Below are positions 1 through 64,000 of a stretch of 64,000 nucleotides of DNA, one piece after another. The stretch lies in NCBI RefSeq assembly GCF_030812675.1, contig NZ_JAUSTE010000014.1:1-64000 (forward strand), given 5' to 3'. Position 1 is the stretch's first letter; the number at the start of each line of letters is the position of its first letter. Below the pieces are notes generated by a model. The model was not told the DNA's origin. It saw only the letters and a program-made list of their open reading frames with translations, and ran no database searches. The position numbers and the translations under genes were made by a program. This DNA is from Sinomonas atrocyanea (GTDB lineage: Bacteria; Actinomycetota; Actinomycetes; Actinomycetales; Micrococcaceae).

Positions 1-178
1 GTTTCACCACTCCGCCGGCGCCCCGGGGGGGGGGCCCCCGCGCCCGGCCCCCCCTTCGTGCCCAACCCTCTCCTCCCCCGGGGCGCGCCCGCCCCCCCCG
101 CGCCCCCCCCGGGCCGTCGTCGTACCCGGAACGCCGAAAAGGCGACGAGATGCGTACCCGGAACGGAGAGGGGCGGGG
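1..178. other. Low-complexity G/C-run segment, no gene
   Basis: The first 178 bases hold long homopolymer runs of G and C and no convincing coding frame. A 13-bp direct repeat, CGTACCCGGAACG, occurs at 121-133 and again at 153-165. It lies just downstream of the VKOR gene, which is read on the minus strand. It may be an ordinary intergenic region or a poorly resolved end of an assembly; the sequence alone cannot decide. Confidence 0.4.
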
Positions 179-862
179 CTACATGGTGGACGGGACGAAC
201 AGGTTCAGGAAGCGGAAGAAGATCGTCGCGATCACCGCGATGTAGAGCACCGCGACCGTCACCCAGCCCCAGTCGGCGAAGCCCTTGGCGAGCCGTGCCG
301 GTGCGGGGATGACGCCGTGGGCCAGATTGCGGGCCGTGGTCCAGACGAAGATCGGGATCATCATGGCCCACACGACCATGCACAGCGGGCACAGGATCCC
401 GATCGCGTAGAGGGCTTGGCTCCAGAGCCAGACGACGAAGACGAACCCGAGCGTGACGCCGACCTGCAGGCCCACCCAGAACCACCGGCTGAACCGGGCC
501 CCGGCCAGGAGCGCCATGGCCACGGTGATCGTGACGGCGAAGGCCACGATCCCGATGAACATGTTCGGGAAGCCGAAGAGCGAGCTCTGCCAGGTGCTCA
601 TGACCTCGCCGCAGGAGATCCACGGGTTCACGTCGCAGATCGTGGTGTGGCTCGGATTGATGAGCTTCTCGATCTTCTCGAGGACCAGCTCGCCCGAGGC
701 CAGCCAGCCGACCACGCTCCCGACCAGCAGGAGCCACGCGAACGGGACCGTGCGGGTCATGGCATGCGCGCCGCTGTCGGGGACGGCGGCGGTCGCGCCC
801 GTCCCGGCCTGATCGGGCCCGGACGCGGTCGTGGCCCGGCTCGGGCCGCTCTGGGGAGTCAT
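179..862 (-). CDS. Vitamin K epoxide reductase (VKOR) family membrane protein
   Basis: Predicted integral membrane oxidoreductase of 227 aa. VKOR homologues in actinobacteria reoxidise DsbA-like partners and so drive disulfide formation in exported proteins. About five hydrophobic segments are visible. The periplasmic loop has a cysteine pair (CDVNPWISCGEV) and a later segment carries the CPLC redox centre (ILCPLCMVVW), both hallmarks of the family. The open frame extends upstream, but ATG at 862 is preceded by AGGAAGGA with ideal spacing, so I start there. It is divergent from rne. No thioredoxin-like domain is fused, so a separate DsbA-type partner is expected elsewhere. Family call is secure; the specific partner is not visible. 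Confidence 0.9.
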   Translation of the reverse strand: MTPQSGPSRATTASGPDQAGTGATAAVPDSGAHAMTRTVPFAWLLLVGSVVGWLASGELVLEKIEKLINPSHTTICDVNPWISCGEVMSTWQSSLFGFPNMFIGIVAFAVTITVAMALLAGARFSRWFWVGLQVGVTLGFVFVVWLWSQALYAIGILCPLCMVVWAMMIPIFVWTTARNLAHGVIPAPARLAKGFADWGWVTVAVLYIAVIATIFFRFLNLFVPSTM

Positions 863-1308
863 GGAAGTCCTTCCTGCGGGATGCTCCGATTCTAGGCGGC
901 CCGTCTGGGCGATCACTGGAGCCGTGTCTCCAGCAGGCAGGCGACTGGCGGGGCGCGGCGGGCACGGCGCGGCGGTGCACAGGCGCGCCCTTCCCGATCA
1001 TGCCGGGCCGGCGTGTGAGACAATGCCATTGGCCGGACGCTGATCCACATGCAGTGCCCGGTCCGGTGCTCAGCGACAAGACCGCCGCCCCGTTCCCGTC
1101 CGGATCTACCGATCCCGACCGGGATGCGCGGGCCAGAGCGGCACCTGCCCGGCCTCGACCGCTGGCGGGTTCCAACGCGGCGCCGGCCCACGCGGGACTC
1201 CCGCGGGGGCACGGGACTGACTTCGTCGGCGCCTGCGGGTGCCGACTCGTGGCGCCGCCGCGGCCGCCGTATGTGGGGACGGACGGGGCGGCTTTGGAGT
1301 ACGCACAG
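863..1308. other. Divergent intergenic region between VKOR gene and rne
   Basis: About 450 bases separate the two divergent starts and must contain both promoters. A reading frame continuous with rne runs through much of it, but its translation is Pro/Arg-rich and lacks a good ribosome binding site until GGAG before 1309. I see no RNA gene, and no -35/-10 pair strong enough to report. Confidence 0.4.
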
Positions 1309-4300
1309 ATGGATATGGAACAGCAGCCCGGCGCCGCGGCCCCGGACGACGCAACGGTGGCCGAGCAGAAGCCCCGGCGCACCACCCGGCGGCGCAGCGC
1401 CTCGAGCCCGGCCGCTTCGCCGGCCGTCCAGGAAACTGCCCAGGAGACTGCGGAGGCGGGCGCCACAACGGCCGACGCGCCGGAGGCCCAGGGCACTGAG
1501 GCGGCCGAACTGCCGGCCAAGCCGAAGCGGGCGACCCGCAGCCGGCGCGCCGCCGCGGCACCCAAGGACGCTCCCACCGAGCAGGGTGCTGCCGAGCAGT
1601 CTCCTGCCGAGCAGCAGGGCGCCCCCGCGGACACTGCGCCCCGCGAGGACGCGGCACCCGAGCAGGCCGACGCCGCGCAGGCCGACGCCGCAGGGAAGGA
1701 CGCCGGGCCCATCGCCGAGGCGAAGGACGCCGACGGCGCCGAGCCCACCGGCCAGAAGGCCCCGACATCGCGACGCCGCCGGACCTCGGCCCGCGCCGCG
1801 GCCGTCAAGGAGGAGACCCGTCGTCCCGAGCGCGCCGCCGGCGACGACCACACTGAAGAGCCGGAAGCGGCCCCCGCCGCTGCTCCGGCCGCCGGTTCGC
1901 GGGCCAAGAGCTCGGTCCGCGCCCGCCGCCGGTCGGCTGCCCGATCGGGCGCAGCCGACGAGGCCCCCGCCCAGGGCGTGCAGGCCGCCGTCGCCGACGA
2001 GCCCCGCCCGGCCGAAGAGGCGTCCGCCGAAGCGCCGGTCGCCAAGGAGCGGGTCGCCAGCGAGGCGGCCCGGCGGGACGCCGTGCCCCACGCCGCCCCT
2101 GCGGCGGACGGCGCCGCGGCTGCCGCCCTGCGCCAGGAGGCCCCCGCGCCCGAAACCGCCGACGGTGAGGCTGAGGAGTCTGCGGAGAGCGGCTTGGCGA
2201 CTCTCTTCAGGGAGCCCATCTCTCCGACGTCGATGATCTTCCAGGCCCCCGACCTGAGCACGGTGCTGCGGCCCGTCGCCGCTGCCGAGCCCGTGGAGGA
2301 CCACGAGGAGGAGCACGACGAGGACGAGGAGTCGGAGCTGTCCGGCCGCCGGCGCCGCCGAGGACGCGGACGCCGCGGCCGCACGCGCGGCACCGAGTCC
2401 AGCGACGAGCAGGACACCGAGGACGGCGAGCCGGGCGAGGAGTCCGAGGAGATCACCTCCCGCCGCCGCCGGCGCCGCCGCCGCGGCGACGCCGACCTCG
2501 AGCTCGAGGGCGGTCTCGACGACGACCCGCCCGGAACGGTGACCCGGGTGCGGGCGCCCCGCACGCCGTCGGAAGCCCCGAGCACGCGGGTCCAGAGCGT
2601 GCGGGGATCCACCCGCCTCGAGGCGAAGAAGCAGCGCCGCCGCGAGTCCCGCGAGTCGGGGCGCCGCCGCCACGTCATCACCGAGGCCGAGTTCCTGGCG
2701 CGCCGCGAGTCCGTGGACCGCCAGATGGTGGTCCGGCAGAAGGACGACCGCATCCAGATCGCGGTGCTCGAGGACGGCGTGCTGGCCGAGCACTTCGTCT
2801 CCAAGACGCAGCAGGACTCGCTCATCGGCAACGTCTACCTCGGCCGGGTCCAGAATGTGCTGCCGTCCATGGAGGCGGCCTTCGTGGACATCGGCCGCGG
2901 CCGCAACGCCGTGCTCTACGCGGGCGAGGTCAACTGGGACGCGGCCGGCCTCGACGGGGCCCCGCGTCGCATCGAGAACGCGCTCAAGTCCGGCGACTCC
3001 GTCCTGGTCCAGGTGACCAAGGACCCGGTGGGCCACAAGGGCGCCCGCCTCACGAGCCAGATCTCCCTGCCCGGCCGCTACCTCGTGTACGTGCCCGGCG
3101 GATCGATGACGGGCATCTCCCGCAAGCTGCCCGACGTCGAGCGCGCCCGGTTGAAGAAGATCCTCAAGGACCGCCTCCCCGAGGACGCCGGAGTGATCGT
3201 GCGGACCGCGGCCGAGGGTGCGAGCGAGGAAGAGCTCACCCACGACATCAACCGCCTCCGGGCCCAGTGGGAGTCGATCCAGGAGCAGGCGTCCTCGACG
3301 AAGGTGCTCGCGCCGGAGCTCCTGTACGGCGAGCCCGACCTGACCATCAAGGTGGTCCGCGACGTCTTCAACGAGGACTTCTCCAAGCTCATCGTGAGCG
3401 GCGAGGAGGCGTGGGACACCATCGAGGCCTACGTCACCTACGTCGCGCCCGACCTCCTCGGCCGGCTCGAGAAGTACGAGTCCGACGAGGACGTCTTCGC
3501 CCACTGGCGTATCGACGAGCAGATCCACAAGGCGCTCGACCGCAAGGTCTTCCTGCCCTCCGGCGGCTCCCTCGTGATCGACCGCACCGAGGCGATGACG
3601 GTGGTCGACGTCAACACCGGCAAATTCACCGGCTCGGGCGGCAACCTCGAGGAGACCGTCACCAAGAACAACCTCGAGGCCGCGGAGGAGATCGTCCGCC
3701 AGCTGCGCCTGCGGGACATCGGCGGGATCATCGTGATCGACTTCATCGACATGGTGCTCGAGTCCAACCGGGACCTCGTCCTGCGCCGGCTGGTCGAATG
3801 CCTCGGTCGCGACCGCACCAAGCACCAGGTCGCCGAGGTCACCTCGCTCGGGCTCGTCCAGATGACCCGCAAGCGCATGGGCACCGGCCTGCTCGAGGTC
3901 TTCAGCGAGAACTGCGAGGTCTGCGGCGGCCGGGGCGTCATCACGCACGAGGAGCCCGTCGAGCGGGGCAGCCGCCCGGCCGCCCCCGCCCCCGAGCACC
4001 AGGCCGCACCCCGGACCGAGGCCCCGGCCTCCGGCAGCGGGCGCAAGCGCCGCCGCCGCGGCACCGGGCAGCAGCCCGAGGCCCAGGCGGCACCGGCGCC
4101 CGCTCCGGCCCCGGCCGCCCCGCCGGTCGACGACGCAGAGCGCCAGGCCCGCGCCCAGGCCACCCGGGCCGCACTGGCCGCCGTGGCGGCCGCGGCCCAT
4201 GCGGCCCACGTGCACGACGGCGACCAGCCGGCCCACGCCGAGCACCCCGACGGCGGCGAGCACGTCCCCGCGGAGCAGGCACCCGTCCAGCAAGCTCCCG

Positions 4301-4845
4301 CCGCCGCGTCCGCCGGCCACGGTGCCGCGGGCACCGGCGCGGAGCACACCGGAACGGGCCACGCCCCGGAGCCGGTGCGAGCCCTGGCCTCGTCGGCCCC
4401 CGCGGCCCGGGCCGAGGCGACCCACGGTGCACCGCCCGTCCGCGCCACCTCGGAGGGCGAGGACGGCCGGCCCGTGCTCACCATCGGCGGGGAGCGGATC
4501 GAGATCCCGCACGGCGACCTGCCGCATGAGGCCCCGGCGCCCGCGCCCGCGCTGAGCCTGGACGCGCTCAGCCAGGCGTTCGACCAGCTGACGGGGGAGC
4601 GGCATGTGCCCGACGAGGCCGAGCCGCGTCCGGGCCGCAAGCGCCGCAGCCGCGGTGCCCGCAGTGGCCAGGGCTCGGCGGAGGTGACGCGCGTCGAGGA
4701 GACGGCCGGCGCCGTCGGGGGCCAGACCCGCTCCGCGGCAGCGCCCACGGCACCCGCCCAGGCCGGCAAGGCCACGCCGGACACTCCGAAGGACGAGGGC
4801 GGTCCCATGATCCTGGGCGTCGGCGTCCCGGCGTCGGAGCTGTAG
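1309..4845 (+). CDS. rne: Ribonuclease E/G family endoribonuclease
   Basis: Single-strand endoribonuclease of about 1178 aa, the core of mRNA turnover and rRNA/tRNA processing. The catalytic core lies at roughly residues 450-880: an S1-type RNA-binding region (from near residue 480), the metal-binding aspartates D767 in VVDVN and D811 in VIDFIDM, and the Zn-link cysteines C869 and C872 in CEVCGGRG. It is flanked by long Ala/Pro/Glu-rich disordered arms with Arg clusters (RRRRRRRR around residue 385-390), an architecture known for actinobacterial RNase E. I start at ATG 1309 because GGAG lies 9 nt upstream; TTG 1294 and ATG 1315 are alternatives. thiD-tenA follows after only 5 nt, so the two are probably co-transcribed. 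Confidence 0.93.
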   Translation: MDMEQQPGAAAPDDATVAEQKPRRTTRRRSASSPAASPAVQETAQETAEAGATTADAPEAQGTEAAELPAKPKRATRSRRAAAAPKDAPTEQGAAEQSPAEQQGAPADTAPREDAAPEQADAAQADAAGKDAGPIAEAKDADGAEPTGQKAPTSRRRRTSARAAAVKEETRRPERAAGDDHTEEPEAAPAAAPAAGSRAKSSVRARRRSAARSGAADEAPAQGVQAAVADEPRPAEEASAEAPVAKERVASEAARRDAVPHAAPAADGAAAAALRQEAPAPETADGEAEESAESGLATLFREPISPTSMIFQAPDLSTVLRPVAAAEPVEDHEEEHDEDEESELSGRRRRRGRGRRGRTRGTESSDEQDTEDGEPGEESEEITSRRRRRRRRGDADLELEGGLDDDPPGTVTRVRAPRTPSEAPSTRVQSVRGSTRLEAKKQRRRESRESGRRRHVITEAEFLARRESVDRQMVVRQKDDRIQIAVLEDGVLAEHFVSKTQQDSLIGNVYLGRVQNVLPSMEAAFVDIGRGRNAVLYAGEVNWDAAGLDGAPRRIENALKSGDSVLVQVTKDPVGHKGARLTSQISLPGRYLVYVPGGSMTGISRKLPDVERARLKKILKDRLPEDAGVIVRTAAEGASEEELTHDINRLRAQWESIQEQASSTKVLAPELLYGEPDLTIKVVRDVFNEDFSKLIVSGEEAWDTIEAYVTYVAPDLLGRLEKYESDEDVFAHWRIDEQIHKALDRKVFLPSGGSLVIDRTEAMTVVDVNTGKFTGSGGNLEETVTKNNLEAAEEIVRQLRLRDIGGIIVIDFIDMVLESNRDLVLRRLVECLGRDRTKHQVAEVTSLGLVQMTRKRMGTGLLEVFSENCEVCGGRGVITHEEPVERGSRPAAPAPEHQAAPRTEAPASGSGRKRRRRGTGQQPEAQAAPAPAPAPAAPPVDDAERQARAQATRAALAAVAAAAHAAHVHDGDQPAHAEHPDGGEHVPAEQAPVQQAPAAASAGHGAAGTGAEHTGTGHAPEPVRALASSAPAARAEATHGAPPVRATSEGEDGRPVLTIGGERIEIPHGDLPHEAPAPAPALSLDALSQAFDQLTGERHVPDEAEPRPGRKRRSRGARSGQGSAEVTRVEETAGAVGGQTRSAAAPTAPAQAGKATPDTPKDEGGPMILGVGVPASEL

Positions 4846-4850
4846 CAGGC

Positions 4851-6380
4851 GTGGGCGCCGTTCCCCGTGTCCTGAGCATCGCCGGCTCCGACCCGTCGGG
4901 CGGAGCCGGCATCCAGGCCGACCTGAAGAGCATTGCGGCGATGGGCGGCTACGGCATGTGCGCCATCACGGCGCTGACCGCCCAGAACACCCGCGGCGTC
5001 ACCGCGGTGCACACCCCGCCCGCGGACTTCCTCGCCGCCCAGCTCGAGGCCGTGGGCAGCGACATCCGCGTCGACGCGGTGAAGATCGGCATGCTCTCCG
5101 ACGCCTCGGTCATCCGCACGGTGGCCGCCTGGCTCGGGCGCACGCAGCCGGCCGTCGTCGTGCTCGACCCGGTGATGGTGGCCACGAGCGGCGACCGGCT
5201 CCTCGCCGCGGACGCCGAGGAGGCGCTGCGCGGCCTGCTCGCCCACGCCCACCTCGTCACGCCCAATCTCCCCGAGCTGGGGGCGCTGCTGGGGGAGGAC
5301 ACGGCGACGGGCTGGGAGGAGGCGCTCGACCAGGGCCGCAGGCTCTCCGAGCGGACCGGGGGAGCAGTCCTCGTCAAGGGCGGCCACCTCGAGGGCGCCG
5401 CCTGTCCCGACGCGATCGTCGACGCCCGCCGCGGCGCCGACCCGGTCGTCGTCCAGATCGAGGGCGAGCGCGTGGCCACCCGCAACACGCACGGCACCGG
5501 CTGCTCGCTCTCCTCCGCGCTCGCCACGGTCCAGGCCCGCACCGGGGACTGGGCACGCTCCTTGGCGGTGGTGAAGGAGTGGCTGCGCGGCGCGCTGGCG
5601 GCCTCCGGCGAGCTCGAGGTCGGCGGCGGCCACGGCCCGGTGCACCACTTCCACCACGTGGCCGCCTCCGTCCCCCTGGCCGAGGGCGAGTTCACGGACG
5701 GCCTCTGGCGCGACACCGCCAAGGTCCGGGCCGAGATCGACGCGCTGCCGTTCATCGCCCAGCTCGACGACGGGACCCTGCCCCAGGGCCACTTCGCCTA
5801 CTACCTGACCCAGGATGCCCTGTACCTTAACGGGTACTCCCGCGTGCTGGCCCGGGCGAGTGCCCTCGCCCCGAGCGAGGAGGAGCAGGCCTTCTGGGCG
5901 GAGGGCGCCCGGGTCTGCCTCGCGGTCGAGGCCGAGCTGCACCGCACCTGGCTCTCCCGCCACCCGGTCGCGGCGCACGACGCCGGCGGCGCGGGGGCGG
6001 AGGGCACCGGCGCCGGCGGTGCCGTCCCCGGCCCGGTGACGAAGGCCTACGTGGACCACCTCCTCGCGGCCTCCGCCTTCGGCAGCTACGCCGTGCTCGC
6101 CGCGGCAGCGCTGCCGTGCTACTGGATCTACGCCGAGGTCGGCGCAGCGCTGCACGCCCGGCATGCCGCCCGGCCCGACCAGGACGGGCACCCGTATGGG
6201 GCGTGGATCGGCACCTACGCGGACGAGGCCTTCGCGGCGGCCACGCGCCGGGCTATCGCCTACACGGACGCCGCGGGCCGGCGCGCCTCGGCGGGCGAGC
6301 GTGCGGCTATGCGCGAGGCCTTCACGGCGTCCGCCGTCTACGAGCGCGAGTTCTTCGACGCGCCGCGCAGGTTCGCCTGA
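4851..6380 (+). CDS. thiD: Bifunctional HMP(-P) kinase ThiD / TenA-type thiaminase fusion
   Basis: A 509-aa fusion acting in thiamine synthesis and salvage in the cytoplasm. Residues 1-265 are a ThiD-type ribokinase-fold domain that phosphorylates hydroxymethylpyrimidine and its phosphate (SIAGSDPSGGAGIQADLK at the N-terminus, GTGCSLSSALA catalytic anion hole near residue 215). Residues from about 280 to the end match TenA, the aminopyrimidine aminohydrolase/thiaminase II family (LWRDTAKVRAEIDALPFI, YYLTQDALYLNGYSR, EREFFDAP). A low-complexity Gly/Ala insert sits inside the TenA half near residue 385. Translation starts at GTG 4851, 5 nt after the rne stop. No TPP riboswitch is visible, which fits read-through from rne. 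Confidence 0.93.
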   Translation: MGAVPRVLSIAGSDPSGGAGIQADLKSIAAMGGYGMCAITALTAQNTRGVTAVHTPPADFLAAQLEAVGSDIRVDAVKIGMLSDASVIRTVAAWLGRTQPAVVVLDPVMVATSGDRLLAADAEEALRGLLAHAHLVTPNLPELGALLGEDTATGWEEALDQGRRLSERTGGAVLVKGGHLEGAACPDAIVDARRGADPVVVQIEGERVATRNTHGTGCSLSSALATVQARTGDWARSLAVVKEWLRGALAASGELEVGGGHGPVHHFHHVAASVPLAEGEFTDGLWRDTAKVRAEIDALPFIAQLDDGTLPQGHFAYYLTQDALYLNGYSRVLARASALAPSEEEQAFWAEGARVCLAVEAELHRTWLSRHPVAAHDAGGAGAEGTGAGGAVPGPVTKAYVDHLLAASAFGSYAVLAAAALPCYWIYAEVGAALHARHAARPDQDGHPYGAWIGTYADEAFAAATRRAIAYTDAAGRRASAGERAAMREAFTASAVYEREFFDAPRRFA

Positions 6381-6454
6381 CCGGGCATGCCCACCCGGTG
6401 GGATACACTGGGCGGGCGTGCTTTTCCGGCATGCAGTGGCCGGATAGGCCTCAT

Positions 6455-6484
6455 TTGCGGCCGGACAGAGGACTAGCGTATTCT
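6455..6484 (+). promoter_or_regulatory. Candidate promoter for rplU-rpmA
   Basis: TTGCGG at 6455-6460 and TATTCT at 6479-6484 are separated by 18 bases, which fits a housekeeping sigma promoter. It would leave a leader of about 160 nt before rplU. The stretch 6381-6653 has no gene. Ribosomal protein leaders are often autoregulatory, but I cannot assign a known element here. Confidence 0.4.
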
Positions 6485-6653
6485 TGATCCTCGGTGCTTG
6501 CGCCGTCACTTGGGTATTCACTCCCAGGGATTCCCCTCGCGGACTCACGGCAGAAGCACACTTGGGCGCTCGACGCGCCGTGCTGTGCACGGACGCCGGG
6601 CGCCGCGCGCAAAGAGCTTTTGGAAATATCAGTCGAGAGAAGTGAGTTCCCCA

Positions 6654-6965
6654 GTGGTGTACGCGATTGTCCGCGCCGGCGGCCGTCAGGAGAAGGTGTC
6701 CGTCGGAGACCTCGTCACCCTCAACCGCGTGGCCGGTGAGGCCGGCAGCACCATCGAGCTGCCCGCCCTCCTGCTGGTCGACGGCGAGAAGGTGACCTCC
6801 GCCGCTGCCGAGCTGGCCAAGGTGACGGTCACGGCCGAGGTCCTCGAAGACCTCCGCGGCCCGAAGATCATCATCCAGAAGTACAAGAACAAGACCGGTT
6901 ACAAGAAGCGCCAGGGCCACCGCCAGGAGCTGACCAAGGTCAAGATCACCGGCATCAACGCCTGA
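6654..6965 (+). CDS. rplU: 50S ribosomal protein L21
   Basis: Large-subunit ribosomal protein of 103 aa that binds 23S rRNA. The sequence is typical throughout: [13 protein letters not shown] at the N-terminus, [11 protein letters not shown] in the middle and the basic tail [14 protein letters not shown], which contacts rRNA. An open frame begins upstream, but the family starts at this point. GTG at 6654 followed directly by a second GTG codon fits the usual N-terminus, with a purine-rich GAGAGAAGTGAG upstream. It is followed after 48 nt by rpmA in the conserved L21-L27-Obg order. Confidence 0.95.
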
Positions 6966-7013
6966 ACCTCCGGGTTCACCCAGACTCTAGATTTCCTCAG
7001 GGAGGCACAGCTC

Positions 7014-7268
7014 ATGGCACACAAGAAGGGCGCAAGCTCCACCCGCAACGGCCGCGACTCGAACGCGCAGCGCCTCGGCGTCAAGCGCTTCGGCGGCCAG
7101 GCCGTCAACGCCGGCGAGATCATCGTCCGCCAGCGCGGCACGCACTTCCACCCCGGCAACGGTGTGGGGCGCGGCAAGGATGACACCCTCTTCGCTCTGA
7201 CCGCGGGCGCGGTCCAGTTCGGCACCCGTGGCGGCCGCCGGATCGTGGACATCGTCGTCGCTGCGTAG
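7014..7268 (+). CDS. rpmA: 50S ribosomal protein L27
   Basis: Ribosomal protein of 84 aa whose N-terminal tail reaches the peptidyl-transferase centre. The N-terminus [16 protein letters not shown] and the core [16 protein letters not shown] are canonical. There is no N-terminal extension of the kind cleaved by Prp protease in Firmicutes. GGGAGG lies about 8 nt before the ATG. It is transcribed with rplU; a strong hairpin follows it. Confidence 0.97.
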
Positions 7269-7314
7269 CAGAAGACAGGCACCAGCGGCTGCGCCCCCGG
7301 GGCGCGGTCCGTTG

Positions 7315-7360
7315 ACACAGGGTGGAGTGGGCCAGTGGTCCGCTCCACCCTTTGCTGTGT
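7315..7360 (+). terminator. Strong hairpin terminator after rpmA
   Basis: AGGGTGGAG (7319-7327) pairs perfectly with CTCCACCCT (7343-7351). The stem is extended outward by ACACAG (7315-7320) against CTGTGT (7355-7360) across a short TTG bulge. It separates the ribosomal pair from obg, which has its own -10 box downstream. There is no long T-tract, as is common for actinobacterial terminators. Confidence 0.7.
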
Positions 7361-7416
7361 CTCCGCCCCCTTGCGCGGGGCGGGAGCCACGGCCCACTCG
7401 CTGGAGGACCCAGCAC

Positions 7417-7422
7417 TAGAAT
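7417..7422 (+). promoter_or_regulatory. -10 box upstream of obg
   Basis: TAGAAT lies 35 nt before the obg start and just downstream of the rpmA terminator. No convincing -35 hexamer is seen at the proper spacing. AAGGAG follows, 8 nt before the GTG start. Confidence 0.4.
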
Positions 7423-7456
7423 CGGGTGACAGGCCCGAAGACCTAAGGAGAATGAA

Positions 7457-9064
7457 GTGGCGAGCTTCGTGGACCGCGTAGTCCTGCACGTCTCGGGCGG
7501 GAACGGCGGCCACGGCTGCATCTCGGTCAAACGGGAGAAGTTCAAGCCGCTCGGCGGCCCCGACGGGGGCAACGGCGGCAACGGCGGCGACGTCGTGCTG
7601 CGCGTCTCGCACCAGACGACGACGCTGCTCGACTACCACCACTCGCCGCACCGGCACGCCCAGAACGGCGGCCCCGGCATGGGCGACTGGCGCGCCGGGC
7701 ACACCGGCGACACCCTCGTGCTGCCCGTGCCGGACGGCACCGTGGTCAAGTCGCGCGACGGCAAGGTCCTCGCGGACCTCGTCGGCGAGGGCACGGAGTA
7801 TGTGGCCGCCGCCGGCGGCCAGGGCGGCCTCGGCAACGCCGCGCTCTCCTCCGCCAAGCGGAAGGCGCCCGGGTTCGCGCTCCTCGGCATCCCGGGGGAC
7901 GAGCGGGACATCGTCCTCGAGCTCAAGTCCATCGCGGACATCGCCCTCGTCGGGTATCCCTCGGCGGGCAAGTCGAGCCTCATCGCCGCCATGTCGGCCG
8001 CGCGCCCGAAGGTCGCCGACTACCCCTTCACGACCCTCGTGCCCAATCTCGGCGTGGTCCAGGCCGGCGACGTGCGCTTCACGATCGCCGACGTCCCGGG
8101 GCTCATCGAAGGCGCGAGCGAGGGCCGCGGCCTCGGCCACGACTTCCTCCGGCACGTCGAACGCTGCGCGGCGATCGTCCACGTCCTCGACTGCGGGACC
8201 CTCGAGGCGGACCGCAACCCGATCGATGACCTCGACGTGATCGAGCAGGAGCTCGAGAAGTACGCCGTGGACATGAGCTACGCGGGAGTCGACGGGCAGG
8301 CGCAGCCGCTCAACGCCCGTCCCAAGCTGGTGGCCCTGAACAAGACCGACCTTCCCGACGGCAAGGACATGGCCGAGATGGTCCGTCCGGAGCTCGAGCG
8401 CCGCGGCTACCGGGTCTTCGAGGTGTCGGCGACGAGCCACGCAGGCCTCAAGCCCCTCGGCTTCGCGATGGCCGAGATCGTCCAGGCCGCCCGCGACGCC
8501 GTGCAGGCCGCCCCGCCGAAGGTCGCCCCCACCGTCCTGCGTCCGCGCGCCGTGAACGAGGCCGGATTCACGATCCGGCGCGAGGAGCGCAACCTCGAGC
8601 CGCTGTTCCGGGTGCTGGGGGAGAAGCCGGAGAAGTGGGTCAAGCAGACCGACTTCACCAACGAGGAGGCCATCGGGTACCTCGCTGACCGGCTCAACCG
8701 CCTCGGGGTCGAGGACCAGCTCTTCAAGGTGGGCGCGAAGCCCGGGGACACCGTGGTGATCGGCGAGGACAACGCGGTGGTCTTCGACTGGGAGCCGACC
8801 ATGATGACCGGGGCCGAGGTCCTCACCGGACCCCGCGGCACCGACCTGCGCCTCGCCGACTGGGAGCGCCCCACCCGCGCCCAGAAGCGCGAGGACTACG
8901 AGGACCGCAAGGCCGCGCGGGCCGCGGCGCGCGAGGAGCTCGAGGCCGAGCGGCGCGCGGGCATCTGGACCGAGTCCTCGCGCCGGCGGTCACCGGAGAA
9001 GGACGCCGTCGCGGCCGAGGAGGCCGCCGAGGGGGAGTGGGTTGATGACGACGACGACCTCTGA
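7457..9064 (+). CDS. obg: GTPase Obg
   Basis: Essential ribosome-assembly and stress-associated GTPase of 535 aa. The glycine-rich Obg fold occupies residues 1-158 ([22 protein letters not shown]). The G domain follows with P-loop GYPSAGKSS near residue 168, switch/G3 [12 protein letters not shown] and G4 NKTD. A C-terminal OCT domain lies around residues 340-430. The last 90 residues are charged and end in an acidic tail (EWVDDDDDL). GTG start with AAGGAG upstream. Its 3' end overlaps the start of proB by 20 nt, implying translational coupling. Confidence 0.96.
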
Positions 9065-10184
9065 GGCCACCGCGCGCGGGCGCGAATGGCTGCCCGAGGC
9101 CCGCAGGATCGTGGTCAAGGTCGGCTCCTCGTCCCTCACGACGCTCCGCGGCGGCATCTCCGAGAAGGCCCTCAAGGCCCTCGTGGATACCCTCGCGGAG
9201 CGAGCCAACGAGGGCACTGAGATCGTCCTGGTCTCCTCGGGCGCCATTGCCGCCGGCCTGGCCCCGCTCGGGCTGGCGCGCCGGCCCAAGGACCTCGCCA
9301 CCCAGCAGGCGGCGGCGAGCGTGGGGCAGGGCCTCCTCATGGCGCGCTACACCCAGGCGTTCACGGCGCACGGCGTGACGGTCAGCCAGGTGCTCCTCAC
9401 CGCAGACGACCTCGTGCGCCGCACCCAGTACAAGAACGCGCACCGGGCCCTCGAGAAGCTCCTGCACCTCGGCGTGGTCCCGGTGGTCAACGAGAACGAC
9501 ACCGTGGCCACCCACGAGATCCGCTTCGGCGACAATGACCGGCTCGCCGCCCTCGTGGCCCACCTTGTGCACGCCGACGCGCTCGTGCTGCTCTCCGACG
9601 TCGACTCCGTGTACACCGGGCCGCCGGCCGAGGGCGGCGTGCGGATCGAGCACGTGCGCGACACCGCGGACCTGGACGGGGTGCGGATCGGGAGCGCCGG
9701 CAAGGCCGGGCTCGGCACCGGCGGCATGGCCACCAAGGTCGAGGCCGCGACCATCGCGGCAAGCTCGGGGATCCCGGCCCTCGTGACGTCCACTGCCGCC
9801 GCGGGGCGGGCCCTCGCCGGAGAGGACGTCGGCACGTGGTTCAGCGTGAGCGGCCGGCGCAAGCCGGTGCGCCTGCTCTGGCTCGAGCACCTCGCCGCCG
9901 TCCGGGGCACCCTGACGCTCGACGACGGCGCCGTCCGCGCCGTGGGGCAGCGTCACCGCTCGCTGCTGCCCGCCGGCATCACGGCCGTCTCGGGGGAGTT
10001 CGAGGCCGGCGACCCGGTCGAGATCGCGGACCAGGCCGGCCACGTCCTCGCCCGGGGGCTGGTCAACTTCTCCGCTGACGAGCTTCCCGCCATGCTGGGC
10101 CGCTCGACCAAGGACCTCGGGCGCGAGCTCGGGCCCGAGTACGAGCGCGTCGTCGTCCACGTCGACGACCTCGTGCTCGTGTGA
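9045..10184 (+). CDS. proB: Glutamate 5-kinase
   Basis: First enzyme of proline synthesis, phosphorylating glutamate to glutamyl-5-phosphate; 379 aa. The amino-acid kinase domain (residues 1-270) shows [25 protein letters not shown], the substrate-binding VNENDTVA and [16 protein letters not shown] domain occupies the C-terminal 100 residues, as in ProB of many bacteria. ATG 9045 is preferred over TTG 9042 because GGGGGAG sits 7 nt upstream. The start lies inside the obg coding region. Feedback inhibition by proline is typical of the family. Confidence 0.95.
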
Positions 10185-10216
10185 CGCCGGGCCGGGCCCG
10201 CGGCGGCCCCCCTCGG

Positions 10217-10222
10217 TAGACT
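10217..10222 (+). promoter_or_regulatory. -10 box directly before proA (leaderless-type start)
   Basis: TAGACT ends 6 nt before the proA ATG, placing the expected transcription start at the A of the start codon. No Shine-Dalgarno sequence fits between them and no -35 is evident. This is the arrangement of leaderless mRNAs common in actinobacteria. Confidence 0.5.
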
Positions 10223-10228
10223 GGTGCC

Positions 10229-11593
10229 ATGACCGACACCGCGCGCGCGACCGCGCCTGCCTCCGTCCCCGACGAGACCACCGCTGCCACCGGGCCGGCC
10301 ACGCCGGCGCCCGGACAGGCCGTGGTCGCGCCGGCGGATGTCGAGACGGCCGTCCACGCGATCGGCGACCGTGCACGGGCAGCCTCGCGGGTCCTGGCCC
10401 GCGCCAACCGGGCCTGGAAGGACCGCGCGCTGCGCGCCGTCGGCGCCGCGCTCAAGGAGCACGAGGAGGCGGTCCTCGCTGCCAACCGCGAGGACCTCGA
10501 GGCGGGGCGCGCCAACGGCACGTCTGCGGCGCTGCTCGACCGGCTCGCCCTCACGCCCGCCCGTATCGATGGGCTCGTCGACGCCCTCGAGACCCTCGCG
10601 GGGCTCCCGGACCCCGTGGGCACCGTGGTCCGCGGCCAGACCCTGCCCAACGGCGTCCGTGTCCGCCAGGTCAACGTGCCGATGGGCGTGGTCGCCGCGA
10701 TCTACGAGGCGCGCCCCAACGTGACGGTGGACATCGCCGGGCTGGCCCTCAAGAGCGGCAACGCCGTGATCCTGCGCGGCGGCAGCGCCGCCGGCCGCAC
10801 CAACGCTGCCCTGCTGGGCATCATCCGGGACGCCCTGGCCGCCGTGGGCCTTCCCGACGACGCCGTGCAGAGCGTGGACGCCTACGGGCGCGAGGGCGGG
10901 AACGCCCTGATGAAGGCCCGCGGCCGGGTGGACGTGCTGATCCCGCGCGGCGGGCGCGAGCTGATCCAGAACGTGGTGCTCAACTCGACCGTGCCCGTCA
11001 TCGAGACCGGCGAGGGCAACGTCCACGTGTTCGTCGACGCCAGCGCCGACGAGCGCATGGCGGTCGAGATCCTCGTCAACGCCAAGACCCAGCGCCCGAG
11101 CGTGTGCAACACGGTCGAGACCGTCCTCGTCCACAAGGACTCCACGGTCCTGCCGGCCGTTGCGCGGGCCCTGGCGGAGCGGGGCGTGCGCCTCCACGTC
11201 GACGGCCGCACCCTCGCGGCCCTGCCCGCGGACGTGGCCGCCGACGAGGCCACCGACCGCGACTGGGCCACCGAGTACATGGACCTCGAGCTCGCGGTGG
11301 CAACCGTGGACGGACTCGACGAGGCCATCGCACACATCCGCCGCTGGAGCACCGGCCACACCGAGGCGATCATCACCAACGACCTCGCCAACGCCGAGCG
11401 GTTCATCGCCGAGGTCGACTCGGCCGCGGTCATGGTCAACGCCTCGACCCGGTTCACGGACGGCGGCGAGCTCGGCCTCGGCGCCGAGGTGGGGATCTCC
11501 ACCCAGAAGCTGCATGCCCGCGGCCCGATGGGCCTGGCGGAGCTGACCACCACCAAGTGGATCGTGCAGGGCGAGGGGCAGGTCCGGGCCTGA
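10229..11593 (+). CDS. proA: Glutamate-5-semialdehyde dehydrogenase (gamma-glutamyl phosphate reductase)
   Basis: Second proline-synthesis enzyme, NADPH-dependent reduction of glutamyl-5-phosphate; 454 aa. It has an aldehyde dehydrogenase fold with the ProA signatures VPMGVVAAIYEARPNVT and ALKSGNAVILRGGS. The catalytic cysteine is in RPSVCNTVET, and the C-terminal part contains HTEAIITND and VNASTRFTDGGELGLGAEVGIS. The first 30 residues are a non-conserved Thr/Ala/Pro stretch. It lies 44 nt after proB but appears to have its own -10 box immediately before the ATG, so it may be made both from the operon and from a leaderless message. Confidence 0.95.
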   Translation: MTDTARATAPASVPDETTAATGPATPAPGQAVVAPADVETAVHAIGDRARAASRVLARANRAWKDRALRAVGAALKEHEEAVLAANREDLEAGRANGTSAALLDRLALTPARIDGLVDALETLAGLPDPVGTVVRGQTLPNGVRVRQVNVPMGVVAAIYEARPNVTVDIAGLALKSGNAVILRGGSAAGRTNAALLGIIRDALAAVGLPDDAVQSVDAYGREGGNALMKARGRVDVLIPRGGRELIQNVVLNSTVPVIETGEGNVHVFVDASADERMAVEILVNAKTQRPSVCNTVETVLVHKDSTVLPAVARALAERGVRLHVDGRTLAALPADVAADEATDRDWATEYMDLELAVATVDGLDEAIAHIRRWSTGHTEAIITNDLANAERFIAEVDSAAVMVNASTRFTDGGELGLGAEVGISTQKLHARGPMGLAELTTTKWIVQGEGQVRA

Positions 11594-11660
11594 TCCGCCG
11601 GGGTAGGATGAAACCCAGTCCAGATCCTGCATCTGAGAGTTACGACCTGAAGGGGAGACC

Positions 11661-11903
11661 ATGCTGGCAACGCTGATCAGCACCGCAGTCAACGTGAGCG
11701 CGGAGGCCGCCGGCCACGAGGAGCCCGCTCCGCTCATCGCACCGCCGTTCGTGATCGGCGTGACGATGTTCGTGATCTTCGCCGTGCTGATGTTCGTCAC
11801 GGTCTCCTACACCAACCTCGGCCGCCGCCACGAGCCTGTCGACGAGCACGCGGACCCGCACCGCCAGCACCCGAACAAGCACGACCGCGGCCAGGGCCAC
11901 TGA
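11661..11903 (+). CDS. Small single-span membrane protein, function unknown
   Basis: An 80-aa protein with one hydrophobic segment (residues about 29-48, [20 protein letters not shown]) and a hydrophilic, His-rich C-terminal tail ([11 protein letters not shown]). AGGGGAG lies a few bases before the ATG, supporting translation. It sits between proA and nadD on the same strand, 11 nt before the nadD start. I recall small membrane proteins at this position in related Micrococcaceae, but I can assign no function. The ORF is supported by RBS, tight packing and its transmembrane profile. Confidence 0.72.
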
Positions 11904-11914
11904 ACCCTCTCGCC

Positions 11915-12604
11915 TTGGCCCCAGCAGAGCAGTCCGGGAGCGCGCGCCGCCATCGCCTCGGAGTCATGGGCGGGACCTTCGACCCGATCCACCACGGCCA
12001 CCTCGTCGCCGCCAGCGAGGTGGCGTCGAAGTTCGGCCTCGACGAGGTCGTGTTCGTGCCGACGGGGGAGCCATGGCAGAAGTCGAAGAGCACGGTCAGC
12101 GCCGCCGAGCACCGGTATCTCATGACGGTGATCGCGACCGCATCGAATCCGCGGTTCACCGTGAGCCGCGTGGACATCGACCGCCCAGGTCCGACGTACA
12201 CCAAGGACACGCTGCGCGACCTGCGGCGGCTGCGGCCCGAGGCCGACCTGTACTTCATCACCGGCGCCGACGCCATGGCGCAGATCGTGGGGTGGAAGGA
12301 CGTCGACGAGCTGTGGAGCCTCGCCCACTTCGTGGGAGTGACCCGGCCCGGGCATGAACTGCACGACCTCGGCCGCACCGATGTCAGCCTGCTCGAGGTG
12401 CCCGCGATGGCGATCTCCTCGACGGACTGCCGCGCCCGCGTGGCGGTGGCCGAGCCGGTCTGGTATCTGGTGCCCGACGGCGTGGTGCAGTACATCGCCA
12501 AGTACGGCCTCTACCGTGGGAAGGGCCAGCCGTCGGACGACGGCGACGGCCACGCGCAGGACGAGAACGGAGAGGCAGGGAGCACAGCGGCCGCTGTGCG
12601 ATGA
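11915..12604 (+). CDS. nadD: Nicotinate-nucleotide adenylyltransferase
   Basis: Transfers AMP to nicotinate mononucleotide in NAD synthesis; 229 aa. The nucleotidyltransferase signature [12 protein letters not shown] lies near the N-terminus, with [28 protein letters not shown] and the second signature [10 protein letters not shown] further on. The family normally ends around residue 200; the last 25 residues (after KYGLYRG) are an acidic extension. The start is uncertain: TTG 11915 is 11 nt after the upstream gene, but a start just before RLGVMGGTF is possible. It is part of the conserved nadD-hypothetical-rsfS run. Confidence 0.92.
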
Positions 12605-12610
12605 GCAGGC

Positions 12611-13888
12611 ATGAGCAACGAGGATAGGCCGATCACGAGCCGGCGCGAGCGTCGCCTGGCCCAGCAGGCTGCACTCGCCTCGGCTCCGCAGGAGCAGCTG
12701 ACGCCGGAACAGGCCGAGGCTGAGGCGCGCGGGCAGGCCGAGGCGGCTGCCGCAGCCGCCCGTGCCCGCTCCGAGGCCCTCGCGGCTGCCCACGGCGCGG
12801 CCGCAGCGGCAGCGCGCGGCGGGGATGCGCCGTCGTCCGCCACCGGACGCCCCGCCCCCCGAACCCGCGCCGCTGAGCCCGGGTCGCCCGAGCGCAGCTC
12901 CCAGGCCCGCGCCCGCGACCGCGCCGCCCAGCGGGTCCTCCGCGAGCTCGCGGAGAAGGAGCAGGCCGCCCAGAGCTCCCGGGAATCCTTCCCGACCCGG
13001 CGCTCCATCCGCGAGCGGGAGACCGGCAAGATCCCGCCGGTCGCCGGCGTGCCCGAGGCGCCCGGCCAGCCGCAGGGCGCGGCCAGCGGCGCCCCGGCCC
13101 CTTCGGCCCAGTCCCTGCCGGTGGTCCCCCCGCCGCACAGTCCCGGTGCGCCCGGGACAGCGCCCATCCCGGGAGTCGACCCTGCCCCTCCCACGGCGAT
13201 GCAGGGCATCGTGCCGCAGGGACTGACCGTGACCCCGGCGCTCGGCCCGGAGACCGGGTCGTTCCGCAGGCTCAGCCACGAGCAGATCGCCGCGGCGCGC
13301 GAACTGCTCAAGGAGCAGGCCAAGAACCAGGCGGCCATGCTGGAGGCCCAGCGCGGCAGGGCCGGCACCGAAGTCGACCCGGCCCTCCTCGCCGAGCAGG
13401 TGGCCATGGCCGAGCGCGCCGCCGTGCTGAACCGGCGGGCGCAGGCCAAGCAGCGGCTGGCGGAGGAATCGCGGAAGGAAGCGGCGGCCCCGGCCCGGAA
13501 GGCGCCCGCCCCCGCGGCGACCGACAACCTCGCAATGGTGACCCCGCTCGAGTTCGTCCGGGTGCCGGGGGTCCCGCACCCCGTCATGAAGCCGCCCACC
13601 ACCACCCACGTGCCCGTGGTGACCGGCAAGAACGCGCGCCAGGCCCGGGCGGCGGGCGCGCCGACCGGCTCGCGCCCCGTGGACCTCCGCCGCGCCCAGC
13701 CCCGCGGGGAGATGTCCGAGGGCGCGCCCGTCTCGGCGCGCAGTGCCCACGGGCTGGACCCCCTCGATTCCGCGCATGCGGGCGTGAGCCGTGCCCAGCG
13801 GGAGCGCCTCGTGCTCCTCGCCATCGGCGCCATCGGCATCCTCGCCCTCATCGTCGCCATCATCATGATCGTGCTGGGCGGCAAGTAG
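12611..13888 (+). CDS. Large disordered protein with C-terminal membrane anchor, function unknown
   Basis: A 425-aa protein, Ala/Glu/Gln/Pro-rich over nearly all its length. It has an N-terminal basic patch (ITSRRERRLAQQ), a possible helical Glu/Ala/Gln segment at about residues 220-295, and a single transmembrane helix at the extreme C-terminus (LLAIGAIGILALIVAIIMIVL). This is a tail-anchored topology with the body in the cytoplasm. ATG 12611 lies 6 nt after the nadD stop and the gene ends 32 nt before rsfS, so it is in the same transcription unit. I recognise no domain; the position between nadD and rsfS is what I remember for related Micrococcaceae. Confidence 0.75.
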   Translation: MSNEDRPITSRRERRLAQQAALASAPQEQLTPEQAEAEARGQAEAAAAAARARSEALAAAHGAAAAAARGGDAPSSATGRPAPRTRAAEPGSPERSSQARARDRAAQRVLRELAEKEQAAQSSRESFPTRRSIRERETGKIPPVAGVPEAPGQPQGAASGAPAPSAQSLPVVPPPHSPGAPGTAPIPGVDPAPPTAMQGIVPQGLTVTPALGPETGSFRRLSHEQIAAARELLKEQAKNQAAMLEAQRGRAGTEVDPALLAEQVAMAERAAVLNRRAQAKQRLAEESRKEAAAPARKAPAPAATDNLAMVTPLEFVRVPGVPHPVMKPPTTTHVPVVTGKNARQARAAGAPTGSRPVDLRRAQPRGEMSEGAPVSARSAHGLDPLDSAHAGVSRAQRERLVLLAIGAIGILALIVAIIMIVLGGK

Positions 13889-13920
13889 CCCCCGGCAGCA
13901 GCAAGCCTCCAAGGAGAAGA

Positions 13921-14313
13921 GTGAGCGCAACAGAGACGGCCGTCGAGCTGGCCCGTACGGCCGCGAGGGCCGCAGCCGACAAGCTGGCCGAGAACATCGT
14001 GGCGGTGGACGTGAGCGAACGCATCGCGATCACCGACATCTTCGTCATCGCCTCGGCGGAGACCGAGCGCCAGGTCAACGCGGTCGTGGACAACATCGAG
14101 GACGAGCTGATCGTCCAGCTCGATCGGCGCCCCGTGCGCCGCGAGGGCCGGTCCGAGGGCCGCTGGGTCCTCCTCGACTTCGGCGACGTCGTGGTCCACG
14201 TCATGCACAGCGAGGACCGTGCCTTCTACGCGCTCGAGCGCCTGTGGAAGGACTGCCCGGTGGTGGACCTCGGCCTCGATGACGCGGGGGCCTCGGCCTC
14301 CGCCGCGGGCTGA
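13921..14313 (+). CDS. rsfS: Ribosomal silencing factor RsfS
   Basis: Binds ribosomal protein L14 and blocks subunit joining during starvation; 130 aa. Family features: ITDIFVIASAETERQVNAVVDNIEDEL, the PVRREGRSEGRWVLLDFGDVVVHVMH core and the Y.LERLWKD motif at the end of the domain. GTG start preceded by AAGGAGAAGA. It has the usual partnership with nadD and a phosphoglycerate-mutase-like gene. A short Ala-rich tail follows the domain. Confidence 0.94.
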   Translation: MSATETAVELARTAARAAADKLAENIVAVDVSERIAITDIFVIASAETERQVNAVVDNIEDELIVQLDRRPVRREGRSEGRWVLLDFGDVVVHVMHSEDRAFYALERLWKDCPVVDLGLDDAGASASAAG

Positions 14314-14318
14314 GGGCG

Positions 14319-14996
14319 GTGCACCCCGACGCCGCGCGCGGGGCGCTGCGGCGCATCGTGTTCTGGCGCCACGGGCGCACCGACTGGAACGCCGCCGGCC
14401 GGTTCCAGGGGCAGACCGACATCCCGTTGAACGAGGAGGGACTCCGGCAGGCCGAGCGGGCCGCGCGCCGGCTCGCATCGCTCTCCCCGTCCGCCATCGT
14501 TGCCTCCGACCTGGACCGAACGCGGGCGACCGCCGAGGCCCTCGCCACAGTCACGGGCCTCACCGTGCAGGTGGACAGCGGGCTGCGGGAGACCAACGCC
14601 GGCGTCTGGCAGGGGCATACGTTCGACGCGATCCGGAGCATGGATCCCGAGGCGCTCCACCGCTGGGAGGACGGCGACGTCAACACCGCCGCAGGAGGGG
14701 CCGAGACACGCCTCGACGTCGCGGCCCGGGTCCACCGTGCGGTGGACCGCGCCCTCGCCGGCGTGCCCGCGGACGGGACCCTCGTCGTCGTGAGCCACGG
14801 CGGCGCCATCCGCGTGGGCCTCGCCCACCTGCTCGGCCTCCCGCACGACCTCTGGGGCGCGCTGGCCGGGCTCTCGAACTGCTCGTGGTCCATCCTCGAG
14901 GAGCGCCGGCCGCACCATGACGGGACGCTCCGGTGGCGGCTGGGCGAGCACAACGCCGGCACGCTGCCCGTGCCGGTCACCGTCGAAGAGGGCTGA
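14319..14996 (+). CDS. Histidine phosphatase family protein (phosphoglycerate mutase-like)
   Basis: A 225-aa member of the branch-1 histidine phosphatases. The catalytic motif is FWRHGRTDWNAAGR near residue 11, followed by RTRATAEALA, the acid residue region LRETNAGVWQGHTFD and the second catalytic histidine in VVSHGGAIRVGL. The substrate cannot be told from sequence; gpmB/cobC-like enzymes and broad phosphatases all share these motifs. The GTG start lies 5 nt after the rsfS stop, so it is the last gene of this unit. The initial residues are not conserved and a start slightly downstream is possible. Confidence 0.88.
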   Translation: MHPDAARGALRRIVFWRHGRTDWNAAGRFQGQTDIPLNEEGLRQAERAARRLASLSPSAIVASDLDRTRATAEALATVTGLTVQVDSGLRETNAGVWQGHTFDAIRSMDPEALHRWEDGDVNTAAGGAETRLDVAARVHRAVDRALAGVPADGTLVVVSHGGAIRVGLAHLLGLPHDLWGALAGLSNCSWSILEERRPHHDGTLRWRLGEHNAGTLPVPVTVEEG

Positions 14997-15027
14997 CCCA
15001 CGACGCCGCGCGGCGGCCGCCGCTGAT

Positions 15028-15057
15028 TTGTGCGGACGGGCCGCGAGGCTCTAAGAT
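15028..15057 (+). promoter_or_regulatory. Promoter of the tRNA-Ala pair
   Basis: TTGTGC (15028-15033) and TAAGAT (15052-15057) are spaced by 18 bases and lie about 70 nt before the first tRNA. This is one of the best consensus promoters in the window, as expected for stable RNA. Confidence 0.55.
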
Positions 15058-15125
15058 AATTGAGTTGCTCCGGACGGGGTGAAGGGCTCTGAAGGCCCGT
15101 GATCACGCGTCCGGAACCGACTTCC

Positions 15126-15198
15126 GGGGCTGTGGCGCAGCTGGTAGCGCACCTGCATGGCATGCAGGGGGTCAGGGGTTCGAGTCCCCTCAGCTCCA
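15126..15198 (+). tRNA. tRNA-Ala (anticodon GGC)
   Basis: A 73-nt cloverleaf. The acceptor arms GGGGCTG and CAGCTCC pair with one G-U. The anticodon stem CCTGC/GCAGG closes the loop ATGGCAT, giving anticodon GGC. The T arm GGGGTTCGAGTCCCC is canonical. The discriminator base is A; CCA is not fully encoded. G3-U70, the alanine identity element, is present in the acceptor stem, confirming the amino acid. Confidence 0.96.
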
Positions 15199-15199
15199 C

Positions 15200-15272
15200 G
15201 GGGGTATGGCGCAGTTGGTAGCGCGTCTGCATGGCATGCAGAAGGTCAGGGGTTCGAATCCCCTTACCTCCA
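15200..15272 (+). tRNA. tRNA-Ala (anticodon GGC), second copy
   Basis: A second 73-nt alanine tRNA begins after a single spacer base. Acceptor arms GGGGGTA/TACCTCC include the G3-U70 pair. The anticodon stem TCTGC/GCAGA again closes ATGGCAT. The T arm is GGGGTTCGAATCCCC. It is the same isoacceptor as its neighbour but differs at several stem positions with compensating changes, so it is not a recent exact duplicate. Confidence 0.96.
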
Positions 15273-15304
15273 CAGAGTTGCTCGCATCATCAGTGCATCC
15301 GAGC

Positions 15305-15338
15305 TGTGAGGCCGCCCGATGGGCGGCCTCACACGTTT
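15305..15338 (+). terminator. Terminator of the tRNA operon
   Basis: TGTGAGGCCGCCC (15305-15317) and GGGCGGCCTCACA (15321-15333) form a perfect 13-bp stem with a 3-base loop, followed by CGTTT. It also separates the tRNAs from the convergent acs gene. Confidence 0.85.
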
Positions 15339-15364
15339 GCCGAGGAGAGCATCCGCCCCGCTGC

Positions 15365-17347
15365 CTAGCCCTGCCCCTCAGCTCTCGCAGCGAGGTTGGC
15401 CTTGATGGTTTCCATGACGGTCGAGTCCGCAAGGGTCGTGACGTCGCCGATCGGGCGCTGCTCTGCGACGTCGCGCAGGAGCCGGCGCATGATCTTTCCT
15501 GACCGCGTCTTGGGCAGCTCAGGGACGATCATGATCTGTCTCGGCCTCGCGATCTTGCCGATCTCGTGCTCGACGTGCTCGCGCAGTTCCTGCACGACGC
15601 CGGGTCCGCCGTCGCCCGCGTCTGCGCGGAGGATGACAAACGCCACGATCCCCTGGCCGCCCACCTCATCCGAGGCCCCCACGACCGCGGCCTCGGCTAC
15701 CTTCGGATGCGCCACGAGGGCCGACTCGATCTCTGTTGTCGAGAGGCGGTGCCCGGAGACATTCATGACGTCGTCCACGCGTCCGAGCAGCCAGATGTCG
15801 CCGTCCTCGTCGCGCTTGGCCCCGTCGCCGGCGAAGTACAGCCCAGGGAACCGCGACCAGTAGGTCTCGACGTACCGCCTGTCATCTCCCCAGATCGTCC
15901 GCAGCATGGCCGGCCACGGCTCGGTCAGCACAAGATAGCCTCCGGACCCCTTCGGGACGGGGCGGCCCTCGTCATCCACGACATCGGCAGAGACCCCGGG
16001 CAGTGCGCGCATGGCGGCGCCCGGCTTCGCCGCCGTGACACCCGGAAGGGGGCTGATCATCTGCATGCCGGTTTCGGTCTGCCACCAGGTGTCGACTACC
16101 GGCACTCGACTGTGGCCGATGTTCTCGCGATACCAGACGTATGCCTCGGGGTTGATCGGCTCCCCGACGGTACCGAGCACCCTGAGCGAGCCCAAGTCGA
16201 AGCGTCCGGGGATGTCCTCGCCCCACTTCATGAAGGTGCGGATGGCCGTGGGCGCGCAGTAGAGGATCGAGACCTTGTACTTGTCGATGATCTCCCACCA
16301 CCGGCCCCGGTGCGGGGCGTCGGGGGTCCCCTCGTAGAGCACGGACGTCGCAGCGTTGCTGAGCGGCCCATAGACGATGTAGCTGTGCCCCGTCACCCAG
16401 CCGATGTCCGCGGCCGTCCAGAAGACGTCGGTGTCGGCCTTGAGATCGAAGACGCCCCAGTGGGTATAGGAACAGCCGACCAGATAGCCGCCAGAGGTGT
16501 GGAGGATGCCCTTGGGCTTCCCGGTCGTGCCAGAGGTGTACATGACATAGAGCGGATGCTCGGCGTCGAAGGCCTCCGGATCGTGGTGGATGTCGGCCTG
16601 TTCGACCGTCTCATGCCACCAGTGGTCGCGTCCCTCCACCCACCCCACGTCCTGACCCGTGCGCCGCACCACGAGCACACTGTGCACGTCCGGGCAGTCC
16701 ACGAGCGCCTCGTCGACCGCAGGCTTGAGCGCCGAGGCGTTGCCCCTGCGGTACCCGCCGTCGGCCGTGATGACGACGTGCGCGTCACAGTCCAAGATGC
16801 GGGCCTGCAGCGCTTCGGAAGAGAATCCGCCGAAGACGACCGTATGCGGAGCCCCGAGCCGTGCACACGCGAGCATGGCCACGACGGTTTCCGGGATCAT
16901 CGGCATGTAGATGGCTACCCGGTCACCGGCCCTAACCCCGAGGCCCGCCAGGGTGTTGGCCGCCTGGCACACCGCTGCGGTGAGCTCCGCGTAGGTGATG
17001 GTGCGGGTGTCGCCCGGCTCGCCCTCGAAGTAGAACGCCACACGGTCCCCGAGGCCCGCCTCCAGATGCCGGTCGAGGCAGTTGTACGCAACGTTCAGGC
17101 GCCCTCCGACGAACCATTTGGCAAACGGGGGATTCGACCAGTCGAGGACTGTCTCCCATTTCTTCGACCACGTGAGCCGCTCGGCCTGCTGGGCCCAGAA
17201 TGCGAGCGGATCGCGCTCGGCCTCGGCATAGGCGTCCTTGTGCAGGTTGGCGGCTGAGGCGAACTCGGGCGACGGAGGGAAGACGCGCTCCTCGGTTGTC
17301 AGGTTCTCCAAGGGAGAGGGACGCGGCCCATCTGGGGCGGTGGCCAT
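15365..17347 (-). CDS. acs: Acetyl-CoA synthetase (acetate--CoA ligase)
   Basis: Activates acetate to acetyl-CoA through an acetyl-adenylate; 660 aa, the normal length. Visible motifs: the N-terminal ACS domain (DPLAFWAQQAERLTW, YNCLDRHLEAG), adenylation motif MYTSGTTGKPKGILH, DTWWQTETGM, GRVDDVMNVSGHRLST and the acetylatable C-terminal lysine region PKTRSGKIMRRLLR. I start at ATG 17347 with GGTAGG about 8 nt upstream; the longer open frame overlaps the transporter. It lies 8 nt downstream of the acetate permease gene, so uptake and activation are one operon. Lysine acetylation is the usual control of this enzyme. Confidence 0.95.
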   Translation of the reverse strand: MATAPDGPRPSPLENLTTEERVFPPSPEFASAANLHKDAYAEAERDPLAFWAQQAERLTWSKKWETVLDWSNPPFAKWFVGGRLNVAYNCLDRHLEAGLGDRVAFYFEGEPGDTRTITYAELTAAVCQAANTLAGLGVRAGDRVAIYMPMIPETVVAMLACARLGAPHTVVFGGFSSEALQARILDCDAHVVITADGGYRRGNASALKPAVDEALVDCPDVHSVLVVRRTGQDVGWVEGRDHWWHETVEQADIHHDPEAFDAEHPLYVMYTSGTTGKPKGILHTSGGYLVGCSYTHWGVFDLKADTDVFWTAADIGWVTGHSYIVYGPLSNAATSVLYEGTPDAPHRGRWWEIIDKYKVSILYCAPTAIRTFMKWGEDIPGRFDLGSLRVLGTVGEPINPEAYVWYRENIGHSRVPVVDTWWQTETGMQMISPLPGVTAAKPGAAMRALPGVSADVVDDEGRPVPKGSGGYLVLTEPWPAMLRTIWGDDRRYVETYWSRFPGLYFAGDGAKRDEDGDIWLLGRVDDVMNVSGHRLSTTEIESALVAHPKVAEAAVVGASDEVGGQGIVAFVILRADAGDGGPGVVQELREHVEHEIGKIARPRQIMIVPELPKTRSGKIMRRLLRDVAEQRPIGDVTTLADSTVMETIKANLAARAEGQG

Positions 17348-17355
17348 CCTGCTGC

Positions 17356-17961
17356 CTACCGTGCTGCCCAGACCGGAAGCAGTGATCGCTTCCAGGTCGC
17401 GTTGACGACGGTCGCGAACGAACCGTACCACGCCAGGATCGCGGTAATGATGCCGAGCCAGCCCCCGATGCGGTCGAAGATGGTGGAACCCGAGAAGGCA
17501 CCGATGGTGAGGGCAAGGAACGTCAGGGTCAGCATGACGAAGACTGCGAGGACCACGCCATTGGTCCTGATCGCGGCGACTGTCATATAGGCGGTGAAGA
17601 TCGTCCAGCCGAGGAGGTAGGCGCCGACGCCGGCAGGCCCGGCCTTGCTGGCAACCTCCGGGTTTATCTCGAGCCACCAGAAGGACGCCCAGAAGAATCC
17701 GAAGGAGCAGAACGCGGTCGCGCCGAATGTGTTCCCCTTGGCGAATTCCCAGAGCCCGGCCGCGACCTGCGCGAGTCCGCCGTAGAAGAGGGCCAGACCG
17801 AGCACAGCCGAGCCCGCCGTCGGGACGACGTTCGCGTTGGCAAGGCTGAGGACGAAGGTTGTCATGGCAAAGGCACCTAGGCCAAGCGCAGCCGGATCGG
17901 CGAATGCTGGTCCAACAGCGACCGGGGTCGTTGCCGCGCTGTGCGCTGATGTTGCGGTCAT
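17356..17961 (-). CDS. Acetate/succinate permease, GPR1/FUN34/YaaH (SatP) family
   Basis: Six-helix inner-membrane transporter of 201 aa for acetate and related monocarboxylates. The family signature is present as DPAALGLGAFAMTTF near the N-terminus, followed by ANANVVP, FYGGLAQVAAGLWEF, GATAFCSFGFFWASFW and YGSFATVVNATW. ATG 17961 is chosen because GGAG lies 8 nt upstream; ATG 17979 is an alternative. It is first in the operon with acs. In place of the consensus NPAPLGL the motif reads DPAALGL, a conservative change seen in actinobacterial members. Confidence 0.92.
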   Translation of the reverse strand: MTATSAHSAATTPVAVGPAFADPAALGLGAFAMTTFVLSLANANVVPTAGSAVLGLALFYGGLAQVAAGLWEFAKGNTFGATAFCSFGFFWASFWWLEINPEVASKAGPAGVGAYLLGWTIFTAYMTVAAIRTNGVVLAVFVMLTLTFLALTIGAFSGSTIFDRIGGWLGIITAILAWYGSFATVVNATWKRSLLPVWAAR

Positions 17962-18278
17962 CTCTTGCACTCCGATCAAGTGTTGCTGCTTGCGCTGCCA
18001 CAGCTGCCGGGGCGCGAGCGGGCGAAGCGCCGTGAGCGCGGACCCTTGGCAGGGGTACCAGCGGTCCCTACACGCGCAGGGTACGACCGGATCACCTGTG
18101 GCGATAGGGCCCCGAGACTCATCTGGAAGCCTCCGCGTGGCGGCGTAGTTCCCTCGGGCGTGATCCGGTGGCTATGCCGCCCACGAGGCGGTCCTCTTCG
18201 CAGGTCTCCACGAGACCTTCACCGGCCGTTCACCCGTGCCTCGGCTGCCGGTACCTGTCGGGCCGCGACGATGGACGC
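17962..18278. other. Intergenic region upstream of the acetate operon
   Basis: About 320 bases with no supported gene. It must hold the satP-acs promoter on the minus strand. I searched for Crp/GlxR-like (TGTGA-N6-TCACA) and RamB-like sites and found none convincing. Confidence 0.4.
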
Positions 18279-18422
18279 GTGCAGCTCACCGAATACATAG
18301 ACCTGGTCGAGGACCTCGCCTCCGCAGTGCTTGACGGGGAGGGTGCCGCGGCCGCAAGCCTTGCCCAGACCGTCAAGTCGGCTGGCCGGGAGGTCCGGGC
18401 CCAGACGCGGCGGACGGACTGA
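18279..18422 (+). CDS. Possible small acidic protein (47 aa)
   Basis: From GTG 18279 the frame encodes 47 residues with an amphipathic, Glu/Asp/Ala-rich helix pattern (EYIDLVEDLASAVLDGEG). The open frame extends upstream to 18168, but that part reads like non-coding sequence. No good ribosome binding site is seen. It ends about 75 nt before the MarR gene on the same strand. It could be a real small protein or a chance frame; I recognise nothing similar. Confidence 0.3.
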   Translation: MQLTEYIDLVEDLASAVLDGEGAAAASLAQTVKSAGREVRAQTRRTD

Positions 18423-18495
18423 GGTCCCTAGCCGCACCCCTCCGGGCGGCGCATAGTGGTCTCGACCGACCCGCACCCGGCACGGGAGTGACGCC

Positions 18496-18912
18496 ATGCA
18501 AGAGCCCCAGCGCCCCATCGGCTTCCTCCTGCGGACCCTGGACCGGCTGCTCGAGGCCCGCTTCGACGAGGCGCTCGAGAGGCACCGGCTCAGCCGGCGC
18601 CAATGGCAGCTGCTCAACGTCCTGGCGGACACCCAGGCCACGGTGGCCCAGCTCGACGAGGCCATTGCCCCCCTGCTCGACGACGGGGCGGAGGAGACGA
18701 GCGAGCGGCACCTCGAGCCGCTGCTCGGCGGCGGCCTCGTCGCGGAGAAGGGCGGGGTCTACCGGCTCACTGATCTGGGCCGCATGGAGCTCCACGGAGC
18801 GCGGGACACGGTCAACGGCCTGCGCGAGGTGACCCTCCGGGGCCTCGAGGACGGCGAGTACGAGCGCACCCTCCGCGCCCTCGAGGCCATGATCGGCAAC
18901 CTCTCAGGCTGA
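18496..18912 (+). CDS. MarR-type winged-helix transcriptional regulator
   Basis: A 138-aa DNA-binding protein with the MarR layout: N-terminal helix (RPIGFLLRTLDRLLEARF), a winged helix centred on residues 35-95 (RRQWQLLNVLADTQATVAQLD, with wing region GGVYRLTDLGR) and a C-terminal dimerisation helix (EYERTLRALEAMIGNL). GGGAGTG precedes the ATG at proper spacing. The ligand and target genes are not evident. Its neighbours are the acetate operon upstream (divergent) and the DUF2249-cupin gene downstream (convergent), so it may act on itself or on distant genes. Confidence 0.82.
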   Translation: MQEPQRPIGFLLRTLDRLLEARFDEALERHRLSRRQWQLLNVLADTQATVAQLDEAIAPLLDDGAEETSERHLEPLLGGGLVAEKGGVYRLTDLGRMELHGARDTVNGLREVTLRGLEDGEYERTLRALEAMIGNLSG

Positions 18913-18941
18913 CCACGCCCGGCGGGGCCGCCGCGCAGCCG

Positions 18942-19523
18942 TCACCACGGCCGGCGGGTGGGGCCGAGGCCCGGCTTGCGCTGGTGCACGGAGAGGTAGC
19001 GCAGGCCGCCGGCGCCGGCGGCGAACTGCCGGCGCGACCGCTTCGGCAGCCACACGAGCGCCCCCGGCGCCAGCGCCACGTCGCCGTCCTCGGTCGTGAG
19101 CGTCCCGTCCCCGGCGATCACATGCAGGAGCACATCGAGGTCCGGACCCACATGCTCGCCGATGCTCCCGTGCGGCGGCAGCGCGATCACGTTGGAGTCG
19201 AGGTCGCGGTTGCCCATGGTGAGCCGGAAGACGGCACCCGAGGCGTCGACGTCGTCCGCCTGCGCCAGGGAGCGGGTGTCGGCGAGCACCCGCGGCAGGG
19301 GAGTGGAGGCGGTCCGCGTGACCCGGATCCGCCACACGGGCCCGCGTTCGAGGTACTCCCAGGAGGAGGCGCCGTACTGGTCGTCCTCGAATTCCGCCCG
19401 CAGCGGCCCGGGGTCGAGGTTCGTCACGAGCATGAACGACTCGTCCACGGCGAGGTTCGCGAACGCCGCGAACACTGCCCGCTTGCGCTGGGGCTTGGGG
19501 ATCGGCCTGACGTCGAGGTCCAT
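18942..19523 (-). CDS. DUF2249-cupin two-domain protein
   Basis: A 193-aa protein. Residues 1-70 fit the DUF2249 domain (DLDVRPIPKPQRKRAVF, LVTNLDPGPLRAEFE, WEYLERGPVWRIRVTR), a small fold often seen near denitrification or hemerythrin genes. Residues 105-185 form a cupin (PHGSIGEHVGPDLDVLLHVIAGDGTL, LAPGALVWLPKRSRR) with a His near the metal site; the full set of metal ligands is not obvious. ATG 19523 follows TATCCT by 7 nt, suggesting a leaderless transcript; an in-frame ATG at 19553 would overlap the divergent hydrolase. Role unknown; a redox or sensor role is a guess. Confidence 0.78.
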   Translation of the reverse strand: MDLDVRPIPKPQRKRAVFAAFANLAVDESFMLVTNLDPGPLRAEFEDDQYGASSWEYLERGPVWRIRVTRTASTPLPRVLADTRSLAQADDVDASGAVFRLTMGNRDLDSNVIALPPHGSIGEHVGPDLDVLLHVIAGDGTLTTEDGDVALAPGALVWLPKRSRRQFAAGAGGLRYLSVHQRKPGLGPTRRPW

Positions 19524-19530
19524 GAACGGC

Positions 19531-19536
19531 AGGATA
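19531..19536 (-). promoter_or_regulatory. -10 box before the DUF2249-cupin gene (leaderless type)
   Basis: Read on the minus strand, TATCCT ends 7 nt before ATG 19523, and no Shine-Dalgarno sequence lies between. The divergent hydrolase starts at 19542, so the two genes share an extremely short 18-bp promoter region. Confidence 0.4.
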
Positions 19537-19541
19537 GTCGC

Positions 19542-20210
19542 ATGGCTGAACATGGCGAGCGCCTCACGATCCCGACCCCCCTCTCCGACGTCTCCGGTGT
19601 CTACGCCCGCCCGGAGGGGGCGGACGCCACCGTCGTGGTGGCCCACGGCGCCGGTGCGGGGATGGACCACCCGTTCATGGTCGCGTACGCCGACGCCCTC
19701 AACGCGCTCGGGCTGGCGACCCTGCGGTTCAACTTCGCCTACAGGGAGGCGGGGAAGAAGCTGCCCGACAGGGCCCCGAAGGCGATCCCCGTCTGGGCGG
19801 CCGCCCTCGAGGAGGCGCGGCGCCGCTCCGCCGGGGAGCCGGTGTGGGCCGCGGGCAAGTCGTTCGGCGGCCGCATGGCCTCCCTCGCGGTCGCCGAGGG
19901 CGCCATGGCCCCTGCCGGGCTCGTGTTCCTCGGCTACCCCCTGCACCCGGCCGGGAAGCCCGAGAAGCTGCGCGACGAGCACCTGTACGGGATCACGCTG
20001 CCGATGCTGTTCCTCTCCGGCACCCGCGACGCGCTCGCCGGGGCGGACCTGCTCGAGGCGGTCGTCGCGAAGCTCCCCACGGCCGCCCTCGCATGGCAGG
20101 AGGGCGGCGACCACTCCTTCGCCGTCAGGGGCGCCAAGCGGAGCCCCGAGGAGGTCGTCGCCCCGCTCGCCCGGCAGACGGCCGAGTTCGTGCGCCGCGG
20201 CGCCAGCTAG
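19542..20210 (+). CDS. Alpha/beta hydrolase (KANL3/Tex30-like dienelactone-hydrolase type)
   Basis: A 222-aa cytoplasmic hydrolase. The oxyanion region is VVVAHGAGAGMDHPFM, the nucleophile elbow is GKSFGGRMAS (serine near residue 105), the acid is in FLSGTRDALAG and the catalytic histidine is in EGGDHSF. This is the complete triad of the Tex30-type alpha/beta hydrolases. No signal peptide. Substrate unknown. It is divergent from the DUF2249 gene with only 18 bp between starts and is followed by an amidase gene in the same direction. Confidence 0.85.
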   Translation: MAEHGERLTIPTPLSDVSGVYARPEGADATVVVAHGAGAGMDHPFMVAYADALNALGLATLRFNFAYREAGKKLPDRAPKAIPVWAAALEEARRRSAGEPVWAAGKSFGGRMASLAVAEGAMAPAGLVFLGYPLHPAGKPEKLRDEHLYGITLPMLFLSGTRDALAGADLLEAVVAKLPTAALAWQEGGDHSFAVRGAKRSPEEVVAPLARQTAEFVRRGAS

Positions 20211-20277
20211 GCGGTCCGATCCGCGGCGGCCGCACCGGCCCTTGCGCCGCCGTCGGCCCGGTGGTCCTCTGGGACCT

Positions 20278-21741
20278 GTGGACGAGGAACTGCGCTGGAG
20301 CGACGGGCTCGCGCAGGCCGACCTGGTGCGGTCAGGGCGGGCGAGCCCTGCTGAGCTCGAGGCCGAGGCCCGTGAACGCATCCGCCGGCTCGGCCCGGGG
20401 CTGAACGCGCTCGTGTGGGAGGCCGGGCCGGGCGGGGCGCTCCCGCGGCCGCCGGTGGCCGCGCATGACGCCGGCCTCCCGCCGCCCGCTGGGGGCGCGC
20501 CCTTCGCCGGGGTCCCGTTCCTGGTCAAGGACCTTGCGCTCGAGATCGCGGGCACGCCCTTCCGCGAGGGCCCGCGCTGGACCGAGGGCACCGTCTCGGC
20601 CCACACCCAGGAGCTCGCCCTGCGGCACGCCCGCGCCGGCCTCGTGACCTTGGGCAAGACTGCCACCTGCGAGTTCGGCCTCGCCCCGCACTGCGAGCCG
20701 GCGCTCCACGGGCCGGTCCGCAACCCCTGGGACCCAGCGCGGGCGACCTCCGGCTCGAGCGGCGGATCCGCGGCCGCCGTCGCTGCAGGTATCGTGCCGC
20801 TCGCCCACGGCGGAGACCTCGGCGGGTCGATCCGGTACCCGGCGGCCTGGTGCGGCGTGTTCGGCTTCAAGCCGAGCCGTGGCCTCGTGCCCGAGGGCCC
20901 CGAGTACGGCGACATCGTGGGCGGGCTCGCCGCGGAGCACGCACTCACCCGTTCGGTGCGCGACTCGGCCGCGCTCCTCGACGCCGTCGCCGGGCCCGCC
21001 CCCGGCGACCCGTACGCCGCTGCCGGCCGCCCAGGCGGCTGTTCCGAGGCGCTCGCGGCGGGGCCCGGGACGCTGCGGGTCGCCGCGACCGCGCGGCCGA
21101 ACGCCGGGCAGCCCGTCGATCCGGCCTGGGCCGATGCGCTGGAGGACACGGTCGCGCTGCTCGCCCGGCTCGGCCACACGGTCATCGAGGGTGCGCCGGA
21201 TCCGCTGGGCCGCAGCGGGCACCGGGCGATCCGAGCGGTCTACGGAGCGGCCTCCGCCTGGGTGTGCGCGTACTGGACCCGGCGGACCGGCCGGCCGCCC
21301 GCGGACGGGGAGATCGAGCCGTCCACGCGCGCCCTCTTCAATCGGGGCGCCCGCATCGGCGCCGGGGAATACCTGTCCGGGGTGGAGGAGCTCCAGCGCT
21401 TCGCCCGCCGCGCCGCCGGGTTCTTCGCCGACGTCGACGTCTGGCTCACGCCCACGATGGGCGGCCCGCCGGTGCCGCTCGGGACGCTCACCGGCACCGA
21501 CGAGGAGCCCCTGCGCGGGGAGGCGGCCGCCGGCGGCTTCCTCATGTTCGACGCCGAGTACGCGAACATCACCGGCGGCCCGGCGATGAGCGTGCCCGCG
21601 GGCCTGGACGGGGACGGGCTCCCGCTCGCCGTCGCCTTCCTCGGCCGCCCGGGGGAGGACGCGCGTCTCATGGCACTGGCCGCGCAGCTCGAGGCCGTCC
21701 GTCCGTGGGCCCATCTGCACCCGCCCGTGCTGCACACCTGA
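20278..21741 (+). CDS. Amidase (amidase signature family)
   Basis: A 487-aa amidase-signature enzyme hydrolysing carboxylic amides. The Ser-cisSer-Lys triad is visible: lysine in PFLVKDLALE (about residue 83), the cis-serine in the Gly/Ser stretch SGSSGGSAAAVAAG and the nucleophile in GGDLGGSIRYPAAWCG. FGFKPSRG follows, as is usual. The C-terminal part contains ANITGGPAMSVPAG. GTG 20278 is the most likely start; the open frame upstream overlaps the hydrolase in another frame. It lies 67 nt after the hydrolase. Physiological substrate is unknown. Confidence 0.9.
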   Translation: MDEELRWSDGLAQADLVRSGRASPAELEAEARERIRRLGPGLNALVWEAGPGGALPRPPVAAHDAGLPPPAGGAPFAGVPFLVKDLALEIAGTPFREGPRWTEGTVSAHTQELALRHARAGLVTLGKTATCEFGLAPHCEPALHGPVRNPWDPARATSGSSGGSAAAVAAGIVPLAHGGDLGGSIRYPAAWCGVFGFKPSRGLVPEGPEYGDIVGGLAAEHALTRSVRDSAALLDAVAGPAPGDPYAAAGRPGGCSEALAAGPGTLRVAATARPNAGQPVDPAWADALEDTVALLARLGHTVIEGAPDPLGRSGHRAIRAVYGAASAWVCAYWTRRTGRPPADGEIEPSTRALFNRGARIGAGEYLSGVEELQRFARRAAGFFADVDVWLTPTMGGPPVPLGTLTGTDEEPLRGEAAAGGFLMFDAEYANITGGPAMSVPAGLDGDGLPLAVAFLGRPGEDARLMALAAQLEAVRPWAHLHPPVLHT

Positions 21742-21834
21742 ACGAGGGGAAGGAGCCCTTCGGCCAGCCCGTCAGCTGGGTCCTGACCGCCGCGTCCGTG
21801 CTCTCGACCGCCGCGGCCGTGCTCTCGGCCCGCC

Positions 21835-23606
21835 TCAGCCGGCGGGCGGGGCAGGCGGGGGAGGCTCCTGCACGCCGTCGTGCCTGTCCGGGTCGTCGCG
21901 GTCGGCGCGGAGGGTCCGCACCGCGGCGCTCACCGTCGGGTAGAAGTGGTCGACGCCGAATCTCGCCCGGGTGCCGAACCGCACGAGCCTGTCCTTCATG
22001 GGGCCCTTCAGCTCGGCGAACACGAGCTGGATGCCGCGCTGGGCGAGCCACTCGTCCAGCTCGATGAGCTCCTCGAGCGCCGTCGTGTCGATGCCCGTGA
22101 TCGGCTCGGCAGCGAGGACCACGTGGGTCACGGGCCGCCCCGCGGCCTTGACGAGCGAACGGAGGAAGTCCGTGAGCACCGAGCCGTTGGCGAAGAAGAG
22201 CGGCGCGTCGAACCGCGCGAGGATGAGGCCGGGGAGCCGCGTGCCCTCGGGGTGCCGGGAGAGGTCGTGGTAGCCGGGAACCTCATCGAGATGGCCCAGC
22301 TCGGCGCGGTACGGGGTGAACGCGCGGCGGACGAACTCGAGCAGCGCAAGCCCGATCGCGACGAGGATGCCCGGGAGCACACCGAGCGTCGTCACGCCCA
22401 CGAAGGCGGCCGCATCACCGCGGCCTCGCTCCGGCTCATCCGCGCGAGCCGGACGATCTCGGGCGCGTCCACGAGGCCCACCACGGCCACGATCACCACC
22501 GCCGCGAGCGTCGCGGTCGGAATGTAGGAGGTGAGGCCGGGGGCGAGGAGCATGAACGCCAGGACGAGGGCGGCTGCCACGACGCCCGTGAGCTGGCTGC
22601 GGGCCCCCGCCGCCAGGGCCACCGGCGTCCGCGACCCGCTGGCCGAGACGGGCAGGCCGCCGAGGAGCCCGGTCACGGCGTTCGCCAGCCCGATCGCGCC
22701 CAGCTCCCGGTTGCCCGAGACGTCGCCGCCGTACCGCGACGCGAGGCTCTTCGACAGCACGCCCGAGTCAGCGAACGTCATGAGGGCGATCCCGGCCGCC
22801 GGGACCACCAGCGCCAGGGCGTCTTCCAGGACGACGCCGCGGAACGGCGGGGGCGGCAGCCCGGAGGGGAGGGCGCCGGCCACCGCGGTGCGGGTGCCGA
22901 GGCCGAGCAGCCACGTGGCCGCCGCGGAGCCGACCACGGCCGCGAGCATCCCCGCGAGCCGCCATCCGAGCAGGCCGGCCGCGGCGATGACGGCGAGCGA
23001 CCCTGCGCCCACGGCCACCGAGACCGGATTGGCCGCGGGGAGCGCCCCGGCCAGGGCCACGAGCTGCTCCCACGGGGTGGCGCCCGAGGCGTGGAGCCCG
23101 GTCAGCGTGGCCAGCTGCGAGGCGAAGACCACGAGGGCGAGCCCGCTGAGGTACCCGAGCCGGATCGGCCGCGACTGCAGCTGCGTCACCACCCCCAGCC
23201 GCAGGAGGGAGCCGGCCACCATGAGCGCGCCCATGAGCAGGGCGAGGAGGCCCGCGAGTGCGACCGCCCGCTCGGCGCTGCCGGCCGCGAGCGGCAGGAC
23301 GGACGCCGCAATGAGGGGCGCCAGCGCCGAGTCGGGCCCCAGCACGAGGACGCGGCTCGGGCCGACGAGCGCGTACACCGCCATCGGGACGACGGTCGCG
23401 TAGAGCCCGGTGACCGGCGGCAGCCCCGCGGCCTGCGCGTACGCCATGCCCGCCGGGATGAGGAGCGCGAACAGCCCTGCTCCCGCCACGACGTCGTCGC
23501 GGAGCCAGCGCGGCTCGTAGTGCCGCAGCCATGGCGCGAGGGGGATCCGGCGCTGCAGCCGGCGAGCCGCCGCTGCACCGCGCGCCCGCCACCGATCCAC
23601 GCCCAT
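21835..23606 (-). pseudogene. SulP/SLC26-family anion transporter interrupted by a frameshift
   Basis: The N-terminal frame (23606 to about 22415) encodes a SulP membrane domain: LFALLIPAGMAYAQAAGLPP, TGLYATVVPMAVYALVG, ADSGVLSKSLASRYG and LLGGLPVSASGSRTP. It runs into a stop at 22392 immediately after LARMSRSEAAVM. The next frame, open from upstream to 21835, continues the family sequence without loss (AAFVGVTTLGVLPGILVAIGLALLEF) through a complete STAS domain (ILARFDAPLFFANG, ITGIDTTALEELIELDEWLAQRG). So one gene is split by a +1/-1 shift at about 22405-22425. It is either a recent pseudogene or a base error. The intact product would be an inorganic anion transporter. Confidence 0.82.
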
Positions 23607-23663
23607 GCTGGGATGATGTCGCTCCGCAGCACGCCCCGCCAGTGCCGGTGGCAGGATGGGAGG

Positions 23664-25082
23664 GTGAGCACAGCCATCGTCGTCGGCAGCGGGCCCAACG
23701 GGCTCGCCGCAGCCGTGCACCTGGCCGCCCACGGCGTCCAGGTGCGGGTGCTCGAGGCCCAGGACGAGATCGGCGGCGGATGCCGCTCCTCCCAGCCCAC
23801 CCTTCCCGGGGTGGTCGCCGACGACTGCTCGGCCTTCCACCCCCTGGCCGCCGCGTCGCCGTTCCTCACCGGGCTGGGGCTCGAGGAGCACGGCCTGCGG
23901 TGGCTGTGGCCCGAGGTCCAGCTCTCCCACCCGCTCGACGGCGGCCGCGAGGCAGTCCTGTGGCAGGACCTGGGCCGCACCACGGAGGGGCTCGGCGCGG
24001 ACGGCCCCGCGTGGGACGCCCTCGTGGGCCGCGCCGCCCGAGGCTTCGGCACCATCGTCGGCGAATTCCTCGGCCCGCTGCTCCATGTGCCCCGGCATCC
24101 GCTCGCCCTCGCCCGATTCGGCGCCGACGCCGTCCTCCCGGCAACGCTCACGGCCCGCCGGTGGAGCGGCGAGGAGGCCCGCGCCCTGTTCGCCGGCATC
24201 GCCGCGCATGCCTTCGCGCCCCTGGACGCGCCTCTGACCACCTCCGTGGGGCTCGTCCTCGCCGCATCCGCCCACGCCGTCGGATGGCCCGTCGCCGAGG
24301 GCGGCTCCGGCGCCATCGCGTCCGCGCTCGCCGCCCGGCTCTCGCAGCTCGGTGGGACCCTCGAGACGGGGGCCCCCGTCACGGAGGCCGGCGAGCTCGA
24401 CGGGGCGGACCTCGTCCTCCTCGACCTCGCCCCCGGGGCCGCGGCCCGGCTCCTCGCCCGGCGCCTCCCCGCCGGCACGGCCTCGGCCTACACCCGCTAC
24501 CGCCACGGGCCCGCGGCCTTCAAGGTCGACTTCGCCATCGAGGGGGACGTCCCGTGGCAGGCGGAGCACTGCCGCCGGGCCGGCACCGTGCACCTCGGCG
24601 GCACGCTCGAGGGGATCGCCGCGGCGGAGGCTGAGGTGGCCCGGGGCCGGATGCCCGCCCGGCCGTTCGTGCTCGTGGGGCAGCAGTACCTCGCCGATCC
24701 CTCGCGTTCGCGGGACGGCATCAACCCCGTCTGGGCCTACGCCCATGTCCCGCAGGCGTACCCGGGCGACGCGACGGAGGCGCTCACCGCCCAGATCGAG
24801 CGGTTCGCCCCCGGGTTCAGAGCCAGGATCCGCGCCACCGCCGTGCGCGGGCCCGCGGCGCTCGAGGCCCACAACGCCAACTACGTGGGCGGGGACATCG
24901 GCACCGGCGCCACCTCGGGGTTCCAGCTGCTCGCACGCCCGCGCCTGGCCGCCAACCCCTACGCGACCGGGGTCCCCGGCGTGTACCTGTGCTCCGCGGC
25001 CACCCCGCCCGGGCCGGGAAGCCACGGCATGTCCGGCTACCGCGCGGCACAGGCAGCGCTCGGCTGGCTCGCGCGCCGCTAG
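23664..25082 (+). CDS. FAD-dependent oxidoreductase, phytoene desaturase-like
   Basis: A 472-aa flavoprotein. The dinucleotide-binding motif VVGSGPNGLAAAVHLAAHG sits at the very N-terminus, followed by VLEAQDEIGGGCRS, the GR2/crtI-type pattern. The end of the protein carries the second FAD-contact motif GVYLCSAATPPGPGSHGMSG, typical of NAD(P)/FAD-dependent phytoene desaturase relatives. There is no carotenoid gene nearby, so the substrate is open. The start is GTG 23664 with GGGAGG directly before it and AGGAT slightly upstream. It is divergent from the SulP gene and 9 nt before the methyltransferase gene. Confidence 0.87.
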   Translation: MSTAIVVGSGPNGLAAAVHLAAHGVQVRVLEAQDEIGGGCRSSQPTLPGVVADDCSAFHPLAAASPFLTGLGLEEHGLRWLWPEVQLSHPLDGGREAVLWQDLGRTTEGLGADGPAWDALVGRAARGFGTIVGEFLGPLLHVPRHPLALARFGADAVLPATLTARRWSGEEARALFAGIAAHAFAPLDAPLTTSVGLVLAASAHAVGWPVAEGGSGAIASALAARLSQLGGTLETGAPVTEAGELDGADLVLLDLAPGAAARLLARRLPAGTASAYTRYRHGPAAFKVDFAIEGDVPWQAEHCRRAGTVHLGGTLEGIAAAEAEVARGRMPARPFVLVGQQYLADPSRSRDGINPVWAYAHVPQAYPGDATEALTAQIERFAPGFRARIRATAVRGPAALEAHNANYVGGDIGTGATSGFQLLARPRLAANPYATGVPGVYLCSAATPPGPGSHGMSGYRAAQAALGWLARR

Positions 25083-25085
25083 GGT
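25080..25085 (+). promoter_or_regulatory. -10 box directly before the RsmC/RlmG-like gene
   Basis: TAGGGT overlaps the TAG stop of the oxidoreductase and ends 6 nt before GTG 25092. No Shine-Dalgarno is present. It fits a leaderless start for the methyltransferase, in addition to any read-through. Confidence 0.4.
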
Positions 25086-25091
25086 GGACAG

Positions 25092-26327
25092 GTGCACGAC
25101 CCCCACAGGACCGCCTTCCCCTTCGAGGACCTGCGCCGGCGCCCCGACGTCGAAGCCCCCAACCTGCAGGCCTTCGACGCCACCGACAGGCTCCTCGGCG
25201 CCCGCGGCCTCGAGCAGGCGGGGGCGCGCGGACTCGCCGGGCGGGAGATCGCCGTCATCGGCGACGCCTACGGCGCTATCACGCTCCAGCTCGCCGCCGC
25301 CGGGTACGCCGGCGTCCGGGTCCACCAGGACCTCGTGACCGGCCGGGCCGCGCTCGCGGGCAACGCCGTGGCGCTCGGGCTGGCGGGCAGCTACGAGGAG
25401 CACGAGCTGGACGCCGGCCTGCTCACGGGCGCCCGGCTCGTCCTCGCCCAGCTGCCGAGGGGCCTCGCGGAGCTCGAGGAGCTGGCCGACGCGGTGGCCC
25501 GCTGGGCGGCCGACGACGTCGTGCTGGCCGCCGGCGGCCGCGTGAAGCACATGACGCTGGCCATGAACGGCGTCCTCGCCGCCCGCTTCACCGAGGTGGC
25601 GGCGGAGCTCGCGGTGCACAAGTCCCGGCTCCTGACCGCCGCCGGGCCGCGCCCCGTCCCCGAGCTGGCGCCCTTCCCGGTATGCGCAGCGCACGGCGAC
25701 GTCGGCCTGACCTTGTGCGCGTACGGCGGCGCGTTCGCCGGTGCGCGCCTCGACCTCGGCACCCGCTTCCTGCTCGGGTTCCTCGACCGGATCCCCGGCG
25801 GCCCCGCGACCACTGCCGTGGACCTCGGCTGCGGCACCGGCGCCCTCGCGGCCGCCTACGCCCTCCGGCACCCCGGCGCGCGGGTCGTGGCCACCGACCG
25901 CTCCGCCGCGGCGGTCCGCTCGGCGCGCGCCACCGTGGAGGCGAACGGGGTAACCGGCCGCGTCGCCGTCGAGCACGACGACGCCGGGGAAGACCTGCCG
26001 GAGGCGTGCGCCGACGTCGTGCTCCTCAACCCGCCCTTCCACCTTGGTGCGAGCGTCCACGCCGGGGCGGGGCTCAAGCTCATCGCCGCAGCCGGCCGGC
26101 TCCTGAAGCCCGGCGGCGAGCTGTGGTGCGTGGCCAACAGCCACCTGGGCTACCGGGCCGCGCTGCAGCGGGCGGTGGGCAGGACGGAGGTGGCCGGGCG
26201 CAACCGGAAGTTCACCGTGACACGCTCCGTGCGCCGCGCCGCCGCCCGGGACGCCCCCGGCGCGGACTCCCGCCCGGAAGGCCCTTCTCGTCCTCCGGCT
26301 CCCGGCGTACCGTCGGAGGGGCCATGA
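25092..26327 (+). CDS. RsmC/RlmG-like rRNA guanine-N2 methyltransferase
   Basis: A 411-aa class I SAM-dependent methyltransferase with the two-domain RsmC/RlmG layout. The N-terminal domain (residues 1-190) is a degenerate methyltransferase fold (EIAVIGDAYGAITLQLAA). The C-terminal domain has motif I AVDLGCGTGALAAAYAL near residue 240 and the catalytic NPPFH near residue 315, as in enzymes that methylate guanine N2 of 16S (G1207) or 23S (G1835) rRNA. The target base cannot be decided here. The last 30 residues are a disordered Pro/Arg tail. Its TGA stop overlaps the ATG of the SOUL gene. Confidence 0.87.
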   Translation: MHDPHRTAFPFEDLRRRPDVEAPNLQAFDATDRLLGARGLEQAGARGLAGREIAVIGDAYGAITLQLAAAGYAGVRVHQDLVTGRAALAGNAVALGLAGSYEEHELDAGLLTGARLVLAQLPRGLAELEELADAVARWAADDVVLAAGGRVKHMTLAMNGVLAARFTEVAAELAVHKSRLLTAAGPRPVPELAPFPVCAAHGDVGLTLCAYGGAFAGARLDLGTRFLLGFLDRIPGGPATTAVDLGCGTGALAAAYALRHPGARVVATDRSAAAVRSARATVEANGVTGRVAVEHDDAGEDLPEACADVVLLNPPFHLGASVHAGAGLKLIAAAGRLLKPGGELWCVANSHLGYRAALQRAVGRTEVAGRNRKFTVTRSVRRAAARDAPGADSRPEGPSRPPAPGVPSEGP

Positions 26328-26932
26328 CCGAACAGCAGCCCTACGAGCTCCTCCGCCGCTACGCGGACTTCGAGCTGCGTCGCTACCCCGCCCACACCGT
26401 GGCGGAGGTCGAGGTGAGCGCATCCTTCGACAGGGCGGGCAACGCCGCCTTCCGCCGCCTCTTCAACTACATCAGCGGCAGCAACACGGCCCGGCAGCCC
26501 CTGGCCATCACCGCGCCCGTGGTGCAGGAGGCCGGTCCAGGCCGCCTGCCGTCCCAGAAGGTGGCCATGACGGCCCCCGTGCTCCAGAGCGGACCGCTCG
26601 ACGCCGGTGCCGCCGGCCGGGGTGCCCCAGAGGAGGGCGCCTACGTGGTCGCGTTCGTGCTCCCCGCCGGCATCACGGAGGAGTCGGCGCCGGTGCCCGC
26701 CGATCCGCGGGTGCGGATCCGGTCGGTGCCGGCCTCCACGGCCGCCGCGCTGCGCTTCTCCGGGCGCGGGTCCGGGGCGGCGTTCGCCCGGCACGCCAGG
26801 GAGCTGCGGGAGGCCATGGCCGCGGCCGGCCTCGAGCCCTCGGGGGCGCCCCGGTTCGCCCGGTTCGACCCACCGTTCAAGCCCTTCTTCCTGCGCCGCA
26901 ACGAGGTCGTGCAGGACGTGGCACGGGCCTAG
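26324..26932 (+). CDS. SOUL heme-binding family protein
   Basis: A 202-aa protein of the SOUL/HBP family. Characteristic patterns are YELLRRYADFELRRYPAHTVAEV at the N-terminus, FRRLFNYISGSN, the paired ITAPV / MTAPVL motifs, VAFVLPAG and PPFKPFFLRRNEV at the end. Members bind heme or tetrapyrroles in eukaryotes; the bacterial role is poorly known. ATG 26324 overlaps the stop of the methyltransferase gene (ATGA), indicating coupling; GGAGGGGCC lies just upstream. The 3' end overlaps the convergent kinase gene by 4 nt at a shared CTAG. Confidence 0.88.
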   Translation: MTEQQPYELLRRYADFELRRYPAHTVAEVEVSASFDRAGNAAFRRLFNYISGSNTARQPLAITAPVVQEAGPGRLPSQKVAMTAPVLQSGPLDAGAAGRGAPEEGAYVVAFVLPAGITEESAPVPADPRVRIRSVPASTAAALRFSGRGSGAAFARHARELREAMAAAGLEPSGAPRFARFDPPFKPFFLRRNEVVQDVARA

Positions 26933-27864
26933 CCGCCGGCGGCCGGCCCGTTCACCGCGAAGTCTCCGAGGAGTTCGGCGAGCGTGTCCTCCCCGCTGGC
27001 CGCGACGGCAGGATCGCTGCCTTCCGTCACCGCCGCGATGAGGCCGAAGTGCAGGGCCCAGCCGGCCGCCCTCAGCCAGCAGGCGTGGTCGTAGGCGGCA
27101 CCCAGCCGCGCCCTGAAGGCAGCCCGGTCCCGGAAGCCGAAGAGCTGCCACGCGCACGCGAGGTCCACGGCCGGGTCGCCGGCGCATGCGTCGCCGAAGT
27201 CGATCACCGCGCTGAGCCGGCCGTCCGCGCCGAGGAGCACGTTGCCGGGGTGCAGGTCCCCGTGCACCCACCGGCGCGGGCCCTGGTGCGCAGCGGCACT
27301 CCTGAACCCGTTCCAGAGCCGCGCGAGGGCGTTCGCATCCGCCCGAGCGGCCGCGCGCGCGAGGCGCCCGCGCACGGCGGCGTCGATCGAGTCGAGTCCG
27401 CCGTCGCGGAACGGGTTCGCCGGCGCCCCCGCGGACGCGGGAGCGTGCAGCGCCACGAGAAAGGACGCCAGCCGGGCGGCGGCGGCCCCCCGCAGACGGG
27501 CCGGGACCGCGAGCGCGGGGAGGCCGTCCGCCCAGAGGCACACGCTCCAGTCCCACGGGTAGCCGCGTCCCGGACGGCCACGGCGCACGGGCAGCGGCAG
27601 CCCGATGTCGACGCCGGCCGCCGCGAGCCGGGCCGCCGCAGCCGGGACGACCTCGAGCTCCTTGAGCAGCAGGGGGGCGGCGAGCGTCCGCCGCGGGAGG
27701 CGCACGCACAGGTCGCCGCCGAGGCGGAAGACGAGGTTGTCCCAGCCGACGGCGGCCGGCCGCAGCGCCAGGTCGGCGAGGTCAGGATGCTGGTCTGCCA
27801 GGAGCCCGGCCACCAGATCTGCGGTGACAGGGACTTCCTGCTCTGGTACGGAAGTCGCCGGCAT
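26929..27864 (-). CDS. Aminoglycoside phosphotransferase (APH) family kinase
   Basis: A 311-aa protein-kinase-like small-molecule phosphotransferase. The catalytic loop is WVHGDLHPGNVLLG (about residue 203) and the metal-binding DFG equivalent is VIDFGDACAGDPAVDLA. N-terminal nucleotide-binding features are DNLVFRLGGDLCVRLPRR and the helix containing LLKELEVVP. The start is ATG 27864, preceded by GAGGA at 6 nt. The family includes antibiotic kinases and metabolic kinases (choline, homoserine, fructosamine), and nothing here identifies the substrate. It lies divergent from the ROK gene. Confidence 0.87.
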   Translation of the reverse strand: MPATSVPEQEVPVTADLVAGLLADQHPDLADLALRPAAVGWDNLVFRLGGDLCVRLPRRTLAAPLLLKELEVVPAAAARLAAAGVDIGLPLPVRRGRPGRGYPWDWSVCLWADGLPALAVPARLRGAAAARLASFLVALHAPASAGAPANPFRDGGLDSIDAAVRGRLARAAARADANALARLWNGFRSAAAHQGPRRWVHGDLHPGNVLLGADGRLSAVIDFGDACAGDPAVDLACAWQLFGFRDRAAFRARLGAAYDHACWLRAAGWALHFGLIAAVTEGSDPAVAASGEDTLAELLGDFAVNGPAAGG

Positions 27865-27952
27865 GCATGATCCTCGGTTCGGCGGTGGGACAATGGCCTC
27901 CACGGTAACGTACTCCGAAGTAGCTCGTCCGTGATTCTGCCGAGAGGACCCA

Positions 27953-29212
27953 GTGACGGAGACCCGCCAGTCAGCCGCCCGACGTGGGACCAATTTGCCC
28001 CGCATGGGCGACTTCAACCTCACCGTGATCCTCGATGCCATCCGCCGGTCCGAGTCCGGCCTCAGCCGGGTCGAGCTAGCCCAGATCGTCGGGCTGTCGC
28101 CGCAGACCATCTCCAACATCTCGCGCCGCCTCCTGGACCAGAAGCTCATCGTCGAGGCCGGGAAGGAGGGCTCCGGGCCGGGCAAGCCGCGCACGATCCT
28201 CAGGCTCAACCCGCAGGGCATGTACGCCCTCGGGGTGCACCTCGATCCGAGCCTGGTCACCGTCGTGCTCCTCGATCTCGTGGGCCGGATCGTGGAGAAG
28301 GAGATGTTCGTGACCCCCCGCAGCCACGAGCCGGACGAGGTCGTCGCCGCGATCGCCCGGTCTGTCGAGGGGCTCCTCGAGCGCTCCGGCATCGCCCGCG
28401 AGCTCGTGGCCGGCGTCGGCGTGGCAGCACCCGGGCCGATCGACCTGGACCGCGGCGCCGTGGTCGGTCCGCCGCTGCTGCGCGGCTGGGTCGACGTCCC
28501 GCTGCAGGCGATGGTCCAGGAGGCCACCGGCCTGCCGGCCATCATGGACAAGGACGTCACCGGCGCCGCCGTCGCGGAGACCTGGACCGGGGCACCCGGC
28601 GGGGCGGACAGCTTCGCCTTCTTCTACCTGGGCACCGGGCTCGGCTGCGGCCTCGTCCTCGGCGGCGAGGTCTACCGGGGCAGCTCGGGCAACGCCGGCG
28701 AGATCGGGCACATCATCGTGGACCCGGACGGCCCGGAGTGCTTCGACGGGTGCGGGATGCGCGGGACGATCGCCACCGTGCTCGAGCCGGTGCGGCTCGT
28801 CGGCGAGGCCATCGAGGCAGGGGTGCTCCTCCCGCTCGGCGACGAGCCCACGGCCGGGGACTTCCAGGAGGCCTTCGCGCACCTGAGCGGCCTCGCCGGC
28901 AGGGGCGACGAGCACGCCGTCACGATCCTGAGCGCGGCCGCGCGGAAACTCGCGTGGGCCGCCGCCGTCGTCGGCAACCTCCTCGACGTCGACCGGATGG
29001 TCTTCGGCGGGCCCTTCTGGGCACCGGTGGCCGATTTCTGCCTCGAGGTGCTGCCCGACATGGTCAACGGCCTCCTGGCGGCCCGGGGGATCTACCGGGT
29101 CGAGATCGCCGGGACCGGGCTGGGCGAGGACGTCGGCGCCGTGGGGGCCGCGTGCCTCGTGCTGGAGCGTGCGCTCGCGCCGAGGGCAGAGCGGCTCCTG
29201 CTCGGCGGGTAG
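27953..29212 (+). CDS. ROK family transcriptional regulator (NagC/XylR type)
   Basis: A 419-aa repressor-type protein. An N-terminal winged helix (residues 15-85, LSRVELAQIVGLSPQTISNISRRL) precedes a sugar-kinase-like ROK domain with GVHLDPSLVTVVLLDL, GVGVAAPGPID and GTGLGCGLVLGG. The ROK zinc motif is altered: GHIIVDPDGPECFDGCGMRGT lacks the usual final cysteine (C-x-CG-x2-GC), having threonine, and spacing between the first two cysteines is enlarged. No sugar transport genes are adjacent, so the effector is unknown. GTG start after GAGAGGA. The MoxR operon begins 60 nt downstream in the same direction. Confidence 0.9.
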   Translation: MTETRQSAARRGTNLPRMGDFNLTVILDAIRRSESGLSRVELAQIVGLSPQTISNISRRLLDQKLIVEAGKEGSGPGKPRTILRLNPQGMYALGVHLDPSLVTVVLLDLVGRIVEKEMFVTPRSHEPDEVVAAIARSVEGLLERSGIARELVAGVGVAAPGPIDLDRGAVVGPPLLRGWVDVPLQAMVQEATGLPAIMDKDVTGAAVAETWTGAPGGADSFAFFYLGTGLGCGLVLGGEVYRGSSGNAGEIGHIIVDPDGPECFDGCGMRGTIATVLEPVRLVGEAIEAGVLLPLGDEPTAGDFQEAFAHLSGLAGRGDEHAVTILSAAARKLAWAAAVVGNLLDVDRMVFGGPFWAPVADFCLEVLPDMVNGLLAARGIYRVEIAGTGLGEDVGAVGAACLVLERALAPRAERLLLGG

Positions 29213-29272
29213 CATGGGCACCAAGCCGCCGGCGCAGGCGCCCAGGCGGTGCGGGCACAGGAGGGGGACGCC

Positions 29273-30292
29273 ATGCTCCAGCACGTCGACGGGGTGCCGC
29301 CGGCACCGCCGCTGAGCGCCGGCGAGCTCGGAGAGGCGGCGCGGGTCATCGCCGCCGTCTCCCGCCAGTTCGAGGCGAAGGTGGTCGGCCAGGACCGCCT
29401 GCGGCAGACCCTGCTGATCGGCCTCCTCACCGGCGGCCACGTGCTGCTCGAATCGGTTCCCGGGCTCGCCAAGACGACCGCAGCCTCGACGCTCGCGGAC
29501 TCGATCCGGGGCTCCTTCCGGCGCATCCAGTGCACCCCCGACCTCCTGCCGAGCGACATCGTGGGCACGCAGGTCTACGACGCACGCGACGCGAGCTTCA
29601 CCACCCAGCTCGGCCCCGTGCACGCCAACATCGTGCTCCTCGACGAGATCAACCGGTCGAGCGCGAAGACGCAGAGCGCCATGCTCGAGGCGATGCAGGA
29701 ACGCCAGACCAGCATCGGCGGCGAGGTCCACCGGCTCCCGGAGCCCTTCCTCGTGCTCGCCACCCAGAACCCCATCGAGCAGGAGGGCACCTACCAGCTC
29801 CCCGAGGCGCAGATGGACCGGTTCATGCTCAAGGACGTGCTCGACTACCCGACGCCCGAGGAGGAGGCCGAAGTCCTCCACCGGATCGACCGGGGCGTCT
29901 ACGCCGCTGACGCCTCGACCGGGCCAGCAGCGGACCTCAGCGAGGTGGCGGAGCTCCAGGCCGCCGCGCGCCGGGTGTACCTCGACCCCGCCATCGTGCG
30001 CTACATCGTGGGGCTGACGTACGTGACCAGGCACGCAGACCAGTACATCGACCCGCGTCTGGCGGGCTACATCGAGTTCGGCGCGAGCCCCCGCGCCTCG
30101 ATCGCCTTCGCCGCCGCGGCGCGGGCGGCGGCCCTCCTGTCCGGGCGCGACTACGTGGTCCCCGAGGACGTCAAGTCGCTCGCGCACCGGGTGCTGCGCC
30201 ACCGGGTCATCCTCGGCTTCGAGGCCGCCGCGGACCACGTGCTCGTGGAGACCGTCATCGACGCCCTCGTCGCCGCCGTGCAGACACCCTAG
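29273..30292 (+). CDS. MoxR-type AAA+ ATPase
   Basis: A 339-aa AAA+ chaperone, first gene of a MoxR-VWA operon. Walker A is the MoxR variant ESVPGLAKTT (near residue 55), Walker B is IVLLDEINRSSAKTQ, sensor 1 is ATQNPIEQEGTYQLPEAQMDRF-like and the C-terminal lid includes ASPRASIAFAAAARA. MoxR ATPases act with VWA proteins in assembling or activating complexes at the membrane. ATG 29273 has AGGAGGGGG 5 nt upstream and is preferred to GTG 29249. DUF58 follows after 10 nt. Confidence 0.93.
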   Translation: MLQHVDGVPPAPPLSAGELGEAARVIAAVSRQFEAKVVGQDRLRQTLLIGLLTGGHVLLESVPGLAKTTAASTLADSIRGSFRRIQCTPDLLPSDIVGTQVYDARDASFTTQLGPVHANIVLLDEINRSSAKTQSAMLEAMQERQTSIGGEVHRLPEPFLVLATQNPIEQEGTYQLPEAQMDRFMLKDVLDYPTPEEEAEVLHRIDRGVYAADASTGPAADLSEVAELQAAARRVYLDPAIVRYIVGLTYVTRHADQYIDPRLAGYIEFGASPRASIAFAAAARAAALLSGRDYVVPEDVKSLAHRVLRHRVILGFEAAADHVLVETVIDALVAAVQTP

Positions 30293-30302
30293 GGCGCCCC
30301 CA

Positions 30303-31187
30303 ATGCGGACCAGCCTCGTGGCGAAGGTCGCCTCGAAGATGTTCATCTTCGCCCACCGCCGGGCGCGGACGATGCTCGACGGCGAATACGGTGCGGTGTT
30401 CCGCGGCCGCAGCCTCGACTTCGACGACCTGCGTGCCTACGCGCCCGGCGACGAGATCCGCGACATCGACTGGAAGGCGTCCGCCCGCGTCGGAGCGCCC
30501 CTCGTGCGGAGGTACGCGGCCGTCCGCAAGCAGACGGTCGTCCTCGTGGCGGACACCGGGCGGGGCATGGCGGCGGTGTCCCGCAGCGGGGAGCCCAAGC
30601 GCGAGATCATGCTCATGGCCCTCGGCGTCATGGGCTACCTCGCGTACCGCCACGGGGACCAGCTGGCCCTCGTCGCGGGGGACTCCTCGGCCACCGCGGC
30701 CCACCCGCCCCGCACGGGCCAGGCCCACCTCGAGCAGATCCTGCGCCGGCTCCAGTCCTCCGCCGGCACCTCCGCGTCCCGCAGCGACCTCACGGCCCAG
30801 CTCGCCCACGTCGCCCGCACCGTCCGGCGCCGGGGCCTCCTCGTCGTCGTCGCCGACGAAGCAGTCCTGGACGACGAGGACGAGGCGCTCCTGGCTCGCC
30901 TCGCCGTCCAGCACGAGATCCTCTGGATCACCGTCCTGGACGCCGAACTCGTCGGCGCCGCCGCACCACGGCGGAGCTACGACGTCGACGGCGGCGCGCT
31001 CCTCCTCGGCCGGCTCGCCGCCGAGGAGGAGGTGGTCCGCGAGTACGGGCGCCTCATGGCCGAGCGCACCGAGCGCCGGGAGCGGATCCTGAACCGCCTC
31101 GGCATCGTCGAGGGACGCCTCGGCTCCGTCGACGAGGTCCTCCCGGGCATCTTCCGGCTCCTGGAGAGGCACCGCCGTGCCCGCTGA
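30303..31187 (+). CDS. DUF58 domain protein (VWA-like)
   Basis: A 294-aa cytoplasmic protein. The DUF58 signature is complete: GEYGAVFRGRSLDFDDLRAYAPGDEIRDIDWKASAR around residues 27-62, then a VWA-like fold starting VVLVADTGRGMA with a degenerate MIDAS. No transmembrane segment is present. DUF58 proteins are constant partners of MoxR ATPases. It overlaps the next gene by 11 nt, so translation is coupled. Confidence 0.92.
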   Translation: MRTSLVAKVASKMFIFAHRRARTMLDGEYGAVFRGRSLDFDDLRAYAPGDEIRDIDWKASARVGAPLVRRYAAVRKQTVVLVADTGRGMAAVSRSGEPKREIMLMALGVMGYLAYRHGDQLALVAGDSSATAAHPPRTGQAHLEQILRRLQSSAGTSASRSDLTAQLAHVARTVRRRGLLVVVADEAVLDDEDEALLARLAVQHEILWITVLDAELVGAAAPRRSYDVDGGALLLGRLAAEEEVVREYGRLMAERTERRERILNRLGIVEGRLGSVDEVLPGIFRLLERHRRAR

Positions 31188-31644
31188 CACCCCGTTCTAC
31201 GGACCCCTCGCCTACTCGGGCTTCTGGCTCTTCCTGGGCCTGGCGCTCGCGGCCGCCGCGGTCGGCTGGGTCGGCTACGCCGTGGTCAGCACCCGGCCGC
31301 CCCGGCCCGTGGCGGACGCGTCCATCCCGCGCTTCCACGCCTCGCCGGGCCTCCGCCGCGTGTACCTCGGCAGGATCGAGGAGATCGCCGAACTGCTCGA
31401 GGCCGGGGAGATCGGCTCCCGCACCGCCGCCCAGGAGCTCTCGCGGATCGTCCGCGGATTCGTGCAGGAGGCCACCGGCGTCGGGGCCTCCCGCATGACC
31501 CTCGAGGAACTGCGCCGGCAGCCGGTCCCGGCGGTGGCCGCCGCCGTCGAGCGCTTCTACCCGGGCGAGTTCTCCGCCCCGGGGGAGCCGGATGCCGAGG
31601 CCGCCCTCGGCGCCGCCCGGACGGTGGTGGGCTCGTGGATCTGA
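31177..31644 (+). CDS. Single-span membrane protein of the MoxR operon (DUF4381-like)
   Basis: A 155-aa protein with one N-terminal transmembrane helix (residues about 13-36) and a cytoplasmic helical domain (RVYLGRIEEIAELLEAGEIGSRTAAQELSRIVRGFVQEAT). The length, position between DUF58 and the first VWA gene, and helical pattern match the small DUF4381-type component of MoxR operons. GTG start inside the DUF58 gene; its 3' end overlaps the next gene by 10 nt. I cannot assign a biochemical activity. Confidence 0.78.
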   Translation: MPADTPFYGPLAYSGFWLFLGLALAAAAVGWVGYAVVSTRPPRPVADASIPRFHASPGLRRVYLGRIEEIAELLEAGEIGSRTAAQELSRIVRGFVQEATGVGASRMTLEELRRQPVPAVAAAVERFYPGEFSAPGEPDAEAALGAARTVVGSWI

Positions 31645-32615
31645 ACTATGCATGGCTCCTGGTGCCGGGGGTGCTGGCCCTCCTCGGCGCCGCAGCCGTG
31701 GTGCTGTGGAGGCGGAAGGGCACGGACGACGCCGTTCCGGTCGCCCACGGCGACCGGCTCGCCGCCCTGCCGAGCTACCGGCGGCTCGTGCGGAGGCAGC
31801 GGATCTGGCTCGCGGTCGTCGTCGGCGCCGCCCTCGTCCTCGCGGGGGCGCTCCTCGTCGCGGCCGCCCGGCCGATCCTCGCCTCCTCCCAGCGGCCCGA
31901 GCAGCGCAGCCGCGACATCATCCTGTGCCTGGACACCTCGGGGTCGATGAGCCGGGCCGACTCGGCGATCGTGGACGTCTTCGCCTCCATGGTCCGGGAC
32001 TTCCACGGCGAGCGGATCGGCATGACGATCTTCGACGGCAGCGGCGTCCAGGTCTTCCCCCTCACCGACGACTACTCCTACATCGAGGAGCAGCTGGGCC
32101 GGGCCCAGACCGCCTTCGACCAGCGCGGGGGCGACCCGTCCTTCTTCGAGGGCACCTCCGAGGGGCGCGGCACGTCCCTGATCGGCGACGGCCTGGCTGC
32201 GTGCGTGATGAACTTCCCGCGCCTCGGCACCGAGAAGCGCTCCCGCTCGGTCATCCTCTCGACGGACAACTACCTCGCCGGACGGCCGATCTTCACCTTG
32301 CAGCAGGCGGCCGACCTCGCGACCTCGAGCCAGGTCAAGGTCTACGCCCTCAACCCCGCCGACTTCGGAAGCACCACCCCCACCCAGGAGACCCTCGGCC
32401 TGCGCACCGCGGCCGAGTCCACCGGCGGAACCTACTTCCCGCTGCGGAGCACCACCGCCGCACGCAGCATCATCGCCCAGATCCAGGCGAGCGAGGCGAC
32501 CGCCACGAAGGCCGCGGCCCGCGGACTGGTCGCAGACAAGCCGGAGGTGCCGCTGGGCATCGCCCTCGCCGCGGGCCTGGTGCTCGCCCTGGGCCTGTGG
32601 AGGGCGCGGACATGA
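31635..32615 (+). CDS. VWA domain membrane protein (BatA-like)
   Basis: A 326-aa membrane protein. Two N-terminal helices (about residues 6-25 and 58-78) and one C-terminal helix (PLGIALAAGLVLALGLW) flank a von Willebrand A domain. The MIDAS is intact: D100-T-S102-G-S104 in CLDTSGSMSR, with GTSLIGDGLA and ILSTDNY completing the metal site. In the Bat systems such proteins are tethered metal-dependent protein-binding modules. The GTG start overlaps the previous gene and the last codon overlaps the next, so the whole cluster is translationally coupled. Confidence 0.9.
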   Translation: MDLNYAWLLVPGVLALLGAAAVVLWRRKGTDDAVPVAHGDRLAALPSYRRLVRRQRIWLAVVVGAALVLAGALLVAAARPILASSQRPEQRSRDIILCLDTSGSMSRADSAIVDVFASMVRDFHGERIGMTIFDGSGVQVFPLTDDYSYIEEQLGRAQTAFDQRGGDPSFFEGTSEGRGTSLIGDGLAACVMNFPRLGTEKRSRSVILSTDNYLAGRPIFTLQQAADLATSSQVKVYALNPADFGSTTPTQETLGLRTAAESTGGTYFPLRSTTAARSIIAQIQASEATATKAAARGLVADKPEVPLGIALAAGLVLALGLWRART

Positions 32616-33607
32616 CGGTCCTGCCCGTGATCCCCTGGTGGGCCGCCCTCGCGGCCAGCATCCTCGTCCTCGGCGCCGTGGGCTGGGCCGCCTGGCGCGC
32701 CCTGGCCGCGGGCCGGCCGCGCGTGCCGTGGATCCTCCGGTGCCTGCTGGCCGTGTTCCTCGTCGCGGCCGTGTGGCGGCCGGGCATTCCCGGCGCCGAG
32801 GCGCAGGGCGCCGCGAGCGATGTGAACGTCTTCTTCGTCGTCGACCTCACCACGAGCTCCGCCGCGGAGGACTACGGCGGCAGGCCCCGCCTCGAGGGCA
32901 TGCGCGCGGACATGGCTGCCATCGCCGAGCGCCTCGCAGGGGCCAAGTTCGCCGTCATCACGTTCGACACCAGGGGCAGCGTCAGGATGCCCCTCAGCGC
33001 GGACACCTCCGCCCTCGAGACGACCGCCGAGACCATGCGCCCCGCCTACTACGTGTACTCGCAGGGCTCGAGCATCACCGCGGGCGCCGACGCCCTGCGG
33101 CAGCGACTCGAGGCATCGGCCCACGACGCCCCGGAGCGCCAGCGTGTGGTGTTCTACCTCGGCGACGGAGAGCAGACGAGCGCGGGCGCGCCGGCCCCGA
33201 TGGGGATCGACCGCGGTCTCGTCAGCGGGGGAGCGGTGCTCGGGTACGGCACGGCCTCCGGCGGCCGGATGCGGGAGAACGCGCCGGATGCGCAGGGCGA
33301 GCAGCCGTACCTGCTCGACCCGACCACCGGCGCGGACGCCGTCAGCCGGATCGACGAGGACGCCCTGCGCGGGCTCGCGGGCCAGCTCGGGGTCCCCTAC
33401 GTGCACCGCGGTCCCGGGGACGCCGTGGATGCGGCCCTCGTCCAGGCGCAGCCCGGGACCCTGAGGCCCACCGCCGAGTCGGGGCTGTTCGGCCGATTCG
33501 AGCTCTACTGGATCTTCGCCCTGGCGGCGTTCGGCCTCACCCTGGCCGAGGTCGTCCGGTCGGGCCGTGCGCTGCTGGAGGTCCTGCCGGTGCGGAGGCC
33601 GGGATGA
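32612..33607 (+). CDS. Second VWA-like membrane protein with degenerate MIDAS (BatB-like)
   Basis: A 331-aa protein with two N-terminal helices (about residues 9-30 and 40-55), a VWA-like domain from residue 70 and a C-terminal helix (LYWIFALAAFGLTLAEVV). The metal motif is altered: the family D-x-S-x-S appears as D78-L-T-T-S in VVDLTTSSA. VFYLGDGEQTSAG and SSITAGADAL are the other conserved strands. It may therefore bind metal weakly or act as a structural partner of the upstream VWA protein. ATG 32612 overlaps the previous stop (ATGA) and its own stop overlaps the next ATG. Confidence 0.87.
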   Translation: MTVLPVIPWWAALAASILVLGAVGWAAWRALAAGRPRVPWILRCLLAVFLVAAVWRPGIPGAEAQGAASDVNVFFVVDLTTSSAAEDYGGRPRLEGMRADMAAIAERLAGAKFAVITFDTRGSVRMPLSADTSALETTAETMRPAYYVYSQGSSITAGADALRQRLEASAHDAPERQRVVFYLGDGEQTSAGAPAPMGIDRGLVSGGAVLGYGTASGGRMRENAPDAQGEQPYLLDPTTGADAVSRIDEDALRGLAGQLGVPYVHRGPGDAVDAALVQAQPGTLRPTAESGLFGRFELYWIFALAAFGLTLAEVVRSGRALLEVLPVRRPG

Positions 33608-34455
33608 CGGCGCTGCTGGGACGGCGCCCCCGGAGCCGACCGGGTCCCGCCGAGGAGAGCCCAGACCGGCGCGCTGCACGGCTGCAGCGCCGGTCCCGGC
33701 TGCTCCTGGGCGGCCTGCCGTTCGTCCTGGTCGCCCTCCTGGCGGCCGCCAAGCTGCTGGGCATGAACGCCTACGCCCAGGAGGCCATCGTGGCCTTCGA
33801 CGGCAAGGACGCCGCCGGCGTCGCCTCAGGCGCGGCGGGCATGGGGTTCCTCGACGTCGTCGAGACGCACAAGTCCCACTTCGCCGCCGGCGACGCCGCC
33901 GTCGTCGCGGGGGACTGGACGCGGGCCCGCGCGGAGTTCGAGGAGGCGCTGCGCCGGACGGGTCCCGACGACGAGTGCACGGTGCGGGTCAACCTGGTGC
34001 TGACCATCGAGAAGCTCGGGGACGCGGCACGGGACGCGGGCGACACCGCGAAGGCGGGGATGCTCTACCGCGACGGGGAGGCAGTGGCCGAGGCCGCCCC
34101 GCAGGGCTGCTTCCAGCAGAACAGCCCGCAGAACCAGCAGCAGCAGGGCCAGAGGCTCGGCGAGGCCAAGGAGCGGCTGCAGGGCAAGCAGGGCGCCCCT
34201 GGCCCCTCTGGCCAGCCGGCCGGACCCCCCCGCCAGCAGGACCAGCCCGGGCAGCAGGGCACCCCCGGCCCGCAGGGCCAGGCGCCCGCGCCCTCGGCGG
34301 CGCCGTCGCCCGGGCAGGGCCAGACGCCCGAGGACCAGCGGCTGCGGAACCTCGAGCGCAAGTCGCAGGCCGGCCAGCAGCAGCGCTCGGACGGGCAGCA
34401 GCGCAACGACTACCTCGACAGCCCGCCGTCGGCCCCGGTCGACAGGCCCTGGTAG
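33604..34455 (+). CDS. TPR-like membrane protein with Gln/Pro/Gly-rich tail (BatC-like)
   Basis: A 283-aa protein closing the MoxR operon. One transmembrane helix (about residues 36-55, LLLGGLPFVLVALLAAAKLLG) leads to a helical region with a TPR-like pattern (AAGDAAVVAGDWTRARAEFEEALRR, then AGDTAKAGMLYRDGEAVAE). Residues from about 170 onward are Gln/Gly/Pro-rich low complexity (QNQQQQGQRL, PGQQGTPGPQGQ). The layout parallels BatC-type TPR proteins. No terminator with a T-tract follows; the metF leader begins within about 50 nt. Confidence 0.8.
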   Translation: MTALLGRRPRSRPGPAEESPDRRAARLQRRSRLLLGGLPFVLVALLAAAKLLGMNAYAQEAIVAFDGKDAAGVASGAAGMGFLDVVETHKSHFAAGDAAVVAGDWTRARAEFEEALRRTGPDDECTVRVNLVLTIEKLGDAARDAGDTAKAGMLYRDGEAVAEAAPQGCFQQNSPQNQQQQGQRLGEAKERLQGKQGAPGPSGQPAGPPRQQDQPGQQGTPGPQGQAPAPSAAPSPGQGQTPEDQRLRNLERKSQAGQQQRSDGQQRNDYLDSPPSAPVDRPW

Positions 34456-34496
34456 CAGTCACATTCCGTCACTGCAGGACACATTCCGGCGGGGGC

Positions 34497-34526
34497 TTGA
34501 TGGAGCCGTGCCTGCCTTTCTAGGCT
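34497..34526 (+). promoter_or_regulatory. Candidate promoter of metF-metE
   Basis: TTGATG (34497-34502) and TAGGCT (34521-34526) are separated by 18 bases. Transcription from here would start near 34533 and give a leader of about 215 nt that contains the hairpins described next. Confidence 0.45.
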
Positions 34527-34535
34527 CGTAGGCAA

Positions 34536-34602
34536 GTTGCTCGTGCAACGTGTCAGCGATCCCCCTCAGCGGGGATGTGGGTGCCCCCGTGTGGGCCTGA
34601 CA
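34536..34602 (+). promoter_or_regulatory. Structured 5' leader of metF-metE, possible riboswitch of unassigned class
   Basis: A hairpin GTTGC-TCGT-GCAAC (34536-34549) is followed at once by a potential three-way junction. Its closing stem is TGTCAG (34551-34556) with CTGACA (34597-34602). One arm is ATCCCC (34559-34564) with GGGGAT (34571-34576), and the other is GCCC (34583-34586) with GGGC (34593-34596). Further complementary segments follow before the metF start. It does not match what I know of SAM-I, SAM-IV or cobalamin cores. The position before two methionine-synthesis genes makes regulation plausible. Pairings are seen in sequence; function is inference. Confidence 0.4.
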
Positions 34603-34749
34603 TTTGCCGCAGGGACCAGTCCTGGTCGTACAGCGCCAGCCGCGGCGGCGCTCTAGGAGCGGACCTTCCCTGCGATCCCTGAAGAACCCTGCCCTGGCGA
34701 TGCGCCGTGCCCCGGCGCGCCAGTGCAGACCGGACACCCAAGGATGCAG

Positions 34750-35700
34750 ATGTCACCACCGACCCTCATCGACGTACCCGGCGCCGCAGCACCGGCGCCC
34801 ATCGCCCTCTCCTACGAGCTGTTCCCACCGCGCAGCCCGGCGGCCTCGCAGAGCCTGTGGACCACCATCCGCGAGCTCGAGGCCACCGATCCCGACTATG
34901 TCTCCGTGACGTACGGGGCAAGCGGGTCCAACCACGACACCGCCCTGGACCTCGTGGACCGCCTCCAGCTCGAGACCACGCTGCGCCCGCTGGCCCACCT
35001 CACCTGCGTCGGCGGGACGCCCGAGGAGCTCACCGGCGTCGTCAACGAGCTCCTGGACCGAGGCGTGCGCGGGATCCTCGCCCTGCGGGGGGACGCCCCG
35101 CGGGACGGCGCCCTTCCACGCGGCGCGCTGCGCCACGCCCAGGACCTCATCGAGCTGATCCGACGGGCCGAGGGCCGCCGGTGCGCCCAGTTCGCGGCCG
35201 GCAAGGTCGCGATCGGCGTGGCGGCGTATCCCACGCGCCACCCGGAATCGCCCAGCGAGGTCCACGACATCGAGGTGCTCCTGGCCAAGCAGCGCTCGGG
35301 GGCGGACTTCGCCATCACGCAGGTCTTCTTCCGCGCCGAGCAGTACGCCTCGCTCGTGCACCGTGCACGGCGCGCGGGGGTGACGATCCCCATCATCCCG
35401 GGGATCATGCCCTTCACGAGCCTGCGCCGCGTCGAGAAGCTCGCCCAGCTCTCCGGCGTCGCCCCCGACCCCGCGCTCGTCGACAGGCTCCGTGCCGCCG
35501 GCGGCGATGCGGCGGCGGTCCGCAGGATCGGCACCGAGGCCAGCGTCCGCCTGGCCGAGGCCGCGCTCGCCGCCGGCGCCCCGGGCCTGCACCTCTACAC
35601 CTTCAACGAGCACGGCGCGGCGCTGGACGTCCTCGCCCGGCTCGACCTCCCGCGGCCCCGCCGGCCGCTGCTCGCGGCCCGCCACCGGGCCGCCGTCTGA
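34750..35700 (+). CDS. metF: Methylenetetrahydrofolate reductase
   Basis: Reduces 5,10-methylene-THF to 5-methyl-THF, the methyl donor used by the MetE encoded next; 316 aa. Family motifs: SYELFPPRSPAA near the N-terminus, DYVSVTYGASGSN, LAHLTCVGGT, GILALRGDAPRD, the FAD/NADH site region GVAAYPTRHPE and FAITQVFF, and PIIPGIMPFTS. I choose ATG 34750 because AAGGA lies 5 nt upstream; ATG 34744 overlaps that site. It is 33 nt before metE in the same direction. Confidence 0.94.
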   Translation: MSPPTLIDVPGAAAPAPIALSYELFPPRSPAASQSLWTTIRELEATDPDYVSVTYGASGSNHDTALDLVDRLQLETTLRPLAHLTCVGGTPEELTGVVNELLDRGVRGILALRGDAPRDGALPRGALRHAQDLIELIRRAEGRRCAQFAAGKVAIGVAAYPTRHPESPSEVHDIEVLLAKQRSGADFAITQVFFRAEQYASLVHRARRAGVTIPIIPGIMPFTSLRRVEKLAQLSGVAPDPALVDRLRAAGGDAAAVRRIGTEASVRLAEAALAAGAPGLHLYTFNEHGAALDVLARLDLPRPRRPLLAARHRAAV

Positions 35701-35733
35701 CCCCCTGACCTCTCCACCACCAAGGACTCCACC

Positions 35734-38142
35734 ATGACTGCCCAGCACACCCCTGCCCAGTTCCCGTCTGCCACCGTCCTCGGCTACCCGCGCATCGGCC
35801 GCCGCCGCGAGCTCAAGAAGGCCGTCGAGGCCTACTGGGCCGGCGCCAGCTCCCTGGCAGAGCTCGAGGCCTCGGCCGAGGCGCTCCGGCTCGCCACCGT
35901 GGACCGCCTCGCCGAGCTCGGCCTGACCGGCACCGCCGCCGTCCCCGGCACCTTCTCCTTCTACGACCAGGTCCTCGACACGCTCGTCGCCCTCGGCGCG
36001 GTCCCGGCGCGCTTCGGGACGCTGCACGACGGCGACGGCCGCCTCGGCCTCGACGCCTACTTCACGCTCGCCCGCGGCACCGCCGAGCAGCAGCCGCTGG
36101 AGATGACCAAGTGGTTCGACACCAACTACCACTACCTCGTGCCCGAGATCGGCCCCGAGACCGAGTTCTCGCTCTCCTCGGAGCGCATCGTCGAGGAGTT
36201 CTCGCTCGCCCTGGCGCACGGGACCGTCACCCGGCCCTACCTCGTCGGGCCCGTCACCTTCCTCGGGCTGTCGAAGGCGTCCGACGGCGCGCCGGCCGGC
36301 TTCGCGCCGCTGTCCCGCCTCGAGGACATCCTCCCGGTCTACGCCGAGCTCCTCGAGAAGCTCGCCGCCGCAGGCGCGCCGTGGGTCCAGCTCGACGAGC
36401 CTGCCCTGGCGGCCGACCTCGACCTCCCCGGCGGCACCTCGCCCGCCGAGGTGAGCGCCGCCGTCGGGCGCGCCTACGCCGCCCTCACGGCGCCGGCCGC
36501 CGGGTCCGGGCGCCCGGCGATCCTCCTCTCCGCCCCGTACGGAGGCCTCGGCGAACAGGCCGCCGCCGTGGCCGCGACGGGCGTCGAGGCCGTGGCGCTG
36601 GACCTGTTCAAGGGCCAGCTGCCCGCGAACCTCGGGCAGTTCGCCGGCAAGACCGTCGTGGCCGGGGTCGTGGACGGCCACAACATCTGGCGCAACGACC
36701 TCGCAGCCTCCGCCGCCACGCTCGACGCCCTCCGCGAGGCCGGCGCGCGCCACGGCTTCGAGGTCGCCGTCGCGACGTCCACCTCGACCTTCCACGTCCC
36801 GCACGACGCCGAGGAGGAGACCCAGCTCGACCCGCAGCTGCGCAGCTGGCTGGCCTTCGCCGACCAGAAGGTGCGCGAGGTCGTGACACTCGCCGGCCAC
36901 CTCGCCGCTCCGGGCTCCCAGGACGCGGCCCTGGCGGAGTCCTCGCGGATCCTCGCCACCCGCGCCGAGGCGCCGGGTGTGCGCCGGCCCGAGGTCCGCG
37001 AGCGCACCGCGGCCCTCACGGCCGAGGACTTCTCCCGCTCCGGGTACGGCGTCCGCGCCCAGGCCCAGGAGGCCGTGCTCGAGCTGCCCCCGCTGCCCAC
37101 CACGACCATCGGCTCCTTCCCGCAGACCGCCGAGGTCCGCAGCGCGCGCGCCCGCCTGACAAAGGGCGCGATCGACGAGGCCGAGTACGAGCGGCTCATG
37201 AAGGACGAGATCGCCCGGGTCATCGCCCTGCAGGAGGAGCTCGGCTTCGACGTGCTCGTCCACGGCGAGCCCGAGCGCAACGACATGGTCCAGTACTTCG
37301 CAGAGCACCTCGACGGGTTCGACGTGACGGTCCACGGCTGGGTGCAGTCCTACGGCTCCCGCTGCACGCGCCCCTCCATCCTGTGGGGCGACGTCTCCCG
37401 GCAGGCCGGCCCGTCGATCCTCTGGGGCGACGCGGAGAGCGCCGCGCCCATCACCGTCCCGTGGGCCGCCTACGCCCAGTCCCTGACCGACAAGCCCGTC
37501 AAGGGCATGCTCACGGGCCCCGTCACGATCCTCGCGTGGTCATTCGTGCGCGACGACCAGCCGCTCGCGGAGACCGCCAACCAGGTGGCCCTCGCCCTCC
37601 GCGACGAGATCGCCGACCTCGAGGACGCCGGCATCCGCATCATCCAGGTCGACGAGCCGGCCCTCCGGGAGCTCCTGCCCCTGCGCGCCGCCGACCGCCC
37701 CGCGTACCTGGACTGGTCCGTCAAGGCCTTCCGGCTCGCCACGGGCGGGGCCGGCGACGCGACCCAGGTCCACACGCACCTGTGCTACTCGGAGTTCGGC
37801 GTGATCATCGACGCGATCGACGGCCTCGACGCCGACGTGACCTCGATCGAGGCCGCCCGCTCCCGCATGGAGGTCGTCACCGACCTCGAGGCGCACGGAT
37901 TCGGGCGCGGCGTGGGCCCGGGCGTCTACGACATCCACTCGCCCCGCGTACCCGGCCAGGAGGAGATCGAGGAGCTGCTGGCCCGGGCCGTCGAGCACGT
38001 CCCCGCCCGGCAGCTGTGGGTCAACCCGGACTGCGGGCTCAAGACGCGCGGCTACGAGGAGACCGAGGCCTCGCTGCGGAACCTCGTGACGGCGGCGAAG
38101 GTGGCCCGGGCCGCGCTCGCGGACGTGTCCTCGGCCGTCTGA
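35734..38142 (+). CDS. metE: Cobalamin-independent methionine synthase
   Basis: Transfers the methyl group of 5-methyl-THF-triglutamate to homocysteine; 802 aa, slightly longer than usual. The N-terminal half begins with [21 protein letters not shown]. The C-terminal catalytic barrel starts at [16 protein letters not shown] and contains the zinc ligands: His and Cys in [11 protein letters not shown], a glutamate further on, and Cys in [25 protein letters not shown] binds homocysteine. Small insertions rich in Ala/Gly explain the extra length. It is co-transcribed with metF; regulation is probably through the shared leader. Confidence 0.96.
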
Positions 38143-38150
38143 GTGCGGTG

Positions 38151-38195
38151 ACACGCTGCGGGGCCCCCGGCGCGCCGGGGGCCCCGCAGCCGTGT
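38151..38195 (+). terminator. Long bidirectional terminator between metE and DUF2004 gene
   Basis: CTGCGGGGCCCCCGG (38156-38170) pairs perfectly with CCGGGGGCCCCGCAG (38175-38189) around a CGCG loop, extended by ACACG against CGTGT. It lies between two convergent genes and can serve both. No T-tract is present; stability alone would have to stop the polymerase. Confidence 0.75.
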
Positions 38196-38205
38196 CCGGC
38201 GGGAC

Positions 38206-38709
38206 TCAGTCCCAGAGCACCTCGTCGTCGACCACGCCGTCGGCGTCCGCCGCGGCCACGAGCACCTCGTCCGTGAAGTGCTCGCCGAGGGTGAAGTCGA
38301 GCACGAAGTACCGCTCAGGCTGGGCCGGGTAGATGCCCACATGGGCGACCCGGAGGGCCTTGAGGAACACCTCGTCCGTGATGTCCCGGGCACGGTCCAC
38401 GCCGAAGACGGACCGGACCTCGCCGTCGTCCACGTTCTGGCAGTGGAACCGCCGGTACTGCTCCGCGGCGCTGTCCTCGTCCTCGAGCTGCTGGCTGATG
38501 AGCTCCCGGACGGACTCGACGAGCTCGGGGAGGAAGCGGAGGCGGTAGTCGACCTTGTGCAGCGCCGCCTCGTCCAGCCGGTCCTGGGCGGTGATGTTGA
38601 GGTCGAGCTCGACGGGGACGCCGTCGAGGGTGAACCTGCCGGCCACAGCCCTCCCGGCGCTGGGCGCGAGGGCGATCTCACCGAAGTGCTGGCTCACTGC
38701 CGTCTCCAT
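38206..38709 (-). CDS. DUF2004 domain-containing protein
   Basis: A 167-aa soluble protein. The pattern HFGEIALAPSAGRAV, VPVELDLNI, RLDEAALHKVDYRLRFLPELVE and the acidic C-terminal strands VGIYPAQPERYFVLDFTLGEHFTDEVLVAA agree with DUF2004 proteins of actinobacteria. ATG 38709 gives the conventional start a few residues before HFG; no good ribosome binding site is seen there. No enzymatic motif is present. Convergent with metE. Confidence 0.8.
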   Translation of the reverse strand: METAVSQHFGEIALAPSAGRAVAGRFTLDGVPVELDLNITAQDRLDEAALHKVDYRLRFLPELVESVRELISQQLEDEDSAAEQYRRFHCQNVDDGEVRSVFGVDRARDITDEVFLKALRVAHVGIYPAQPERYFVLDFTLGEHFTDEVLVAAADADGVVDDEVLWD

Positions 38710-38751
38710 GACAGAACGATAAGCCCGCACCGGCGCGGCAGGCCAGCGTCC

Positions 38752-39567
38752 CTAGGCGAGCCGCGCGAGCAGCGCCGCCGCGTCGTGCGGGGCCCGTCCG
38801 TCGGCGTCGTTGTCGAAGTAGACGTAGGCGTCGCGGCCGGCGGCGAGCCAGTCCCGCACGCGCCCGGCCCACCGGTCCAGCGAGGCCTCCGAGTAGCCGC
38901 CCCCGTAGAGGCGGCTCTCGCCGTGCAGCCGGGCGTACCGGATCCCGGAGGTGTCCGCGTCGACCTCCGGCCACGTCCCGGCGCTGTCGGAGGCGACCAT
39001 GCAGATGCCCTCCCGCGCGAAGAGCTCCCGCGCCTCGGCGCCGGCGAAGCTCTCGTGGCGGGGCTCGACGGCGTGCAGGATGGGGCCGTCCGCGGCAGCC
39101 TCGACGAGGGCCCTGTCGTCGGGGACCTTGGCGTCGTGGCGCGCGGCGAGGGCCGCCGCGTCCGCCGTGGTGCGCGGTAGGAGGTCGAAGAACTCGGCCA
39201 GCCGCTCTGCGTCGAACGCCATCCTCGCCGGGAGCTGCCAGAGGACCGGGCCGAGGGTGTCGCCGAGGGCGAGGACGCCGGAGGCGAGGAAGTTTGCGAG
39301 CGCGGTCTCGGCGCCGCGCAGCTGGAGCATGTGGGTGATGTAGCGGCTGCCCTTGACCGCGAACACGAACCCCTCCGGGACGGCGGCCTTCCACGCCTCG
39401 TAGGAGGAGGGCCGCTGGAGGGAGTAGAACGAGCCGTTGAGCTCGGCTGAGGTGAGCCGGCCGGCGAGGTAGGCGAGCTCGTCCGCCTGCCGCAGGCCCT
39501 TCGGGTAGAAGTCGCCGCGCCAGCTGGCGTACCGCCAGCCGGAGGTGCCGATGAACGCGCGGGCCAT
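38752..39567 (-). CDS. DUF72 (YecE-like) family protein
   Basis: A 271-aa TIM-barrel-like protein. Typical DUF72 features: FIGTSGWRYASWRGDFYP at the start, ELNGSFYSLQRPSSYEAWK, FVFAVKGSRYITHML, GPVLWQLP, and VYFDNDADGRAPHDA near the end. Biochemical function of the family is unknown. ATG 39567 is used; an in-frame upstream start at 39576 would abut the LysR stop. It lies 10 nt downstream of the LysR gene on the same strand, so the two are probably an operon. Confidence 0.88.
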   Translation of the reverse strand: MARAFIGTSGWRYASWRGDFYPKGLRQADELAYLAGRLTSAELNGSFYSLQRPSSYEAWKAAVPEGFVFAVKGSRYITHMLQLRGAETALANFLASGVLALGDTLGPVLWQLPARMAFDAERLAEFFDLLPRTTADAAALAARHDAKVPDDRALVEAAADGPILHAVEPRHESFAGAEARELFAREGICMVASDSAGTWPEVDADTSGIRYARLHGESRLYGGGYSEASLDRWAGRVRDWLAAGRDAYVYFDNDADGRAPHDAAALLARLA

Positions 39568-39577
39568 GGCGGACACG

Positions 39578-40522
39578 CTACCGGTCCGCCGGTCCGCGCC
39601 CGGCCCGCGCGGCGCGGACGGGCAGCGCCGCGAGCTGCTCGGCCACGAGGTCGAGGAAGAGCCGGGTGGCGGAGTCCGCGGCGGCGTGCGGTCGGAGGGC
39701 GAAGATGTTCCGTGCGAGCCGGATCTCCGGCACGTCGACGAGCACCACCCCCTCGGGGGTGGCCTGGAGCGCGAGCTCGGGCACCAGGGCCGCGCCCAGC
39801 CCCGCCGAGGCCAGCCCGAGGCTCGCGTTGAAGTCGTCGCTGTAGGCCACCACCCGCGGGGCGAGGCCGCAGCCGGCGAAGAGCCGGTCGATCACGGTCG
39901 CGTCGGACGTGCCCGGGTGGTGGACGATCCACGGCATCCCGCCCAGCTGGTCCGCGGTGACCCGGGCGCCGTCGGCGATGCCCCAGGACTGCGGCAGGAC
40001 CACGTGGAAGGGGTCGTCGCCGATCCAGAGTCGCTCCGCGGTGTGCGGCCAGGCGAGGCCGCTCTGGCCCACCTGGTAGACGAGGACCACATCGAGCCCG
40101 CCGCCCGAGGCGAGCCTGCGGATGGTGTCCCCGGGCTCGGCCACGGACACGTGCAGGTCGAGTCCGAGCCGGCGCCACCGCTCGCCGCTGAGGACGCGGG
40201 GCAGCACGTAGGTCGCGAGGCTCGGGAAGATGCCGAGCCGGAGCTCCCGCCCGGCCGCGTCCGCGGCGCGGGCCGTCGCCGCCTTGAGCGCGTCGATGTC
40301 CGTGAGGACCTTCTCGGCGTGGCGGATCATCACGAGGGCGGCCTCGGTCGGGACGATGCTGCGCGGCGTGCGCCGGAAGAGCTCGACGCCGGTCTCGCGC
40401 TCGAGCGCGGCCATCTGCTGCGACACGGCCGACGGCGTGTACCCCAGCTGGGCGGCGGCCGAGGCGAACGAGCCGAGGCGGACCACTTCGATGAGGGTCG
40501 TCAGGTGCACAGGGTTGACCAC
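39578..40522 (-). CDS. LysR family transcriptional regulator
   Basis: A 314-aa LysR regulator. The N-terminal winged helix (residues 1-60: LTTLIEVVRLGSFASAAAQLG, SAVSQQMAALERETGVELF) is followed by a periplasmic-binding-like effector domain (LRLGIFPSLATYVLP, PWIVHHPGTSDATVIDRLF, GLGAALVPELAL). GTG 40522 is the start because GGAAGGAG lies 6 nt upstream; the longer open frame has no such site. It sits divergent from the nrd cluster, but a 360-bp gap and NrdR-like boxes suggest nrd is controlled separately. The effector is unknown. Confidence 0.9.
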   Translation of the reverse strand: MVNPVHLTTLIEVVRLGSFASAAAQLGYTPSAVSQQMAALERETGVELFRRTPRSIVPTEAALVMIRHAEKVLTDIDALKAATARAADAAGRELRLGIFPSLATYVLPRVLSGERWRRLGLDLHVSVAEPGDTIRRLASGGGLDVVLVYQVGQSGLAWPHTAERLWIGDDPFHVVLPQSWGIADGARVTADQLGGMPWIVHHPGTSDATVIDRLFAGCGLAPRVVAYSDDFNASLGLASAGLGAALVPELALQATPEGVVLVDVPEIRLARNIFALRPHAAADSATRLFLDLVAEQLAALPVRAARAGRGPADR

Positions 40523-40889
40523 GTCGTCTCCTTCCGGCCGCGACCCGCCCAGCCTACGACACACCGCGACACGCCGTGGGATGGGCGACACGCCCCCGGG
40601 CTCGGGTGTGGGAACCGGGCATCCACAGCCTGTGGACGCAGGGCCCTGAAGGGCGGGAATACGGGCATCCGGCGGTGCATTAAATGTGGGTCGGCTGTGG
40701 ACTCACGGGGTGAGGAATGACATACTTGTAAGACAACATCTTGGGGTCCTCGGCAGCAGGGTGCACTACATGTAGTATCGAGGGCACCGAGGTGCGCAGG
40801 ACTGGATCACAGGGCTGTCAGGGCGGCCGTCGGTGCGGCAGCGGCGAACGCCTCGGCTGGGGAAGCTTTGGAGAATGGGGTAAGGATTC
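40523..40889. other. Intergenic region between LysR gene and nrdH
   Basis: About 370 bases without a gene. It includes the NrdR-like boxes at 40734-40776. The remainder is a leader of roughly 110 nt before nrdH with no recognised structured element; the nrdH ribosome binding site is AAGGA at its end. Confidence 0.5.
40734..40776 (+). promoter_or_regulatory. Pair of NrdR-like boxes upstream of nrdHIEF
   Basis: ACTACATGTAGT (40765-40776) is a perfect 12-bp palindrome matching the core of actinobacterial NrdR boxes. CAACATCTTG (40734-40743) is a weaker copy. Their centres are 32 bp apart, three helical turns, as is typical for paired NrdR boxes, which bind the ATP/dATP-sensing repressor. Confidence 0.6.
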
Positions 40890-41138
40890 ATGAACGTCAC
40901 GGTCTACACGAAGCCGGCCTGCGTGCAGTGCAACGCGACCTACCGTGCCCTCGACAAGAAGGGCATCGCCTACCAGAGCGTCGATGTCACCCAGGACCCG
41001 GAGGCCCTCGAGCGCCTCAAGGCCATGGGGTACATGCAGGCGCCCGTCGTCGTCACGGACGCCGACCACTGGTCCGGCTTCCGCCCGGACAAGATCGCGG
41101 CGATCGCCGAGGGCAGCTCGGCAGCCTCGGTGGCCTGA
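40890..41138 (+). CDS. nrdH: NrdH glutaredoxin-like electron donor
   Basis: An 82-aa redoxin that reduces class Ib ribonucleotide reductase and is itself reduced by thioredoxin reductase. The redox site is CVQC near residue 11 ([17 protein letters not shown]), followed by the NrdH-specific [19 protein letters not shown], which ends in the WSGFRP motif. AAGGA lies 6 nt before the ATG. It is first gene of nrdHIEF, behind the NrdR-like boxes. Confidence 0.95.
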
Positions 41139-41193
41139 CCCACGGCGTCGGGCGTGCCCCGACTCCACCGTCCCAACGAGGGAGCGCGCTGAG

Positions 41194-41681
41194 ATGACCT
41201 CCCAGGTCCTCGCCGCGGCCGACGCCGGGGCCACGGGTTCGGATGCCGGATCCCGCCCCACGTCGGCGCGACTCATCTACTTCTCCTCTGTCTCGGGCAA
41301 CACTCGCCGGTTCATCGACAAGCTCGGCCTGGAGGCCGCGCGGATCCCCCTTCACCAGGGTGATGCGGCCCTCAGGGCCACGGCGCCCTTTGTGCTCGTG
41401 GTCCCGACGTACGGGGGGACCGGGGGAGCGGGATCCGTGCCCAAGCAGGTCATCAGATTCCTCAACGACCCGCACAACAGGTCGCTCATCCGGGGCGTCA
41501 TCAGTGCCGGCAACACGAACTTCGGGGACAACTACTGTGCGGCGGGAGACATCGTCGCCGCCAAGTGCCACGTCCCCCACCTCTACCGATTCGAACTCAT
41601 GGGCACGCCCGACGACGTGGCCCGGGTCACCGAAGGATTGGACGCATTTTGGACACGACTCTCGAAGAGCCAGCAGTCGCC

Positions 41682-41685
<4 letters not shown>
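41194..41685 (+). CDS. nrdI: NrdI flavodoxin-like protein
   Basis: A 163-aa flavoprotein that supplies oxidant for assembling the dimanganese-tyrosyl radical cofactor of NrdF. FMN-site motifs: [14 protein letters not shown] (phosphate loop), [19 protein letters not shown] and [16 protein letters not shown], all NrdI hallmarks. The first 25 residues are a non-conserved extension; ATG 41194 has GAGGGAG upstream. Its stop overlaps the nrdE start region. Confidence 0.94.
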
Positions 41686-44844
<3,159 letters not shown>

Positions 44845-44905
44845 GTTCCTCCTGTTGGGAAGAACAGGTCTAGGTGAAAGAACCGGACCTTATACGCAAG
44901 AGACA

Positions 44906-44944
44906 AGCGGCCTATTTGGATGACTTCCAGGTAGGCCGCTGTTT
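44906..44944 (+). terminator. Terminator of the nrd operon
   Basis: AGCGGCCTA (44906-44914) and TAGGCCGCT (44932-44940) form a perfect 9-bp stem with a 17-base loop, followed by GTTT. It lies about 60 nt after the nrdF stop. Confidence 0.7.
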
Positions 44945-45763
44945 CATGGGCGAAATTGGCCTCGTCTCACTCGAGCGATCCGCGGTCCACGCTCTGGCGG
45001 TCCGGTGCGTGCCGATGCGGTGGCCGAGAACGGGCACGAGGTGCCGACCGTCGAGGTCCTGGAGGTTCTCGCCGTGGTGAGCACTCTGGACGCACCGGGG
45101 GCGGACCACCCAGCCGTAGAGCCTTGGGCCGCCACGATCCGGTGGATCATCGCCCAGGCCTCAATGGGGGTCGTGGGCCCGTACTCGCAGCTCCCACCGG
45201 AACTGGCCGAGCCCGTCCCGAGCCGAGGAGGCTGCGGACCCCACCCAGGCCCCGTCCAGGGCCGGGAAGCCTGCCGAGGCCGCGATCGGCACCGCCGCAA
45301 TCCTCGCAGAGGAGGCCGTGACGGGGGAGGAAGCCGTCGCGGCGGCACCCCGTGCTGAGGACGCTGTAGCTGAGGACCCGCGTGAGGACGCGCCTGCTTC
45401 CCCCATGCAGGCCAAGGGGGACACGCGCCTACTGATCACCGATCTGCTGGGCGAGGGCCTTGGGTACGACAAGTACGCGGACCTCACCACCGAGTACATG
45501 GTCCGCCAGGACTTCGCCGACTACAGGGTCTCGTCCTCTCGGAGGCCGTGCTGGACGTCATCCGGCGCGAGGTGAGGAAGAGGACCGGGACAACCACCAG
45601 CTGTCATAACGCTGACTCCGGCCTTATCTCCCCGCTGGACCGCAAAGCCTCTGGCCGACCTCGTGGAACGGCTCTCCCGAGGGCCAGCGAAATACGGACC
45701 TTCGTGAGATTCGGTCCGGATTCCCGATCAGCGGCATCCTGTGCTGTGCACGCCAAGGAGGAG
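44945..45763. other. Gene-poor decayed stretch after nrdF
   Basis: About 820 bases in which short open pieces alternate between frames and none has a start, a ribosome binding site and a family match together. The only recognisable part is the nuclease-like remnant at 45318-45575. A second piece on the plus strand near 45020-45220 (VEVLEVLAVVSTLD, IRWIIAQASMGVVGPYSQ) looks protein-like but I do not recognise it. Confidence 0.45.
45318..45575 (+). pseudogene. Remnant of a restriction-nuclease-like (HsdR_N type) protein
   Basis: The frame encodes an acidic Ala/Glu stretch and then DTRLLITDLLGEGLGYDKYADLTTEYMVRQDFADYRV. This matches the start of proteins with an HsdR-N-like PD-(D/E)XK domain, where a substrate-facing ADY strand follows. 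After ADYRV the similarity stops, the frame shifts and translation ends, so the nuclease core with its catalytic acidic residues and lysine is missing. The acidic N-terminal frame can be followed back to about 45205 without a clear start. Family assignment is from memory of the motif and is moderate at best. Confidence 0.38.
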
Positions 45764-47029
45764 TCATGTGAGGTCGGGGCGCTTCAGCGCTGTTCTGGGC
45801 TGCGGATGCCGGGCGATGAGTGCCTCGACTGCCTGCGCCCCTGCCGCAGCTCCTCCTGCTGCCCGGTAGCCTGCGGCGGTGCGGCGGGCGCCCTCCGCCA
45901 TCCCGGCAGCGCGGTGCACGGCCTCGCGCAGCCGCGATGGGGTCAGCCTGCCCTTGGGGACGCGGATCCCCGCGCCGGCGTGTTTGACTCGGGCGGCGAC
46001 CTCGAGCTGGTCGCGTCCGAAGGGCACGACGACGCAGGGGACGCCGGCGGCGAGTGCCTTCTGGGTGGCGCCCATTCCGCCATGGGTCACTGCCACGGCC
46101 GAGCGGGCGAGGACTGGCCCGTGTGGGATGAATCGTTCGACCCGCACGTTGGCCGGCAGCGGCCTGAGGTCCGGCACGCCGGCGGGCATCGTCACGACGA
46201 CCCGGTAGGGTTCGCCGGCCAGACCCTCGACTGCGGCCCGGGCCAGGGCCTCGTCGGCCTGGTACTCGGAGGAGGTGGTGACGAGGACGAAGGGGGCACC
46301 CGGCTCCTCGACCCATTCCGGTGCCTCCGCTGGGGGCTCCCACGGGAGGGCTCCGATAAGGCGTAGGTCGGGCGCCCAGTCGGGATGGGGGTACTCGAAG
46401 GGCTCGGAGGTCGCGACCAGGGTCAGGGGTGCGGACCGGAAGAACTGGTCGGCGCTCGTGACGGTCGGGACTCCGTTGGCGGCGAGGACTGCGTTGATGC
46501 CGGGGAGGAACCGCTTCTCGAGCTGGCCCATGATGAGAGGGCGCAGCAGGCGGTCCCGGAGGAATCCCACTGGACCGGCGAGGGGAGGGAGCCCTGGACC
46601 GAACGGAGGTGTGCCGCTCGAGGTGACCGGCGGGGTGTAGGGACAGAAGGCGGCCCACGGCCAGCCCCGGGCCTGGGCGGCTGCGCGGGCGCCCCAGGAG
46701 TTGAAATCGACAATCGTCAGGTCCGGGCCGATCGAGGCGGCCGCCGTGGCGAGGTCGCCGCCGTCGACCGCGGCCCGGCGGACGAAGACGTCAACGGATG
46801 CCGACAAGGCCTCCAAGGTGGTCCGGGCGCCGAAGTCGTGGTGGCCGATCGCCTCGATCCGGGCGTCGATCGGTTCGGCGGCGAGCCCGAGGCCGCGCAT
46901 GAGGTCGACCTGGTCAGCGAGGGTGCGCACATGCACCTCGTGCCCGCGCCGCTTGAGCTCGAGGAGCAGCGGCGCCATGGGGAAGAGGTGGCCGATGGCG
47001 GGAGAGGTGTAGGCGAGGATGCGGGACAT
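45764..47029 (-). CDS. Macrolide-type glycosyltransferase (GT1 family)
   Basis: A 421-aa GT-B enzyme that probably transfers a sugar to a small lipophilic acceptor. The N-terminal acceptor domain begins ILAYTSPAIGHLFPMAPLLLELKRRGHEV. The C-terminal donor-binding signature is FIPHGPVLARSAVAVTHGG followed by GATQKALAAGVPCVVVPFGRDQ. It resembles the MGT/OleD group, some of which inactivate macrolides, while others decorate natural products. The ATG at 47029 overlaps the TetR stop (ATGA) and GGAGG lies 5 nt upstream, so the two form an operon. The regulator partner favours a resistance or detoxification role, by inference. Confidence 0.88.
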   Translation of the reverse strand: MSRILAYTSPAIGHLFPMAPLLLELKRRGHEVHVRTLADQVDLMRGLGLAAEPIDARIEAIGHHDFGARTTLEALSASVDVFVRRAAVDGGDLATAAASIGPDLTIVDFNSWGARAAAQARGWPWAAFCPYTPPVTSSGTPPFGPGLPPLAGPVGFLRDRLLRPLIMGQLEKRFLPGINAVLAANGVPTVTSADQFFRSAPLTLVATSEPFEYPHPDWAPDLRLIGALPWEPPAEAPEWVEEPGAPFVLVTTSSEYQADEALARAAVEGLAGEPYRVVVTMPAGVPDLRPLPANVRVERFIPHGPVLARSAVAVTHGGMGATQKALAAGVPCVVVPFGRDQLEVAARVKHAGAGIRVPKGRLTPSRLREAVHRAAGMAEGARRTAAGYRAAGGAAAGAQAVEALIARHPQPRTALKRPDLT

Positions 47030-47640
47030 CATGGCCTCCGGGTGAGGGGCTCGAGGAGCTCGAGGAGCGCCTCGCGATACGCCTGCGGGCTCAGTCCGGC
47101 GTCCAGCCGGAGCAGCTTCCAGACGTAAACGTCGCACACGGCGACGATCTGGGCCAGGCGGCGCCGGCGGCCGGCACCCTCCAGCCCGTCGAGGAAGGGC
47201 GCGAACACCCGCTCGCACCAGGACCGGTGGAAGGCCCGGCCGGCGCCCGTGACCGCTGCCATGAACGGCGAGGAGGACTCCTCGGCCAGCAGGCGCAGGG
47301 CCAAGCGGCCGTCCCGCTCGTAGTGCCCGGCCAGATTGACGACGGCGCCGGCCAGGTCGCCCGCCACGGCCGGGTCCCGCTCCGCTGCCACCCGGGCCGC
47401 CTGCCGCTCCGCGGAGGCAGCGAAGAGGCCGTCCTTGTCGCCGAAGCGGCGCAGGACGGTCTGCACGCTCACGCCGGCGCGGGCGGCCACGGCCTCGAGT
47501 GTGATGCCGACGATGGGGGTGCCGTCCTCGAACTCGCCCGCTGCCGCGTCGAGGATGCGCTCGGCGGTGGCCGCTGCGGACTGAGCCCGCTTCGTCATCA
47601 CATAGCTGCGGGCTGGCGCCCCGGATTTCATGTCAATCAT
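47029..47640 (-). CDS. TetR family transcriptional regulator
   Basis: A 203-aa repressor. The helix-turn-helix lies at residues 20-65 (RILDAAAGEFEDGTPIVGITLEAVAARAGVSVQTVLRRFGDKDGLF, read in parts). The C-terminal ligand domain is helical (VVNLAGHYERDGRLALRLLAEE). The start is taken as ATG 47640; ATG 47631 is possible. It is the first gene of a two-gene operon with the glycosyltransferase. Just at the start a direct repeat of CATGA (CATGATTGACATGA on the minus strand) could be part of its own operator. Confidence 0.87.
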   Translation of the reverse strand: MIDMKSGAPARSYVMTKRAQSAAATAERILDAAAGEFEDGTPIVGITLEAVAARAGVSVQTVLRRFGDKDGLFAASAERQAARVAAERDPAVAGDLAGAVVNLAGHYERDGRLALRLLAEESSSPFMAAVTGAGRAFHRSWCERVFAPFLDGLEGAGRRRRLAQIVAVCDVYVWKLLRLDAGLSPQAYREALLELLEPLTRRP

Positions 47641-47849
47641 GCTAACCCCAATTCTGACTGGCGCCCAGACTGCGCAAGCCCACTGCGGTCCGCGATCCAC
47701 CGCAACGCGATGTCGCCTGGTCGTCACCCGCTGGCGCGACGCAGGGCCTGTGCTTTATGCAGAGCCGGCGGCGGCATCGGTGCGAAGCAGGAAAGGCAAC
47801 GTGGCCAATGAGCCCGGACAAGGCAGCTAGGTTCGGGGAGCGGGAGCGT
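47641..47849. other. Upstream region of the TetR gene
   Basis: Contains the TetR promoter region on the minus strand. The plus strand carries no supported gene. It runs into the decayed ligase remnant. Confidence 0.4.
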
Positions 47850-48396
47850 TATACCTTGAGACCTGCCTTCGCCACGGTCGCGGCCTCGGCACACGGTTCC
47901 CTGGACTCTTGGGCCCAGCCGCCGCTCAGATCCCGTTCGGGCGCGTGCTCGACGGAGAAGCCCTCATCTGGGGCGGTCGTGGGACGAACTCGCCCACACC
48001 GTTGGCCAAAGATCTCGCCCGGCCCACAGGGGAGGGGAGAGGAGAACCTGGTCCACGGTCAAACGCCGCGAGAACATCGACGCCGTCTGCGCCGCTGTTA
48101 TTGGGGACCGGCAGTTCGTCCTCGGAGCCTGGGACGCCGAAGGGGGGCTGCGCTCCATCGGCCGCACAGCACCTCTCACCCCTGCACAGCCCCGGTCGCT
48201 GCTCCCGCTTCCTCTACCCTCCTGAGGTGGGGCATCCGTGGCCCGAGGAAGTGCCTGCAGCGGCCTTCGACCGCTTCGCTCGGGAAAGGGGCCGGTCCGG
48301 CTGACTCTCGTCGTGGAAGGCTCTGTCGATGCCGCCCGCTCGGGGGTCGCCTTCCGCCGCTCCGTCCCGACTGGCCAGGTTCCGCCCCGGCCTTGA
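47850..48396 (+). pseudogene. Remnant of an ATP-dependent DNA ligase
   Basis: Three pieces in two frames reconstruct the second half of an actinobacterial ATP-dependent DNA ligase. The piece AAQIPFGRVLDGEALIW (about 47920-47975) matches the VLDGELV motif of the nucleotidyltransferase domain. WSTVKRRENIDAVCAAVIG and FVLGAWDAEGGLRSIGRT (48049-48225) match the K(R)-RRE motif and the start of the OB domain. HPWPEEVPAAAFDRFA and LTLVVEGSVDAARSG (48226-48396) match its end. The KxDG active-site region is absent. Frameshifts, an in-frame stop at 48223 and missing segments show it cannot make an active ligase. Confidence 0.6.
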
Positions 48397-48601
48397 CCCC
48401 CGGCGCGGTCAGGACCCCGTAGCTGTGCCCAGCCGTCCTTGCTTTCGGCCAAAGGTAGGTGCGTGGACCTTTTCTTCGCTCAATGACAACGAGTGCCGAA
48501 CACCGAATTCTGGCGTATTCCAAGCAAAGCGCTTTGTGACACGCCCTCCGTGGTCGGACCGCCCTGGGCGCGATATGCCCTGCGGCGAGGCGCGGGACCC
48601 G
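48397..48601. other. Spacer after the ligase remnant
   Basis: About 200 bases without a supported gene, slightly less GC-rich than its surroundings. It contains the perfect palindrome CAAAGCGCTTTG at 48524-48535. Confidence 0.35.
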
Positions 48602-48904
48602 TTAGGGGCGCAAGGGTGTGGCCGCTTCGTCTCCGATGACGGTTGTCCACGGGCTGGCGGTCCACGACGTGACCACGCCGTTGATGACGTAGGGGTCTGC
48701 TGAGGCAAAAGCTTTCGCCGCATCCAGCGCGTTCTCGCCGGTGAAGATCAGCAACCCTTTGAAGGGCGGTTCGCCCACGGCTCCGCCCAGCAGAAGCTCG
48801 CCACGCTCGGCCGACTCCCACCCGGCACGGAGATGGTCTGCGCGGTGCTGCTCACGGCTCTCGAGGTAGTTGTCCGCGTAGGTGTACTCGAGCACGGCGT
48901 GCAT
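48602..48904 (-). CDS. YciI-like protein
   Basis: A 100-aa protein with the YciI/DUF1330-type ferredoxin-like fold: VLEYTYADNYLESREQHRADHL at the start, LLLGGAVGEPPFKGLLIFTG in the middle and AFASADPYVINGVVTSW at the end. The His and Asp of the putative active site (RADHLRAG and SADPYV) are present. GGAG lies 7 nt before ATG 48904. Related enzymes act on chlorinated muconolactones, but most are uncharacterised. It stands alone within a decayed region yet is intact, which suggests selection. Confidence 0.85.
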   Translation of the reverse strand: MHAVLEYTYADNYLESREQHRADHLRAGWESAERGELLLGGAVGEPPFKGLLIFTGENALDAAKAFASADPYVINGVVTSWTASPWTTVIGDEAATPLRP

Positions 48905-49567
48905 GGGCGGTCTCCATTTCGTTTGGGTGTTCTCTGGTTGTAGAGGCAGCGTACGCCTCGGGAGACTGGGACGCCCTTGCGCTGTTATTCCGGTCCTGGA
49001 AGTCATCGTTCTGGCTACACCATGTTCCCGCAATACCCCTTCCCCGATGGTGCAGCGTGGTGGGGTCCGGGCATCTTCCTCGCAGTGACCGCCCAGCACT
49101 GAATTGATCCGTTCCGACCTCCAAAGGCCATCCTCAGCTGGTCCAGAACCAGTTCGAACGCTACCAACTGGCACGAGTGAGGACCCGCATCAGGAGCACC
49201 AGCACGTTCGACGCATAGCTGGAACACCTACCTGTCCTTCATTGGTCCGCGCTGATTGCCCACGACTCCAGCGGCGGCGCAACGAAGCCCGGTCCGCAGG
49301 GAAGGTCCTGTTCTGGCGAGGGCCGCGCCGTAGCGGGACGGGAGCCCGCGGATGCGGGCCTCCAAGGCCGAGGCGTTCCCGCCCGCGTGCGGCGTGATGA
49401 GGGCGTTGGCTCGTGGGCGTGCTCGGCGCGCTTGAAGTGGGCTGCGGCGGCCCCGTCGGCGGCATAGTTGGCCTGGCAGGCCAGCGTGCACGAGCTGCGC
49501 GCTGAGGACGTCGTGGAGGCTGTGCGCTTCACGGACTGAGGCTCTGAGGCGTCGCGGTTTCCCCGGG
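48905..49567. other. Long intergenic stretch, possible gene remnants
   Basis: More than 650 bases without a supported gene. On the minus strand between about 49240 and 49510 two overlapping frames give protein-like pieces (ANALITPHAGGNASALEARI in one, CTLACQANYAADGAAAAHFKRAEHA in the other). This is the pattern left when a gene has lost frame, but I cannot identify it. The rest looks non-coding. Confidence 0.35.
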
Positions 49568-49864
49568 TCAGCGGTCGGCGTAGCCGGCGCCGTAGTCCTC
49601 GTCCTCCATTCGGGCGGCTTCGCGGCGGCCGAGGAAGTCGATGGTCCGCAGCGCGCGGAGGATGCCCACCAGGATGCAGATGAACCCGATGAAGGCTAAC
49701 CCTCCGGCGAGGGAGTAGATCGGGAGGGCGACTTGGAGCGCGTTGGGGTTCGGGGTGCTGGCGATGAGGAACCCGAATGCCCCGACCACCGGCGCCACGA
49801 GCCAGGACAGGAAGAGCCCGGTGACGATCGCGGCGACCGCGCTGCGCGGCCTGTAGCTGTCCAT
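49568..49864 (-). CDS. Small two-helix membrane protein, function unknown
   Basis: A 98-aa protein with two transmembrane segments (about residues 10-31, VAAIVTGLFLSWLVAPVVGAF, and 48-68, YSLAGGLAFIGFICILVGIL) and a charged C-terminal tail (LGRREAARMEDEDYGAGYADR). GGGGGA about 7 nt before ATG 49864 supports this start over the longer open frame. I do not recognise a family. It is among the few intact genes in the 45-54 kb zone. Confidence 0.65.
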   Translation of the reverse strand: MDSYRPRSAVAAIVTGLFLSWLVAPVVGAFGFLIASTPNPNALQVALPIYSLAGGLAFIGFICILVGILRALRTIDFLGRREAARMEDEDYGAGYADR

Positions 49865-49973
49865 GTCCCATCCCCCTCTTGAACCGGCCCGCAGGGCCGT
49901 CCGACGTCGCCAAGCTAGCCGCCGGGAGGCAGCCGGCCCGGAAGGCTGGGTGCGCCGCGCGATGGGCGGTTCC

Positions 49974-50149
49974 TCAGTCGCGCTTGAGCGTCTCGTCGAG
50001 CTCGCGCCAGTGCTCCCATGCAGCGTGGCAGGCCACGAGAGACCGGCCTTGCGGGCCTCACTGGCCGTCTCCAGCTCGGTGTGGTCACACTCCTGCTGGA
50101 TCTCCTGGTCGCAGCGCAGCAGCTCCTGCTGCCACGCCTGATCGGTCAT
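49974..50149 (-). pseudogene. Small frameshifted gene, unrecognised
   Basis: From 50149 the minus frame reads MTDQAWQQELLRCDQEIQQE and on to EARKAGLSW. The neighbouring frame then continues sensibly as ACHAAWEHWRELDETLKRD before a stop at 49974. Joining the two gives a hydrophilic helical protein of about 58 aa. The shift lies near 50030-50040. It may be a true small pseudogene or a base error; the family is unknown to me. Confidence 0.33.
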
Positions 50150-50158
50150 TTGGGAGGA

Positions 50159-50716
50159 GCGTGGCCTGGTCCGGTGAGGGCTCGGTGGGTGACGGTGCAG
50201 CCGCTGTACCTGGCCATAGTGTCAGGGTCACGGCCCGGACGGCCCTCGTCAAGGCATCCTGACAGGACCGGCGGCTGGCCCTCCCCACAAAATCGCCCCG
50301 GGGGCCCATCTGCCCGAGAGGGGGCCAACGGGCTGTCTGGTCGAGCGCTGCCAGCTCCGTTTCCAGTTGCTGAGTCAGGGTGCGCAGCCGCCGGAGATGC
50401 TCTTGGGAGATGGATGCGGGCTGGGAGGTCACCTGTGCGTCGACATCGAAGACGGTGTTCGGGGCGTGCCAGACGTTGAACCATTCGGGGCCGTAGCCGA
50501 GCGCCTCGCGGGTGACACCCTCGAGCAGGAGAAGGGCTAGCGCGGGCTCGTGTTCAGCTTCTGGGACAGGCCGGGATCTGCGGTTACGGCCTGGACCTGT
50601 CTGGGGCCTCCTGCCGGGTGGTATCCGTGCTCGCGCATGAGGGCCAGCAGGGAGGCGTCCTCGAGCAGCCCTTGGGCGAGGTGCGGGAAGAGCCCGGGCG
50701 GGACCCATGTCCGCAT
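50159..50716 (-). pseudogene. Frameshifted gene of unknown family
   Basis: ATG 50716 opens MRTWVPPGLFPHLAQGLLED and continues ASLLALMREHGYHPAGGPRQ until a stop at 50537. The next frame takes over at about 50560 with EHEPALALLLLEGVTREALG, YGPEWFNVWHAPNTVFDVDA and a coiled-coil-like segment HLRRLRTLTQQLETELAALD. The joined product would be well over 120 aa and looks like a normal soluble protein, but I cannot name it. The downstream boundary is uncertain; 50159 is only the point where the sequence stops looking protein-like. Confidence 0.35.
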
Positions 50717-50834
50717 GAAGGCCACCGGGACCTCTTCCGAGTAACGGGTCCGTTCTCTCTCCCACGTGTTCTGCGCGTTCAGCGCCTCCGTGCCCGCGGC
50801 GGGCGGGGCCGCGGCCTCGAGGCGGAGGACCGGT

Positions 50835-51262
50835 GCGCTCGCCCTCGGCCTGACCATCAACCTCACCGCAGTCCTCGACGCAGGACTGCTCGGCATCGCC
50901 CTGGGCCTGTTCGTCGTCTTCGTCGGCGGCGCAGTGCTGCTCCTGGCCGACAAAGTCACCGGCGGCGACGGGATCGCCGGGCTCGCCGCCGCCGTCGTGG
51001 CCGCCGCCAACCCCGTCTACGCCCCCGCCGCACAGCATGCCACGGTCCTCGTCGCCGCCTCGGTCGTGGTCTCGGCCGTGCTCTGCCCATCGTCACCGTC
51101 GCATGGGCCCGCCGGGTGCAGAAGAAGGAGCAGTCCACCGGCAAGGGAGACGCCCCACCAAGGGCTTCCTGCAACCCGAACAGGCCGCAGAACCCCAGAG
51201 CTGACCGCAACCAGCGGCTCGGCCTCGCCCAACCCGAACGCCGGGATCCCCCGACGCCTTGA
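50835..51262 (+). pseudogene. Remnant of a 2-keto-3-deoxygluconate permease (KdgT)
   Basis: The frame from 50835 reads ALALGLTINLTAVLDAGLLG, IALGLFVVFVGGAVLLLADK and VTGGDGIAGLAAAVVAA. This follows the C-terminal third of KdgT (in E. coli: FALGAGINLEMLLQGGLAG and RLVGGTGIAGAAASSTAGNA, recalled from memory). The segment after it lacks the AGNAVATP stretch, then VLVAASVVVSA resumes. A shift near 51085 moves to LPIVTVAWARRVQKKEQ, the expected C-terminal end. The N-terminal two thirds are missing. This is therefore a truncated, internally deleted and frameshifted transporter gene. Confidence 0.55.
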
Positions 51263-51443
51263 ACCCGCGAATCGTGGCGGATCTGCTCGACGAACACGTC
51301 CACATGGCCTGAGGGCGGAGAGTGTCCCCGTACAAAGACCCGAAAGCACCGCTCCATGGAACAGCCGTCCTGCTCCAGTTCCGCGGGCCGATCCCGCGTC
51401 CCCGGAGCTGTGTTCGCGCGCGGCTGCCAGGGCGGGAGTGGCG

Positions 51444-52241
51444 TCAGGCCTCTCGGGCCACGGAAGCCGCGGCCTGCATCTGGGCGGGTGCGTGCAGGCC
51501 GGGCAGCAGGGCAGGGTTCGCGGGCACAAAGAATGCGAAGACGATGAGTGCAACGCCGACGGTCCTGCTCAGTCCTCGGCCGTGGCCCCAGGTCTTCTCC
51601 AGCAGCACGGTCGCGGCGATGGCCGCCATCCATGCAAGGTTCGTCAGGCCGACCGCGGTCAGCACGACCATCAGGCCCCAGCAGCATCCGATGCAGTAGA
51701 CGCCGTGGTAGATGCCGACGCGGAGGTCGCGGAGGGGGCCCTTGAAGCCGGCGACGTGGAGGAGGAAGGCGATGGGGGAGCGGCAGTGGCGCAGACAGAA
51801 GTCCTTCAGCGGAGTCAGCTGGTAGACCCCGGCGCCTGCCACGACTCCCGCTCCGGTCCAGGCTGCGGCCTCGGGGGCCGCCGTCGCCAGCTCTGCGGCG
51901 AGCAGCGCCAGCACGAAGGCGCCTGCTCCGAAGACGGCCCAGGACACCAGGTAGCCTGCCACGAGCGCGGCCGTCCGCGCCGCCCGCAGAGGAACCTCGG
52001 GTACCGCCCGGAGAGATCGGAGGTAGGCGGTGGCAAGCGGGGCCAGCGCCGGGAGCATCATCGCGGCCATCATGAGGGACCACACGAGCAGGAAGCCCGC
52101 GAGGTCCAGGCCCATCGTCCCGGGACCCGGGGGCATCTCCCCGGTCCCGAGGACGGTGAAGTACCAGGCGATGGCCGCGCAGCCGAGCAGCACGAGAAGA
52201 GCCGAGCGGTTGCGGGCGGCCAGGTGTGCCTGCCCCGCCAT
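51444..52241 (-). CDS. DUF2182 predicted metal-binding membrane protein
   Basis: A 265-aa polytopic membrane protein with about six helices. The DUF2182 pattern is clear: WSLMMAAMMLPALAPLATAY, YQLTPLKDFCLRHCRSPIAF (Cys/His pair), GIYHGVYCIGCCWGLM (Cys-rich) and LEKTWGHGRGLSR. The conserved Met/Cys/His residues are the reason the family is annotated as metal-binding. ATG 52241 directly follows the stop of the DUF1326 gene with 1 nt between, so the two are co-translated. Substrate or metal is unknown. Confidence 0.9.
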   Translation of the reverse strand: MAGQAHLAARNRSALLVLLGCAAIAWYFTVLGTGEMPPGPGTMGLDLAGFLLVWSLMMAAMMLPALAPLATAYLRSLRAVPEVPLRAARTAALVAGYLVSWAVFGAGAFVLALLAAELATAAPEAAAWTGAGVVAGAGVYQLTPLKDFCLRHCRSPIAFLLHVAGFKGPLRDLRVGIYHGVYCIGCCWGLMVVLTAVGLTNLAWMAAIAATVLLEKTWGHGRGLSRTVGVALIVFAFFVPANPALLPGLHAPAQMQAAASVAREA

Positions 52242-52242
52242 G

Positions 52243-52848
52243 TCAGGCTGACCAGGCGAAGGGTGCCGAGAAGGAGTTCTTCCCGGTGTTGTCCCACGTG
52301 AGCCCGAAGACGTCCACGGTGGACGCGGTGGCGCGCCCGGCGGCCAGGGTGTCGGCGGGGAAGCCGACGCCGCTGACCTTTACTCCCGCGCCGGTGGGGT
52401 CGAGCGGGGAGACGAAGTCCTCCGCTGTGATGTCGACGGCGTCTCCGACTTTCACCCGGTGCTCGCGGCCGTCGTCTGCGTAGGCGATCTCGCGGGACTC
52501 CATGCCCAGCATCTCGCCGACCAGCGGGCCGAGGCCTTCCATCGGTCCGCCGCGCTGGCCGCCGAAGACGGCGCCGAGCGCCTCAGCCTGCCGCGGCGAT
52601 GCCGCGGCATCCATCAGCACCCCCATCCGCCAGCCGCCCTCGCCCATCAGGGCAGGGGTGTCCGCCACGACGACGACGGTCAGGCCGCCGACATCGACTC
52701 CGTCAATTTCGCCTGTGTCGATGTGGAAGGCCAGCAGCACATCGCACCGGTCGTTGTCGGCGGGGGCTGTGAGGCCCGAGGCCGTACACGGGCACACCAT
52801 GTCGCAGTTGCAGTTTTCGAAGTACGTGCCTTCGAGCCGCCATGCCAT
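52243..52848 (-). CDS. DUF1326 domain-containing protein
   Basis: A 201-aa soluble protein. The N-terminal cysteine cluster YFENCNCDMVCPCTASG at about residues 9-25 is the DUF1326 hallmark and could hold a metal. The rest is beta-rich (IDGVDVGGLTVVVVADTPALM, VDITAEDFVSPLDPTGAGVKV). AAAGGAG lies 7 nt before ATG 52848. It is always found with DUF2182 genes in the genomes I recall, suggesting a shared metal-related task; no activity is established. Confidence 0.9.
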   Translation of the reverse strand: MAWRLEGTYFENCNCDMVCPCTASGLTAPADNDRCDVLLAFHIDTGEIDGVDVGGLTVVVVADTPALMGEGGWRMGVLMDAAASPRQAEALGAVFGGQRGGPMEGLGPLVGEMLGMESREIAYADDGREHRVKVGDAVDITAEDFVSPLDPTGAGVKVSGVGFPADTLAAGRATASTVDVFGLTWDNTGKNSFSAPFAWSA

Positions 52849-53242
52849 TGCGGGCTCCTTTCGCCGAAGGACCTCCCCGGACCGAACCCCTTACGGTCGG
52901 CACTGTCCTCCCGGCATGCGCCGCCGTCAAGAGGCGGCAGACCCCAAGGAATCCGGGGCCTCGGCAGGATTCCATCGGCTGCGGGACCACGCCCAAGACG
53001 GTGCCGGATGCGGGCGAATTCCGGTGGGAGCGGTGGTCTGACGTCTTGTACTCGCCCGTCAAGACGGGCGGTCCCTAGCATGGCCGCGGGTCAAGAATCG
53101 CGCCCACGGGGGAGCTTTGAACCAGACTGGCTCCCCTTCCGTGAGACCCCTTGAACGGGAACTCCTGGCGTGTGCCGCACCCCTCACGCCGCCACGGCGG
53201 CTGCCGCCCGTTCCAAGCAGGGCTGAGCCAGAGGCGCGCAAC
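52849..53242. other. Divergent regulatory region with inverted repeats
   Basis: About 390 bases between the DUF1326 gene and the response regulator. It contains CGCCCGTC-AA-GACGGGCG (53053-53070), a near-perfect 18-bp palindrome, and GGGGAGC (53109-53115) with GCTCCCC (53130-53136). Either could be an operator or, in RNA, a hairpin. No gene is supported here. Confidence 0.45.
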
Positions 53243-53908
53243 GTGGACAGCAGTGACGAGGCGATCCGGGTGTACATCCTGGACGGCCACGAGGTGGCAA
53301 GGCGGGGCCTGAGGGAGCTGCTCGAAGACCAGGGCATGGTCGTCGTGGGAGAGAGCGGCACCGCCGCAGAAGCGGCGGCGAGGATTCCCGCCGCGCGCCC
53401 CCAGGTGGCCGTGCTCGATGAGCGGCCGACGGGCGGGCCGGGGATCGACGTCTGCCGGCGTGTCCGGTCCGTCGACCCGGGCATCAGGTGTCTGATCCTG
53501 GCCGAGGACCACGACGATCAGGGGTTCCGCAACGCGGTCCTGGCCGGGGCGTCCGGCTACCTCCTCAAGGAGCTCCGGGGGCAGGACATCGCCGCCGCGG
53601 TCCGGCGCGTCGCGGCGGGCGAGGTGCTCTTCGACCCCCAGGAGGAGGACAGGATCCTTTCAGGGGCGATCGAGTCGGCCCCGCCACCGCGGGTCTACGA
53701 CCACCTGACGCGGAAGGAGTCCCGGGTGCTGGAGCTGCTCGGCCAGGGCATGACGAACCGGCAGATCGCCGACGACATGGCTCTGGCGGAGAAGACAGCG
53801 AAGAACTACGTCTCTATGGTCCTGTCCAAGCTCGGCCTTGACAACAGGACGCAGGCAGCCCTGTACATTGCTCAGGCCGAGCGGGGCAGGCAGGGCCCGC
53901 GCAGGTGA
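53243..53908 (+). CDS. LuxR/NarL-type (DevR-like) response regulator
   Basis: A 221-aa two-domain regulator. The receiver (residues 10-125) has the acidic residue in YILDGHEVARRGLRELLED, the probable phosphoacceptor aspartate in VAVLDERPTGGPGIDVCRR and the conserved lysine in GYLLKELRG. The LuxR helix-turn-helix (residues 155-215) reads LTRKESRVLELLGQGMTNRQIADDM and KTAKNYVSMVLSKLG. It resembles DevR/DosR. No sensor kinase gene is adjacent. GTG 53243 is chosen because GAGG lies 8 nt upstream; a longer frame opens at 53117. It may bind the inverted repeats just upstream. Confidence 0.88.
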   Translation: MDSSDEAIRVYILDGHEVARRGLRELLEDQGMVVVGESGTAAEAAARIPAARPQVAVLDERPTGGPGIDVCRRVRSVDPGIRCLILAEDHDDQGFRNAVLAGASGYLLKELRGQDIAAAVRRVAAGEVLFDPQEEDRILSGAIESAPPPRVYDHLTRKESRVLELLGQGMTNRQIADDMALAEKTAKNYVSMVLSKLGLDNRTQAALYIAQAERGRQGPRR

Positions 53909-54449
53909 GGGCTGGCGGTCGGGCTGCCGGGCCTTCTGCCCGGGGAAGCGTAGGAGGCCTCGTCCTTCCCAGCGCCTTCGGCCCTGCCGGGGGTGTGCGC
54001 GCCCAACGGGATGGGCGGACTCTGCTGCCCCGTGGACCGTTCGGGGCCTGCATGACGCGGCCGTCCGGAGTGTCAGGGCATGATCTTGTACAGGTCGATG
54101 ACGGTCTCCTCCGGGGACGAGGTGAATCCGCCCTCGATGCCCGCCTGGATGCGGCGCCTGAGGATGCTGTCCCGGAACTGCTCCCAGCTCTCCTTCGACG
54201 GCTGGCCTGACGAGCTGCGGGCCGAGCTCGAGGGGACCTGGGAGGTGATCTTCGGCCCCTCCCGGTACGGCTCGCTCCGTGGAGCGTGGGACCGGCGCGC
54301 CGAGGCCGGTGACTCTAGACTCCGTTGGATGGGACCGTCGCGCCGGCAGGCGCTGGGCGCTCGGCCACGGGCCGCGGGTTCATCGGGGGCGCCCAGAACA
54401 GCTACAGGGTCAACGCTGGACCTCCGCCGGCCCCTGCAGAGAGGAAGCC
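53909..54449. other. Intergenic stretch with a minus-strand coding remnant
   Basis: About 540 bases. A hairpin CCGGGC-cttct-GCCCGG at 53927-53943 may end the response-regulator message. A minus-strand frame at 54077-54222 is described separately. The remainder, up to the TmrB-like gene, shows nothing I can support. Confidence 0.4.
54077..54222 (-). pseudogene. C-terminal coding remnant, unrecognised
   Basis: Read on the minus strand, the frame gives PSKESWEQFRDSILRRRIQA then GIEGGFTSSPEETVIDLYKIMP and a stop at 54077. The composition and the clean ending look like the C-terminus of a real protein. There is no start codon with a ribosome binding site upstream, and the frame loses sense beyond about 54222. 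It is probably the tail of a deleted gene. Confidence 0.3.
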
Positions 54450-54974
54450 ATGATCGTCTGGATCAACGGGACCCACGGGGCGGGAAAGACCACGACGAGC
54501 AAGCTGGTGCAGGAACTGCTGCCCGGTGCGCGCGTGCTCGATGCTGAGAAGGTCGGTGAGGTGCTGATGGACATCACGCCTGGACTTCCTGCCACGGAGA
54601 ACTTCCAGCACTGGGAGCCGTGGCGGCCACTCGTCGTCGAAACCGCCCGGCGCGTGCTCGAGTTCACCGGAGGCACCCTCGTGATGCCGATGACCGTCCT
54701 TGTCGAGAGCTACTGGCGGGAGATCAGCGGCGGCCTTGCCGAGCATGGCATACCTATCCGCCACTTCGTGCTGCACGCAGATCGGGCGACGCTCCGCGAC
54801 CGCATACAGAACGACAAGGTCCTCGGCCCCTCAACGTTCCGCTTCGCCTACCTGGAGCCGTACGCCGAGGCGGCCCGCGCCTGGCTGCACGCTGAAGCAG
54901 AGGTCGTCGACACCACCCACCTGACGGCGGACCAAGCCGCGCAGCAGATTGCGGACTCAGTGCTCGATCGCTGA
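54450..54974 (+). CDS. TmrB-like P-loop ATP-binding protein
   Basis: A 174-aa P-loop NTPase. Walker A is INGTHGAGKTTTSKL at residues 5-19, followed by ARVLDAEKVGEVLMDI, LVMPMTVLVESYWREI and the arginine-containing lid RATLRDRIQND. This order matches Bacillus TmrB (tunicamycin resistance) and related small kinases. Whether it confers resistance here is unknown. GAGAGGAAG lies just before ATG 54450. It stands alone, 150 nt before the hemerythrin gene. Confidence 0.83.
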   Translation: MIVWINGTHGAGKTTTSKLVQELLPGARVLDAEKVGEVLMDITPGLPATENFQHWEPWRPLVVETARRVLEFTGGTLVMPMTVLVESYWREISGGLAEHGIPIRHFVLHADRATLRDRIQNDKVLGPSTFRFAYLEPYAEAARAWLHAEAEVVDTTHLTADQAAQQIADSVLDR

Positions 54975-55125
54975 AGACGGAGCCTCCGAGGAGGCCGCGG
55001 AACGGCGCGCCCGCAGGACGCTGCGGACGGTCGTCCGGCCTCTGCCCGCAGGGGCGCCGACCGTAGATTCCCGATTGCCGGACGCGGGCACGACTGGCAG
55101 AGTGGCCGTGACAGAAGGAGAGCAT

Positions 55126-55638
55126 GTGGACATCACCGAGGTCATCCTGAATGATCACCACGAGCAGCGCCGCATGTTCGGCATGCTCGAAGAAATCTCC
55201 CCAGACGATGCCGAAGCCCTCGGGTCGGTGTGGAAGCGCCTCCGCATCCTGCTCGAGGTGCACGCGGCTGCGGAGGAGAAGCTCTTCTACCCGCGCCTGC
55301 TGAAGCTCCAGAAGGACCGCATCGCCCAGGAGTCGCCCGATGAGGAGACCGAGGACGCCGTCCACGACCACAACGAGATCCGCGATGCGGTCGCCGCAGT
55401 CGACGAACACCCGGTGGGCTCGGTCGAATGGCTCCGCGCCGTCGCCGAGGTCAACGAGGTCAACGGCGACCACATGGCCGAAGAAGAGCGTCAGGGCCTG
55501 ACCGACTTCCGCCGGCACGTGGACCGCGAGGAACGCCACGCGATGGCCGTGGCGTTCGCGGCCTTCGAGGCAGAGCACGCGGGCGGCATCCCGGCACACG
55601 ACGTCGACCCGCAGCAGTACCTGCGCGAGAACAGCTGA
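55126..55638 (+). CDS. Hemerythrin HHE-domain protein
   Basis: A 170-aa four-helix protein with potential di-iron ligands: ILNDHHEQRRMFGMLEE (His-His-Glu), VHAAAEEKLFYPRLLK (His..Glu), VHDHNEIRDAV and NGDHMAEEERQGL (His..Glu). Such proteins bind oxygen or NO or serve in iron/redox sensing. GTG 55126 with GGAG 5 nt upstream is preferred over the longer frame, which lacks conservation. Proximity to a DevR-like regulator and a DUF2249 gene elsewhere in the window hints at oxygen/NO response, but this is inference. Confidence 0.87.
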   Translation: MDITEVILNDHHEQRRMFGMLEEISPDDAEALGSVWKRLRILLEVHAAAEEKLFYPRLLKLQKDRIAQESPDEETEDAVHDHNEIRDAVAAVDEHPVGSVEWLRAVAEVNEVNGDHMAEEERQGLTDFRRHVDREERHAMAVAFAAFEAEHAGGIPAHDVDPQQYLRENS

Positions 55639-55678
55639 TCCTCTTGAAGCCATCGACCCAGCCGGCCGATTTCGGCAC

Positions 55679-55684
55679 TATAGT
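55679..55684 (+). promoter_or_regulatory. -10 box before the aldo/keto reductase gene
   Basis: TATAGT ends 8 nt before ATG 55693. A short GGAG lies between them, so the transcript would be leaderless or nearly so. No -35 is obvious. Confidence 0.42.
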
Positions 55685-55692
55685 CGGAGCCC

Positions 55693-56679
55693 ATGGACGA
55701 GCGTGTGCTGGGACGGACCGGCCGAGAAGTCTCCGTGATCGGTCTGGGGACATGGCAACTGGGCGGTGACTGGGGCGACGTCGGCCGCGAAGCCGCCGCG
55801 CAGGTGCTCGATGCGGCGGCGGAGTCGGGCGTCACCTTCTTCGACACCGCGGATGTGTACGGAGATGGCCGCAGCGAGCGGGCGATCGGCGAGTGGCTCA
55901 CAGCGCACCCGGACGCCGGAGTCATGGTGGGCACCAAGATGGGGCGCCGGATGCCCCAGATCCCGGAGAACTACACCCTCGCGCACTTCCGGGAGTGGCT
56001 TGACCGCTCGCGCCGCAATCTGGGTCGGGACACCCTCGACCTCGTCCAGCTCCACTGCCCGCCCACCCGCGTCTACTCCGATGACGCGGTCTTCGATGCC
56101 CTCGACCAGCTGGTCGAGGAGGGCGTGATGCGCCACTACGGCGTCAGCGTGGAGACGGCCGGCGAGGCGCTCGCCGCGATCGCCCGGCCGCACCTCGCCA
56201 CGGTGCAGATCATCTTCAATCCCTTCCGGCTCAAGCCGCTCGACGAGGTCCTCCCCGCGGCCCAGGACGCCGGGGTGGGGATCGTGGTGCGGGTGCCGCT
56301 GGCCTCGGGCCTGCTCAGCGGGAAGTACAGCCGCAGCACGACCTTCCCGGAGGGAGACCACCGCAACTACAACCGCACCGGCTCCGCGTTCGACGTCGGG
56401 GAGACCTTCTCAGGGGTGGACTTCGAGCAGGGCCTCGAGGCCGTCGCCGAGTTCCAGAAGCTCGTCCCGGAGGGGCTGACCACGGCACAGGCTGCCCTCG
56501 CCTGGATCATCTCCCAGCCAGGGGTCTCGACTGTGATCCCCGGGGCCAGGAATGCGGACCAGGCGCGGGGGAACGCAGCGGCGGCCGCCGGGGCCCCGTC
56601 GCTCGGCCCCGAGTTCGACGCGGGCGTGCGGCGGATCTACGACACCTACTTCCGCGAGACGATCCACCCGCGCTGGTAG
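55693..56679 (+). CDS. Aldo/keto reductase
   Basis: A 328-aa NADPH-dependent TIM-barrel oxidoreductase. The catalytic tetrad is visible: Asp in FFDTADVYGDGRSE, Tyr in the same motif, Lys in MVGTKMGRR and His in LDLVQLHCPP. The cofactor site is near IPGARNADQARGN. It resembles the YajO/Tas-like and general stress AKR groups. Substrate unknown. It directly follows the hemerythrin gene by about 55 nt but has its own -10 box. Confidence 0.92.
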   Translation: MDERVLGRTGREVSVIGLGTWQLGGDWGDVGREAAAQVLDAAAESGVTFFDTADVYGDGRSERAIGEWLTAHPDAGVMVGTKMGRRMPQIPENYTLAHFREWLDRSRRNLGRDTLDLVQLHCPPTRVYSDDAVFDALDQLVEEGVMRHYGVSVETAGEALAAIARPHLATVQIIFNPFRLKPLDEVLPAAQDAGVGIVVRVPLASGLLSGKYSRSTTFPEGDHRNYNRTGSAFDVGETFSGVDFEQGLEAVAEFQKLVPEGLTTAQAALAWIISQPGVSTVIPGARNADQARGNAAAAAGAPSLGPEFDAGVRRIYDTYFRETIHPRW

Positions 56680-56778
56680 CCGCGGGTCCGGCGAGGTCCC
56701 CGGGGCATGCACCGGGTCGCCTCGCCCCAGCGCTCCGCGCGCCGGTCGGGCGCGTCCTCACCTCCGGGGAGGGCGGCC

Positions 56779-57198
56779 TCAGGGCCGTCTGCACCCTCTC
56801 GGCGAAGCTGCGGCCGACCACGCGGGCGTGAGGGACGCGGCCGCCCGGACAGCCTGTGGGAGCCCGCTGTTGGCGATCTTCCGGACCACGAAGATGGGGT
56901 CTCCCGGAGGCCTCCTGCGGCCGCGCCGGGCGGCCAGGCTCGTGAGGATGACGCAGCGCGTGGGCGTCCCGGACTCACTGAGCTGCCGGCACATGGCTTC
57001 CGCGTCCCCGTCGGGGAGATGCTCGTCGAGGACCATGACCTGCGGCGCGCACCGCCGTGCCAGCCGCGCGCCCTCGGTCACCGTTCCGCTCTCGCCCACC
57101 ACGTCGACGCCCTCGTCTTCGAGCAGCTCACGCAGGGCGCTCAGGAGTGGGCGGTAGGCGCTCACGAGGAGCACTCGGGTCCTCTGGTCTGCTCCCAT
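56779..57198 (-). CDS. Receiver-only response regulator-like protein
   Basis: A 139-aa protein consisting of a receiver domain and a short tail. It begins RVLLVSAYRPLLSALRELLEDEGVDVVGESGT; the phosphoacceptor aspartate is probably in VMVLDEHLPDGDAEAM and a lysine occurs in VVRKIANSG. No LuxR output helix follows, unlike its paralogue at 53243, with which it shares the LRELLED and VVGESGT stretches. It could be a single-domain regulator, or a former full-length regulator that lost its output domain. AGGAAGA lies 5 nt before ATG 57198. Confidence 0.75.
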   Translation of the reverse strand: MGADQRTRVLLVSAYRPLLSALRELLEDEGVDVVGESGTVTEGARLARRCAPQVMVLDEHLPDGDAEAMCRQLSESGTPTRCVILTSLAARRGRRRPPGDPIFVVRKIANSGLPQAVRAAASLTPAWSAAASPRGCRRP

Positions 57199-57369
57199 GA
57201 CGTCTTCCTGTCCAGTCCGCTTCGACAGGAGCCGGCGGGCTGCCGGGCGGCGAGGCGATGTGACAAGTATGAAAAGGTGATCGCGCGACTGTCTAGAGCA
57301 TGACGGACTTGTCATACGACGGTGGGGGCCGGCGCTGGCGTCGGTCCGCGGCCGCGGACGGCTGGCGCC

Positions 57370-57375
57370 TATGAT
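57370..57375 (+). promoter_or_regulatory. -10 box before the coiled-coil gene (leaderless type)
   Basis: TATGAT ends 7 nt before ATG 57383, placing transcription start at the start codon. It contains the alternative ATG 57371 inside it, which argues for the downstream start. Confidence 0.45.
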
Positions 57376-57382
57376 GCGTGGC

Positions 57383-58399
57383 ATGGACCTCGCTGCCATC
57401 GCCGCCGAGCTCTGCGCCCTCGCGCCGGGGGCCTTCACCGCCGCGCGCAACGAACGGGCCAAGCTGCTCCGGCGGGAGGGGAAGCGCGAGCTCGCGCAGC
57501 AGGTCGCCCGGCTCGCCAAGCCCACCGTCTCCGCCTGGGCCGTCAACGCGCTGGCCCGCCGGGGCGCGGAGGCCCTCGAGCGCGTCGTAGCCCTCGGCGC
57601 CCAGCTGAGGGAGGCCCAGGAGGACCTCGACGCCACACGCCTGCGCTCCCTCGCCAAGGAGCGGGTGCAGCTCCTCGCCGAGGCCGTGGCCGCGGCCCGG
57701 GCAGCCGCGGACGAGTCGGGCATCGCCGTGAGTGATGCCGCGGCGGGGGAGATCGAGCAGACCCTTCGCGCTGCCATGGCCGATGCGCACGCGTCCGCCG
57801 CCGTCCGGAGCGGCCTCCTGCTCCACGCCCTCGAGGGCAACGGCCTCGACCCGGTGGACCTCTCCGGCGCCGTGGCCGTGCCCGAGGCCCTCGACCGGCC
57901 GCCCGCGGCACCCGACGAGCCGGTGAGCGCAGGCGGCGGCCACGGGGGCAGTGGGGGTCGCCGCGCCGACGGCAGGCGTCCGCGGAAGGCCGCCGACCGG
58001 CGTCGTACAGCGGACGCCGACCGCCAGCAACACGCCGACCGGAAGGCAGACGCCGAGCGGCGCGCCGAGGAGGAGCGTAGGCACGCGGACGAGCTCCGCA
58101 GGGAGGAGCGCGCGGAGGCCGAGGCGGACCGAGACGACGCCGCTCACGCCCTCGACGAGGCACAGGCCGAGCTCGCCGGCGCCGAGCGGGACGCCGCAGA
58201 CGCCGCCGCCCGCGCCCGCCGCCTGACCGACGAGCTCGCGGGCCTGCGGGCCCGGATCGCGGAGCTCGAGGACGACCTCGCGGCAGCCGAACGCGAGGGG
58301 GCAGCCGCGGAGCGTGCCCGCAGGCTCGCCTCACGGCTCGTGGAGCGCGAACTCCGGACGGTGTCCAGGGCCCAGGAACGCCTCGCCGGGCTCGGCTGA
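57383..58399 (+). CDS. Coiled-coil protein, function unknown
   Basis: A 338-aa protein. Residues 1-165 are a helical, Ala/Arg-rich domain (ERAKLLRREGKRELAQQVAR, KPTVSAWAVNALARRG) that I recall from many actinobacterial hypothetical proteins. A Gly/Ala/Arg linker at 190-210 leads to a long charged coiled coil (residues 215-330, ADRDDAAHALDEAQAELAGA and the like). No signal peptide, no membrane segment. ATG 57383 fits the leaderless signal; ATG 57371 is annotated-style alternative. Neighbours give no clue. Confidence 0.78.
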   Translation: MDLAAIAAELCALAPGAFTAARNERAKLLRREGKRELAQQVARLAKPTVSAWAVNALARRGAEALERVVALGAQLREAQEDLDATRLRSLAKERVQLLAEAVAAARAAADESGIAVSDAAAGEIEQTLRAAMADAHASAAVRSGLLLHALEGNGLDPVDLSGAVAVPEALDRPPAAPDEPVSAGGGHGGSGGRRADGRRPRKAADRRRTADADRQQHADRKADAERRAEEERRHADELRREERAEAEADRDDAAHALDEAQAELAGAERDAADAAARARRLTDELAGLRARIAELEDDLAAAEREGAAAERARRLASRLVERELRTVSRAQERLAGLG

Positions 58400-58455
58400 C
58401 CGCACGGACACCGGCCCGAGTCGACGCAGCCCGGGCGCCGTGCGACGCTGGGCAG

Positions 58456-59631
58456 ATGGTCCCCCTTCCCCGTGAACCCCGCGCGGCCCTCCACAGATTC
58501 CTCGTGTGGGCGCCCTCGGCCACCCGCAGCGGACTCAGGGAGGCCGCGTCGGCCGAGCGGCTCCTGCTGGCCGGGAAGACCGCCCTCGCGGCCGGTATCG
58601 CCTGGGCCCTCGCGCAGCTCATGCCGGGCTCCCTCGGCGAGTACCCGTACTACGCCCCGCTCGGGGCCCTCGTGAGCATGTACCCGACCGTGGCGGACTC
58701 GCTGCGCAACGGCCTGCAGAGCCTGGTGGGGCTCGCGCTCGGCATCGGCGTGGCGCTGTTCGTGGGCAGCTTCGCCGACACCGCGGCCTGGTCGGTCGCG
58801 CTCGTGGTCGGCGTCGGCATGATCGTCGGCGGCCTCCCGCGGATGGGCAGCGGCCGCGAGTGGGTCCCCCTCGCGGCGCTCTTCGTCCTCGTTGCCGGGG
58901 CCAACCGTCGCGATGTCTTCTCCCTGGCGTACCTCGTCCAGATGGGGCTCGGCGTCGCGGTCGGCCTGGCGGTGAACTGGATCGTCTTCCCGCCGCTGCG
59001 GGTCGCAGCCGTGACTCCGGCCTTCGCGCGGCTACGCCATGCGCTCGGCGACCAGCTCGAGGACATGGCCGCCGCCGTTACGGAGGACGAATGGCCCCCG
59101 AGCCGGAAGGAGTGGGCCACGAGGGAGGGCCTGCTGGCGACGACAGCGGCGGAGGTGCGCGGCGCCGTCGAGGAGGCCGAAGTGAGCGCCCGGGCCAATC
59201 CCCGCAGGAAGCGGCACCACCGGGACCTCGCGGCGGACCTCGCGGACCTGCAGGCGCTCGAGCGGGCCACCTTCAGGGTCCAGGACATCACCGATGTGCT
59301 CACGAGCGTCATCTGGGAGGAGCACGCGGGCACGCGCGTGCCCGCCGAGCTGACCCCCGAAGTAGCCGCGGCACTGCTCGCCACCGCCGAGGCCCTGCGG
59401 GGCTGGGGCGAGGAGGACGCCCCGGAAGGGCTGCTGGACCGTGCCCAGGAGGCGATCGAGGCGCTCAGCGGCTCGTACCACGAGGTGGCCGCGCGGGAGG
59501 CCCCCGGCGATGCGACCGGCGCGATCTCGCTCGCGCTGTCGCGGATCGTGCGTATGGTCCGCGACCGCCTGGATTCGCGCGAGCCGGAGCCCGGGGCGCC
59601 CGGCCCCGGCCTCACTCCCGGTCCTGCCTAG
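58456..59631 (+). CDS. FUSC/aromatic-acid-exporter family membrane protein
   Basis: A 391-aa protein. The N-terminal half has about six helices (LLAGKTALAAGIAWALAQL, YYAPLGALVSMYPTVADSL, IGVALFVGSFADTAAWSVAL, VGVGMIVGGLP, VPLAALFVLVAG), and LQSLVGLALGIGVAL is typical of FUSC/ArAE. The C-terminal half is a soluble helical domain (residues 185-375). These proteins export aromatic acids or other small molecules, but the substrate here is unknown. Its TAG stop shares a CTAG with the stop of the convergent MFS gene. Confidence 0.85.
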   Translation: MVPLPREPRAALHRFLVWAPSATRSGLREAASAERLLLAGKTALAAGIAWALAQLMPGSLGEYPYYAPLGALVSMYPTVADSLRNGLQSLVGLALGIGVALFVGSFADTAAWSVALVVGVGMIVGGLPRMGSGREWVPLAALFVLVAGANRRDVFSLAYLVQMGLGVAVGLAVNWIVFPPLRVAAVTPAFARLRHALGDQLEDMAAAVTEDEWPPSRKEWATREGLLATTAAEVRGAVEEAEVSARANPRRKRHHRDLAADLADLQALERATFRVQDITDVLTSVIWEEHAGTRVPAELTPEVAAALLATAEALRGWGEEDAPEGLLDRAQEAIEALSGSYHEVAAREAPGDATGAISLALSRIVRMVRDRLDSREPEPGAPGPGLTPGPA

Positions 59632-61073
59632 GGCGCCGGACGCCGCGACTCGGCCTCGGCGCCGGCGGCGTCCGGCTCCTTCTGGGCGTCACGCGGCATG
59701 GCGAGCACCGCGGCCACGGCGAGGGCGGCAACCACGAGGACCGCGAGGAATACCGCTGCGGAGGCGGGCACGACGGCGAGCGGCCGGCCGGGCGCCGACG
59801 CGTAGATCCCGTTGGCGATCGCGCCGAAGACGGCGACGCCGAGGGCGCTGCCGATGGAGCGGGCGAACAGGTTGGTGCCCGTGACCACGCCCCGCCGGCT
59901 CCAGTCGACGCTCGACTGTGCGGCGATGAGGGTGGGCGAGGCGGTGAGACCGAGCCCGAGGCCGATCACGAAGCAGCTGCCCGCGACGAAGAGCACGTCC
60001 GGGGTATGGGCGGTCGCGGCGAGCACGGCTGTGCCGGCCACGGCGACCAGGATGCCGATGATGGCGGTGCGGCGGAAGCCGATCCGCAGGTACAGCCGCC
60101 CGGACTGGGAGGCGCTGATCGGCCAGCCGAGCGTGAGGGCTGCCAGCGCGAGGCCCGCGACCACGGGGGAGACCGCCAGCGCGCCCTCGAGGAACGTGGG
60201 CACATAGGACGTCAGCCCCAGGATCATTGCCCCCACGCCGAAGGAGACCAGCGTGGTGGTGAGCAGGAGCCGGCGGGACATGACCCACAGGGGGAGCACC
60301 GGCTCCGCGGCGCGCCGCTCGGCGAGCAGGAAGGCCACGAACAGGGCCGCGCCCGCGCCCGGCACGCCGATGCCCAGCGGCGAGGCCCACGCCCACGCCT
60401 GGCCGCCCTCGAGCGCCCCGAGGATCAGCAGCGTCATCGCCACGGTCAGCAGCCCGGATCCGAGGTAGTCGATCCGGTGCCGCTCCTTCTCGAAGGACTC
60501 GTGGAACGTGCGCGCGAGCATCCACGCCGCCAGCACGCAGAGCGGGATGTTGATCAGGAAGATCCCGCGCCAGATGCCCAGCGACGCGAACACGCCGCCG
60601 AGGGTCGGCCCCACCACGGAGGAGACCGCCCACACGCTCGCGAGGTAGCCCTGCGCCTTGGCCCGCTCCGCGACGGTGTAGATGTCCCCGGCGATCGTGA
60701 TGGCCATCGGCTGCACGGCGCCGGCGCCGAGCCCCTGCACCACGCGGAACGCGATGAGCGCGCCCATGGTCGGGGCTATCCCGCACAGCACCGAACCGAG
60801 CAGGAACAGGCCGATGCCCGTGAGGATCAGCGGCTTGCGGCCCAGCATGTCGGCGAGCTTGGCGTACACCGGCACGGAGACGGCCTGCGCGAGCATGTAG
60901 GCGGAGAAGAGCCACGGGAACGAGGAGAACCCGCCGACGTCGCGCACGATCGAGGGCACTGCCGTCGCGACGATGGTCGAATCGATCGCCACGAGGCCCG
61001 TCGTGAGCATGAGGGCGATGAGGATGGGGCCACGTTCGGAGCGGAAGCCCACGTCGGCACGGGTCACGGTCAT
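59628..61073 (-). CDS. MFS drug-efflux transporter, EmrB/QacA (DHA2) family
   Basis: A 481-aa transporter with 14 predicted helices. Motif D1 is IDSTIVATAVPSIVRDVG; motif A is AKLADMLGRKPLIL; motif C is SSVVGPTLGGVFASLG; RGIFLINIPLCVLA is another family pattern. The role is proton-driven export of toxic compounds; the substrate is unknown. ATG 61073 begins the conserved part; the upstream frame has no conservation. It is divergent from the thioesterase gene. Confidence 0.92.
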   Translation of the reverse strand: MTVTRADVGFRSERGPILIALMLTTGLVAIDSTIVATAVPSIVRDVGGFSSFPWLFSAYMLAQAVSVPVYAKLADMLGRKPLILTGIGLFLLGSVLCGIAPTMGALIAFRVVQGLGAGAVQPMAITIAGDIYTVAERAKAQGYLASVWAVSSVVGPTLGGVFASLGIWRGIFLINIPLCVLAAWMLARTFHESFEKERHRIDYLGSGLLTVAMTLLILGALEGGQAWAWASPLGIGVPGAGAALFVAFLLAERRAAEPVLPLWVMSRRLLLTTTLVSFGVGAMILGLTSYVPTFLEGALAVSPVVAGLALAALTLGWPISASQSGRLYLRIGFRRTAIIGILVAVAGTAVLAATAHTPDVLFVAGSCFVIGLGLGLTASPTLIAAQSSVDWSRRGVVTGTNLFARSIGSALGVAVFGAIANGIYASAPGRPLAVVPASAAVFLAVLVVAALAVAAVLAMPRDAQKEPDAAGAEAESRRPAP

Positions 61074-61203
61074 GAAGGTCAGAACCGCGCGGGGTGCGCA
61101 AATAGTCCCGGCCGGAGCCAGCAGCGGTGCGGGGCCGCCTTGCCGCTGGCGATAAGGTGGACGGGGCCGCACAGCGGAGAGCAGGCCAGGAGAGGAGCGG
61201 GAC

Positions 61204-62037
61204 GTGACGCAGCAGGCAGGGACATCGGCCGAGTGGGCGCAGGCGCTGCCCGAACTGGCCGAGGGCGACTTCTACTACGAGGACCTCGGCGGCGGCCGCT
61301 ACCGCTCCACCATCCACGCCCAGGGCGCCTGGAACGCCCACGAGCAGCACATGGCACCCGCCTCCGGCATCCTCGCCCACGCCCTGGCCCACCACGAGCC
61401 GCGCCCCGAGATGCGCATCGCGCGCATCGGCTACGAGATCCTCGGCCTCATCCACGGCGGCGAGTTCGAGGTCACGACCCGCACCGTCCGCCCCGGCAGG
61501 ACGATCGAGCTGATCGAGGCCGAGCTGACCGCCCAGGGCCGCCCCGCCGTGCGGGCCACCGCCTGGCGGCTCGTCACCGCGGACACCTCGGCGGTCGCCG
61601 CCGTCGAGGACCCGCGCATCCCGCCGCGCGAGGAGTGCGAGCGCTGGGACGGGGCCACCGAATGGCCCGGGGGCTACATCCGCTCGCTCGAGATGTACCA
61701 GGCTCCGGGCCATCGCTCGGGCAGCGGCACCGTGTGGATCCGCACCGCCCACCCCCTCGTCGGCGGCGCGGAGAGCCCCGAGTGGGCCCGGCTCATCGGG
61801 CTCGTCGACACGGCCAACGGCATCGCCACCCGGGTCCCGCCCGGCCCCGGCAGCTGGGCGTTCCCCAACGTCGACCTCCAGATCCACATGTACCGCGAGC
61901 CCCGGGGCGAGTGGCTCGGCATCGACAACGCGGTGTCCTTCGGCACGGACGGGATCGGCCTGACCTCCTCCGTGCTGCACGACGACGACGGGCCCTTCGG
62001 CCGGGCCGAGCAGATCCTCACGCTGCGCAGGAGCTGA
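61204..62037 (+). CDS. Thioesterase family protein (acyl-CoA thioesterase, double hotdog)
   Basis: A 277-aa protein with TesB-like architecture: an N-terminal hotdog (YYEDLGGGRYRSTIHAQGAW, IARIGYEILGLIHGGEFEV) and a C-terminal hotdog (GTVWIRTAHPLVGGAE, LVDTANGIATRVPPG, FPNVDLQIHMYREPRGEW). The catalytic Asp region (LVDTANG) and FPNVDLQIH are typical of TesB-like hydrolases. GAGGAG precedes GTG 61204. It is followed 3 nt later by the lipoate-ligase-like gene, so they form an operon. Confidence 0.87.
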   Translation: MTQQAGTSAEWAQALPELAEGDFYYEDLGGGRYRSTIHAQGAWNAHEQHMAPASGILAHALAHHEPRPEMRIARIGYEILGLIHGGEFEVTTRTVRPGRTIELIEAELTAQGRPAVRATAWRLVTADTSAVAAVEDPRIPPREECERWDGATEWPGGYIRSLEMYQAPGHRSGSGTVWIRTAHPLVGGAESPEWARLIGLVDTANGIATRVPPGPGSWAFPNVDLQIHMYREPRGEWLGIDNAVSFGTDGIGLTSSVLHDDDGPFGRAEQILTLRRS

Positions 62038-62040
62038 TCC

Positions 62041-62817
62041 GTGGCGGAGTGGAACGGCGGCGACCACGTGCCGCTCGAGGTCGTCTCCGGGACCGGCCTG
62101 GGCGGGTCCGCCGGGGGCGGGGCCGCGGCTGAGCTGGGGCGCGCCATGGAACTGCTCGACGAGGTCAAGCGCGGCGCCCGGGGCGGGACGCTCCGGCTCT
62201 ACCGCCCGCAGCGCACCCTCGCGTTCGGGCAGCGGGACACGCGCCTGCCGGGCTTCGAGGCGGCCCGGTCCGCGGCCCTCGCGCACGGCTTCGAGCCCGT
62301 GGTGCGCCGCGCCGGCGGCCGGGCGGCGGCCTACCACGCCGGCACGCTCATCGTGGACCACATCGAGCCGGCCCGCGAGGCGATGGTGGGGCACCGGCAC
62401 CGGTTCGAGGTCTTCGGCGACCTCTACGCAGGCGCACTGCGCACCCTCGGCGTCGACGCCCGCGTGGGTGAGATCCCCGGGGAGTACTGCCCGGGCGAGT
62501 TCAGCGTCCACGGCGTCCCGGCCGGCGCCGGCCTCCCCGCCCGGAGCGGCCCGGGAGGCACGACGGCGGGCGGCCGGCTCAAGCTCGTCGGCACGGCCCA
62601 GCGGGTGGTCGCCGGGGCTTGGCTGTTCTCCTCGGTCTTCGTGGTGGCCGACGCCGCGCCCGTGCGCGCCGTGCTCACCGACGTCTACCGCGCCCTCGCG
62701 TTGCCGTTCGACCCGGCCACCGCGGGTGCCGCGGACGATCTCGTGCCCGGCCTCACGGTCGACGCCGTCGAGGCCGCGCTGCTGGCCATGTACCGGGACC
62801 AGGGCGCCCTCAACTGA
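62041..62817 (+). CDS. Lipoate/biotin protein ligase family protein
   Basis: A 258-aa BPL/LPL-fold protein. The ligand loop RRAGGRAAAYHAGTLIVD corresponds to the RRxxGGGxVYHD motif, and LKLVGTAQRVVAGAWLFSS supplies the conserved lysine (KxxGxAQR). YRPQRTLAFGQRDTRLPG is the N-terminal strand of the family. It may attach or transfer lipoyl or octanoyl groups; compared with LplA it lacks the C-terminal domain. The GTG start is 3 nt after the thioesterase stop. The last 8 bases overlap the convergent gene. Confidence 0.87.
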   Translation: MAEWNGGDHVPLEVVSGTGLGGSAGGGAAAELGRAMELLDEVKRGARGGTLRLYRPQRTLAFGQRDTRLPGFEAARSAALAHGFEPVVRRAGGRAAAYHAGTLIVDHIEPAREAMVGHRHRFEVFGDLYAGALRTLGVDARVGEIPGEYCPGEFSVHGVPAGAGLPARSGPGGTTAGGRLKLVGTAQRVVAGAWLFSSVFVVADAAPVRAVLTDVYRALALPFDPATAGAADDLVPGLTVDAVEAALLAMYRDQGALN

Positions 62818-63385
62818 CGGAGGCCCGCTTCGCCTGGCCGAGCAGGGCGAGCGCGTCCTCCCTGCCGAGCCGCTCCTGGCGGTACTGCTCGAGGAGGATC
62901 GTGAGCATCGCGTCGGCCTGCTCTGCGTCGTCGGCGCCCATCGCCTCGGCAGCGTAGGCCACGCGGAGGTTCAGGGCATAGGCATCCGCCGCCGTCTGGG
63001 CGAGGCACAGGTGGGTGGACACCCCCGCGAGCAGGAGGCGCTCGGTGCCCCACGTCCTCAGCCGCTGCAGCAGATCCGTGCCCACGAATGCGCTGTCGCG
63101 ACGCTTGACGAGCTGGGGGAGCCCCTCGATGTCGAGCTCGGCGAGCGACTCGGCCTGCTCCGTGCCGCGGAAGGCGAAGCCCTGCCCGTCGTCGAGCATT
63201 GCGAGAGTCCAGGTCGACTGGTCGCGCTCGTGCTCGGTGCGGACCACCAAGGCGGGTGCTTCCGCGGCGCGGGCGGCAGCCAGAAGCTCGTTGCAGGCCG
63301 CAACGAGGCGGTCACGCTGGGCCGCAAGCTCCGGGAACTCGAAGAACGAGTTCTGCATGTCAATCATGAGGAGGGCGGTGCGCAT
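62810..63385 (-). CDS. Cysteine hydrolase, isochorismatase family
   Basis: A 191-aa alpha/beta hydrolase. The catalytic triad is visible: Asp in LLMIDMQNSFF, Lys in LVKRRDSAFVGT and the nucleophile Cys in VSTHLCLAQTAADAY (about residue 125), with the preceding cis-peptide. Substrate range of the family includes isochorismate, nicotinamide and ureidoacrylate; nothing here decides. Its start codon lies in one arm of a 10-bp inverted repeat. It follows the metallo-beta-lactamase-fold gene on the same strand by 50 nt. Confidence 0.9.
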   Translation of the reverse strand: MRTALLMIDMQNSFFEFPELAAQRDRLVAACNELLAAARAAEAPALVVRTEHERDQSTWTLAMLDDGQGFAFRGTEQAESLAELDIEGLPQLVKRRDSAFVGTDLLQRLRTWGTERLLLAGVSTHLCLAQTAADAYALNLRVAYAAEAMGADDAEQADAMLTILLEQYRQERLGREDALALLGQAKRASVS

Positions 63386-63416
63386 GCCCGCGCCTTACCC
63401 GCCGCAGCGGGCATGC
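63382..63416 (-). promoter_or_regulatory. Inverted repeat over the start codon of the cysteine hydrolase gene
   Basis: GCATGCCCGC (63382-63391) and GCGGGCATGC (63407-63416) are perfect complements with a 15-base spacer. In the minus-strand RNA the ATG is inside the 3' arm, and the only ribosome-binding-like sequence (TAAGG) is in the loop. It could restrict translation, terminate the upstream gene or be an operator. Confidence 0.45.
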
Positions 63417-63435
63417 ACACACACATCCCGGGCAC

Positions 63436-64000
63436 TCAGTGGCCGCGGTCGATCCAGTCCTGGAGGTGGGGGGCTTCGGCGGCGATGGTGGTGGGGTCGC
63501 CGTGGCCGGTGTTGACCACCGTATCCGGCGGGAGGGTGAGGAGGCGGGTGCGGATGGAGTCGATGATGGTGGGGAAGTCGGAGTAGGACCGGCCGGTGGC
63601 GCCGGGTCCGCCGGCGAAGAGGGTGTCGCCGGTGAACACGGTGGCCAGGGCGGGGGCGTGGAAGCAGACGGAGCCTGGGGTGTGGCCGGGGGTGTGCAGG
63701 GCGGTCAGCTCGGTCCCGGCCACGGTGAAGACCTCCCCGTGGGCGATCTCGGCGTCGGGGACGGTGCCGGGGTAGAGGGCGTCCCAGAGCATGAGGTCGG
63801 CCGGGTGCAGGAGCACGGGGGCCCCGACCCGGTCGGCGAACTCGCGGGCGTGGCGGATGTGGTCGTCGTGGCCGTGGGTGAGCAGCACCGCGGTCACGGT
63901 GCGGCCGGCGACGGCGGCGGCGACGGCGGCGTGGGCGGGATCGATGACGATGGCCTCGGTGTCGTCGCCGACGATCCAGACGTTGTTCTCCACCTCCCAG
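63436..64000 (-). CDS. MBL-fold metallo-hydrolase (glyoxalase II-like), N-terminus outside the window
   Basis: The visible 188 residues carry the metal-binding set of the family: THGHDDH (TAVLLTHGHDDHIRHA), the histidine in TALHTPGHTPGS, the aspartate in FTGDTLFAGGPG and the last histidine in TGHGDP. This agrees with glyoxalase II-like or sulfur-metabolism hydrolases. The frame is open through the window edge (ENNVWIVGDDTEAIV preceded by further codons), so the first residues are missing and the internal start at 63993 is not the true one. It is co-directional with the cysteine hydrolase gene. Confidence 0.9.
   Translation of the reverse strand, partial: WEVENNVWIVGDDTEAIVIDPAHAAVAAAVAGRTVTAVLLTHGHDDHIRHAREFADRVGAPVLLHPADLMLWDALYPGTVPDAEIAHGEVFTVAGTELTALHTPGHTPGSVCFHAPALATVFTGDTLFAGGPGATGRSYSDFPTIIDSIRTRLLTLPPDTVVNTGHGDPTTIAAEAPHLQDWIDRGH

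Follow-up and report, generated by a model that had tools for sequence, protein, structure and literature searches.

The metF-metE locus

The window analysed here is a 64,000-nt stretch of the Sinomonas atrocyanea genome (positions 1 to 64,000 of the forward strand of contig NZ_JAUSTE010000014.1, assembly GCF_030812675.1). It carries metF, which encodes methylenetetrahydrofolate reductase, and metE, which encodes the cobalamin-independent methionine synthase. The metF product matches TIGR00676 with an E value of 1.7e-77 and 260.5 bits, under the curated cut-off of 293.7, and the nearest metF relatives of this genome are those of Sinomonas. The leader of metF-metE occupies window positions 34534-34749. 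The features of the locus, with the evidence for each, are as follows.

34497-34526, + strand: promoter-like pair, TTGATG (34497-34502), an 18-nt spacer and the -10-like TAGGCT (34521-34526); sequence and pattern count
34536-34549, + strand: P1, 5' hairpin GUUGC-UCGU-GCAAC, arms 34536-34540 and 34545-34549; covariation
34552-34601, + strand: P2, closing stem of a three-way junction, GUCAG (34552-34556) with CUGAC (34597-34601)
34557-34559, + strand: junction J2/3, CGA; identical in 94 of 94 elements
34560-34575, + strand: P3, hairpin of variable length, TCCCCCTCAGCGGGGA in the window; covariation
34576-34582, + strand: junction J3/4, UGUGGGU; invariant in the alignments
34583-34596, + strand: P4, hairpin GCCC-CCGUGU-GGGC; pairing count
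34602-34607, + strand: tail AUUUGC, with an AUUYG core; conservation
34599-34607, + strand: anti-start sequence GACAUUUGC, made up of the 3' part of P2 and the tail; complementary to 34746-34754
34608-34674, + strand: spacer hairpin, base CGCAGGG (34608-34614) with CCCUGCG (34668-34674); pair probability 0.98-1.0 in the window
34740-34744, + strand: Shine-Dalgarno-like AAGGA of metF; sequence
34746-34754, + strand: start site GCAGAUGUC, partner of the anti-start sequence, with one U-G wobble in the window; complementarity and predicted fold
34750-35697, + strand: metF, ATG at 34750-34752, stop codon at 35698-35700
35734-38142, + strand: metE, 953 bits against TIGR01371, above the cut-off of 929.95

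The promoter-like pair had been pointed out in the initial annotation and recurs in relatives: in 88 of 92 loci, a TTG-N-TAnnnT pattern immediately precedes the element, compared with 66 of 1840 shuffles. The same annotation had drawn a nested stem at 34509-34534. This stem is unconserved even among Sinomonas and overlaps the -10-like box. It is therefore most likely upstream promoter DNA and is rejected as part of the RNA, with transcription predicted from the sequence to start, probably, at about 34534.

Further upstream in Arthrobacter loci (for example, L041 2198-2205), a conserved DNA block resembling GCGTCTTAATTCGG is seen about 10 nt 5' of the -35-like box. The sequence TTAATTCG, with at most one change, occurs upstream of the promoter in 61 of 92 loci and in 39 of 1840 shuffles. 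The block is possibly an operator or an UP-like element, so the metF-metE operon may additionally be under transcriptional control.

A conserved RNA core in the leader

Folding of the single leader sequence is only mildly above chance (z about -1.9), and the comparative signal is much clearer. Across 15 metF upstream regions from the genus Sinomonas, one common block is retained, AGTTGC-n-GCAACGTGTCAGCGATCCCC-n-GGGGATGTGGGTGCCCCCGTGnGGGYCTGACATTTGCCGCAGG, while the surrounding DNA changes freely. The core recurs 5' of metF in Arthrobacter and Pseudarthrobacter. Three alignments were built, comprising 32 of 78 unique elements (A1), 70 of 94 non-redundant elements (A2) and 68 of 92 elements (A3). 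In the 70-row alignment A2, 94.8% of cells are paired under the proposed structure compared with 87.5% in shuffles, and 128 cells hold double changes compared with 39; neither value is reached by any of 500 shuffles. The number of pairs with a double change (10, compared with 7.8 in shuffles) is reached by 30 of 500. When the partners are slid out of register, pairing in this alignment falls to 30-48%. The shuffles behind these covariation figures ignore the relatedness of the sequences.

The signal is unevenly spread over the helices. P1, the GTTGC/GCAAC hairpin of the initial annotation, is present and covaries: 85.4% of its cells are paired and four of its five pairs show double changes in the 70-row alignment, with arm versions GTTGC/GCAAC, GTTAC/GTAAC, GCTAC/GTAGC and ACGTT/AACGT across loci. 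It has no clear counterpart in four loci (L020, L024, L158 and L159). P3 shows double changes at all six pairs in the same alignment, and its five outer pairs are formed in 466 of 470 cells, whereas 1000 shuffles of the arms give a mean of 88.8% and a maximum of 90.9%. Its length varies from 13 to about 65 bases across Sinomonas, Arthrobacter and Pseudarthrobacter, and from 13 to 17 nt within Sinomonas.

P2 and P4 are near-invariant, so covariation can neither prove nor disprove them, and P1 and P3 carry that part of the argument. P2 and P4 are supported instead by their presence in 93-94 of 94 elements. P2 is formed in all 94, with a single change of one A-U pair to G-U. Each of the four pairs of P4 is formed in 93-94 of 94, and the changes that occur there are one-sided (G-C to G-U, for example); its length is 14 in 91 elements, 15 in two and 13 in one. 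The three-way junction that had been proposed from TGTCAG/CTGACA (34551-34556 with 34597-34602) is thus conserved in structure. The tail reads ATTTG in 89 elements, ATTCG in four and CTTTG in one.

In the window (34576-34596) and in many relatives, the word UGUGGG stands on either side of the CCCCC of P4. Either copy would be able to pair with it, which leaves room for a triple or an alternative P4.

Of the further complementary GC segments noted downstream, the one that forms the base of the spacer hairpin is borne out in the window, and in the Arthrobacter consensus a hairpin of different sequence occupies the same position. Taken together, the alignments argue that the metF-metE leader is a genuine conserved RNA.

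Predicted pairing of the tail with the metF start site

The anti-start sequence GACAUUUGC can base-pair with the metF start site GCAAAUGUC. This complementarity was assessed in 92 of the 94 loci; two lacked an automatically assigned start (L172 and L189, which by eye carry ACGAATGTC and GCAAATGTC, respectively), and the start of L009 was picked by eye. All nine pairs can form in 83 loci, eight in four, seven in one, six in three and five in one, whereas the 20 metF loci without the element offer 3 to 7 of the 9 pairs. The mean falls from 8.79 pairs in register to 2.2-4.2 at offsets of -8 to +4. Wobble pairs preserve the helix where metF has a GTG start and where A has changed to G. L170 and L171 carry a double change, ATTTGT/ACAAAT, of which L144 has a wobble version. 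The distance between the tail and the start site ranges from 61 to 199 nt.

Predicted folds agree with these counts. RNAalifold places the tail AUUUGC against GCAAAU at the start codon in the post-aptamer leaders of three separate groups (14, 33 and 18 sequences), and the minimum-energy folds of 81 of 92 leaders include the anti-start helix, compared with those of 7 of 155 controls with shuffled start flanks. Column covariation in this helix is weak (four double-change cells, with a covariation score reached by 36 of 500 shuffles) because the helix includes the start codon.

A few loci depart from this pattern. In L155 and L161, just five continuous pairs with the start site remain. In the subclade with an AUUCG tail (L022, L148, L165 and L167), start pairing is degraded, and the helix is replaced by UUCGUACG/CGUACGAA just 5' of the Shine-Dalgarno sequence in L022, L165 and L167, and by a version of 7 bp in L148.

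Distribution among genomes

The covariance model R1 matches 91 of 295 Micrococcaceae genomes at E values up to 1. Of these, 89 matches are strong (E <1e-10), spread over 11 genera, with one strong copy per genome in this family search. In all 89, metF lies directly 3' on the same strand, within 300 bases, and metE lies 3' of the element in every retrieved stretch except one (G121, L168). Conservation of the metF upstream regions and compensatory changes across 11 genera are what a novel or divergent methionine-linked RNA, as the initial annotation had put it, should show.

Searches of wider scope yielded strong matches in Micrococcaceae alone: 15 among 396 genomes at the order level with R1, and, with model R2, 4 among 394 at the class level and 2 among 396 at the phylum level. 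These searches used stricter filters, which distant forms could escape. Six class- and phylum-level matches (E ~0.03-0.04), and those in G024, G601, G526 and G079 together with a second match in G221, have neither metF nor metE in the neighbouring stretches. Eight of these 11 were checked, and all eight sit within open frames of 255 to 1136 codons; the 11 are accordingly treated as chance. Four genomes from element-rich genera (G105, G175, G189 and G195) have neither the element nor a metF match, which suggests that the two were lost together.

The SAM-I riboswitch in sister loci

Among the 20 metF loci that do not carry the element, 16 have a SAM-I riboswitch (RF00162) in the same position. 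Twelve of these matches lie above the gathering score and four below it, with E values of 1e-6 to 5e-4. The remaining four comprise two leaderless loci for which metE was not found adjoining (L277 and L278) and two from another family (L029 and L030). A metF tree was built from 39 of the 94 elements, 14 of the 16 SAM-I loci, the two leaderless loci and two outgroup sequences. In this tree, the SAM-I loci form one group (96/85), and the element loci and the two leaderless ones fall across a 99/98 branch. L277 and L278, where metF directly follows an unrelated gene, are placed on the element side, and the element therefore seems to have been lost from them together with the operon.

SAM-I is common elsewhere in the family. 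Matches occur somewhere in 248 of the 295 genomes and in 53 of the 89 that bear the element, and the sites that were read lie upstream of sulfur genes, among them sfnG, metY, a metE-like gene and genes for ABC binding proteins. The genome that contains the window has two SAM-I matches (G000:C15 65698-71909, L263 and L253), one of them slightly under the gathering score; they precede an acyl-CoA ligase-like gene and sfnG, which encodes dimethylsulfone monooxygenase. The presence of SAM-I at sister metF loci and its retention at other sites suggest that the element replaces a SAM sensor at the metF-metE operon and not elsewhere.

Methionine synthase content was surveyed in 55 genomes. MetH scores above its cut-off in 3 of 30 element-bearing genomes and 1 of 25 others, and a further six of the 55 show partial matches that fall well short of it. 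Consequently, MetE is usually the sole methionine synthase detected by these models. The cobalamin riboswitch (RF00174) was found, under stricter filters, in none of the 55 genomes and nowhere in the window, while 9 of 14 control genomes were positive.

Searches against known RNA classes

The initial annotation had reported that the cores of known methionine-related classes are absent, and the covariance searches agree. Against 4227 Rfam families, the leader gives no match at gathering scores, and the sole matches in the window are two neighbouring tRNA genes (15126-15272). With the threshold relaxed to an E value of 10, the core remains without a match in the stretch 34300-34900 and in loci L269, L144, L148, L145 and L022. 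That stretch yields three chance-level matches, none on the core, one of them further upstream; another, to mir-3389, covers the spacer hairpin (34636-34701) and scores 17.2 bits where the gathering score is 75. The third, to Pyrobac-1 on the minus strand inside metF (34830-34899; 28.1 bits against 40), is probably chance in GC-rich coding DNA.

Models of the SAM clan (SAM-I, SAM-IV and SAM-I-IV), which do find SAM-I in the sister loci, match neither the window nor the five further loci. In the whole-library scan, SAM-VI, SAM-III and the SAH riboswitch (RF01057), whose models are assumed to be in the library, are likewise unmatched. A known Rfam class is rejected on these grounds.

Competing folds and a proposed mechanism

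Strong conservation, the lack of an Rfam family, the capacity to hide the start site and the position that SAM-I holds in sister genera together give the element the look of an undescribed methionine switch. By comparison and prediction, the 5' leader joins a conserved aptamer-like core to a competing expression platform, as expected of a riboswitch. The preferred explanation, put at even odds, is an undescribed riboswitch that acts on translation within the methionine cycle, of a class absent from Rfam and with SAM as the most likely ligand. The most far-reaching reading, with a probability of roughly 0.55, is a new riboswitch class for a methionine-cycle metabolite (SAM or SAH), confined to Micrococcaceae, that replaces SAM-I at metF-metE and whose aptamer tail pairs with the start codon, re-targeted to the Shine-Dalgarno region in one subclade.

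The leader would then act in cis as a metabolite-sensing RNA that governs translation of metF and thereby the metF-metE operon. Its ligand would be a methionine-cycle compound, most likely S-adenosylmethionine. Binding would allow the P2 junction to form and free the tail AUUUGC; the helix that the tail then makes with GCAAAU at the start codon would stack on P2 and stop translation. In the ligand-free RNA, either CGA/UUYG and UGUGGG/CUGACA pairings or the 3' arm of P1 may hold the tail, and metF would be translated. The spacer hairpin may draw the tail and the start site together. Both ligand identity and switch direction in this SAM-OFF reading are what we infer.

The strand CUGACAUUUGC is contested by three folds, namely P2, the start site and possible antisequestors. 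RNAalifold on 32 sequences predicts the alternative CGA/UUYG fold, which draws on the same near-invariant bases as the P2 junction, so that covariation cannot separate them. On average, this alternative is less stable than P2 by 2.2 kcal/mol, and none of the 92 minimum-energy folds computed for the 5' part contains it. Pairing of the tail with P2 extended by the 3' arm of P1 averages -10.3 kcal/mol, compared with -7.9 for shuffles (sd 1.8); by pair count, the extended P2 is not separated from chance, with 88 of 92 own sequences and 621 of 920 shuffles reaching eight pairs. When the 5' part is folded alone, P2 is present in the minimum-energy structure of 52 of 92 sequences, compared with 0 of 92 for the full leader, where forming it costs a mean of 7.6 kcal/mol.

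Weighing the rival explanations

By these energies, the leader is closed when no ligand is bound, and this fits an ON switch more simply than an OFF switch. In an ON switch, GACAUUUGC would close the start site in the ligand-free RNA, and SAH or homocysteine, as signals of unmet methyl demand, would stabilise P2 and the tail and open the start codon. The sequestered start site in 81 of 92 full-leader folds, the absence of P2 from all 92, its presence in 52 folds of the 5' part, and the GAC shared by P2 and the 9-bp anti-start helix are consistent with this, as are the SAH riboswitches of Proteobacteria, for which ahcY and metF are core targets in the available part of PMC4239095. The SAM-I matches that persist in 53 of 89 element-bearing genomes also mean that a second SAM sensor is not required a priori. 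However, the tail/RBS helix of the AUUCG subclade does not overlap P2 and leaves it free, which favours an OFF switch. With P2 formed in the window, six of the nine anti-start pairs can form at no predicted cost (-103.6 compared with -103.7 kcal/mol). A SAM sensor occupies this position in sister genera, and the element matches no Rfam family, SAH included. An ON switch is less likely than the SAM-OFF reading but a serious rival, and the predicted energies by themselves do not settle which way the switch works.

The element could instead be read in cis by a protein or small RNA, or its structure could serve only to set translation or mRNA stability, with no ligand bound directly; this is slightly less likely than the ON switch. 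A distribution restricted to one family and a single strong copy per genome would suit it, as would the putative status of any ligand. A compact core, invariant junctions and a covarying hairpin of variable length are typical of aptamers, however, and the element, whose junction loops and tail are invariant and whose hairpin is free in length and covarying, has this appearance and sits where sister genera have a riboswitch. That the element diverged from within a known SAM class (SAM-I, SAM-IV, SAM-III or SAM-VI) is very unlikely. Its gene context equals that of SAM-I in relatives, and SAM-VI, in the accessible portion of PMC6914780, is likewise an actinobacterial three-way junction, whose closing stem contains the AUG and with which a 5' stem, P0, competes. 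Yet the core stays unmatched up to an E value of 10 in the stretch 34300-34900 and in five further loci, divergent ones among them, the same library detects SAM-I in sister loci, and the closing stem forms without the start site.

A cobalamin switch for the B12-independent synthase has a precedent in metE of Mycobacterium tuberculosis, which is under a B12 riboswitch according to the part of PMC11260477 consulted. Here it is highly improbable, and is rejected, given how rarely metH exceeds its cut-off and the lack of cobalamin riboswitches in all 55 genomes. More remote still is a peptide leader, or attenuator. In the window, 16 codons running from GTG to TGA (34550-34600) form an open frame over the junction, but the encoded peptide, VSAIPLSGDVGAPVWA, has no methionine beyond its start, and P3 changes length by single bases among close relatives, so the frame is not preserved and a leader peptide is rejected. 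Chance pairing in GC-rich DNA, to which the modest single-sequence z score could be attributed, is just as hard to credit and is refuted by conservation and covariation across 11 genera.

Implications

Relative to the initial annotation, the comparative analysis adds the complementarity of tail and start site, the SAM-I riboswitches of sister genera and the assignment of the first stem, most likely, to promoter DNA. If the element binds SAM or SAH, it would add one more class to a group of riboswitch ligands for which sensors have been re-invented many times. The locus would also represent a natural replacement experiment, with SAM-I in one clade and the element in its sister clade at the same operon, in genomes many of which still have SAM-I elsewhere. 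Its aptamer tail would reach across 61 to 199 nt to capture a start codon, and one lineage would have re-targeted it to the Shine-Dalgarno region. The element occurs in soil bacteria, and an RNA of roughly 90 nt would suffice to test the switch.

Comparison with known systems

No such element appears among the matches listed in the literature searched, although an earlier description is possible. The main texts of PMC11109978, PMC8632094, PMC6429828, PMC2864571, PMC7266159 and PMC10043782, in their available parts, do not mention metF.

The SAH riboswitch resembles the element in gene context, since metF is one of its core targets in Proteobacteria (PMC4239095, as far as available). The element differs in lineage and in having no Rfam match, and its ligand is putative. 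SAM-I (RF00162) shares its position upstream of metF-metE in sister genera. Unlike SAM-I, the element consists of a three-way junction, a 5' hairpin and a start-codon pairing, and it has no SAM-I match.

SAM represses through SAM-III riboswitches. The element resembles SAM-III, or the SMK box, which has a three-way junction with the Shine-Dalgarno sequence within the switch, and it would work as SAM-III and SAM-VI do, by a junction combined with ribosome blocking, which is predicted for the element (PMC6914780, available part). In SAM-III, however, the Shine-Dalgarno sequence lies between the stems, whereas that of the element is far downstream of the junction, and no Rfam match links the two.

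SAM-VI, the actinobacterial riboswitch of Bifidobacterium metK, is similar in several respects in the portion of PMC6914780 that was available. Both are actinobacterial three-way junctions with a highly conserved strand and a competing 5' hairpin, and in both the start region is pulled into the switch for translational control, as predicted for the element. P2, P3 and P4 supply the three-way junction that SAM-VI and SAM-III have in common, but the start codon (34750) and the Shine-Dalgarno sequence lie neither in nor beside the closing stem (34552-34601), and the start site can be reached only through the tail/start helix. Thus, in contrast to SAM-VI, the element stands at metF-metE, its conserved sequence is missed by every Rfam model, and its closing stem is set apart from the start site, with the pairing made by a tail 61-199 nt upstream.
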